Assembly (NCBI RefSeq): GCF_019649055.1
Contig: NW_026570246.1
Span: forward strand, 496,001 to 560,000
Direction of reading: 5' to 3'
Origin: Paramacrobiotus metropolitanus
Lineage: Eukaryota > Tardigrada > Eutardigrada > Parachela > Macrobiotidae
DNA: 64,000 bases
The notes under the pieces are model-generated. The model saw nothing but the letters and a program-made list of their open reading frames with translations. It had not been told where the DNA came from and made no database searches. The position numbers and the translations under genes were made by a program. Of this stretch, positions 1 to 64,000 are shown one piece after another. Every line of letters begins with the position of its first letter. Within the stretch, counting starts at the first letter, position 1.

Positions 1-1192
1 GTACCCGCGCATATGATTGTATTTAGCCCAACGAGATTTATGGTTTTGTGGCTGGGACTAGTCAAAGTAGCTGTACTATTTGAAAAAATCTCGACGAATG
101 ACAAATTTTGCAAATATGTTTAGTTAAATCATACGATTATGTAAGATACGATCATATGCACACTTGTATGATGTGTAATTGTTTTTCATCTGCTCAAAAG
201 GGATTCCATGCAAGTTTGCATCACGTTATGTTCAGCAATTTTTGTTGTAAGATGTTAAGCGATTTTGTGCTATAGTTACGTACAGTGTATTTACCATAGA
301 AATACAAATTCAGTTGGCATTTCTGGCCTAAGTGATAAGACTTACGACTGTTGAATATGTCGCGATATGAACATAAATAAAATAAAAAAAATTCAGTTTG
401 AATATGCATATATAACAGTGATAACATAACGTTTACGATGCAATAAAGAGACTGGAAAGGTTTAAGTCCGAGCTTTCGGTAATTTAAGAGACGACCGGTG
501 TAGAAATTCTACACTGGAAAACTGTTAGTGTGTAATCTGTGGATGCATTGGTCAGTTCAGTCGTACGCATTAAAGTGTAAGATATCACTAGATTTCGAGA
601 AAGTAACAAACAAAAGTTTTCGAAAAGCACTATTGTCGTTTTTGTCTTTTTAATAATACTGAATAGTACTGGCCGTTAGCTAGTTTAACAGCGAGCTACG
701 AAGTGGTAGTTTTCGGTTGTCGAATATAACTTCACGTTAGTATTCAGAGTCTTAACAAAACACGCAGATTGCGAAGTGTCAACACAGAAAGATTCTCCAA
801 AAACGAGGGCCGAACAAATTAAAAATACTCTAGAGTATTCATGTGCTTTCCTCAACTGCAACAACAAAACGATAGATATGAAACCAACAACACGATGAGT
901 ATTCAAATGTGCTTTTTCCTGCGAAAACAGCATTTCCACTGAGATTCTTCGACAATCGCAATAAAACAACCAAACATAAATAAATTAGGAATTTACAATC
1001 ACAATGAGCCATCCACAATTTAGTTTACGCGTCAAGACAAGAAAACACACTGTGCCGCCGAATTAAGCAAGCCATTCGTGAATAAGCACTTAACCGCGGC
1101 ACGAAATCCTACAAGCCGATGGCATGCCATACGAGCGGTAAGCAGTAAAAAGCACCCACGGCGAAGCGGGTCGAAATCGGCAAATATTTAAT
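1..1192. other. intergenic, no gene recognised
   Basis: AT-rich sequence downstream of the mutarotase gene. Short open frames on the minus strand (for example 969-685) show no recognisable motif or splice-site context, so no gene is called. No RNA gene or repeat was recognised. Confidence 0.5.
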
Positions 1193-3503
1193 TTAATCCT
1201 TATGCTTGGATTTGGTAAATTTCCAGATAGTGGTGTGGAGATAAGTCTGGCCAGATTTGACGATTGGGGAAGGAAATCCCGGCTAGAAAAGTAAAAAACT
1301 TGATTTATGACGATTTCTCCCGACCAATAGGCGAGCCTAACAAGGAGAAAATTAAGGAAAACACATTCTTTAGACAATATTCAACATTTACGCACTTCTA
1401 AATGAAAGCTGTTTCCATGCAAGTGCGACGAAACATTTAATTATTTACAAATCGAACCACAAGGAAGTTAATTTTAGCCTCCCGCGATGCAAAAGCTCAA
1501 ACGTATTTTATCGTAAAAAAATCATCACAGTGAATAACAAATTAATAACAGATGCGTCTGCTGCCGAGCGTAACTATATCTACCTACCGTATTAATCGCA
1601 TTCGGATAGTTCTGTGTTTCAAAGCAGATAGCGGAATGTCGATCCAAAATTTCACCGTATTTTCCCACAACATCTTTATGGAGGTAGTTTCCGGTATACA
1701 TCAAAACACCTGGTTGCGTTGTAAGAATTTCCATGCTTATTCCGGTTTTCGGGTGAGAAATTCTGCAACACGCAGTCACGTCTTTGATAATGTCACCGAC
1801 AACCGGAATATGATTCAGCGGCAAACCATTGCTTAAAAAATGCATGCTCCAATTAAGATACAGTATCATGACAATCATCACACCCGTTTAGCCGCACCTA
1901 AACGCATTCACATGCATATACAGCACTTACTCGATCAAATCTAGTTTAACTGTAGCCTATAAAATCATAAAATAATACAAGGAAAATCGGCACTTACGTG
2001 GCTGCATGTGCTGGCGTTGTGCGTGGAACATCAGACAAGCAAAAGTAATGGTCATAGCCATTATCGGGAGTGGTTGGGATGGCATCACCAAGACGGCGCC
2101 CCTTCCGAAAGTCGTAAATCGTTCCCTGGACAGGGACAATCTCCCCAGTCGGTATGGAATTCTCGTTCACTGGTAGATACGACTCTGCAGCGATGCTGAC
2201 GATGTGCTCATAAATATTTGGTTCGTCCTGCAATGCAACGAAATAAAGACACTGTGTACTAACGTCACATCAGTCAGAAATCGTTGCAGCAGTTCGACCA
2301 TGTCCCTGCGATACTATGTAGCTACCGAAACACAAACTGCCAAAAATTAGTTGACGATACTTTGAGCAAGTTTCTCAAATCAAATCCAACTTTCGAATCT
2401 TTTGGTCAGCTTAATGTGCAGTTTATGCACTGCTGTGCTCTAAAATTTAGGTTTTTGAGTTTTACGCACCTTGCCCCCGAGATTAAAATAAGCATGATTC
2501 GGAATGCTAACAATCGTCGCTTCTTCCGCCAGACACTTAATCTTGATGATAACTTCGTTTTCGTTGGTCAGGCGATATTCTACTTCACAGACCAACTCCC
2601 CGGGATAGCCTTCGGTGCCGGAAGGACTGTTATGCCGAAAACGGATGCCACTAACACCGTTTTCTTCTTCGATCGGCTCAGCACGCCAGACAACCTATTA
2701 AGTATATTTACTGAATTAATAAATTACTGATTAATAAATCAATTATTTGAACCAATCCGAATCAATCTTGTATGGGTGTATCTGACAGCCTGTAATGTAC
2801 ACCTTAAATACGATAACTGCAAGAAGATTACGTACGAATACTGACTGCAATCTCTTACGAAAAAATCAGCGCGCATGGATGCTTTACCTTGTCGAAGCCA
2901 TTCAACCCTCCGTGCAAATGGTTGTTTCCATCATTCGCCACAAGATTACAAGTTCGTCCATCTATATTGACAGTGGCGGGCGCGGTCCTTCCAGCAACAC
3001 GTCCCACAAGTGCTCCAAAATACAGATCATCCTTGAGATAGTCTGAAAGCACACAACCAACCCGTAAATAATTGTGGTACAGCTAATCGGTTGCAATACA
3101 ATGATGAATAACATAAACACCTTCATAAGGGAGGCGAAAATAAAATCTTCCTTCAACCTAGAGACCACTTAATATAATTTTTTTTGCGCACGAAAATAAA
3201 ATTTCTACCATCGCAATAGGGATTAATGGCCAATCATGGTTCAGTTAAATATCAAAAGAAGCTCGGACTAAAAAGCGCTTCTCAAAACACCGCACGGTTC
3301 CCACAGGTCGTGTCCAACTTACCTTCCAAAGACTTGAAGCCGCACACCACATCGACAAAAGTGTCATTAGCAGCAGGAACTTTGAGTCCAACAATGCGTG
3401 CACCGTAATCAATCACAGTCAATACGGCTCCGTGTTTATTCTCAATTTCAAACATGTGTACAGCCTGGGCGAACGACATTTTCCCGAACGTCTGCGTCCT
3501 CAT
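1193..3503 (-). CDS. GALM: galactose mutarotase (aldose 1-epimerase)
   Basis: Interconverts alpha and beta anomers of aldoses such as galactose in the cytosol, feeding the Leloir pathway. Six exons join in phase: 3503-3323, 3042-2888, 2694-2470, 2227-1998, 1831-1588 and 1282-1193 (stop), giving about 374 residues, slightly longer than the roughly 340 usual for animals. Family motifs appear in order: GALVGRVAGR, the NNHLHGGLNGFDK segment with the first catalytic His, EGYPGEL, NHAYFNLGG with the second catalytic His, NGYDHYFCL, TTQPGVLMYTGNYL, and FETQNYPNA with the catalytic Glu. The last exon ends with YLHTTIWKF, matching the normal C-terminus. All three catalytic residues are present, so the enzyme looks active. 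The start is uncertain: Met codons lie at 3503 and 3479 in the same frame, and I chose the longer. Borders are GT-AG, for example GTAAGT after exon 4. The upstream neighbour is a P-type transposon. Confidence 0.93.
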
Positions 3504-4811
3504 TTTATAGCGGTTGTGGTATTTGGAATAGCAGCAAAAGCAGAAAATATGCTTGCAACGTGTCCAGTTCCAGCAGCAACCCATCACAGACAGCTTATCA
3601 GTCGCATCACGCAGTCAAACCGATAACTCGACACCGTAAACGCATCGCCGCAGGAAATGGAACGTATTATACAGTCCACAGCTGCAAGTGCAAATTGCAA
3701 GTAAAATACAGAGAAGCAAAAACTATTCACCAACGCTTTCAAAGAAAAACGGTGCAAGTCAAAACTAAACATATTACAAGTCCTGGCGAATTCGGCAGCA
3801 AACAACGGGAATAAATAATAAATCCTTTGGGCCCATTTTATTCGGTGTCAGTCGAAAAACAAATAAAAATGGGCCCATTCGGTGTCAGTCGAAAAACTAA
3901 TTATGCTAGATGCCTTTGAATTTTCGTATAAATCATACTTCTGCACTGATGGTTTCTAATTTTGAAAAAATTAGAACTAGTGACGAACAGTTTACTAGAA
4001 CTAGAAACAAATAATCTAATTCTGCTTTCCTATTTATGGTCACTTTTTTACAGGGCTGTGCATTTGCTGTGACTTTCGTGAATCAAGGCAGCAATCCGGT
4101 AATCAGGAATGTAAACAAAACATTGATAGCGATAGCGACAGATCACAGAACAAACGAAAACCGCCATTTAGTAGGTAGTCAAGGATTATAATAATATGAA
4201 CTGGAAGTTTCCATCATAACAGAGAAAATGATAAAGCAAAAAGCAATCCGTTTAAGAAATAAGTAACGGCCATTAAGCTTTAAAATTACTTACTTATCAG
4301 TTATCACTTACGGTCACGGACTATCACGGCCAACCAAAGTCCGTGGGATGCTACCCGTGTGATCTGCGACTCTTTCCCTCTTTCCTGAGCCTTTCGCATT
4401 CGATTGGAAAAGTCCCGATGTTTGATGATTTCGAATTTTGATCCAAATAAGTTTAAATGAATTTCCACTGAAGCACTACCTCGACTCCCACATAACTTCA
4501 ACAGATAAATAATGGCTGCAGTCTTTCAAGAAAGTTAGTATGAGTAGAAGTACTGTACTGTAGACAGAATCTAGCAAAACTGGCTTCTAACTTTTTGGCA
4601 CAATTACTGAGTTACTTTCCGGTTAATAAAAGGAGTACGGAATACAAATTATTCGCCCATACTACATAATTGTTACACAGGGAACTTTTTAGATATTAAA
4701 TAGCACAACAATACGTTCGTTCCGGGAAAAGAAAACATACAGCAAAAAACCGTTGTATGCAAATCTGCCAGCCGTCGTAAACACAGCCACACAAATAAAT
4801 GTGCGTAGTAC
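3504..4811. other. intergenic between GALM and the P-type transposon
   Basis: This holds the presumed 5' region of the mutarotase gene. A local direct duplication is visible: a GGGCCCATT...CGGTGTCAGTCGAAAAAC unit occurs near 3829-3860 and again near 3872-3899. Short frames such as 4501-4304 (minus) lack recognisable motifs. No other gene was seen. Confidence 0.5.
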
Positions 4812-4887
4812 CAAAAACTTACTATAGTGCAAGAGGACTGGTAAGCGGCTTGGATTTGCTCATGACGTCATCACTCTCGCATACAAA
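4812..4887 (+). repeat. left terminal inverted repeat of the P-type element
   Basis: The outer 31 or so bases match the inverse of the right end with a single one-base gap. An inner block around 4864-4887 also matches. The 7-bp direct repeat GTAGTAC lies immediately outside at 4805-4811. Confidence 0.88.
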
Positions 4888-4994
4888 TCGAACTTGCACA
4901 TTAGGCAGCACATGCTTTTGCTGCTAGTTTATTTTATCCTAATAATCTTTTTAAGCTTGATCATATCAAAATTTTTTGTGTGGAGTTTTGAAAA

Positions 4995-7900
4995 ATGCGT
5001 GGACATGATTGTGTTGCTCCCGGCTGCGATTTCCTGCGGAAGGGCTGCGAGGAAAAGCGATCTCTTTTCTCTTTTCCCAAGGAGAAACCCCGTTTGGATA
5101 AGTGGCTGCGAAATCTTGGCCGCAAAGACTTTCAGCCATCCAAGTCATCCACTCTGTGTGAGATTCATTTCGAAGATCATTTTATTTTACGCGAATCGTC
5201 AGCGATACGACCGGATGGAACCACGGTATCATTCAGGCTGGCGAAACCAAGACTATCCCAAGATGCTGTTCCCACTCTGTTCCCCGCTAATTACAGTCTC
5301 CAGAGCGAGCGAGGAAAAGAAATCAGCGTGCCGTCTTATCACACATCCAAGACTCCTAAACCTCGCACCGATCCATCAGCACGAAGAAAGAAGGCCGAAA
5401 TAAATGAAGAGCGACTGGCCAAAATGAAAGAAGAGCTAAAACGGGTACGGAACGTGGACGAGGTGCTAGTTTATCTGAACCGTCGCACTGAGGAAAAGAT
5501 ATGGACCTTGCTGCAGAGTGCAACAAGTTTACAGTTATACACAGTGCAGGACAATGATGGCTTTGTTGTTATCGAAAAAAACATCTGTATTTTGGCCGAC
5601 CTTTCGGTGCGATTCTCCATCCACAAGATCGGAACACCTGTGAATGTTAAACTTCCACTGGAGCTAGGAAAAATAGAAAATCACGACGAAATTGACGCCT
5701 TACTGAACCACTGTCAGAACGAAAAGACAGTACCGTACGAGTGCTTTCAGAAAGACGTAGCAGATTCCATTGGAAGCCTCCGTCAGCATTTCGAGGAAGA
5801 CTCTGAAGCTACTGCCAAAATTGGATTTATTAAAGAACAAGTGTTACTCTTGGGGATCAAGCCAGAATGTAGAAGATATTTCCCTGAAATGTTGTCATGG
5901 GCTGCTGCTTTACACGTGAAATCTGCAGCTGCGTACAGGTATAATAAAGTTGAAACAATTTTACTGTATTTGCGCAGCTGCATTTTTGTAGAATGATATC
6001 CTCGACATCGGCACTCACTCTCCCTTGTGAAAGCTCCATCAAGAAGGTCATGAAACCTTATCGAAGTGGTCCGGGAATGCAGCAGCTCCAGCTAAAGAAT
6101 GTGGATCGTATCAGCAAGCGAGCCAAAACAGACCGCGAGCGCCTTGTGAATTTGCATATTGATGAAATTAGTGTCCGACCTAAGTATTCCTACAAAGGCG
6201 GAAAGGTACGTTTGGAAATACCAGTGGGCTGTTAATTTTGTACTCACTGCACTAGAAAATTTGCAGTTATCAAGTTGTTAACTACAATATTTGCTTAGAT
6301 CGTCGGACAAGCCTATAACTGCGCATCGCCGGCGACAGAAGTGGTTGCTTTTATGATAACGGGAGTGGCTTCTGGTGTATCCGAAATTGTAATGCTCGTT
6401 CCGTCTCACAACATGACGGCAGAAGAGCTTCACAAGGAAACAATGGATGTTTTGTCCGCCCTGGAAGAGAGAGGGATAAAAGTTGTTTCCATCATAACGG
6501 ATAACCACAAGAAGAACCAGAGCTTGTTTAGTTTATTGGCTAGGTTGGCAGCCATGGACGACCAGACATGCTGGATACCAAATCCATTTGCCCAAGATCG
6601 TCCTTTGTTTCTCGTGATTGATCCCGTTCACATCATAAAAACCATCCGCAACAACTGGTACCAGCACGGAACGCTCATATATCCTAGTATACGGCGTTTT
6701 TTTAAGGATGAACCTGAGGACACCGATGTTTTATCAGCGCACTGGAGTCATTTTCAACATGCCTACAGCATAGAACAGACCAGCAATTTGAAAGCTACTC
6801 CTTTGACAGCCGTTTCTGTCGCACCAAATTCGTTAGAGCGGCAGAATGTTAATATTGCTCTGAAGGTACCAAATCATGCTGTTATCAAACAATAAAAGTG
6901 AGTCAACTTGCATTACGAGTACAAACTGAACGCTTATAATTTCAGGTATTTTCAGAGCGGACAGCACGTGGCCTCGAACTTATGGCCAAAAACTATCCAT
7001 TGGAAATGTGCGTTTTGAAGGTGTAGGTGGAACTGTCATACTTGTGGACATGGTTGTCAGGCTTTGGTCAATGTGGAATGTTCGCAACACCACCAATCAT
7101 TTTCGCTACCGCATTCCAGAGATGGCTCCCTTTACTCACATGGGTGATGAGCGTTTTAAGTTTATGGAGCAATTTCGTGAGTGGACAGCGGAATGGTACA
7201 AAATAACCCGGGCAAAAGAACTTAAGAGCAACGGATTATCTATCGATACCTTCAAAGCACTGCAGCGTACACTTGAAGGCTTACCACGTCTCATCAAATA
7301 CTTGATTGAGAAAGAAGATATACCGTACATTCTTACTGGTGTGTTTCATAATTATGGTGTAATCTGCATTTCACATAATTTTATATTGAATTATTTACAT
7401 TAATTGTTTTGCAGCCAAAATCTCAAACGATCCCATTGAAGGGCGATTTCGTCTATACAGAGGGCTGAGCGGAGCATCGTATCTTGTGTCGGTGACCGAA
7501 GTGTTCGAATCACAGTCTAAATTGTAGCTATCGGGCCATCTAAGTGCACATAAAGTGTTGTTTGGCCAGTCAAAACTGCATCGTGCCCACAAAGAAAAGG
7601 AAAGCCCTGTAACTGCGGACGATCTTGTGAGTTGGTTTCTTGGTATATTTGATGTGAGTCAGCATTTTCCCGATCGACTGGAAAAGCAAGAACATCAAAC
7701 ATTAATTTTTGTGGCTGGATATTGTGCTTTCAAAGTGGGCCGGCATATTTCTTGTCAGGAGTGCATTGATCTCATCAAACTACCAAAGACTTTCAGCTTC
7801 GATTTTGATTTTGACGGGGAATTGCAGCTGATCACACAACTTAATCGTGGTAACTTGTGTTACCAATCTGGATTTACGAGAACCGTGACGCGCTACTGCT

Positions 7901-8169
7901 ACTACGTGTATTCCGTGCTTGTGGACGCTGAAAATATGGACTTGTTTTTAAATGCGACGGAATCTCACAGGCAGGCCGTGCAGCACTTAACGGGACACAT
8001 GCTGCGATCGCAGTGTCCTGATTTACTGCAAATGGCTTGCACGAACTGCCTTGTTTTGTCGGAAACTTCAGCAAAATCTTTAATTTCGCTGTGTGTAAAT
8101 ACTATTTTAAACGGCTTCCAGCGCAACAAAAACGATGAGATTAACCGCGGTAAGAGAAAATTATTGTAA
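4995..8169 (+). pseudogene. THAP-domain P-element transposase, interrupted by frameshift and stop
   Basis: The product would be a nuclear RNase H-like transposase. The N-terminus (from 4995) has a THAP zinc finger: Cys-x4-Cys pair in CVAPGC, then LCEIHFEDHF and VPTLFP. A charged stretch follows, then the P-type segment ending WAAALHVKSAAAYR. Exons read 4995-5938, 5992-6205, 6299-6865, 6946-7338 and 7415-8169, with GT-AG borders and a 53-bp first intron. The catalytic neighbourhoods are visible: LHIDEISVRPKYSYKGG, SIITDNHKKN, IDPVHIIKTIRNNW, and NDPIEGRFRLYRGLSG, which matches the D-x2-E block of P transposases. Two lesions break it. The frame shifts between about 6995 and 7020, so the VFSERTARG frame meets TAG and must switch to the frame of LVDMVVRLWSMWNVRN. 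An in-frame TAG lies at 7525-7527. The tail (7555-8169) is otherwise open. A domesticated gene is less likely, given flanking inverted repeats and lesions. Confidence 0.85.
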
Positions 8170-8340
8170 CAGTTTTAATGGTGAATTGTCCTGTGGTAGT
8201 AGAAAGCTGAGGAAATTTAAATAAAATCGCTTTGGTCAGATAACTTGCAAACTGGTATCTCAATAATGCAAAGCATTAATTCCGGTAATTATCTTGGAAG
8301 TTTTGCAGTTAGAAAAACTGAAAAAGGTATAAGGAATTAA

Positions 8341-10187
8341 GGGCCCGTTCACGCGTACACCTATCTATCTTAATTGCTTAGTGGGATGTGAGTTCAACCG
8401 GGGACAACCACCTAATTGCATTAGGTCCCAAAATTGCGTTCACGCAGCATACCTATGCTAACGTTAATTACCTAGCTCTTAATTTATACATAGCAATGCG
8501 CGGCCTGAACAGTGCTTTCCTATCGAAAGGTACCTTTTCGTTTGCTCCGTAGGCACAATGGTTAAGACATATAGGAACCACTTGAGGTTCCTATGTGTAT
8601 GGACATATATGCATTTCTGGTTAAAATGCTTTCAGAATGATTATGTGATGACCTAAAAAGATGTTTTGATTCAGGATATGACAACTTGCTCCGTTAATTA
8701 CCATTGCAAAGTATTACCGTACTTTATCATGTAAAGCACATACAACCTATTTGCGTAAAGATCACATTTTAAACGAAGGCATGCATTTGCTTTAGACTTG
8801 TAAAGGCAAAACCGCAACAAGCGCACGGACACAGTTTGAATGCGCGCGATCTTTGTTTATAATTATTTTTTTAAAAACGAATTCTTTTAGCGGATTAATC
8901 CAATTAATCATTAGTTCGAGTCTGTTTGTTGGCAGACACAATGTATACGCTGTAAACATTTAACTGGGAAAGAGTTTTAATGAAGGAAATATCGCTGGGT
9001 GCCGTACTGGTAAGTATTATTATTTGTGGTTGCACTTTGCAGGTAATAAATTTATCGCTTATGACAAATAGCTGTTGCCGGTTGGTGATGACAGTTGAAA
9101 TAAAATAAGTTTTGTGACGTAATATTAGTTAATTTATTGAAGCATTGCCCATTTTACACTGCTTTGTAAATTGACTGTGGTGTGCAGTTCATATTCTTCT
9201 GCCAGTGTCACTGCAAATTTACTGTAATGGAATTCAATCACTTAATATTGCACGAAAATATTAATTATTATTATAAAGCGCTTACTACCTCTGCACGGCA
9301 CGTAGGCACCCGCCCGCTGTATCGGCAACTGGCAACCGCCCACGGTAGCAGTAGGCAGCGATATAGGCACCCGCCCGCTGTAACGGTAGCAAATAGCCTC
9401 CTGGGCGGCTGAGCGCTGCATAATGGCAAGCCGATATCAGGCGCATGGCAAGCCGAGATATTTAGCAATAAGCCCAACTGGATAAACTCGTGTCAGTTAT
9501 ATAGATTCGTACATCCCTACGCCCTTATTTTTTGGAAATAATCTCCTAATTCGAGATTTAGTTTTCGATACTTTTGATAGTTTTATAAAATCCAGCGTTT
9601 TCAAAGATTCCTACCTGCAATTTGAAAAAAGTTTTGGTCTCCCGAAGGTTTCTAAAAACATTTCAAACTTTCAGTACTTAGCGTTTTCAGTTCATAGAAA
9701 TTTTCAGTACTAAATTCAAGAAAACGTAGTAAATTTTGTCTGTATGCTGTCTAAAGTATCTGTATGTCTAAATATTTAAAAGCCGGCCCGTGTACCGTAT
9801 TCATTTACGTAGCGGCTCTGTGATACTAGTGGCAGTTAATGCTTCGCATTTTTTATAACTACTGTACTAAATCTTTGATCTTCGTAAACATTAGACGTGA
9901 AAAAAATAATTACCGTTCTGCGATTTTGCCGTTTTAATTTCGCGTTTCATTTAGATACGTAGATAGGCGACATGTGTTCACGCAGACCTAGCTGACTATC
10001 GGAAGCCCCTAAACAATAACTTTTATTGCACCTATTCAAAGGTGACTGTGTGAACGCAATTCTGCTCCCTATTTAGGTATCTATTTAGAAAAGCGTGCCG
10101 CGTTCACGCATACTGCTAAGAAACCGGCCGTTTTGGGCGGTGTCTCAACAGAAAAACTGATAGATAGAAGTCAGCGTGAATCCGGCC
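8341..10187. mobile_element. Harbinger-like nonautonomous element nested in the P-type element
   Basis: The left end GGGCCCGTTCACGCGTACAC at 8341 is matched in inverted form at 10187 (GGCCGGATTCACGCTGAC on the minus strand). Both sides continue into CTATCTATC. A TAA lies directly outside each end (8338-8340 and 10188-10190), the size and base content of PIF/Harbinger target duplications. Further GTTCACGC motifs occur inside both termini (around 8433, 9979, 10051, 10100), which suggests rearrangement or nested copies. No transposase-like frame was seen inside. The family call rests on the terminus style and the TAA duplication only. Confidence 0.65.
9300..9465. repeat. short direct repeats inside the nested element
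   Basis: A unit reading TAGGCACCCGCCCGCTGTA occurs at about 9304 and 9363, and ATGGCAAGCCGA occurs twice between 9422 and 9460. This patch is much more GC-rich than its surroundings. Confidence 0.6.
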
Positions 10188-10237
10188 TAAGCCTAAAGAC
10201 TGGTTTTGCAATGGAATGCACACTGTCAGCAGCAGTG

Positions 10238-10305
10238 TTTGTATGCGAGAGTGCTGACGTCACGATAGCCGTTCCCAGTCCTCTTGGCACTATAGTAAGT
10301 TTTTG
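10238..10305 (-). repeat. right terminal inverted repeat of the P-type element
   Basis: Inverse complement of the left terminus, ending CACTATAGTAAGTTTTTG at 10305. GTAGTAC follows at 10306-10312, repeating the flank of the left end. Confidence 0.88.
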
Positions 10306-10642
10306 GTAGTACTTATTACTTCAGCACTCGTACGAAGTACGTCTGGCACCAGTGGCATGCGTTGAAACAGCGTGCCGCATGGCAGGGTCGGTGTGACGTG
10401 TCAGCTGTTTGGGGAGGTGTGCGCTCTACGCGGTTCTGTGGAGAAATCATTTTCTAAAATCTTGAAAAAGTGTTGACTTTGAGCCACAACGGCAACAATT
10501 ATTTCGGATACTGATTAATGATTATTTTAAGAGTTTCATTACAGTAAATTCAATAATATACGAGCTTTTATAGCTGTGAGCAGTGAGAGGGTTATTTTTC
10601 TAGTTTCACTTTTATTTCTCGCTTAAAGTGGATCCTCCAGTC

Positions 10643-12343
10643 ATGCTTATCAATGGAATACCTGATACCATTTTGGATGATTCTCTGATGCGTTTCCTGG
10701 TGCGTTTTGCAGGATTATCTTTAAGCTGTGTTGTTAGTTCTAGCGCTGAACAGGAAAAAGAGAATTTCACTACTATGTGCTTATAATTCTTGCAGCTGGA
10801 ATTGGATTCCGAGGAAATGAAGGACTTTGTGCGCGTCTTCTTCAAAATCGAAGAAGCCCACTGGTTCTATCTGGATCATTACTGCGACAATAATCCCCTG
10901 CTTCCACGCGTGGGAACGCGCGAATTCTGTGAGATCGCCTGCCGTCACGTGCCATTTTTGCACAAATTCGTGGAGTATCTGGATGATCACTGGAAAGCGT
11001 GGAAGCAGTATAAAGCCAATATTCCCACTGCTGGAGCCATCTTACTGGATGAAACACTTGATTATGTGAGTGATCCGTTTGTTTTTGTTATTCTTGGAAA
11101 ATTGCCACTTTTCAGAACGGTTAAATACGCACAAGTGCTATAATTAAATCTCCGTTCTGTTTTTATCCGAAACTTTCGACGAACTGCTTATAAAATATCC
11201 CCAAAACTCGAAATGAAATTTCTGCTGCTGTTTTAGGTGCTTGTTCTTGAGAATTTTAATCGCCGTTTCGGATTTCCCAAAGGCAAGAAGAACAACAACG
11301 AAACCATGCAGGAATGTGCGGTGCGCGAAGTGCTGGAGGAGACAGGCTACGATATATCGGATAAAATAACTCCAGACGAGTATTTGGAGCTCTCCTGTGA
11401 TGACATGTTTGTGCAGTTGTTCATTGTGCACGGCGTATCTAAAGACACTGCTTTCTCACCGATGACGAGAGGTGAAGTCAAGGTGAGCCTTTTTTATGGT
11501 CAGGTGTTTATTGGTCAAGATTATGGTTTATTATTAACGATCGGGATTGGAGGACAGTAACTGATTTTGAACTTACGTTAGCCGGTTAGCGAAATCTGAA
11601 GCATTTAGTAAATCAGTAACTTGTAAAACTATGAATGTGCTAATTTTTTAAAATTATTTTGCAAGAATGAACATTTGCATATTTGACTTGTAGGCTTTAG
11701 AATGGATGCCTGTCAAAGACTTGCCTGGAGCAACTGGTCCACAGACAACTGCTAACTCCAAATACAAAGCTCAAGCCTACTTCATGATCCGGCCTTTTAT
11801 TAAGTATGCGATATAATATGTGTACACATATTAATTTTAATAAAATTACTGTATGTATCTGTAATATTACTAATACTGAGGGAATCATAGCTTCCATAGA
11901 ACTACGCAAAGATTAATAATCCCAGCATCGCTAAATGCTTTGAAAGTAACATTTTAAATAGCAATGTATTTGTTGTTTGTAGTCCTCTGAAGCGATGGAT
12001 CGAGATGAACAGAAGAGTGATATTAGGAACGCCGTCCCCGTCAAGTCAGGAATCTCCACAGCATCAGGCTGCTCCCAGTTCAACAGCGTCCCGGAAGATA
12101 TTAGAAGTGCCTTTATCTGTACAGAAACACGCGGCCTTTGGACAGAAATCTCCCCGCCACTCTGGGCCTGAGTCGATGATTCCACCGACAGCGGAACTGG
12201 ATGATGCTGATGGAACAGTGCCAGTTTACACATCTCCCTCGAAGATGCGCTACCCTTTTATTGAGTTCGAGGACTTCGTACCACAGGCTTGGAAACCCGG
12301 CAGCATTAAGATCGATCCCAGTGTATTGCGGAATGGGTATTGA
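10643..12343 (+). CDS. DCP2: m7G mRNA decapping enzyme 2
   Basis: Removes the 5' cap from mRNA in cytoplasmic P-bodies, releasing m7GDP and leaving RNA open to 5'-3' decay. Five in-phase exons (10643-10699, 10796-11065, 11237-11482, 11694-11803, 11983-12343) give about 347 residues. The N-terminal regulatory domain (box A) runs from IPDTILDDSL through IEEAHWFYLDHYCD to TAGAILLDETLDY. The Nudix domain has FGFPKGKKNNNETMQECAVR followed by EVLEETGY, a complete Nudix box with the catalytic REVxEE glutamates. The box B region ends YFMIRPFINPLKRWIEMN. The acidic, Ser/Pro-rich tail is short compared with vertebrate DCP2 and ends with a FEDFVPQAWKPG segment. The first exon codes only 19 residues; its GTGCGT donor is the least certain border. 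The gene converges on thymidine kinase. Confidence 0.93.
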
Positions 12344-13175
12344 TTTGTTAAAGAACGGGAAGAAATCATTGTTCAGGGAACTTCAGGCTGAGAGATGTTG
12401 CAAAATGCAGTTTGAAGTTGGTGTGATTTACGTTATTATTGTTTCTACAAGATTTTGGCGTTCTGTTTTCGTTATTGCGGTGTTGTTGCTGTTTAGCTAA
12501 TAGTTTTTTGTTCTTAAGTGCGGTTTGCGAATTCGGTTAACGGTTTGCTGTTTGAAAGCCACTGTGGCCAGTTAAGTTCGAATTTATGACTTCGTGTGTT
12601 TTGCGATCTGATTGGATAATAATGTTGGTGAGTTGGTTGTTAGATATTTGCTTGAAATGAATCTTGCTGTTTCTAACGTTCTGGTACCGGTTGTCTTTGG
12701 TGCCAGCAACAGAGAATTTTGCCAGCTTTTGTGATTGAAGAAACTCTGACTGTTTGTGAATGTTGAGTCTTGACTATTTTGGAATGTGGCGTTGATAACT
12801 TAACAAAAGTTTGCGCACGAGGGTAATTATTACAAGCCATTGCCACGAAGCGTTTTGTACAAATAAATTAAACATAAGAATATGGTGATATACTGCACAG
12901 AACCAGCAAAAGCAAGTGCGATGCATAAGTGGACCAGGTGCTAAGTATACAAAATGCAACAAGCTTGAGCACAAAGACGAAATTAAAAACTTCGCACCAC
13001 ACAGCGCAAGCAGACGATGGACACCATAAAAAGGTTTGAAGTACTGCATCAAATTATCAGTACTCATAACAAACATAAATACAGTTCAAAATACACCATG
13101 ATGTACAATGCGAACAACAACATTCACAACAATGACTGAAATGACGACAGCAGACAGTTCCCCATGTGGTTTTGT
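12344..13175. other. intergenic between convergent DCP2 and TK1 3' ends
   Basis: Holds the presumed 3' UTRs of both flanking genes. One AATAAA hexamer on the plus strand near 12861 could serve DCP2. No conserved coding sequence was recognised in either strand. Confidence 0.5.
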
Positions 13176-14786
13176 TCAAAACAATTTACGCACGGGAAGA
13201 TCATGATCCCGCTGTACATTTTCATTAAATTCTTTTTTCATCGGGCTACAACGCTGTCGCACTTCACTATTCGTCAACTTGCTGTATTCCAGCGGCAGAT
13301 CTTTTGTGTAGCATTCGCGGCAGACCGCCATGTACTTGTCCGAGCCCCCGATCAGTTCAACCTGAAATTGGAAGACAGGACGTGTGGGTGTAGGAAGCGA
13401 ACTGGCTGATAGGTGCTGCGCTGAACCAACCGCTGTCTCCGCACTGTAGCGCCGGGTGAAGGCCGCGTCCGAGTTGCAGATGATGCATACCGCTGACAAC
13501 TTGACGATGTTCTCCGCTTTCGGCACCAGGTGCACGATGTCTCCAAAAGGCTAGAAAAAGGAAAACATTTACATTATTATTTAAATTCCACCTCCACAAG
13601 TCCAAGACAATACAACAGCACACTGCAAAAAAAATTAATACACTCAAAAAGGATGAAGAAAGCAAACATTATGCGACATGTGTTAAATGCAACTTTTATA
13701 AGCCGTTAAGTCGTTGACTGATGTTTAATCTTAACCAATAAGCCAAAGAAACCGAAAAGAATTAGAAAAGGTACAACAGGAATTTATTATATTTCCTCTG
13801 GGGGATAACTGCAGGAAACTATCGGCGTCATGAAGTATAAAATTCTTGAACACAGTATAAAATTCAATGCATCAAATTCTTATTCCCTTTTTCATTTAAA
13901 AAAATGGAATTCGGTTTCGAAAATAAAGTTTAACAAAAACAGAACAGAAGTCACTTATTGTTAAACGTACCCCGCGTTGAAATGTCCCATCCAACGCAGC
14001 AACAATGATAGTCTTTCCACAATTAGCCAGATGCTCCGCAAATTCCAGAATATCAGGAAAAAACTGTCCTTCGTCAATGCCAATAACGTCATACGCGTAG
14101 CATTCTTCTGTGCATTCTTTCAACATCACAGCGTTTCTAGCGGGTACGGCGTGTCTGTAATTTGGATACACAAAAATATCCCCTTTGGAAGCAGCAGTAG
14201 TTTGATTTTCGTGCTTGCACCTTCCATAATCCTACCTGTCGTGTGTGCTGACGCAGTTTTCTTCGTAACGCACGTCCTTTGCATACTTTAGCAGGAGAAC
14301 TTTATACTTTGCGATTTTGTAGCGATTTATGCGGCGCAGCAGTTCAGTTCTGCATGAAAGAGCGTAATTATATCATCATACAAAACTAATAAAAGTAGTA
14401 ATTTTGGACAACATATTTGTAAACTGAAATGGAGTAACTGTCGATGTTCAGACACTGTGCTATTTCCATTTCCGTTAATTACCAATTCAAAATTACTACT
14501 AACTGTAAACACAAGACAAAGTTTTATGGTGCATGTTGGTTCTTGCTGCATAATCAAACTTACGTTTTTCCCGAAAACATCGGCCCAAAAATGAGCTGCA
14601 AAAACATGTATGTCAAAAGGGGAACAAACGGGTCTCAAGACGCGTTCGTCTGGTGATTCCAGGCTTCAGTGAAACCTCGCAAAGTCAACACTTACAGTTA
14701 CGGTAAGTGTACACAACTAAATGCCATACCTGTATGCTTCCTCTGCTCCCGCGTGGTGAAACTGGCTCATTTCGCAAATTATCCAT
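13176..14786 (-). CDS. TK1: thymidine kinase, cytosolic TK1 type
   Basis: Phosphorylates thymidine to dTMP with ATP in the salvage pathway. Five exons join in phase: 14786-14730, 14595-14564 (32 bp), 14349-14236, 14154-13971 and 13550-13176, about 253 residues. The N-terminus [10 protein letters not shown] leads into the P-loop [10 protein letters not shown], then [15 protein letters not shown] and the VSTHDR segment. The catalytic Glu lies in [14 protein letters not shown], followed by [20 protein letters not shown]. The zinc-binding cysteines are visible as CIIC and CRECY. The lasso loop before [15 protein letters not shown] carries an insertion of roughly 25 Ser/Thr/Pro-rich residues relative to animal TK1. 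The C-terminal tail is rich in Lys and Arg. All active-site motifs look intact. Confidence 0.93.
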
Positions 14787-16077
14787 AATAAAACGCGATA
14801 AACAATAAGTTCCGTGCTGGACTCTGCGGAAGTAGGACCACCGCTGAACTCGGAGTCAGACAGTGCGCAGCAAAATCAAAATTCCTGGATAAGATGGCGT
14901 GGAAAACTATTGGCAGCAAGGCAGAATACTGAGCTGGTTAAAGACTTAAAGGTTTCTCCTTAAGATTAAAAGAATGTTATCCTACAATCAGCGACTCCTA
15001 ACAGGAAAATATTACAAGGCAGCATTGCTAACAAAATCGAAATGAAAACAGAAAAAGTTGAAACTTGATTCCTTGAAAGTTCGAAACATTCAAATAGGGT
15101 ACTGCATACACTATACACCTACAGTACCGTAGAAAACCAAAAACACAAAATATTTTCGCTCGGGTGGTACTGTAGTTATTACTGTTGACAGCAGCCGCCA
15201 AAAGTAGTAGTTGACGATCAGTAGCAATGTAGCGCTGGCACCCCTCTTATGGTTAGTTGCGACCGTCTGATACGTCTGACCTTGTTGATATTGTTGGTTA
15301 AATCACATTATTAAATATGGTTTAATAATTAACTGCATTTATACGGCATCAGCGGATACGTAATACGGAATTATCTTGCGCTTTTCGAAATACACTGAGT
15401 TTTTGTAAACGCGCTGCAGCGCTCTTTCGTGGTCGTAATACCGACTTGCGGCTGGCTTACCGCTTGATAGATTTTTCGAGGTATGTACCGTGGCGAAAGC
15501 GCGTCCCCTCGTTCCCGCGTTTCCAAATTGCCGATAAGGAGTCTTTCAAAATGTAAAGCAATGCTAAGAGTATTAATACTTTTCAACTGCCAAACAAATC
15601 GGGGCGAAGTTATTGAACAAAATTATTGTACTCCGTGAGTTACAACTGAAAATTACTGCAGTGATAAGAGGCGACAACTATACTCAGTGGCCGACCGCCT
15701 TGGAGGTAGCTAAGGAAAGTGAGTCCACTATCTTTGGTCTTTACTACTGTCAATCCGCAGCTGACCACAGGCTCCACAGCTTCATCGCACAGCTTTTTTG
15801 TGTGTACGCAGTCGATTTACCACTGTTTTTAGACGCGCTTGGACATGGGTATTCTTGTAGTTATCCAGTTTGTCCATGAAGTTCTGCTTTCGCTACGTTA
15901 TAGTATTTTGTTATTGAAATCTTTTTTACGAAGTGCCATTCTTCGTTCTTTTTCGTTCAAACATTTCCAGTTCGTATATTGACTAAATTTTCAGCCAAAT
16001 TGTACAACATACGTGGCTTCATGAGTTTACGAAGCGCTGTTTCTTTGGCTCTTTATTTTTTCCTGAACAACTTGATA
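14787..16077. other. intergenic between TK1 and USB1
   Basis: TK1 and USB1 are transcribed away from each other here, so both promoters should lie in this stretch. Open frames at 15586-15371 (minus) and 15613-15879 (plus) have no recognisable motif and no supporting exon partners, so I did not call them as genes. Confidence 0.45.
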
Positions 16078-17873
16078 ATGGCGATGGTGGCGAAAGTTCG
16101 CTACATTCTTCAAAAGTGGCTCGATGATAATGGGACCTCTGAATTTAACGAAGAAAAGTCGGAAAAGGGTTCGAAAGCAAGCTTTGGAGTGAGGAAGTAA
16201 GTCCGAAACAGTTTTGGAAAGAAAAACTGATAACCCCTTAACCCTTTCTACTGTGACCATGTGTTTTGATCATTGATGGTTACATGACCATGATGCGTTT
16301 GTCAGGAATAGATGACGTCTCTTGTTAAAGCTTGAGTCTTGAGATTTATTTTTAAAATTAATAATAGAATATGCCGTTACAGCTGCCGTAACAAAGCTGT
16401 GTGAAGTTGCAGTATGCGAACTTAAAGCGCCGTAGTTACTCATGTTATACCAGCCTGCACTAAAGTGAATTTGCTTTAAGTGACCGCAATAAAATTCTGG
16501 TTGTGTGTATAATAATATTACTAATATTACTATGATTTTTAAAGGACGTTGGTCAGCTCGAAACGAAAACGAACACCGTCCAAACAGAAAAGTGTTTTTG
16601 ACAAACATTCCCACTTCTCGGGATCAAACGTGCATGTGCCCTGCAATAAGGAGGAATTCCCGAAGACAGAACGCGGGGAATCAATTAGTAATGGTCGCAA
16701 CCGTAATGCTTTGACCCGATTCGAGCATCCCACAGACGAGACACCCAGTTTGGACAGCAGCATGGCCGATCCGGCGAGTGATGACACAGATATGGATTAC
16801 AACCATGATCAGCGCATCCGAGCTTATCCGCACTTTGCTGGAAACAGGGCTATGTTCGTTTACATGATTTGTAAGATTTGGGCCTCTTTAATTACTGTGG
16901 TTATATGAACTTATATCACTGATAAGCGAAAAGAGCTACATGCTGCTTTTGCATGCTACAATAAGCAGCTGGATATTTTTTAGCGCCGGTCGAAGGCTTG
17001 TCGCCGTTATTCGCTCAGCTTTTGGCGGAAGTCCTGAAAATTCCCGATATTAAACATCACAACTGGTCCATGATAGATGAACCGCATATAAGCCTGTCAC
17101 GCATTGGAATGTTGCGTTATCATGAAATCCCGCAGTTTACGGCGCACTTGAAGACGGAAATAAAGAAATCGTCTGTTCCCCGGTAAAATTGGTTCATTAA
17201 GTTTCAACTACAACTTTACAAGTACACCTTTTTCAAATATATCTCACGGGGTTTCGGTATTGTACAGTACTACCGTAGTTATTATTCTACCGGCTCTTTG
17301 CAGGTTTTCATATTCGTTCGAGGACGTGGAAATTTACTGCAATGAACAGGCCAACACGTGAGTTTTTAACGAAATGATGTCTGTAAAATAATACCATGAC
17401 GTTGACTGTATGTTTCACAGCACGTTATTTTGAAACGATAATACGTGACATGTATAGCTTTATGTTACGATAATACGTGACATGTATAGCTGCTTTGATT
17501 TGTTTCACAGATCGTTCTTGGCTTTGCGCGTGGGTCGTGGCTCCAAGGAAATGGGAGGACTGGTGAAGATTGTCGACAGTTGTTTGAAGAGCTTTAATAT
17601 GCCGCAGTATTACGAAAAGCCTGATTTCCATTTAAGCTTTGCTTGGTGCCCGGAACAGCTGGACGAGCTCGACAAACAAAAGCTATTAGTTACTGTTCGA
17701 GTAAGTTCATTAAAGTTGCAGTTGTTGTACTTTTCGATCTGACGTTTTCATTTGTGATGCTGTTGCAGAAACGGTTACAGCGCTTGTCGTGTCAGTTTGC
17801 CGAAGGATTTGAACAGTGTGCTAAAGCTGTTCGTTGTCGTAGCGGAAATCGAAGTTATTTGGTGGCATTGTGA
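16078..17873 (+). CDS. USB1: U6 snRNA 3'-exonuclease (2H phosphodiesterase) USB1
   Basis: Trims the oligo(U) tail of U6 snRNA in the nucleus and leaves a terminal cyclic phosphate, stabilising U6. Secure exons: 16545-16870, 16984-17182, 17304-17357, 17511-17700 and 17769-17873. The fold starts at RIRAYPHFAGNRAMFVYM. The two catalytic HxS motifs are present: EPHISLSR and PDFHLSFAWC. The C-terminus VRCRSGNRSYLVAL matches the family ending. The N-terminal region is Lys/Arg- then Asp-rich and poorly conserved, as usual for the family. The start is unclear. A candidate first exon 16078-16196 has a GTAAGT donor in matching phase and would give about 330 residues. The in-frame Met at 16762 would give 218. 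An imperfect tandem duplication sits in the intron before the fourth secure exon. Confidence 0.88.
17435..17491 (+). repeat. tandem duplication in a USB1 intron
   Basis: The 25-base unit beginning ACGATAATACGTGACATG occurs at 17435-17459 and 17467-17491. A TGTTTCACAG acceptor-like sequence also occurs twice, at about 17411-17420 and at the used acceptor (17501-17510). Confidence 0.8.
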
Positions 17874-18880
17874 TGTAGGCGTTTTCGGGACGGTTTTCCT
17901 CGTCGTGACTGAATGGTTTAGAATTTCCTTTTATCTAAAAGTATTCCTTTTCTTGTTTTGTTCTGTGATGAGGTTATTCCTCTATCAGTGTTTTGTGATT
18001 GATCCTGAGATTATGAAGATATATAGATGTAGCCTGTGAAATAGAAAAGTTTGTTTTCAGGATGGAGTATAAATATAGCCAGTACAGCCGTGCAGGTATA
18101 CCGCGACTGCGAAATTACTTTGTGCCTGTCTGTCTGACGAATGCTGGCGCCGAATACATTTGAATACGAGTACATAATAAGTACATTTTATGTTTCTTCT
18201 CTTTCGTTTTTACTTTTGCCGCTCCGAAAAAGCCGGTACTCACCATAAGAACAGTGTTGAACTTTCTTCTTATCTATTATACGGGCTATACTTATAGTTA
18301 CAATGTAGGACTAAATGGTCGCATAGCCCCATACCCAGCATTCTGTAAGCAAGCGGTGCAGTGCACTTGTACGAAACGGATATTTTGAACTCAGTCGTAC
18401 AGTGCACTGCGCTGCATCGTTCTGAATGTGAAGACCAATTGTCCTAAATGTATATCATGTAATCATGTATATCGTGTAACAACTTTTCAAATGCAGAATG
18501 TTACTGTTAACTGCACAAATTTGTTTTAACAACATCCTTTAAACGGCGGTACTGTTAACTGCACCTTTGTGGACGGATGGCTGCTGCTGCAGGTACTTTC
18601 GCCTTAAGGATATGATTGTACGAGTACGAGATAGTTAGTGAAACGAGTTCAAATATTATTTCCCGTTTGCAGTTTCCCGCGAACTCTGGTCGTTTTGGGT
18701 TTTCTTGAGTAAAACGTGAGTTGAGTACTTTATAATACTTCAGTCACACAAGTCAAGGAGACAAGTCCTGAAATCTTTCAGCAGCAGCGAATATTGTTAG
18801 ATCTGGATACGAAACTATTCTGCTGTAAAACAGTAAACGGAGCGCATTAATACTTTATCAAAGTCGCTGAAATCTGCGCC
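17874..18880. other. intergenic with a hairpin-forming dispersed repeat
   Basis: Between USB1 and the small membrane-protein gene. Around 18356-18410 an inverted repeat (GCAGTGCACTTGTACGA and its near-complement) flanks CGGATATTTTGAAC. A related copy lies near 55310-55400. No gene was recognised. Confidence 0.5.
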
Positions 18881-19731
18881 ATGCCTTCGGAGATATTCGT
18901 CAAGTAAGTTGAAGCATTTAATAATTTAAATAACACATAATTCTATAGATATTACAAATTATGTAACCATGCATTGTAGAGATATATAAGTAAACAAAAG
19001 TCACACTCCGTAATTACCGACGACTTTCCTTGTGAGCAGAACGTGTCTAACGATAAGCCCTCTTCTTGTTTTTAACAGACGAGAAGGACATATTCGACAC
19101 TGGCTTCATTGCATTATTTCCATTTTCTTTCCGCCGTGGATCTTCGTATGGATATGTCTGGTAAGTTAAAACTTGAAACATACCGACATTAGCAGTTCCA
19201 TTTAATGGAATTGAAAACTGACCATGATTACTGTTTCGTTGTACCGTATGTATGCTTTATTCATCCCAGAAAGATTGTTGTTCACAATGTTAGAAATTTG
19301 GCTACTTTAAGATTTTAACGGCGATTACTAATCCAAGTGATTTTTGCTTTTACTATTCAAACCAGAGCGCTCCTGTATCGTAATTTTCATTTCATACGTT
19401 TTTTTTAACTTTGTTACTTCACTAGTTAATAAATTACTAGTGCTGCTTCCACACTAGCGTGCAATAAAACAATGCAAAACTTGTGTATTTAAAATTAATA
19501 AAACACATAAAATAGTAAAGTGTATTACGTACGACTACGTACTAAGTAGTAATTACAGTGACAAAATACTAAAGCTACTCGTACATGTGGTAATTAATCT
19601 GTTACTGAGTTTTTCGATTTTCAAATTGTGTGAAGGTCCTGTGGACTAATTATTCTGCGTTCACTTTATAGTGTCTGACGAATACAAGCACAACTACAAC
19701 TACTGTGGCAACCAGACATGAAACCGTCTAA
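18881..19731 (+). CDS. small membrane protein with PPWIFVWI core (copy A)
   Basis: Family not recognised. Three exons join in phase (18881-18903, 19079-19160, 19672-19731) to give 54 residues. After a short hydrophilic start comes REGHIRHWLHC, then one hydrophobic segment IISIFFPPWIFVWICLCLTN that probably spans or enters a membrane, and a Thr-rich tail TSTTTTTVATRHETV. All borders are clean, with GTAAGT donors after exons 1 and 2. The core is matched on the opposite strand 2 kb away by copy B (HCVISLFFPPWIFVWIFLCL), at the same position relative to introns. That shared sequence and splice structure is the main evidence that this short gene is real. Copy A lacks the proline-rich N-terminal domain of copy B. 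Function unknown; a small membrane adaptor or channel-associated peptide is conceivable but not shown. Confidence 0.75.
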
Positions 19732-20880
19732 ATCGAGGGAAGATGTGCGGATTCTTGCGGAACCACCCAGTCTATTACGAGCGTTTTACGCTCTTCCGCC
19801 TTCCGTCAGTCTGAATTGTAATTCAAAATCTCGTGTGGCAGTGTTACAAAATTAATGGTGATCGAAGTTGTTGCCCACAATCCCGATAATTCCGCCACCC
19901 GCTTTGTTTTCCGTTCGTTCATAGTTTTCCTGTTCCTTTGAACCACTTGTTAATGGTTTACGAATCTCGTTCCTATGATGATACTGAATATTGTTATAAT
20001 AAAATTCCTCGAATTTTGTTTGGCGCCTGCCCGGCCAGCCGTGAGTGGTTGTATAACGGAATAATTATTTGTCACCGGATGAACATTCTCTCCGATGCGT
20101 CCTCGGACAGTTTAAAAAATCTATAACATGATTATTTTAATCTTTGTGGAAATTTTTGATGTGTGCGCGGAACTGTGAACACATATCGTTATCAGTTATG
20201 CAGGGTAACTTTCCAGCTTTGCAGATGATTTACACAAATTGGACTGAAGCCTATTAATCAGGCATAATACTATCGTCACTCTGCTGATTTCATTGGTTCC
20301 GGCATCGTCAGAACTACAGACCGTACTAGTACTTACTACTTACATTTCCAATCAAAAGAAAAACGAAAAAGATGATAATATCACGTATATTAGAGACAGG
20401 TATTACTCACACATCAAATCTGAAACAGCCATCATATCGATATCCCAAGCGAAAAGCACTTCATTTCAGCTGTTGTAAACTTGTAAGTATATAAAAGAGT
20501 ATCGACCATGATAATAAAGCCATACACCGACAAAAAAGGTCACAGGTTCAGTCCGATTAGAATGTCTACATTTAAAGCTTATCGACAAAAGTTAGATAAT
20601 TTTGAATAGCTCCACAAAAGTCACGCGAAGTCGCGAACAATCTCTTCGAACCGAAAAGCCAGATTATAAAAAGAATAAACAAAATGAAAATAACAAAAAT
20701 CACATACTAAAATGAAAGTATTCGTTTCTATAATAACACCAAAGTAGAATGCAGGAAAAACTGATTATTTCTACCAGGAAACCATCTAAATATTGATGAT
20801 GTTGTGGCGATATGCAAGCGTGTGCGATGTTATACAGTCTTCAAGCCATTTTCGATGGACGGTGTTTTTGGATAACCACC
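19732..20880. other. intergenic between the two convergent small genes
   Basis: AT-rich sequence separating the 3' ends of the two paralogous small membrane-protein genes. No further exon, RNA gene or clear repeat was recognised. Confidence 0.5.
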
Positions 20881-22170
20881 TCAGTTGGTCAAACACACTG
20901 CAAACAAAACGACTTTTATTTCATTAATGGTCAGGCACTACAGATGTGCACAAAAACAAGTGAATTTTTGATATTGTCACTGGACAACCAACGTATGATT
21001 TAAAGTACTACAAGTAATTATTCCTTCATTTTATAACACTTACGGAAGATCCACACGAAGATCCATGGTGGGAAAAACAAGCTGATAACGCAGTGCAAGC
21101 AATGGTTCACTTCACTGCAAAAAAAAACTTATTAACAAGGAGCTTCTCTGTTTTACCATATAATACGGAAAGAAATGTGATATCTATATAACTGCACCAC
21201 GTTGTTGGCATCCCAAATTATGGAAGCTTTTTCTCGACATGTTATGAAAAAAGTGTTATGTTTGTCGAGTGTCATCAAGCTCTTGAAAAATCATCAGCAG
21301 AAATTAAATTCACTTTTTTCCTCGAACGGAAAGCACAGGTAGCGTGCAGTTTCACGATAAAACTGCTTAACTGCGGTAAAATTCAGTTTATACTTTACAT
21401 CACCCGTATTTATCAGAACTATTTGAAGACCAACTTGCAATCAGCAATATATTGCATAAAAACTGTTATTATTATGATAATTCGACTTACTTCTTCACAA
21501 TGACGGTGGTGGTGGTCGTATGGGTGTGCGGATGCATGTGCGGATCGGAAACGACATGGACCACAGTGGGCTAGAAAAAATAATCAGAACTTTATACAGA
21601 ATGATAAGGGAAAAAAGGTACGGAATCAATAGGCAACTACCAATTTCCGCGCTTCATGATTTCCGCTTTAGCATAACAAACAATCCGGAATTTCCAACAA
21701 AAGTTTACCACATGTATGTATACTCGTGCTTAAAAGTACTACTTGCACTAATGTCGTGTTTAACGTTGAATAGCTTTGTCTACTTGTAATAATTTATGGT
21801 CAAACCTTAAAAATTATTATGTTTCAAAATTTAAACAGAAGCGTTTTTTGCTTTCAGTTGTTAATTTTACAATTCGTATTCGCCTATTCGGTATTAGAAG
21901 TTAAAAACAACAGCATCCACCAGCCGGGATACTTCAGTTGAAGACTTGAAGACAGTTGAAGTCATAATAATTTATTACCGGCGGAGGCTGGTACTGGTAC
22001 TGCTGCTGCGGAGGTGGCACATAGGCACCAGCAGGATACGGGCCAGGCTGTTGGGGAAGGGGAGTGAAGTAGGACTGCTGTTGTCCTGCTGGGTACGGCT
22101 GGCCTTGATACTGCGGCTGCGAAGGGGCAGCGCCATAGTCATATGGAGGGGGAGCAGCCTTCTGATCCAT
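20881..22170 (-). CDS. proline-rich small membrane protein with PPWIFVWI core (copy B)
   Basis: Family not recognised. Four exons join in phase (22170-21979, 21570-21491, 21114-21044, 20897-20881), giving 119 residues. The first 64 residues are rich in Pro, Gln and Tyr, with repeats such as PQYQGQPYPAGQQQSYF, and should be disordered and cytosolic. Next is a His/Thr-rich linker (DPHMHPHTHTTTTTV). Then NEVNHCLHC leads into a hydrophobic segment VISLFFPPWIFVWIFLCLTN at the very C-terminus. The last exon codes only five residues plus the stop, placed because it restores LCLTN, the same residues as in copy A. The layout of disordered Pro-rich N-terminus plus one C-terminal hydrophobic segment suggests a tail-anchored or hairpin membrane protein. 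It converges with copy A. Confidence 0.78.
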
Positions 22171-23272
22171 TATTGCCGTGGAAATGGTTAAGACAGGAAA
22201 AAAGCAACCACAGCAAGGTAGATGCTAGCAGCTAGGAAGGTGCACAAAGCCACGAACCCAGTTGGAAATCTAGCTGCACTGTCGTCCTCTGCAGTGTAAG
22301 CTGTAAAATGACGAAAACCTTCGCTGTGATAAGCTGCGCGCTGTAAGGCCAAACTGACTTTGCTGACTGATACGTAAGTGTGAAACATGCAAAACATGCA
22401 GCCACTCGATCGGATAACGCATACGCAGCGGAATGCGCTCCGGCCTCGAGGAAAATGCGATAAATAAGTACCGGTTTACTCGATATTTGGATGTTGTACG
22501 TAGATAGAGCGCGATGGTGTGTGACGTCATTATCAGTGACTTATAGCAGCGAAAATTTCCACCTTTCGTGTTTTGGCGGCAATAAATAAAAAGGTTTGGA
22601 ATAATACTTCAAATGCCTCAGGGTAGTCAGTAAACTCTTGTCATACAATTGTCAGCTAGAATAGACAGCAAGCTTTTAAATTCTTACAAGTGTTCTTAAT
22701 GTATGGTAGCTTAATAAAATTAGCGTCATGTACGTTCTGACTATGTCTATGTAGTACATAATTTAATGTAACTTGTGAAAAGAGTAAGTACCTCCGTTTT
22801 ACTCGCATTATCACATATCAGCTGATTTTATCTGGGTGCTGATCCACTGTAGTAAAAAAAATAATACTAGCAATGCGCAAAATGCCGTGCCAAAAACAAA
22901 TCCAGAACGATTTTTTATTATACAACTGTGATTGCTAATTTGTTACTCTCTTAATTCTTACGACTGATAAAATTTTCTTGATGTAAGAACTGCTTTCAGT
23001 CTTAGATAATGCAGGTGGCCCGTGGGCAACGCCACATTACTCAGTCTCCCACCAACCCAATGGCTACTTAAACACGCAGTAAAAGTTACAAATCTAAAAA
23101 TTAAGACCAGACCACACTGCCAAAGAAAGTAAATTAACGAGGTGCAACAAAGACGAGTACAGTCGCTGTACACATAAAAACCCTCGAAAGGACGGTGATC
23201 TAATCAAACCAGGCTGAAAGATCATGAAAGAAAGATACACGGCAAAGAATGCATTATCACAATGGCATAAAA
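22171..23272. other. intergenic between copy B and POC5
   Basis: Holds the presumed promoter of copy B and the 3' UTR of POC5. Frames on the minus strand (for example 22530-22270) show no motif. No gene was recognised. Confidence 0.5.
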
Positions 23273-26200
23273 TCAACCATCTTTAGTACGAGAACCGTCT
23301 GAGATCACGCTGCGATTCGATTTCCCACTGGAAGAGGAACTGGCACCAGAGCTCTTCCTCGTGGCGTTATGCTTTTCGACCGCGTACGGAATCGGACCAG
23401 AATTAAAGGACTTCAATCGCTTCTTGGTCGAGATATTTTCCCCGTTTGGAGTGATTTCTGGTTGCTGCATCCCCATTCCGTTAGATGGGCTATTTGGATC
23501 GCTGTTTACTTTTCCGGACGAAGGTTCGGAATCCCCTTAAAAAGGAAGAAGAAGAATTTAGCGGTCATATCATGACAACGAATGTGGAACAATGCGAAAA
23601 TTATTCAGGTCGTCTAATATGATGTAAATCAGAATTTAAGGTGTTGATCGGCACATACCTTCCGGCTTGTTAGGAAATGTCGCAAGATCAGTTTTCAGAA
23701 CGGTAACACCATGGAGCAAAGCATTACGGGCTTTGGCGTTAACTATGCTCAATTCATGCCGGTACGTTTTGTTTTCCTCTCGCAGCTGTTTCACAAGCGC
23801 CTCCAACTAAAAATCGTCGTCTTTATTTTCACTACCACATGTCTGCCTTAATTCTATTATTTATTCGTAACTGCTTTCATGAACGGCAAACGCTAGTAAG
23901 TAAACCTATGCATGATAGCGTCTGAAGTAATTTACAAAAGTAATGAATTCACCTCTGCGATTCTTGAATCGTAGCGGTCTGCCAGCTGCTCACACACTTC
24001 TTCCGCCCGTTTCTGGCAAGCTTTCTCAATACGCTGTCGCCAGCGTTCCTGAACCAAACCACGCCAAGCACTCCACGCTCTCTGCACAATTCTTTGTCGA
24101 TAATGTCGACTGGCTATCACTTTAAGGGATTGCTGCAACCATGAAATAGATTCTGCCTGCATAATTTGCCCAAATCAGACTTTTTAATGGAAACCAGGTA
24201 GACAATCATATCAGAAATCAATTTACTGATCAATAATCACGCATCGACCAGGGGTATGTACTGACTTCGCGTCGATTTTCTTCTCTTTCATTCCTCCAGG
24301 CGGTGAAGGAACGGGCCAGAACGACCTGCTCCTTTTGGCTGGCCAGTGCGTCGGCCAGATTAGCGATAGTTTTATCGCGCTGGTGAATACCTTTGCTGTA
24401 GGAGCGGCATAATCGATGCAGGGAATCGATATCGTTGTGTAAACGATCGACATCTTGCTGTTGACTAAGAAGACAATCAACGGCCGGCGTTTCAACGTAT
24501 GGCATCGAGGATCAACCTACTTAAGCAGCACAGAAAAACGACACCTCACCTCTTCATCAGCTCGTTCATCGAGTTATTGAATTCTAATATTACGCGCTCC
24601 CGATTTGCAGAGTTCTCCGCCTGTAACCAGAAATTCCATTAATAACACCCGGGTCAAACATCCGGACTGTGCAATACAAGAAAACACAGAACGGATCAAC
24701 GCAAAACACCAACAAGAATTACGTACAAGATCTTCATAACATTTAACAATTGTAAATACCGTTAGTGAATCAAAAGAAAACCATACCATTACAACCTCTT
24801 TTTAAATTCAACCCGAATTGTACATCGCAGCTGTTATTACCAGAATATCCATTATCGGCGAACGTTCGCTAATTCTCATTCAGATTGATACTTTAACTGT
24901 TAAGCAAGATTAGGGCCCCAAACAGCCATAGGAAGGTACATACTTAACTAAATATGTAATACATCCGCAAAACTTATTGAGAAAGGAGCAATTAAAGCTT
25001 TTGCTGACGTTTCGAGTGTATTAGTAATGGACCAAAAGGATGCGGATCAAAATTAAAAAATGTAACGCAGATATGACTACGCTTCGTCATATCTATATTT
25101 CTGTAGCAAATTCGATATAGTTTACGGTATTGCATAGTTATTTTATTTTACCCACGCCTCATTGCTGGCACTAGTTAAAAGCACCGGTCATAATTGCATA
25201 ACAGCGCCGCCCAAAATCAAATAGTCTACCAGCACGGTGCAGTTGCAAACGAATTTATATTGATCCACTTCACAAAAATCCAATTTTCGTCAAGTACGAC
25301 GGTAGAGTAAAATTAGAACGCAATAATCTCTTTTCAGCTTATAACAAAGCACGCACCTATTTGCAAATCCGTTCGTTCGCTAGCTACATTAGTATACTGG
25401 TTATAGTAGTCGATAGTATAATCCTTCGCACGTATCCAATATCTCTACCGCTCTTCGTATAAGTGGCCGTAGATATTGCTCAACTCATGAAAAGTCTTCA
25501 TTCGTAGTTAAAAATTTTGCATATCGAATTCCAAAGTGTTACGGTCAAGGCCAGCTGCCAAGCAGAGTTTTGACCTCTTGGCCTCATGGAACAGACTTTT
25601 CCAGAAAAACGAAAGAATAATCGCAAAATTATTCATGTGGATTGCAGGCTGCTAAGACCACGAAACGAAAGCTGAATTCAAAATGATTAGAACCACATGA
25701 AACTTACCAGAAGAGCCTGTCGCAGCTCCGAATACCAGATATCCAGGATACTCTGCAGACGGTTAGCATCCAGATCGGAGGAGCTCCTAATGGACACAAT
25801 TCTGCTGGGCATATCGCCCAGGAATCGCGGCCCATTACTGGGCGCTGACTGCACCAGCTTCTCGCGGAATCCACGTCCCGCCGCACGGCTCTTAGCGCGC
25901 AGTTCACTCTCCAAGGAGGCCGCTTCATCGGATTCGAAGATGACGTTGTAGGGATGATGACTACTGGCGCGCGAGTCTTTCCCGTCCACGGGTTGCGTTT
26001 TGGCTTTGATGGAGGCATTGTCTTTGGCGTGCAGCAACGGACTGGATGTCCGCGATAACTGTTCATCGGAATCGGAGTTCTCCGATGCCGTAACGGATTT
26101 GAGCTGATTGATCAGATGCGAGACGTGCTGCTGTTTTGATCGGGGAATATTGGACGAACTGGCCACCACGCTGTCAATGTTGTCCATGCTGGACCATTCC

Positions 26201-27994
26201 TTCAAAATGCGACCACTCTCGCCATCGAATGGACTCTCTGAATCCAGCAAGCCAATGCTTGATTTCAGATCCTGTTAACACAACAAAACTGCCAAGTTTG
26301 AAAACGTTCCTGCAGCTTTCCGTGTAAAATTTACCTCAAAGATTTAAACCAAAAAGAAAAAGCTTACGAAACTTTGGGAAAACCGAAATTTGCAGTTTAC
26401 AGTTTACTGTTTGCAGTTTGCAACTTTGCATTCTTTAAACTCCGATGCAAATGAACATCACAATATTTTTGCTTGCGGATATTTGCTTCAAGCTGCAACC
26501 ACACAGCGGTTAACACGGTCTGTGTTTGGAATGAGCACAGTGCAATCTGTACAGACTCCAGACTCCAGACACTGCTTTTTATAAAATTAATAATAACACA
26601 TAATACTGCTTTAATGCCGTGATTAATTTTTTTAAGTTTATGGTGTAGAGCACATTCAAAAACTTAAGAACACATTCACCTGTTTGCACTGCTTTGGACG
26701 GCGCATGTTGTTGTATTTGTCGGCCGTGACTGACAAAATTGACACGAACAATAAAATTTTTCGTTCGTAGTTAGCTGATGTGCACATATTCGGGTTATTA
26801 ATTCGTTAGTAAAAATAATTAGCCAGTAATTTAAATTATGTAGCTAAGTATGCTGCCTAGTGCCGACTGCAGTCTCGTAAATTGCTAATGTACGCTGTAC
26901 GCACTGGTCTTAATAATTTCATCAGGTTCTGACGTCTTCTGAACAGTAAAAGACATACTGTACAGTATCTGTTGCATGATACGACCAGTTTATCATGTTG
27001 CTTAAAAAGCCTAGGGTATTATTTTAAATGTCGTAGCCGGCATCGCAAAATAAACACTGTGTTAACATACCCGCTCGATCGAATTTCCAGGATGCAGTCG
27101 TTGTGAGATCGACGATCGCGATTTATCGCCCGAGGAGCGATGACCAGTGTCCGCCACATCACGCTGGCCACCAGGGGCATTTTGCTGTGATTTGATTGAT
27201 TCCGATGATTCTTTCCGGTTGGTCCTCAGTGTTCCAGGCGCCGACGAGGCTAACGGGCTAGACACAGTGGCACTGATTTTTCGTCTGCCGGCCACACTCT
27301 CACCGGCCGATCCCGGCACGGAATCTCTCCGCTCATCCACCGCACTTTTGCTGGACCGCCGCGACACGGCGTCGGACAGCTTGCCATCTACCTCATCGGT
27401 GACCACCGTGGGGTTGTGGCCAGTTGAAGCCACGCGCTGTGCCGATGACCGCCGGCGCTGGCTGGATGATCGCGTGCTGCGATCCGACAACACTTCCGGT
27501 TCGGAGCGGGGACGCGGTGGCGTATCATTGCGCACGACGGTGGGACTGTCTGGTGTAATATTTTCGTCGCTGCGCACTATAGTCTGGCTGCCGGGCATAT
27601 CATCAGCGCTGCGCACCATGGTTTGACTGTCTGCTGCGTTATTATCATTACGCACCGCGGAAGCGCTAATGTTTTCCACATTAATATTTTCTACTTCATC
27701 ACGCACGATGGTTCCCGCGTCGCTGTCCCGTGGGGAATTTCTCTCTTCTTTCACATTGATTTCAGGATTACCCCGGTGTTTTTCCTCATTATTGCTCGAT
27801 GATCCGCTCCTCTCCGTGTTGGATTTTGGAGAGTGATTCTTTGTTGTTGATGGTGTTGCCATGTTCTCGCTGTCGTCTCGGACAACGGTTGGTTGATGAG
27901 CATTTTCATCACCGGATCCTTTTGGAGAATGATTAACCGTGGGCGAATGCGCGCTGTCGTCGCCCATCTCGATCCGAAAATAGTTCACATACAA
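23273..27994 (-). CDS. POC5: centriolar protein POC5
   Basis: A centrin-binding structural protein of the distal centriole, needed for centriole elongation. Seven in-phase exons: 27994-27071, 26271-25708, 24620-24550, 24464-24266, 24156-23953, 23806-23659 and 23535-23273, about 790 residues (781 if translation starts at 27967). Conserved parts: SILDIWYSELRQALL, KSQQQDVDRLHNDIDSL, ALASQKEQVVLARSFTAWRN, IVQRAWSAWRGLVQERW and KACQKRAEEVCEQLADRYDS, then ALLHGVTVL. The Trp motifs in a long coiled coil are the centrin-binding repeats of the family. The N-terminal third is Ser/Asp/Asn-rich and carries seven or eight degenerate copies of a TVVRDD-like motif. The C-terminus is Ser-rich and basic. A further in-phase exon could lie in the 1.1-kb intron 25707-24621, because the human protein has extra residues there. 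The exon 4 donor (GTCAGT at 24265) is a weaker call. Confidence 0.85.
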
Positions 27995-30415
27995 TGCTCA
28001 TGGTAGCTCCACATTGGATGAATAAATGTCGGTAAATCAATTAATTAACAATCACCGCTCTTATTTTTTTCATCCCGTACACATTCCTGTGGTAGTTAAC
28101 ACATTCCAAATTTTCTATAAATTTTAGCGAATAAAAAAATGGCGCAACACGATTAACTGGCGGTATGAAGCACAATCGCCGGCACCGTAGCAAATTACAT
28201 ATCACAATATTGGAACACAGACATTTTACGCGTTGTTGAGCACGTCTCGGTGGCACTCGGCGCGCCGGCTACACGGATGTCAAGCCGAAGTAGATCATCG
28301 CTGCAGAGGACGGAATATAATGCGACCTGCTCTTCAGAAATCCTGTATGGAGCTTCCCCCGGTAGCCGGTGTAATATGGAAGAAGTAAGCGCATTATAAT
28401 CGATGATTGCTCAGCAGAGATCCGTCTAGCCGGCTGCTGCAGGCTGTATTGTGCTGTTAAACGGGAGAGACACCTCCCATTGGTAGGTGCGTAAAGCCGG
28501 ATAATGCTGAGATGTTTTTATACTTCTCGGTGCGCTTCCATGAATGGGCCCGTCCGTCGCGTGCGACGTACACCGGTTATATTAAATTATAAAAACCCAC
28601 ATATTACTTAACGCACAGAAGTGTAGCATATGGTCATGACATGGAGCAGTAAAGGCACATTATAAGGTATGTATGCTTGGCAGAGGAACGCACTGGGACC
28701 GACGCGTCAGACTTCACGAGCGGAATCGCGAAATGGGAAGGTTGTGGCAGCGACTGACAACCAGCGGGATAAGCTGCTCAAGTGGTTTAATGATCCCCCA
28801 TTGCATTTTAATACGATGCAAATATCGTAGATCCCTACTGTTCTACACGGAATTCACGCGATATAGACGTAGACTCCAGACTACCAGTGTGATAACTGCA
28901 CAATACACTATACGAGTACAATCAGTAACTGCATAGTTAATTTCAATGGAATACTGGTTTTCAAAACTATTCCGCTGCACGGCTGCATCTCACAATTTTA
29001 AATATGGTGTATTATATGTGGTAGAACATTTTATTTTAGCACATATAGTATGTGCTAAAATAAAATAACGTGTGCAAAAAGGTCACAATACGTTGAGCGG
29101 TGTGTATATGCATATATGAGATGAGTTGCATAACCCGATCTGTCTGTCAGGTTATTATCGTCTCTAATAAATTACAATAATAACTAATAAGTATGTGACA
29201 AAATGCAGAATACAGTCACACTAAAAAAAGCAATTTAAATATAAACAACACAATCAATACAATTGTACAATGCAAACCATCACACCACAATGCACACGAT
29301 TTGCGTAGTACACGTCAACAGCTGATCAGTTTCACCATCTGATTTTTATTGTGCACACTTGTAGAGTGTCGATTTTTAGTTTTAATAACGAAGCGGTGTT
29401 GCACACTTGAAGAATTAAATTTTCGCTTAAAACTTAATGTTGAGCTAGCAGTTGTAAGGAATATGGATTCTGCCGTTGTGGTACTGTACTACAGAGTCCA
29501 GAGTATCTTTACTTTATGGGTGTGCTTTCATCTATAAATACTTCGAAGTAATGGTAGAAACTAGAAGTATGCCCATATAAATGTATTTGAGTATAGTTAT
29601 CGATTGAGTTTCGGTGGATCGTTGGCGTAATAAAAGTAAATTAATCGATATGCATGTATGTAACGGCAGTAACGCTGATAGCACCCGCTGGTGAATTAGA
29701 GAACCGTCCGCGCGGTTCTCAGGGGCAATAAAGCAGCTGGTTGTACACATACTGTATATAAATATCCTTCATCCGTTAGCGCCTGCAATATATGAAGGGT
29801 CTCCCCGCAGAAGATTTACTGTCAGTGATATGCCGTAGAAGTTGTAGGCTAGGATCTGGGAACGAATTCGATTTTTTGTTGAAATTAGTTCGGTCTTTAT
29901 GCAGCGCGTGTAGATGGAGTGATGGACGTAGAGCCGGAATAGTGCGACTGAGCATAATAACGGGGCGCCGGAAGTAGGAGGAGCCGCGATGACGTATGCA
30001 GTACTATGCACCGAGCATTCGGTAAGCAAAATAGTGCTTACGACTTTGTCAGCAAATAAAGAAATGCAAATTCAGAATTCTATCAGCCACTCTCAAACTG
30101 CATAATTTTGCAGTTAGTTCTGGACCTTTCTGCAGAAATTTCTCTAGAGAATAATGACAGAAGTTCTTGATCTTGATTAGATGCTTGTAAGAAGATTGTG
30201 GGCTTGTTACTGCGGAAAACCATGTGCGAATATTTTTCGTTTTACTTTACCAGGTTTGCTATCGCAGAAAATAAGGTGCAAATTAAGGGGACCGAGTGGC
30301 TACAAACCGCTTAACCAGGCCACAGTTGCAAGTTTGACATCCGTCATCAGTGCATGCTTTCGCGTTTCCAGCTGATCTTTAATGAATCAGGCATCATCTT
30401 CCAGCGCGACGGACA
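27995..30415. other. intergenic between POC5 and TMEM267
   Basis: POC5 and the TMEM267-like gene are divergent here, so both promoters should be included. A perfect 18-bp palindrome with a 3-base loop lies at 29028-29066. Frames such as 28673-28936 and 30181-30375 have no motif or exon partner. No other gene was recognised. Confidence 0.5.
29028..29066. repeat. perfect palindrome, 18-bp arms
   Basis: The arm ATTTTATTTTAGCACATA at 29028-29045 is repeated as its exact inverse complement at 29049-29066, separated by TAG. The strand could extrude as a hairpin or cruciform. Confidence 0.92.
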
Positions 30416-31404
30416 ATGGGATACAAGCGAGCTGGTATCTGCTCGTGCACCATTGTACTGATTCTGATTGTGCTGCCAGCCGTGACGATCATCGGTGATG
30501 TGATCCTGCGCTGGTTATCTGGGGATGATTTTCCCTTGATCTTCCGGGCCTGCTTTGATTCTTCGGTGCACATCTGTCTGGGATGTCTGGCATGGAGTGT
30601 CACATTAGTGCAGCGCACCCATGCGGTGCATGTACGCAGAGAGATTCTCTACGCCGGAATCATGTCTGCGCTGATTGATGTTGATCATTTCATCAAAGCT
30701 CGATCTCTACATCTGCAGGTAAAATCCGATTAATAGTGTCGTATTTTTATTTCTTTATTTAATTAATGAAACAATAAATCGAAAATTTAATAAGCGAATT
30801 AAAAACTCTATCATGACGACAGATTTATAGTCATTATGATTTGTGTACGGTTATTAGTCTTTGTGATTTGGTAGCGTGTTCGGCTCTGTGTTTTACACAG
30901 AGCTCTGTATGTGACACAAAGCCCTGAAATTCATGTTTGTATGTTATACTGTTTTTTAAATATGTAAATAGATTTCACTTCATAATTTGGAAGTAACTTT
31001 TTGCGGTTTAGGACGCTCTGCATATGGAATCTCCACCGCCTATGCACGACATTGTCATACCATTGGTGCTGTTCATCATATCCATGATATTGTACTGCGT
31101 CAACTGGTACAGAAACTTCCGATATCGCCTTCTACAATTCTCCGTCCTACATGCTGTTCATCTCTTCCGCGATGCTGCACGGCGCGGACTGAATGGGGGA
31201 TTTGTGCCGTCCGTGTTCCCTCCACATAGTCCATTCGGGATGTTCCCGTTTTTCATTCCGTTGTTTCCTCTGTTAGCACGATACATCGTGCTGCTGAACG
31301 AAGTTCCCATTGAGGAACGCGAACGTGATCCGCCGACACTAGTCATTACACATCCTTCGGAATCTGATGAAGAGGACGAATACGAGCGCACTTTATTTTA
31401 CTAA
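30416..31404 (+). CDS. TMEM267: TMEM267-like multi-pass membrane protein
   Basis: A predicted integral membrane protein of unknown biochemical role. Two exons (30416-30718, 31012-31404) join in phase to give 231 residues, close to the vertebrate length. The match to TMEM267 rests on the IDVDHFIKARSLHLQ block (vertebrate: VIDVDHFFLAGS), the later LHAVHLFRDAARRGL block (vertebrate: HHIRDGIRHGL) and the spacing of hydrophobic segments. Likely membrane segments are SCTIVLILIVLPAVTIIGDV near residue 10, SVHICLGCLAWSVTLV near 50, IVIPLVLFIISMILYCV near 115, and a Phe/Pro-rich stretch MFPFFIPLFPLLARYIVLL near 180. The C-terminal tail is acidic (SESDEEDEYERTLFY). Several AATAAA hexamers at 31908-31958 could be polyadenylation signals. 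Confidence 0.78.
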
Positions 31405-32131
31405 AGCCACTGTTTATACGTTTACAGCAGCCTGGTATTTTAATTTTTAGCTTTTTTTAATTTTAATTAGAAAATTACGTCAGTATTACTGTTTTGCGAG
31501 ATTGTGTATGTGGATATTAAATGTTTTTGGGTTTTCTAACCCTAAAAGAATTGTTTACGCTAGATTTCTAGTGTATTTTAATACGCTTTTGTGAATTTGC
31601 GTAGTGTTAGTTCTGAACAGTGAGTGCCAACTGTAAAGATATGTTCCGGTGCTCTGTTGCTAAAACGATTCCGGTCCGGTGTTCGCTTAGTCCAACAACA
31701 ATAGCACTGCATTTTTTGAACATTTTTTGGCACCAGTTATCAGGCAAGAAAAATTATTCGTACGTTATAAAATTCTTTAGAAAATACAAGCCGAGAAATC
31801 AGCAACAGAAACCACTTCATCATACGCTACCGGTAAAAATCACATATATCCATAACCGGAGTCCCGAATTGAGTACAGCACAGGGCCCAGACGAGGTGTT
31901 AGAGTGAATAAAAATCTCAACGTCTACAAAGGAATAAATCAAATCTGTTCACAATAAAAAAATTCCGAATCAGAAGAGTTTTCCGAGGCAGACAAAGCAA
32001 CTCACTGGCCAATTTCTAAGAGCCTGCTTGTGCGGAAGTCGTCTTTCTACAGTCAGAATGGTCTTGCCCTTGGGTAAACATAAGGGAACATCTGACGTTG
32101 ATACGGGCGCATAAACGCGCCATGAGGGCGA
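31405..32131. other. intergenic between convergent TMEM267-like and 3beta-HSD genes
   Basis: Shared 3' region. Three AATAAA hexamers on the plus strand (31908, 31933, 31953) may end the TMEM267-like transcript. No gene recognised. Confidence 0.5.
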
Positions 32132-34025
32132 CTATAACTCCATTTGTGCGTAATATTTTCTGCTTGCATCCACAGACTCCTCGTATGTGTAACGTGGTGA
32201 ATAATTCAGTACGCGCTCCGCTTTAGACCGATCAAAACTCACTCCCATTCTCAAAAACATTATCTGAGCTTTACTTGGCAGTTTAGTCCTCTTCACCGCA
32301 TCCCAGTCAGGCCAAACCCGCAACAAGAGATTGAAGACGAATATAAAGGTCAACACCACGAAATATATCACAGAAATGGGAACACTGAATCTGGATAAAC
32401 GCATCCGGCGATCTTCTAAAAACGGTCGCGCAAACTGGAAAGGACTGAGCATCGGAGTGTTATCGGTAATGAAATACGCTTGTCCAGCACAATCATCCGG
32501 ATGTTCGATTAAACTCTTCAAGGCCTGCACATGCGCCCATGCGACATTCCCCACATACGTCTGCTGGATTTTAGCAGTATCATTATTCCCAAATTGCAGC
32601 AAATTATTTCCACCGTTCTGGGCCAGTTTCAACAAAACCGGCACGTTGATACGATCATTTTCTCCATAAAACACTGTTGGTCGCAGCGATATGGTCCTTA
32701 AACGCTGGCCATTGGCCAGAGGAAGATTATCGGCGTCTTTGACCATTTGTTCGGCAAACCATTTCGTTTCTCCGTATCCCTTGTACAGCCACTCCGAGGG
32801 TTTTGGACAATCATTTTCCGCAGCGTCGACAAGCGGGTTGACGCCTAGGACAGCGTTGACGGAACTCGTGAAGATGACGTACGAAACGTTGGCTTCGTAG
32901 CATGCTTCCAGAAGATCCTGCGTTCCTAACAACATAAAAAATGCAGAACGAAGTTAAAACTTTGTGAACGCACACATGAATATAATTTGGTGCTGTCGTT
33001 AGGTTTCTCTCTGATCAGTTAAAAATCATAATAATAATTTTATCTTAGGACAACGATATCGGGTGGTTCATTTATATACAGCTGAACGGCTGCAAGCGGC
33101 ATTTAAGCAAAATTAGCTACAGATTTTCAACCGGACGCTACAAATGTTTTAACAATTGTGAAAGCGTCATCTTGAGCAGCTGAGATTTTTATAAATATTA
33201 ACGAGCGCAATTGCACCATTGAACAAAGTGAGCGAATCTGCTATCACTGCTATCTCTAATTCTCTAATAAGATGCCTAATGCCGATATTATTATTCATCA
33301 AAATTCAACACTTTGTAATTACACGTAAATGTAAAGCGATTTTAAAACGAAATAAAAAATTTTGAAAATTAGATTTAAATATGGCAGTTATGTACTTTTT
33401 TCTGACAATTTCACATTCAAAATTTACGAAAATCGTAATTCTGGAAGAGTACGAACCTATTGGCAGAACAAAACATGTGCTGAAAGAAAATGTTAGATGA
33501 ACGTGTAAAGCAAAAGATGACAAACCAAACCAAAGCAAAAGATGACAAAAGATGACAAACCATAATTACCTACCTCGACAATTGACAGCCCACATAAGAT
33601 TTTCGCCGGGGAACATTGAGATATCCACAATTCCGGCTAAGTGGAATACACACTGCACATCTTTAACTGCTCGACGAACCGTTGATGCCTTTCGCACATC
33701 ACCAGTGATGAACTCGATTTCGAAAGCATGATCGCTGCGTCCTGTTAAAACAATTTTGACACTTCGTTTCAATGATAAATGGCACAGCAACAGCAAACGA
33801 TTACCGTATTATCTAGTTTCCGCATTCCGCATCTGAAAGCTTACCATATCGTTCCCTGAAGTAATCCTGCCCATCAGTAGAATTATCCAAAATTCTTATG
33901 ATCTTCTTGGCCTCCGTGGTAGTTTTATCGAAGTGCTCTTGGAGAAGATCCACTAAAAATCGGCCTAAACAACCGTTTCCACCTGTGATCAAAACGGTAC
34001 TCACATCCGATAGAGACATGATCAT
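32132..34025 (-). CDS. 3-beta-hydroxysteroid dehydrogenase / sterol-4-alpha-carboxylate 3-dehydrogenase family
   Basis: An NAD(P)-dependent short-chain dehydrogenase of the extended class, probably anchored in the ER and acting on steroids or sterols. Three in-phase exons (34025-33845, 33741-33574, 32925-32132) give 380 residues, the usual size. The N-terminal Rossmann motif TVLITGGNGCLGRFLVDLL binds the cofactor. FEIEFITGDVRK, VQCVFHLAGIVDISMF and VNCRGTQDLLEACYEA follow. The catalytic pair is in YGETK, preceded by FTSSVNAVLG. A hydrophobic segment ISVIYFVVLTFIFVFNLLL near residues 295-315 is the membrane helix typical of the family. Later, QQTYVGNVAWAHVQAL matches the family signature. I cannot separate HSD3B from NSDHL by eye, so no symbol is given. 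In ecdysozoans such enzymes have been linked to sterol or ecdysteroid metabolism, and the neighbouring HR3 receptor acts in ecdysteroid signalling, but the adjacency may be chance. Confidence 0.88.
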
Positions 34026-35864
34026 GATGTACGCAGATGTCCGCTATCAAGAACGACAGCAAACAAATTTGACAAATCACATCAGGAATCGCTAACAAAT
34101 ACAGCGGAATGAAAGCGGAAAATAAGCCCAAAAAGAAAAAATTCAAAAGAAGTTAGAAGTACTAATTTTTGCTTAACCCCACGGCGGTTTACGCTGACTG
34201 ACAACTTCATACGGCAAAACAAAATCTTATTTGGCTCACAGCGCACTGTTTACAACTCTAGTCAGTCGTACCGGTACAGAGTCTGTACTACTTTGTACAC
34301 CGGAAATCAAAAATTAATGTAATACCTCGTAATTACAGTTAACATTATTACGAGCAACAGGTATCTAATATCTATGTGCACGAGTGTCGTCTACATTTCG
34401 AGACACGTAGTCAAGCAAAATACAAATATAAATAATATGAATCTTATAATAATACAAGTACAAGAAAGACTTCCGCTTACGGAGGAGCCAGGTAATTTCA
34501 CGTGAACTTAGCAAGAATAACGTTCCAAATTCCAAGCGCATAACATTGCCATAAAAAGTGCAGACAATAAATACAATTCACCGGAAACGGTACTTAGCTA
34601 GTTAATGAAGTTCTGTAACCATCAATTTGCAACTTTCTTTGAATGACAACAAGCGTATCGTATAGTAGTTTACTGTGGCTATCACGTATTTGTTTATAAA
34701 ATTATGGTCTGCTGGACTATCATCCGCCTCACCCGTAATTGTTCGATTAAGTCAATAAACAGCGACAGATAAAAGCTGAAGACTATACTCGTAAGTTGTG
34801 AATGCTTTGTTTCCACGAATCAGAATACATTTTATTTTATACAGAAAGTAAAACACGAAGCATTTTCAAGACAAAAGCAACAATTGCACAGGCTTTTCAG
34901 ATAGTAAAAGAAAACAAAGCCAAGAAAACATCAAAGAGTTAACAGAGTAAAATCTCCAGAATCAACCAGCATCAGGAGGCGAATAAAAGGGGACGACTAT
35001 TACAGCAAATTAACTTCTCAAAAGAAAAAAAACTCTGCTCTCTACACCGGAGCAAGAATACCAGCCAGATCAAATGAAAACGGAAGAAACAAAATATGTT
35101 TCTCTGGCCGTTTTTCGAAAAATTCAGCAGCCAGCATTCTCGCCAAGGTATCAAAAAACATTGCCACCGAAAGTCGCGTATTCGGGACATTAAGCAAAAA
35201 AGAACATGGCTTCTCTCTAAACGCTAAAGATGATAAAATCGCTTAAAAAGGACACAGATAATAGAAAAACAAAGTGTGCGAATTGCTCCACCACCTGGCG
35301 ATGCGACAGCGTCCGATGAAACACAATAACGAATAAGATATGTCCAAAATCCCAAAAGCAGTGCAAAAATGTCATGTCCATAGGTAAAATGACGGAAGAT
35401 CCAAATGTCCCAAACAAAACATTCGTCCCCGCACAGCTGCGCCGGAACCGGCGTCCACGGCGACACAACGATAACGCAACAATAACCAGTGTGCATCAAA
35501 TCGGATGAGGTTTAGTTAATGCGAGGGGAGAAAGAAAAAGGGAGTAAAACCGCGCGTAAATTACAGGCAAAATTTAAATATACACGAATTAACTACAAAC
35601 TGTATACAAAGCTCTCTGTGTGTCTATCCGAAGATAAAATCTCTCTGTTAACTTTTCGCCGACAAGGATAGCGCGACGAACAACTGAAGAAATTTCTTTC
35701 CCCCGCGTTTTTGTCGATCCATCCAGTCGCAGCCGTCCACATTCCATTAGAAGAGACCAGAATTAAAATTCCATTTCAGGAGAACAAACAGCAAACACTT
35801 TCTCTGTATAGAAACTTTATGTCGAGAGAACTGTCGGGGTCACGTGATCCGTGCGGCACGCGGT
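34026..35864. other. intergenic / long 3' UTR region of the HR3 gene
   Basis: Lies upstream of the dehydrogenase and downstream of the receptor stop codon, both on the minus strand. It probably holds the dehydrogenase promoter and the receptor 3' UTR. Frames at 35190-34972 and 35499-35224 (minus) have no family motif. Confidence 0.5.
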
Positions 35865-44283
<8,419 letters not shown>

Positions 44284-47200
44284 GTGTGTTGTGTTGTAAA
44301 ACCTATTGGATTCGCCAATACCATCGTACTGCAGGAGCAATACCACCGGACGAGTACATTGCCCTTTCCGTCTACCATATATAACACACTACTGTCATAT
44401 GGCACAAGCACACACATTCATTCCGCAATCGATTTATGTGTTGCACAACTGCGCCGATGCGCCTGTGAATATTGTAAGAGTCAATGGCCCGACGACTGGT
44501 GAAGTACTTGAAACGATCGATTTCTTGTCTTCCCGAACACTTCCACCGGCGCTAACGTCCAATAAGATAACGGAATTTATAGGCCCGACTGTTGTCATTG
44601 AGCAATACTGCGCTCGGCTCCAATGAAGAAATCGTGAGTTTATCGTATCACGCTGACTGTGCCGGTATTATAAACCGCAAAAACGTTTGCATGGAGTCCC
44701 TTCCCTGTGATTCAAATGTGGCGTAATATTTCTTACTAACAGAGAGCGCCTATCGGCCGCACCGATACAAGCCGGCACTCTCAGCTGATAAACGCCTTAC
44801 GCGCGCCGAGGTCCCTGGCCTCCGGTAGCCGCAAGTCGTTGACCGAATTTGTCAACAAACAAATGAACTTGAACGTTTTCCAGATCGCTTCCTGTCATTC
44901 GGTATATTGTATACATCCTTCCTAACGTACGCAAATCCGTAGAAATGCTCAGCTCCCACCAATCAGAAGGCTTATTAAAAAGAGTCTATATTTACACAAG
45001 CAAAATGCCAGTGTTTCGCCAGAAAAGCGGGTCGGTCTAATATTTGACCCTGAATGTTGTACATTTTTTGTTGAGTCATTCGGGGTGAACAACCTGGTTG
45101 GGAAGATGCACCCAACAATGTGGTACCCAGCCGTTTTCTTACTTACATCAGTTTCGACTTTCGAGTGCCTTTTTGGCATCATGAATTGTTCAGAGCGAAA
45201 GTTCAGCAGATTATCGTAACAGATAGCAAAATTCTACTCTTCCTGAACGATTTCGTACCTTTGAAATTTGAACAACATCTACCGTTCTCACACGTAGCTA
45301 TTAATTTTCAGAAGATTGCTAACAAAAGTATTTTTGTTGGCCAATATTATAAATTTTTCTCAGCCGTAAGCAGTTAAAATCGAACTTCTGTAAAAACACG
45401 TCAAGGCACTAGCAAATTTTCCAGAAAGCATTAAATGTTTTGAGTCTTAGGAATTTGGAGATCGACAGTAGTTCTAATCTTAATTCCAGAAGCAACATTT
45501 CTAGCGCTATAACAACATAAATAACGAAAATCAGTAATAGTAACTGCAGTCAGCATTCAGTAATGATTTTTTCAGTCAGTCGTAGCTGTATTTCACCATT
45601 CACCCCAATCTGCTGAATTCCTAAGTAGTCCTTGTCAAGCTGACCATACCGTGGCAGTGGCTGCGCCATAGACCCGTTTCATAAAATTGTTAATAACAAC
45701 AATAGCAACCCGTAGGGTGTTTATGTTAAACGAGGTTAAAATTAATGTAAAATTTTTCAGTTGGCTTATTGTGACCGCTGATAGAGTAAGCAATTTTATT
45801 CGTGATGAAGTATTTACTGCACGTATTCATATATGGGTACCCAAAAACTTTTTGCAAAAACACGGTTGAAATTAAGAAATTAGTGCAGAAGAAGTTAGAA
45901 CGAAAAAATTACTTAACATCTTTCTTAAGGTAATGTGTGCAAGTTCTTGTACAGGAGTAACGATGGGAAAAAGTTCACATGAGTGCAGCCCAGTTGTCTG
46001 GCTTGCTGACGTCACGCCTAAGTTCATTCCTCATTTGTTGCACTTGCGCGGGCATTGACCCACACCAACCACCACGTGCGTCTCGCATACATTGCATAGC
46101 CAATGTAAGTACTACTACAGCGTACACCGCACGACCGGGATGCCTGGCATTGCCCGAAATTATTCCCTAAACGTGCCACCCTTCCGGGACATCACGTACG
46201 CTGCCTGCTTGAATCTCTTCCTTATAGGCAGCGCCATGAGCTATGAGGAGCCGGCAATACGATATCCTATGTACGCCATGCGTATAGCTATAGTATAAAA
46301 ATGACCAGCCTAAAGGAACGAAAGGTTATTGACACCTCCCGTAAGGCTGCAGTAATTCTCGTGGCGGGAGTGATTACTACCATATTCCCTTTGCGCTAGC
46401 CTGACAGGTAATCCCGATGCCGTTCGATATCGTTAACTTGGCTCACGGTATCTAGAGCACCCACCCGAACTGGCCTTTCCAAGCGCAAGACCAAGCTTTC
46501 ATAATCTCCTATCTCATTGCACTATTATATGAATGATTTCATACACTCGCCAATATGTTTCGAAAAAACCATTGAAAAAATGTTATAGTATGCCGAATAC
46601 CTGAAATTTTCCCACTAGGAACCAGACCATTGTAACTGCCAATACAAAAACGAGAGAATATAAAGTTACCGCGCCAACTACGCATTTATTATTTCAAAAA
46701 TTTAAATTAAGTTATTTAATAATTTGCATCAGCTACCTTCGATCAGAATTAAATTACAACTGCAACGCGAAAACATATATTTATAATAATTACTAATGCA
46801 AATTCTGCATGGATTCGTGAAGCAGAAGCATGCCAAGTCTCAACGTGTCCCAACCAGAAAAGCACGGAAGTTCCAAAGTGTAACCCGGAAGTTATGTACC
46901 ACGGCGCACTCTTATTAATTAAATCTAACATTATTTAACTTGTACAGTTGATACATATTACAGACGTATGAGAAACCTTATTGATGAAAATAATTGTATC
47001 CAAATTTCATCACAGATAAACCAAAAAACGCGCCTAACAAAGTGAGCATCAAGATCAAGGTACAAGCCAACGCTCTTGGTGCACACGTGAGGGCAATAAC
47101 CCCTAGACTACGCACAACTACATTATGCGGTTGGCCCGGGTTGGGATGCTCGTACGCATGCAACAACGCCCAGCCCAACGTTCCGGCGTTCTCGCTCGCC

Positions 47201-48412
47201 GCTCGCGGACGTAAAATTTAATAGATAAAATTTAAAACTGCCGATAAAAATACTATGTAATAAATTTTCGTTTTGAGATACAAAATGCAGTTAAAGTAAC
47301 TTAAAACCAAACAATGTCAAACATTTCCAGGTGTCGCTACAACACCAAACGCCGGATGCAAAAGCAAAAAACGACCGTGAGGCCGAAGAGAAGTGACCGC
47401 GCACCTGCACTTGCAATATTACGCCAGATCACCTCATGAACGAATGAGGCCATGTAGATATACTCGAATTCATGTTCTTACAATCGTAATATAACATAAT
47501 TCTTTCTCGCAGCTTCTTTTGCCGTGGGCTAAATTTGAACCTCAACAAAGCCGACATTACGTTTTCCAAGCTAATAAATTTTTATTATTTTTTTGCAAAA
47601 CCCTTGCTATAAAATTCTTTAGCTGGAATTATCGGAACACATTTCATAGTCAAATATCAACAGAAAAAAATTACCTTTAATATTCGTGGACATCACTGCA
47701 TACATAAGTAATCCGCTTTTGACAATGATCACCGATGAACATGTTAAAACTACCGGTACAAGATCTCCAGATTTCGCATTGGGCAAGCAAATGTACGGCT
47801 CGAAACGCAAAAGAAAGGAAAACTTTTGAGATCAAGGCACAGAAAAAATTCTGCAAATTGTTATTAACGAAGAAGAGTTTAATGTTATAATGCTCGAAAC
47901 ATAAATGTCCGATGACAAGTACAGCCCAAAAACTGCACGGGAAACAGTGGGGCTGCAAAACGCTTTACGATTGGTCTAACGGGCTGGGTGGTCCAGGTCA
48001 GGATATACGCAACGGGTAGCTTAATAATGGATGGAACAAGTTCGTAGAGCTAGCCCGGATCGTAGAGCCGCTCGGCTACCGTGAGACGCCATCGTTCGAT
48101 CTCAAAGAGGACACTAAGGGCACGTACTCGTACATACAGTACGCATTCAGAAATATCGCTGATAACGCTTTCGGTCATCAGTTTTGCTATGTGGAATATA
48201 GCACTCGAACTGCGCCGATAGGTGAAGTTACGTACGGTGAATCATCGGCTGTAAGGCCCGAACGGTGCAATACCAGCACACACACGTACCGCTCAAGCGC
48301 CCGCTCTGAATGGCTTTTTTGGTACTATAAGACATCCCGCCCATTAGACCTTATGCGTCAGTGCACACCCGGAAATGAGCGCACGTGGTTTAAAGTCGAG
48401 GTCATCCAATGA
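44284..48412 (+). other. cluster of degenerate coding-like fragments, origin unknown
   Basis: Several plus-strand stretches look like decayed coding sequence, with more C and G than their surroundings and mixed amino-acid content. Examples are 44402-44626 (MAQAHTFIPQSIYVLHNCAD...), a stop-free but ATG-less frame around 44930-45217 (contains ESFGVNNLVGKMHPTMWYPA), 46092-46298 (contains GMPGIARNYSLNVPPFRDI) and 47998-48412. The last is about 130 codons ending CTPGNERTWFKVEVIQ and is interrupted upstream by one TAG near 48016. No fragment matches a family I know and no splice borders link them. Possible sources are an old mobile element, an integrated viral sequence or a dead host gene; I cannot choose among them. 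Confidence 0.4.
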
Positions 48413-51400
48413 GTGACCAGCAGGCGGGTGGTGCTATATTATGCCAATTCTGGTACCGTACTCTTTGGCTGGTCTTCCTGAATAAGTTAAAAAAAGAGTA
48501 CTCAACGAAGTTAAGTTAAGTCACGTTAACTAGTTATGTATTTATAACAGTTTAAAGTTTTAGTACAGTAACGCAGAAATGTATATTAAACTTTTTTTAC
48601 CATGGTTTACTAGAATCTGTTAACACTATTAAAATCTCGAACTGTGCACAAAATATAAGGTTTCGAAAACTTTTATATTTAACTTTCGAAATAAATGTGG
48701 GCGATGGGCGTAATCGATGTCACAATGTGCATGCAGCATCAAGTTGTTACTAAATGTGCATCTGGACTTTGTAACATCTATATACTATATATATATCTGT
48801 TACGTGAATTAATACACTCACTACAGATAAGTTCAATAATACGATATTACGCTTAACTTGGCAATTTAATTGATTATAGTCGAAATTTAATAGTAGTAAT
48901 AAAGTGTGGGAATTAACTTCTAATTTATTTTTCTATCAGAATCTGATGCCATTGACAGCGCCGTTTTCATTTTTCATTATCGTCCCGGGAGAATACGAGT
49001 ACTTGTATATAGCGTCGTAATACGCGCCCGTTTGTCCACAAATCACGGCATTCGGGTGACCCTTAAATATGTGTAAATATAACCAAAGCAATATAAACTT
49101 TAAAGAAGAAAACTTAAAAGAAAAAAGTAAGAAGAGAAACTTTAAAGTAAAATAAATTAAATAATTGTTTAGTAAAGTTACTAAAGTACAGTACTCTATT
49201 GTAATACAGTAGTATCATTATCTACAGATACTGCTTACTTACTTGTTGTTATGCGCATGAAGGTGGTTTAACTTTTTTATTACGAACAGTAACGTCTTAG
49301 GTAAGTACTTACTTAATGTTGGCAAAAACATCTGATCTTAAACTAATTTACAAACCACGATTTACAATTATTGTAGTCCAGCCGTGGAAATACGCAAAAA
49401 AATGCTGCATAGCTACTGGTACCCATACTCCGCGGCATGGGGAATCGATACCAAGCAAAAGTTCTCTTGTCATAGAACCGGAAACCCTTTATGGCGGCTT
49501 TACGGTCGCGCTGGTGCGGCAAATGACTGGGGTTAACATGTAATTGCAAATTGAGTCTCCTGCGGCCTGTGCACTGAAGGAAATTAAACGATCCACAAAA
49601 CACTTAAACTGTTAATTAAAGCTGTTCTCTAATGTCCCCAACCATGTTTAGAGAAAATTATGTTCAGATAACAATATGCATGCGACGATGCGACCGTCAA
49701 CCGTGTATACGGTATTATAAATCTTAATAACAATGCTGCAATACCAATATAACAAGGAACAGTGTAGTTATACGATATTTATTGTTAAATGTTAGTGGTC
49801 TTGGTAAAACCACAGAGAAACCGACCAATGCTGCTGTTCGGTTCCTCTATGGTAAAACTCGTATTTAATATTAGGATTCCACTGACCTTTGCCTCTGGCG
49901 CTAAAGGCATTGATCTGGAGTGGTCCTTGCTTTTTCCCAACCCGAGTAAAACAGCTTGTAAAAAAACGTTAGCAAAGGTTATTTAAAGGCCCAAATTGAG
50001 ACACATCCGTTCACCTATAGCGGTAGTTAGTAGTTACACGTTCAACTTACACGCTTTTTTCTAAGTTGTTTTACTCGGGAAAAGAGACAGAGGCATACAT
50101 GTCCCTTCATTCGAAGGGACATTCAGGCATTCAAAAGGACAGGTCCCTTCATTCCCTTTGGCCTTCTTTCAAAGGTCACTGTTTACCGCCATTATATCCA
50201 AAGTAATAATTAAATTTTGTATATATATGATTATGAGTTCTATCGTAACTATAGCTATAGATGTACTTATACTCGTACATCTTTAACAGATTGTTGTTTT
50301 CGAAGTTTTTTTCGTTGACGGCGTCCAGCGCGTCCGTTATCCATGGCCTGGCGCTTATCTGTTCCGAATTTCCGATCCATTAATTCACAATCGGGTGAGA
50401 TGGACATCAACTATACAATGAACTAATAATTATGATCTGTGTTTTCGTCGGCGCACCCGGAACACTAATGCATTATGCGACATTTAGTCGCGTAATAACT
50501 CGATACAACCCTTCTCGTATTCCTCCGTATAATTATTTAAAAACAGAAGTATCACTAGAAGTATAAACAAACAAACACGTAGGCATAACGTTAATTTATT
50601 TTAAATACCTAGGCACGAAAACGGATAGCAGCGCAGTACGCCCGAATTCGCTAATTGCTGTACATGCACCCAGCGGTGTCCATTGTCGACTGTATGACAT
50701 CTAACGAAGTACTTATTTGTATTTACAGAATACAGCTATTTAAGTATTTTCCTCTTAGTTTTTATTGTTCACTGCTTTATGTATTAGCGTAGCAGTTCAG
50801 GGGAAAATTTGCACCGGCACGGTTGGGGAGGCACGGCTGAATAATAATTCATTATAATTGGAACATTTATTGGATTCCTTTCCCAAGTTTTGAACTTTTT
50901 TTAGTGCACCGCATCTCGAATGTCGTGTACTCATACAACAGACCAAAAACTAAATCTGAGATCTTCCAGCCCAAATAAATTATTTTTATGCAGATGAGAC
51001 ATCAAGTGGTCGCTAGACTACCTACGGGTAGAGTTGCTAGACACTACGTATACATTCAAAAGTACAAGCCAGCCGGCTACAACGATCAGGGTCGAGATTT
51101 CCGAAATCAAGTGTCGGCTAAATAATTCAAATAAAAAAAATCAGACAAAAGCTTTCATAGTTATAGTAGTATTACAATTTATCAGCCACTGCCGCCCAAT
51201 GGCATTGTCCACAGCCATTGTCAACTACCGGTTGTGGCACTTTCACGAGCAAAACTCTTCCCACAATTTCACCACTGCTATCAATGTAGTGTAGCCCGTA
51301 TCAAGCTTCTTGATCGATGCTGTAACTGCCAATAATTTGCCTTTAACATTTTGATCTGATGTCGGAAACCATGCCTTCGAAATTGCAGAATATGCTAATC

Positions 51401-52633
51401 AAGCAAGTAATCATTTTGATTAAACCGATTCACAAAGCCTCCATAATCCATATACGCCAGGGGCAGGCATTCTTTCCAGCCAAACTCTCCAGTCCCAGTG
51501 CTGTTTCAGCCTGTCTGTGCATCGCCATGAGAGTGTGATACGATAACTGATAATTGTGGTAAAATGTCGTGATTTTATCAAGTAGTCAAACATAAGGGGA
51601 TGCTTGTGCAAACCAAAAACTCAATTACTTTATCAGGCTAAAGATCATGCATGCAGAGGACTGACTTTAAAAAACAAGATCCATTCAACTCAGCATCGAC
51701 AGCTGATGGTCCGCCGTTGAGGAACGTTGCAAAACATGTACAAAACTAAAATACACAATAGACAATTTGGGCACTCTTCGACCGTAGCATTGGCCATAGC
51801 CATATCCTTTGGTCTTGGACCGATTGTCGGTCCGAATCGTCTTTAGCTACGGTTTCAAAGCTACGGCACGGTCAATGCAGAGCTGGCATTGACCGTAGAA
51901 AAGACAAACTACGGTCATCCTCTTTCTCCCTCTGCCTTCGCAGCTGAGTACAACTGCCTACGGGGAGCCAAAATCAGAAATGTTCAAAAAAGTATGCAGA
52001 TTTTTCTGGGATGTTTAAGAATGTTAACAGTAATTGTTTTCTATTTTTAAAATGACTTCAAAACGAACCATCAGAAGATCATGAAATTTCCATTTGTAGC
52101 GCATCAACTCAACTCCCTGTAAAAATCGCATCGTGCCTCGCTTCCGATCTGGCACGAATTTCAAAATTCAAAATACCCGCTTTTTATGTAATTCGACAAA
52201 CTTCGACATAGATTTGCAAGATTACAGTCCGTGCTACACTTTTATTCTCCACAAGGAAAGGATTTTTATTGTTAACAATAAAAATAACTTATCCTATCCA
52301 GCAGTAAAAAGACCCTGACTGGCGTAGAAGTTTCGCGTGTCTCCAGTTTGGCAGTTTGCATGGTGCAGATAGATTAATGCTGTGATGAATGCATTTAATA
52401 AAGTTGGTTAGAGAAGCAAAAGGATTCGAGACTAAGATGAAAATAAAGCTGCAACAATACTGAAATCACAGTTTTGAACCAGAGAGTTTTGAAGTTGTGG
52501 TTTTCAAGTTTCAGTTGACTTTTCTTCGGTTGACAAAGTAGACACTGGGCAGTTTTCGCTTTTGCAGTACGGCTGTACGTAGTGTACGAGTGCACAATAT
52601 CAGATATTAAATTTTCTTAAAAAATCTCCTACC
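48413..52633. other. intergenic, no gene recognised
   Basis: AT-rich sequence with only short open frames. A small hairpin (GTCCCTTCATTCGAAGGGAC) lies near 50101, and the same CCCTTCATTC motif recurs near 50144. Around 51800-51920 the words CTACGGT and GACCGTAG recur in both orientations. Confidence 0.45.
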
Positions 52634-52969
52634 ACACTTTCCATCAAAGGCTTTTTCTGAATACACCGTTGGATTCACCGTAAAATTCTAAACAAAATAG
52701 TTGAGGAAGATTTTTGAATTTCGCTTTCTCCCTAAAATCAACTGCACGGGCGGTCGCACCTAGGAGACCCGAGATTTTGGGGTATTGCCCCCTGAGCGCT
52801 GGGGCATTGGAGTGACTTGGGGGAAATCCCCCACAATCTCAGGTGTCGTATGGCCGACCGCCCGTGCAGTTGATTTTAGGGGGAAAGCGAAATTCAAAAA
52901 TCTTCCTCAACTATTTTGTTTAGAATTTCAATCAACGTGTATTCAGAAAAATTCCTGATGGAAAGTGTG
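52634..52969. mobile_element. foldback element with ~120-bp inverted arms
   Basis: The left arm 52634-52756 and right arm 52855-52969 are near-exact inverse complements. They share CACGGGCGGTCG, TTGATTTTAGGG, AGCGAAATTCAAAAATC, GTTGAGGAAGATTT and the outer CACACTTTCCATC. The 98-base centre is GC-rich (contains GAGCGCTGGGGCATTGG). No coding sequence is present. The layout is that of a foldback or MITE-like element. No clear target duplication was seen just outside the ends. Confidence 0.85.
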
Positions 52970-53700
52970 AAGTTCTTCGAAAATTCAACCGGGATCTCGC
53001 TACGGGCCTGCAGTGCCCTGCACAGTATTGATACCAGTATTGCTACTGCTTTCTCCAACGCCGGAGTTTGGGCAGCCAAGTAACCGGGCTGCAGTGCGTT
53101 TGGCCACAGCCGTGAGCACTGCTATTGCTAATGCTACTGTCAATGCTGGCGCTTGCCCAAATTCGCTATTAATGTAACTGATCCTTGATTTAATTTGAAA
53201 CATAACACCGTCGACTTTTCCAGACCAGATACAGTACTGCCTTCCTTACTGTTAGAGCACAGTATAGCATCTACATAGTTCCAGTTCTGCATTATATATA
53301 ATATTAGCAAATTGTAAAATTTCAAAGCAAACGATACATTCTGACTTCTGTTATTACGACACCGGCGTCACACCGCTGCGGTTGTTTGTCGCTTATCCGC
53401 TCACCCTTACCTACATTGTAAACTTTGCACATAATAAACTGCATATACTGTAATAAACTGTTGCAATATTATGTGCAATAACGTCGATAAAAATATTGAA
53501 TAATTTGTAACTGTACAGATGAAATGTTTTTAGTTATGGCACGCAGTAGTTTCTTTCTATATAGATATATTTCGTTGGCTGCGACCTGCGTTATCGTTTT
53601 ACCGATCTTCTGACGGAATTCTGCCACAGTTACAGTAATTTTTCTCACCAGTCAGCCGATGCCGTCCACAAAGTCATACACTAATAATTATTATCCAATT
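52970..53700. other. intergenic, no gene recognised
   Basis: Short stretch after the foldback element with no recognisable coding sequence. A GCTACTG/GCTATTG-rich patch occurs at 53040-53150. Confidence 0.45.
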
Positions 53701-53704
53701 TGCG

Positions 53705-56700
53705 TACTTTAAAATGTTTTGAAAACCTCTCAGTCTTGCGGGTGATCTAAGGCCAGTCTTGTCTTGCTATCATCAAATGATTAAGGCCAGTGGTCACTGA
53801 AAGGCTTGTTACCATGGATGCCATAGAGCTAACATGGCTGGCCGGTTACCACGGGCACATTATATACAAAGTACTACACTCAAACAATAAGAAAAGCTTC
53901 GGCCTCTGCGTTTCTTCTGTTCACGGACTGAGTGAACAAATCATTTCGGCCGCTGCATCTGCTAGAGTAGCTTAATAATTTGGTAATTTTGAGTAGAATG
54001 AACAGAAACCTAGCACGCGAGAAAAAAACAAAACAAGCTCCAGGGTTAAAGGTCAACAACGCAGTACGCTCGTCGCGGACAACCATCCTGGGCAGTTGTC
54101 TGGCTTTGCCATTCTGACTTTTCGAGAAACTAATTACATGCTAAACAATATACTGCAAAGAAAATAATAAGTTTTTAAAATCGTCGTAAGCCAATATTCA
54201 TCCGTGCTCAGCTGGTTATATGAATACTAAACATCTCTAGCAGGTCTTCGGCCTCGCCTGTTAGACCGCGGTAATCTCAGCTTCTACTCATCCGATTTTC
54301 CTGCTTTAAAATGTTCTAAAAACCTCCCGGTCTGGCGGGTGATCTAAGATTAATTGTTGTTTGCTAAATTCAGAAATCCAAGCCCAGTGGTCACTCAAAA
54401 GCTTGTTACCATGGATGCCATAAGCCTAACATAGGCTGGTCTGTTGCCACAGGAATTAAATTTGCGCAAGAAAAATCTTAGGCATCGCCTCTTCGTTTCT
54501 TGTCTTCCATTAACTGAGTGAACGAATCACTTCGGACACTTCAATGGCTACAATAGCTTATTAGAATTTTGATAGTTTAACAGAACAAGCATAAAATCAG
54601 CAGCCGAGCCACAAACCAAACAGACTCTAGGGGCAAAAGGTCACTACTCCAAGAACTAGGATTCAGATATTTTGACTCTAAAGAAAAAAGTTCGATTTAT
54701 TAACTTAAACGATAATGCCAGTAAGCGTCCGCAGGATGGCAAATCACTAACAAAAAAAAGGCAAATCACTGACAAAAAAGGGAAAAATTACAGCTGATGG
54801 AACAGCAAGTTAACTGCAGAGCATTCCTGTCATCCGTTAAATCTGCTAAACTGAACAAGATCTGCTGTCTTAATGCAAAAGCCAATTGTTTTCAAACAAA
54901 ATAAGAATTGCTTCCTCGAATACGCTGCAACCTATGAAGTTTGAACTGATTTATTTACCCAGTCGTAAGCCAATATTCATCCGTGCTCAGCTTGTTAACT
55001 ACATCCGTAACAGCCGTGACGGCCTTTGCTAAGAAAATTATGTTTGGACGAACGGGTAGGCCGATTTTGACGCGGTAAAGTGCGCCAGAATCGTCGCAAC
55101 GAAGCGGGTGATGTTGCGCTATTGCCGACCCGATGCGCCTCAAGGGGGAAGCAGGTGCCTCAAAAAACAAATTGTTGCCATGGGCCTGACAGCCTCGGCT
55201 TCAGACATCGCCTTCATTTCGGTAAAGCAAAGTATTGTTAACAATATTAACTGCTTATTATTTCCGGTGTGAGGACTATAAAAAGACGCATAACTCCACA
55301 CCCAGATATCCGTACGCATGTGGCAAGTGCACTTATACGACAACCGGATATTTTAGCTGAGTCGTACAACGCAACTGCGCCGCATGCGTTCGGAATACTA
55401 TGGGTGGGATTATGCGTTTTTTTGTCCATGCTGTACAGGGCGCACCTCGGTCACCGGACTCGATGCGTAAAAAAAGCAAATGTTTTCCACAAACCTCATA
55501 AAATTATGCGCCGTAACGCTACAAAGCTGGTTGCGGATTAAGACATAAAATGACCCCTTATTTGTCACTACCGTTATTGTCCCTTTATTATCGAACTTCT
55601 TAACGAATGTATAATTTAAGACATAAAATGACCCCCTATTTGTCCACTACCGTTAAATTCAGCATTCATCTGTTTTCCAGTACAGTACTTCAAAATTACA
55701 GAAATAAAAATATGGTGGTGGGCCTGCAGTGGTGTAGGTGGGCCTACACGCCTCGACTTCGGACCTCGCTCCAAACTAAGTATTTGTAGTAGTTAATGCA
55801 AAATATTAAGATTTAAACAACGCAGCGCGCTTCGACCACCGAATCGAAGCGCTAAAAATACGAAAAAAGCCAAAATCAGACGTCACCCAAGTAGTTACTA
55901 GATTATTATTACGGATGTAGTCCTCCGTAAACTGGTTATCTACATCCGTAACCACGTATACACGATTGATAATGTAGCCAATGTTTGGGCGAACGGCTGA
56001 ACCGATTTCGACGCGGCCAAGTGCGTTAAATTCGTCTCAACGGCACGAATGTTCTTACGCTATTGCGCCATCGATACGCCCCAAAAGGGAAGGAGTAGCC
56101 CCAAAAAACAAATTGTTGCCATGGGCCCCCATAGACATACATGGTAAATACATTGTCTGTTTGCGGACCGTTCGGAAAAACCGAGACAGACCGCGGCCTT
56201 CGGCATCGGCACGTTACAAAGTATTGAAAATTTAAGAAACATGTGCAAAAATTAATCGCAGTCAATCCCACCAGCGTGATCGGTATACCTCGTATTCTTT
56301 CATATACGATATTTCTTAGATATCTTAGGTTTCTTAGGTTTCTTAAGTTTTCTTAGGTTTCTTAGGTTTCTCAGGTTTCTTAGGTATTCTTAGGTATTCC
56401 TAGGTATTCTTAGGTTTCACAGGTTTCTTAGATTTCTTTGGTTTCTTAGTTTTCTTAGGCTTTCTTAGGGTTTCTCAAGTTTTCATAGATTTTCTCTTTC
56501 TTACTTTTCGTAGTTTTCTTAGCGGCTGGGACCAATGCGATCAACCGTTGCGAAGTGTGCATTGCGTAATAAACTTGCGCCGCAAAAGTTTGTGTACGGA
56601 TGTAGATCCCGTAAACTGGTTATATGAATACTAACTAAGTAACAAGGGTCCTCGACACTTTGCCGTTGTACTCAATGTCCTCCCGTTCTACACATCCAAT

Positions 56701-56900
56701 GTGCACGCTCTAAAGTGCTACAGAATCCTCTCAGTGTCGAGAGTGTTCCTGCATCATCAATTTTCTGGAAAGCCCAATCCCCACAGTCCAGTGGTCACTC
56801 AAAAGCTTGTTACCATGGTGGCCATTAGCTTAACATGGGCTCTTTGTGAATCCTCAGATTATATTATTACAATTATTGTTATTACATCGAATTGTCATTG
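53705..56900. repeat. cluster of dispersed repeat copies
   Basis: Three copies of one unit occur at about 53710-53860, 54305-54455 and 56700-56845, each with CCAGTGGTCACT, then GCTTGTTACCATGG and GCCAT. A second unit containing ACTACATCCGTAAC/ATGTTTGG.CGAACGG and AACAAATTGTTGCCATGGGC occurs at about 54999-55200 and 55941-56125. CCAATATTCATCCGTGCTCAGC recurs at 54192 and 54969 and, in shorter form, at 57093. The order and spacing suggest one composite element duplicated or broken by later insertions. No transposase-like frame was recognised. Confidence 0.7.
56312..56525 (+). repeat. degenerate tandem array of TTTCTTAGG
   Basis: About twenty imperfect copies of a 9-10 base unit, TTTCTTAGG or TATTCTTAGG, run head to tail. 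Units become more divergent towards 56500. It is interstitial and too variable to be a functional telomere. Confidence 0.85.
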
Positions 56901-57003
56901 AAATTAGCGAACCGCGAATAAGCAGAATAACCGATTCTGCTCATGCCTGTTTATTTTGTTCGTGCCTCCTTAATGTAATAAACATCATCGTGCCATTATT
57001 TAA

Positions 57004-57090
57004 GTCTTAAGATTTCGAGCATGTAAAAAGGTTAATTGCATATGTAATACATATGCAATTAACCTTTTTACATGCTCGAAATCTTAAGAC
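57004..57090. repeat. perfect palindrome, 42-bp arms with 3-base loop
   Basis: The arm 57004-57045 (starting GTCTTAAGATTTCGAGC) is followed by AAT and then its exact inverse complement at 57049-57090. I found no mismatch in 42 bases. Confidence 0.93.
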
Positions 57091-57174
57091 ATTATTCATC
57101 CGTGCTGGGCTTGTTATTAATATTACGTAGTAGTTATATTAATAAAATAAGCCTTAGCGAATTCCATTTCTGTC

Positions 57175-57420
57175 ACCCTTTTTTGAGCGAGCCACTGAAC
57201 CAAACTTTGATGTCCATATGTCATTCAATAGCCGGGAGTTTGCAGATTTGCAGAAACCAGTCAGTTTTTTGAAAGTATGTGAAGTTTTAGAGAAAATCTT
57301 AAAAGAACTTAACATACAAAGTCTACGGGAAAAGTGCAGAACCCACCACTGCAAACCCACCCAAGCCACCACTGTCACGAACAACACAGGAAAAGACATC
57401 TACACTTGATGGAACTTTGG
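57175..57420 (+). repeat. coding-like repeat, copy 1 (inverted copy at 60.4-60.7 kb)
   Basis: A frame running to 57409 contains FDVHMSFNSREFADL and LNIQSLREKCRTHHC. On the opposite strand at about 60430-60660 a related sequence encodes FDV...SFDSS and NMPSLREK, with a stop just after it. Two inverted, diverged copies suggest a mobile-element origin. I do not recognise the protein. Confidence 0.55.
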
Positions 57421-59100
57421 TGTCAGTTAGTTATCGGACTGCCTTTAGTTCATAAGATTTTTATTGAGAGTTAGTTTTTAAAATATGCAGGCTCTGAAAG
57501 TGATGTTTCTTAAAGACTGAACATGCAGAATCTCCTGGAAAGTGGGAGCGACCCAAATTCCAAAGATAAAGTAGTTGCCTTTCGCAACGGGTTGATTAGA
57601 CTTATTATTGAAACTGCTTCCACAGGGGGGGAGGGGGGTTAAAATATTTTTCCGATAGGCTAAGGAACGTAGACAAAAACGGTTTTATGAAAACAAAAAC
57701 CGCATTTTTTAGCATTCAAAAATTAAAAACAAACAGAAGATTTAAAAACCGAAACTTATCCGCATTCGAATCTATCTTTCCGCCAGCTATCAAGCAGTCC
57801 GTCAGATCAAGCAGCAGTCATCTCAAGCAGCAGTCATCAAGCAGTCAGATCAAGCAGCAGTCATCAAGCAGTCCGTCATCTCCCATCAAAGGTCAAAACA
57901 AAAAAAATTAGGGGAATACCCTCCACGGTGCGCCTGGGTGCGGCGAGCTACATTAATGAACCATCTGTGCGGACGTAAGCGCGAAGCGACAATGCGTTTA
58001 ATGGGTTGGGTTGGGGATATTGGGGATGCGACAATGCGTTGGGGATTGTACTACACGAATGCATAGATTTTTGCCGAACTTGAAACAAATTTTATAAGCA
58101 CGTAACAGAAAGCGGAAGCGTAGGCGACGCCTATCTGCAGCGGGGGTCGCAAGCAAGACACTGCGCTTAAGTTATCGACGTTAATTAATAATAAACTAGC
58201 GCTGGTTGTTAACCACATTATTGCACGAGCGCGAGCGCCAACACAGTAGTAGTACTGGATTTGTGGAATTGGAAAAGTGAGCGGTGACGCTCTTCGGGGC
58301 GTCAGACAAATTTATGCTCTTCGCAATCAGTTAATTGCAGCAGCTCGCGCTCGGTGCAAAAAATTCACCAAAGAACAGCGAAATTTTAAAGTCTTCATCA
58401 GGTTTAAATTGTTTTGTGTGTAAACAGTAGGAGGAAACTGGACACGGGAAAGTATTTTTGCTCTAAGTGGTCTAAAGGTTAACATCGGTGGTCGTACCGT
58501 CGTACGAGTATCACTGGGTTGTTTTGTCGATCACAACGCACTGACTAAAATTTAACGAAGCTCCGAATGATATCTGAACCAGTATTTTGTAGAAGTACTG
58601 TAATACGGCTACAAAAATTCCAGTAATTATGGAGCTTTTCTTATTTGTAGTTCTTGACAACTGACCGGCATACGCTGCTGATTGATTTGGGAGAAGCTTA
58701 AAACCTTTCTTTTGTAGTTGCAAACAAAAAGGGCATATTCCTGGGAATTTTCAAATTTTTCGGGTCTAATTTAAGGTTAACTCTGAAGTCAGCGGAACGC
58801 GACAATGTTTTGTCAAAACGGCCTTACACATTTATGTAATTACTAATTAGTAAACTGTGATACATTCTAACTGCCACTAATCTGTCAGTGAACTATGGCC
58901 AAAATAAAGAATAATAATTATTTACGACATAAGTTACGATAAGCAGTTAACCAAATAGGTATTTGGCAAATACTGTCTATCTCTGCCAATGAAACTAATC
59001 AAACTTTATTATTATTATAGCTATTATCAAACGCTCCGCTCTATAAAACTAAATTTGGAGTCAGGGGTTTGTACTTTGTAGTTTTCCTAAATAACAATTT
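57421..59100. other. intergenic, simple and tandem repeats
   Basis: A CAAGCAGCAGTCAT-type tandem repeat lies at about 57800-57885 and a GGTTGGGTTGGGGAT-rich patch at 58000-58045. No gene recognised; the Ser/Gln-rich frame across 57687-57911 is probably a product of the tandem repeat. Confidence 0.5.
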
Positions 59101-59115
59101 ATCACCGATTTATTC

Positions 59116-59210
59116 CGCGCAGTTTGCGCGGGGTCTACTAGTTACGTAGTTATTAGAATGTTGAGCGATTAAGTATACACTAGTAGACCCCGCGCAAACT
59201 GCGCGCAATA
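59116..59210. repeat. GC-rich inverted repeat (CCCCGCGCAAACTGCGCG hairpin)
   Basis: GCGCAGTTTGCGCGGGGTC then TACTAG at about 59117-59141 is inverted at about 59183-59206. Each arm is itself self-complementary (GCGCAGTTTGCGC). A third copy, GACCCCGCGCAAATTGCGCG, lies at 59818-59837. ATCGGCTAC follows at both 59212 and 59852, so flanking sequence is shared as well. Confidence 0.82.
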
Positions 59211-61271
59211 TATCGGCTACGTAATAGGAACGATTTAAAATCAGAAGGATATCATCATTATTTATCTTTTGGTGACGAAGATCACGGTTTTTTTGTGTCA
59301 TCAGCACTATCATGCACTGTATTGTTTGTGCGAATAATGTTTTCGTGGCAACGTCACAAAGTTGAAGCAATTGTAAATCCCCAAGTCTAATACCGGAAAC
59401 AGCACTATGAGTCTATGACTCACCATCAGAACTAAGGAGCAGACATTGCTCGTGTTTCTGGTTTCTGTCTATCCCCCCCGTAAAAATATTTTTTCGACCC
59501 CTGCCCTTTAATCCGAAAGTATCAGTACGAAGTATAGGAAGTGGTGGGAAAGCGGAATGCAGTCTCGGGCAAAAAATATTGCCACGATTAATGTCTCACT
59601 GATGTTCCGCTCGCGCCGCAGCTTGGCATCGGGCGTCGCCTGCGGCTCCGCCTTCGGTTCTTATTCCTCATAAAGGAAAAAATCAGATTTTCAAAAATTT
59701 AGGACGCAAAGGAAAGACTTATAATGTTCCGTGACATCTGGAGCCACCTCTTCTCAGATCTAATTTTTCCTGGTTCTGCAGAGTAACTGACTTGGAGTAA
59801 AATCCATCGAATGATAGACCCCGCGCAAATTGCGCGGTTTAGATCGGCTACATACCGTTCTGACTTCTGAGGATAATTCAGTCCAACAGCTACCACTATT
59901 ATATGGTATTTTGTAGTATGAGCGATCTGCAATACGCAATACGGTACGGTATTTATTTAACTCCACCGAGCAGAATAGGGGTGGCGCCATGGCTGTTGAC
60001 TTACAACGATTTTTTTTAAAATTTTTCTCCCTTGCTGCTTTGCCTTCTGCTGGTTGCCACACATTTTACAAAACAGAAATTTTAGAAAACCTTTTTTTAC
60101 TGCTCTCGAGCCCGCTCACTGTGCCAAAAGTGCCTACTTCCATTGCTCACCAGCTGCTGCCCGTGGACGCGTTGCTGGTATGCTACTTACTTACTTTAAT
60201 TTAAAACTGGTCAGACTCCTGCGGAGGGCAGTTGTCTTAATGATCATGGTGGAAACTGTTCGATACGCTTCGACTCCAGATCTTCGTTGCTTTTTTTCAT
60301 CAGACTCTCCTTTCTTTCGGAGTCTGAGTTTCGATGAGAAAAAATAAAAACGCGAGGCTCCCCTATAATTTATAAACATTCAAGTTTCGTTCCAGTGAAA
60401 CGCTCTGGAGGCCATTGGCTGCTTGGCAGCAAGGTGGTTTTTGGCTGTTTATTTGAGACAATGGTGAGGTGGTCGGTTCTGCAGTGGTGGATTCTTCACT
60501 TCTCCCGTAGACTCGGCATGTTAAGTTTTTTCAATGTTTTATGAAACTGGAACTGTTTTTCTCAGATCTGACTTTTGATGGCTCTACTACACGATAAGAG
60601 CTATCGAATGATACCAAGACATCGAAGTTTGGTCCTGTGTGTGGCTGGGACTGACTCCCCGCAGTTGAATTTTGAGCACTTCTTATTCTTTTAGTATAAA
60701 GGAATAAAGGAATAATGTGTACTTTATTTCAATAGCGTGATAACAATATCAAGATCTAATTACGGTTAAACGAAACAACATTCTCAACGGTACCGAATAC
60801 GGAGGCAGCATTACCACGTTGAATTGCTAGAGATGTTCTGTTTCAAAACTCAAGACTACGAATCTCGCCAGTTTGTAGGGAAATCCTCTTCCCAATTTCG
60901 TTAACAAATCGTTTGGCAGATGTACCAAAACTACCGAAAGTTTCGAAGCCGACAGCCGCAAATTCGTATCGTCCCAACAGGAATATCCATAAACTGCTTC
61001 CCACAGAAACATATATGGAACCGCCCGCGGCGGCACGTCTAGTGTGCGGATAGCTTACGGCAAGTTTCCGAGTACAATCGCGCTGTTTTTATTCCGCTGT
61101 CCGAATGTCATTCTGACTTTGCGGGATAAGTTTTGACTTTAACTTTTAAGTTTTGTTTTAACCACTTACAGCTAGAGCGGCTTTATGGTTTTCGTTTGCA
61201 AATTCATTTTTCCATCTTTTCATTCTTTTGGTTCAATTTTGTTAAAGTAGCTGACTCCGCACATTTGCAAT
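59211..61271. other. intergenic upstream of DHPS, with repeat copies
   Basis: Contains the third GC-rich hairpin copy (59818), the inverted coding-like copy 2 (60430-60660) and presumably the DHPS promoter near 61100-61260. A 72-codon frame from 59989 has a GTATGC donor-like end but no partner exon was found. Confidence 0.45.
60430..60660 (-). repeat. coding-like repeat, copy 2 (inverted relative to copy 1)
   Basis: Read on the minus strand it carries ACCAAACTTCGATGTC, GTCTACGGGAGAAGTG and CCACCACTGCAGAACCGACC, matching copy 1 at 57175-57420 with substitutions and length differences. It has an in-frame stop where copy 1 is open. Confidence 0.55.
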
Positions 61272-63619
61272 ATGGACCAGAACAGCGGACAATGGTACAC
61301 AGATGTGTGCAGAGCAAACAGTGATCAGCAGTGTGATGATTTGGGCCAGTCTGTGCGGGGCTACGATTTCTCCGATTCTTCGGTGGATTATTCGAAACTG
61401 TTATCTGCTTTCCGAACTACGGGCTTTCAGGCCACTTGTTTTGGTTTAGCAGTTGATGAGATCAACAGAATGGTGCGAAACTGCGAATGGCTTTACCGCT
61501 TTTATGGAGAACCGGGATAGGTTCGCCACGTGAGCGCAGCGTGCTTTTCGCTTCTTATCCTGTTTGTATTTTGTGCATGAATTTTTGTTGCAGATAAAGA
61601 CGAAGATTACTCCCAAACCTGAAGACCGTTTGGCAAAAACAAATTGCACCATATTCCTCGGCTACACCTCGAATATGATTTCTTGTGGAGTTCGCGAAAC
61701 GATTAAGTTTCTGGTGCAGCATAATATGGTAAGCCATAAGTGGCTAAGCCACGAAGCCAGTGTGAGACTAACTGACTGACTCTATAGCGAAAAGTTTAAA
61801 ACCACTTAACGAAAGTGATAACGGGAACGCAGAATCGCAAGAAATCTTTTACAAATAAGCTACTCTAATATTTGAGACAGGAAAATCGAAAAACTGCAGT
61901 TTTTCTAACCTGTCAGTGGAGTGCGCCTGTTCTTTGTCAGTTTCATTGTGTGCCTGATACGGTAGTTTTCCGTTCTCGCTTTATTGCGCAGGAAACTGAG
62001 GATTATTCTTAACATAATAACCGGGCACCCGCATTTTATGGAATACATCACAGTTGACATGTTATATCTCAATCCTTGAATATTTTCGTATTTTTTAAAA
62101 GCAGGACGCTTATACTTATTGGTGCTTTTTAGTTTTAGTTGCATATAAAAAATCTCTAGAATTGTTGGTTGATAGTTATAATAATTAATCGTAAAAATCT
62201 TATCGCGTGTAAAAATGCCAGCTAAAGTACTTTCGTATCGTACAGGTGGACGGCCTCGTTACTACAGCCGGTGGGATAGAAGAAGATTTTATGAAGTGTT
62301 TTTTACCGACATACGTCGGCCGGTTTGATATATCCGGTGCTGAATTAAGGAAAAACCAAATCAACAGAATTGGAAACTTACTGATCCCTACGAAAAATTA
62401 TTGCCAGTTAGAAGATTGGATTATGCCGATTTTGGACCAGATGTTAGTCGAACAACAGAAGGAAGTAAGTAAAGTGGATGCTGATTGATTGGAATAAGCA
62501 TATTTGTCTTACTTGTTAACTTTTGTTATTGTTGCTTGCATTAAGATTTGTTATTGTTGCTTGCCTAACTGTAAGCCCTGCGGGTTGTCTCGCTAAATGG
62601 CACATTAGTACCTTACGGTTTCATATTTACAGTTTTTCTTTTTGCAGGGTATGTTATGGACGCCAAGCAAATTAATACATCGACTTGGAAAAGAAATTAA
62701 TAACCCGGATAGCGTTTACTATTGGGCTTGGAAGGTATGGAGTCACTATGGGCAGCAGTATTTCTTTTACGATGTATGATATCTCCCGTGACTGTCAGTG
62801 TCGAGTTTCCGTTTTGTGCTTTCGGTCAGTCTTAAACATTAGGCTTTGAAATCTTGAATACTTCATTATTATACTTGCATTCGCTTCGCCTTTTACACAT
62901 ACGTTATTTTTTCTTATAGAATGACATTCCTGTTTACAGTCCGGCCATTACGGATGGCGCAATCGGGGATATGCTGTATTTTCATTCGTACAAAAATCCG
63001 GGATTAGTTCTTGACATCATTCAAGGTAAGTTGTTGTTTGTTCACGTAAGATTGATGAACGCCATTGAAATACGAATGTATATTTTTCTTTCGTATGTTG
63101 CTCACCATCAGACGTGCGAAGTTTAAACCTTTTGGCTGTGACTGCGGTTAATTCCGGCATGATTATCCTTGGTGGAGGTCTGATCAAACACCACATTTGC
63201 AACGCGAATCTCATGGTAAGAAAATTCTTTTCTGTTTACAGATTTAAAGCACAGTATGTAATTACCGTTGTTATTGCTGCACAGTAATTGGTGTGTGATT
63301 GCATTTGTTTGGTTTGAAGAGAACATGACAATAATTTTATGAAACTGACGTTTCAGAGAAATGGAGCGGACTTTTCGGTTTTTGTGAATACTGCGCACGA
63401 ATTTGATGGTAGTGATTCCGGTGCTCGACCCGATGAGGCTGTTTCCTGGGGAAAGATAAAGATTGATGCTACGCCTGTGAAGGTTTGTTAGTCATTTTTT
63501 GTTTGCTCCCAAACAACAACGAAAACCTTGTACGAATTTCGTAGGTTTGTGCCGATGCATCAATTATTTTTCCTCTGCTTGTGGCGGAAACATTTGCCAA
63601 AAGTTTTCCAAGAAGTTGA
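61272..63619 (+). CDS. DHPS: deoxyhypusine synthase
   Basis: Transfers the aminobutyl group of spermidine, with NAD, to one lysine of eIF5A, the first step of hypusine formation in the cytosol. Eight exons join in phase (61272-61472, 61594-61728, 62246-62464, 62648-62734, 62920-63025, 63112-63215, 63357-63482, 63545-63619), giving 350 residues, close to the human 369. Motifs in order: [132 protein letters not shown] with the catalytic Lys, and [16 protein letters not shown] at the end. All active-site blocks are intact. The start Met at 61272 is followed by a short variable stretch, normal for the family. Confidence 0.96.
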
Positions 63620-64000
63620 AGTGCTTTAGAAAAAGTGATAGAATGCTCACAGATCCAGAACGGGTGCAGCTGTCCTTGTGAAGTTTTTAAATTTGGATAA
63701 TATTATATCTGTGTTAGTTAGCACTCTAAATATCTTTCTGGTATTGTTGTTATTTTGAATGCGCTCTTTCGCGTTAGAATTATGACAAATGACCAACAAA
63801 AAAGACGGGAAGTTTAGACTTCACAAGTCAGTTGATTAAAGAAGCGAAAATAATTTTAGCGCTTCAGTGCTGGTACTGGTACAGGCGTGCTTTGACCATG
63901 GGGGAGGATCTCCAGCCGTTAAGAGCGTTCGTTATTGGTTCATTTAAGCTTCTGTGGCCTGTGCAGTACGAGTACCGTACAACGGCGGCCTCCGCTCTCT
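63620..64000. other. 3' flank of DHPS
   Basis: Presumed 3' UTR and intergenic sequence up to the window end. No further gene was recognised. Confidence 0.5.

Follow-up and report, generated by a model that had tools for sequence, protein, structure and literature searches.

We analyzed a 64-kb stretch of Paramacrobiotus metropolitanus DNA, referred to here as the window, in which positions 18881-22170 contain two convergent spliced gene models. Gene A, on the forward strand, has three exons and a predicted product of 54 amino acids; gene B, on the reverse strand, has four exons and a predicted product of 119 amino acids. An initial annotation had proposed a convergent pair of small genes of these sizes, one with a Pro/Gln/Tyr-rich extension and the other with a Thr-rich tail. 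Both models are intact at the coordinates below, and the extension and the tail correspond to the arm of gene B and the end of gene A, respectively.

18881..18903, forward strand: gene A exon 1, MPSEIFV plus two bases of K, ending in phase 2, with an in-frame ATG and a GTAAGT donor
19079..19160, forward strand: gene A exon 2, core module HWLHCIISIFFPPWIFVWICL, based on splice sites and codon comparison
19672..19731, forward strand: gene A exon 3, CLTN, Thr-rich tail TSTTTTTVATRHETV and stop codon
21979..22170, reverse strand: gene B exon 1, Pro/Gln/Tyr-rich arm of 64 amino acids (18 P, 15 Q and 9 Y) with one PPPY at residues 7-10
21491..21570, reverse strand: gene B exon 2, His/Thr-rich linker HMHPHTHTTTTTVIVK
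21044..21114, reverse strand: gene B exon 3, core module NHCLHCVISLFFPPWIFVWIF
20881..20897, reverse strand: gene B exon 4, core end CLTN and stop codon, the four residues equal to the post-intron residues of gene A

All five introns of the two genes are of the GT-AG type. The donor is GTAAGT in four of them, a hexamer that occurs 42 times in the 128 kb made up by both strands of the window, and GTAATA in the first intron of gene B. Each ATG is preceded by an in-frame stop codon, a TAA at 18848, 11 codons upstream, for gene A and a stop 19 codons upstream for gene B, and the stop codons that end the two genes are 1149 bases apart. The intron positions around the core, which the initial annotation had described as the same in both genes, are similar in placement but not identical. 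The intron before the core is in phase 2 in both, but the first His of HxxH follows the split codon by seven residues in A and by four in B, an offset of three residues. The intron after the core is in phase 0 in A (between ICL and CLTN) and in phase 1 in B, a displacement of two bases; this shift (A, 19160/19672; B, 21044/20897) is a candidate for intron sliding between paralogues. Gene B has one intron more than gene A, which separates the Pro-rich arm from the His/Thr-rich linker.

A further reverse-strand ORF (22188-22475), in a frame different from that of gene B, ends in a hydrophobic stretch, FVALCTFLAASIYLAVVAFFLS, just 5′ of the gene B ATG; it may be either an upstream ORF or the final exon of a neighboring gene. 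Elsewhere in the window, Pfam identified two successive forward-strand ORFs, the first with a THAP domain and the second with a TNP-like RNase H domain (4995-6892, perhaps extending to ~8166), which together are likely a transposon of the P-element/THAP9 type; Pfam gave no match for the ORF at 7528-8166. Exons with Dcp2 box A and NUDIX domains mark an mRNA-decapping enzyme gene at 10787-11557 on the forward strand. The reverse strand carries an aldose epimerase exon (1528-1887), a thymidine kinase exon (13899-14231) and a 3-beta-HSD sequence (32135-32953). In our judgment, the Dcp2, thymidine kinase and 3-beta-HSD genes and the THAP and TNP-like transposase domains make up an animal-like gene content. 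Rfam and tRNA scans of the 64-kb window gave no matches.

The two predicted proteins have in common a 27-residue hydrophobic core. A degenerate motif for this core matched the window exactly twice, compared to 0.00 matches expected from 100 shuffles, and the best Kyte-Doolittle mean over 19 residues was 2.3 in both A and B. These results bear out the initial description of convergent paralogues with a common C-terminal hydrophobic core. A combined profile detected no third core copy in the window, the next segment having an E value of 0.096 and a likeness of 16 residues. Among 23 aligned core codons, seven were identical, 13 differed synonymously and three changed the residue. When 25 core codons were compared, differences occurred at 14 of 15 synonymous sites and eight of 60 replacement sites (Nei-Gojobori pS, 0.93, which is saturated; dN, 0.15). 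As the difference is high at synonymous sites and low at replacement sites, chance or a recent copy is inadequate as an explanation. Judged from these codons, the core is under purifying selection on the protein and, since synonymous sites are saturated and the core protein is kept, the duplication that gave rise to A and B is old. Constraint on the core protein amid drift of the DNA also supports both gene models and agrees with the strong selection on the membrane segment that had been inferred earlier.

Searches of curated databases gave little by which to name the core. Neither A nor B reached the threshold of any Pfam family, and NCBIfam had no match for full-length A or the 33-residue B core. 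A candidate Pfam match of B to DUF2985 (PF11204; 15.4 bits and E 0.019, with a cut-off of 22) was rejected, as it was obtained only with the 48-residue B tail and was absent with full-length B. Sequence searches of the PDB returned nothing for B or for the core profile; with phage-module relatives as queries (see below), they returned three weak matches, the best with an E value of 0.13. In PHROG, whose models were built by others and have no curated cut-off, two families matched with E values from 1e-4 to 1.1e-3: PHROG 36892 (A, 1e-4; B core, 1.1e-3) and PHROG 2697 (A, 4.3e-4; B core, 3.2e-4). PHROG 34413 matched weakly (E 0.025-0.034), and all three are annotated as "unknown function." Ten hand-typed scrambles run against PHROG had a best E value of 0.22, to a different family. 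Thus the label of an unassigned family holds for Pfam, NCBIfam and the PDB and has to be given up for PHROG. The statement in the initial annotation that no described function is known for this motif stands as far as we searched: the motif strings were not found in the literature covered, and none of the titles listed for LITAF in phage or bacteria, for the evolution of its domain, for DUF2510 or for DUF4234 describes the core module.

We searched for relatives of the core in phage, viral and prokaryotic sequences. With the B core as the tblastn query, 50,697 phage records yielded 82 weak matches (best E 0.1), of which 81 covered at least 80% of the query. The hosts were Mycobacterium (57), Pseudomonas (21), Rhodococcus (2), Enterococcus (1) and Pectobacterium (1). 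Among four regions opened from the listed matches, one (Enterococcus) was dropped because the match was antisense; a further phage search yielded 13 records. Altogether, 17 phage regions were examined and two were dropped, and the remaining 15, together with the viral-contig protein L006, form a 16-protein profile. L004 (TwoStep), in which the match is antisense to an annotated gene, and L010 (Chambord), in which it lies inside an opposite-strand gene, were rejected as relatives. The A/B core gave 131 pattern matches in IMG/VR viral contigs, none of which was confirmed, and a four-row core alignment gave 31 matches in viral contigs, with L006 the one confirmed. In prokaryote genomes, one of 62 pattern matches with the A/B core was confirmed, and we rejected it as a chance ORF antisense to a long ORF that resembles clpB. 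Plasmid searches gave no match. One of 196 among genomes of the class of genome G001, at E 0.009, was taken as noise. A PHROG 2697 search gave no signal in G001 or in the 14 control genomes, and so does not count as evidence of absence.

Additional relatives were gathered with phage queries and DNA patterns. From 50 IMG/VR loci found by DNA pattern (10 and then 40), eight were excluded for a stop codon inside the match; six of the remaining 42, which an HMM matched at no better than E 0.17, were set aside as non-members, leaving 36 viral-contig relatives. Thirty-three of these proteins, reduced to 30 by removal of duplicates, make up a generic profile.

We used the 16-protein HMM, which contains neither A nor B, to search 2818 six-frame segments of the window. 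The two core exons ranked first and second, with E values of 1.7e-8 for B and 2.3e-5 for A; the next segment had an E value of 0.12. The corresponding scores were 33.3 and 27.0 bits, and the best of 40,000 composition shuffles scored 17.6, so that none reached the real scores. Because A or B had served as the query that led to some of the 16 members, we repeated the tests with members reached by other routes. A profile of three members found by DNA pattern recovered B at E 5e-8 and A at E 7.4e-6. With four members whose hosts or sources do not occur among the A/B phage hits (Proteus, two Streptomyces phages and L022), the E values were 4.3e-9 for B and 8.2e-5 for A, although the A score of 21.2 bits has a small lead over the best shuffle (19.5). 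An eight-member profile gave E 2.9e-9 for B and 5.4e-5 for A, with two members (MalagasyRose and phiPMW) possibly among the 82 tblastn matches, and a six-member profile gave 1e-8 and 2.5e-4. When L022, L027 and L029 were left out, the resulting five-member profile still detected B (E 7.3e-5), but A (E 0.47; 13.0 bits) fell below the best shuffle (14.9 bits) and was not separated from noise. The profile of 30 generic TNH..H...T members matched weakly, with B first at E 0.018 and A seventh at E 1.8 (16.1 and 10.8 bits, no better than the best shuffle at 16.0). In the reverse direction, a profile of A and B placed family members in the first 17 positions among 9809 ORF segments from loci that had mostly been chosen as member-bearing. 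Ungapped identity to B was 12 of 26 residues for L022 and 9-11 of 26 for phages of the Otagovirus type. The likeness is thus strong to FFPW-type relatives (L022 and the Otagovirus type), which carry most of the match, and weak to the rest.

The signature of the module is H-x2-H, followed by W-x3-W and then N. In a 15-row alignment that includes A and B, the invariant columns H7, H10, W20, W24 and N31 hold in both; gene A does not have the N of NH. The PHROG 36892 and 2697 families resemble A and B in H-x2-H, the S/T, W-x3-W, the terminal N and a similar length of hydrophobic core. They differ in being prokaryotic and intronless, often with DUF2510 or CxxC in the flanks, and none of the aligned phage-module relatives has the PPW found in A and B. 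Common ancestry of the A/B core and the phage module is more likely than not, but not proven, given the weak matches of the generic members.

The relatives place the module in several contexts. In 11 of the 36 viral-contig relatives (L022, L031, L036, L039, L044, L046, L049, L052, L053, L055 and L058), the NHxxH/WxxxW module lies between two CxxC motifs; three others have CxxC on one side. A Pro/Gln/Tyr-rich arm (at least 35% P, Q and Y) precedes the module in six of the 36, which is the layout of B. We performed Pfam scans on 10 and then 17 of these proteins. Seven of the 17 had zf-LITAF-like matches at E values up to 1, all below the cut-off, the best being L036 (E 3.6e-4; 21.1 bits, with a cut-off of 23.8). 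Nine had DUF4234 matches, with L049 alone above the cut-off (27.4 compared to 25.3 bits). The CxxC-flanked proteins are possibly a prokaryotic split zinc ribbon of the LITAF type. Among the phages, the module gene adjoins an integrase gene in all five annotated regions of Mycobacterium phages that we examined (L003, L005, L013, L016 and L017), and the L003 protein carries a DUF2510 domain (Pfam). In three Otagovirus-type phages (L002, L015 and L019), a minimal module ORF, which in L002 is not annotated, directly precedes a nicotinate or nicotinamide phosphoribosyltransferase gene.

Among known eukaryotic proteins, LITAF offers a comparison for gene B. According to published work (PMC5142333), this protein is monotopic and binds zinc; its flexible Pro-rich arm binds NEDD4 WW domains through PPxY, and its C-terminal in-plane hydrophobic anchor sits between two Cys pairs. 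The likeness to LITAF/SIMPLE (PF10601) is confined to B, where a short hydrophobic anchor at the C terminus comes after a Pro-rich arm with PPxY (18 P in 64 residues; PPPY at 7-10); A does not have this layout. We do not count the PPxY as statistical evidence, since it is expected from the composition of the arm and was present in 53% of 20,000 shuffles. Two features set A and B apart from LITAF: neither has a zf-LITAF-like match (gathering score 23.8 bits), and both lack the domain-defining pair of CxxC motifs around the anchor, B having one CLHC, where its anchor begins, and A none. As B fails both of these defining tests, we do not class it as a member.

Other small membrane-protein families resemble the module less closely. 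The start of the DUF4234 (PF14018) profile is similar to the module in nine of the 17 relatives, a likeness that involves only the first third of the profile, but A and B have no match (gathering score 25.3 bits). The BRI3 and CD225/dispanin families also combine a Pro-rich arm with a C-terminal anchor. L022 has a faint match to BRI3 (PF10164; E 0.21) and L027 to CD225/dispanin (PF04505; E 0.025); these are far under the cut-off, and A and B have none.

We used AlphaFold to model the core and one relative. The model of the B core, which includes residues from outside the exon, has two helices, 3-15 and 18-29, interrupted at FP (pLDDT 77). For L022, the model contains two strands, helices at 27-36 and 41-48 and a short strand (pLDDT 68). 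Foldseek returned no fold match at an E value of 0.001 or better. Both models are of modest confidence. They are compatible with a hairpin that enters the membrane from one side, but would fit a kinked transmembrane helix as well.

The reading we prefer, which we regard as about evenly poised between right and wrong, is that A and B are resident eukaryotic paralogues built on one 27-residue anchor module with phage-like kin, that the module is a hairpin and that B is LITAF-like. The module would fold as two short helices separated by a proline break at FFPP, forming a membrane hairpin or sharply kinked anchor that allows both flanks to be cytosolic, as in LITAF. B would be a LITAF-type adaptor, its flexible Pro/Gln/Tyr-rich arm recruiting cytosolic partners to the membrane held by the module, and its zinc ribbon lost or never present. 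A candidate partner is a WW-domain protein that would bind PPPY. In the weakest step, A, almost a bare module, may pair with B or compete for its membrane site and so tune B; a role as partner or competitor is the simplest idea for A.

We weighed three alternatives. The phage likeness could reflect convergence on His at one interface and Trp in mid-segment, making A and B lineage-specific proteins with no phage kin. A short aromatic membrane segment of just ~27 residues could converge, and the weak matches of the generic members, the loss of A from the five-member profile, the absence of a significant fold match and the failure to confirm any of the 131 IMG/VR matches, with a chance antisense ORF the lone confirmation among the 62 in prokaryotes, would all fit. 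More difficult to reconcile with convergence are the in-register retention of H, H, W, W and N, the recovery of both exons by the 16-, eight-, six-, four- and three-member profiles built without A and B, the agreement of the independently made PHROG models and the inability of any shuffle to attain the 16-protein HMM scores. We consider convergence a contender of lesser probability than common descent.

An ordinary single-pass topology, in which A and B are tail-anchored or small transmembrane proteins and the conservation reflects helix packing with a partner, is a contender of lesser probability than the hairpin reading. It agrees with that reading on the facts of the genes and family and differs in topology, and the probabilities we assign do not sum to one. 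Pro-Pro in mid-segment and the helix-break-helix models argue against a single pass, as do the 11 of 36 relatives in which the module is flanked by CxxC at either end, since one zinc ribbon would need both flanks on one face of the membrane. The 19 hydrophobic residues, with their mean hydropathy of 2.3, would nonetheless be enough to cross a bilayer, and B terminates right past the segment, as tail-anchored proteins do. That gene A is a partial duplicate of B in decay, with B the sole functional gene, seems improbable. Although A has neither the arm and linker exons nor the N of NH, and its tail differs, its frame and splice sites are intact, and the core protein has been kept while synonymous sites became saturated, so that constraint on A is of long standing.

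Returning to the reading of A and B as paralogues on a phage-like anchor, it provides a first lead on a motif for which we found no described function and makes that motif testable. The 27-residue anchor of these spliced genes also occurs in phage genomes, where it has merely been catalogued. In a broader form, which we consider unlikely at present, the module would be an ancient, unnamed hairpin common to small proteins of animals and of phages and prokaryotes, serving in prokaryotes as the anchor within a split zinc ribbon and possibly the ancestral core of LITAF-type domains, with A and B having kept the anchor and dropped the ribbon. If the link to a split zinc ribbon of the LITAF type is true, a membrane domain related to human disease would have been built from a simpler, older anchor.
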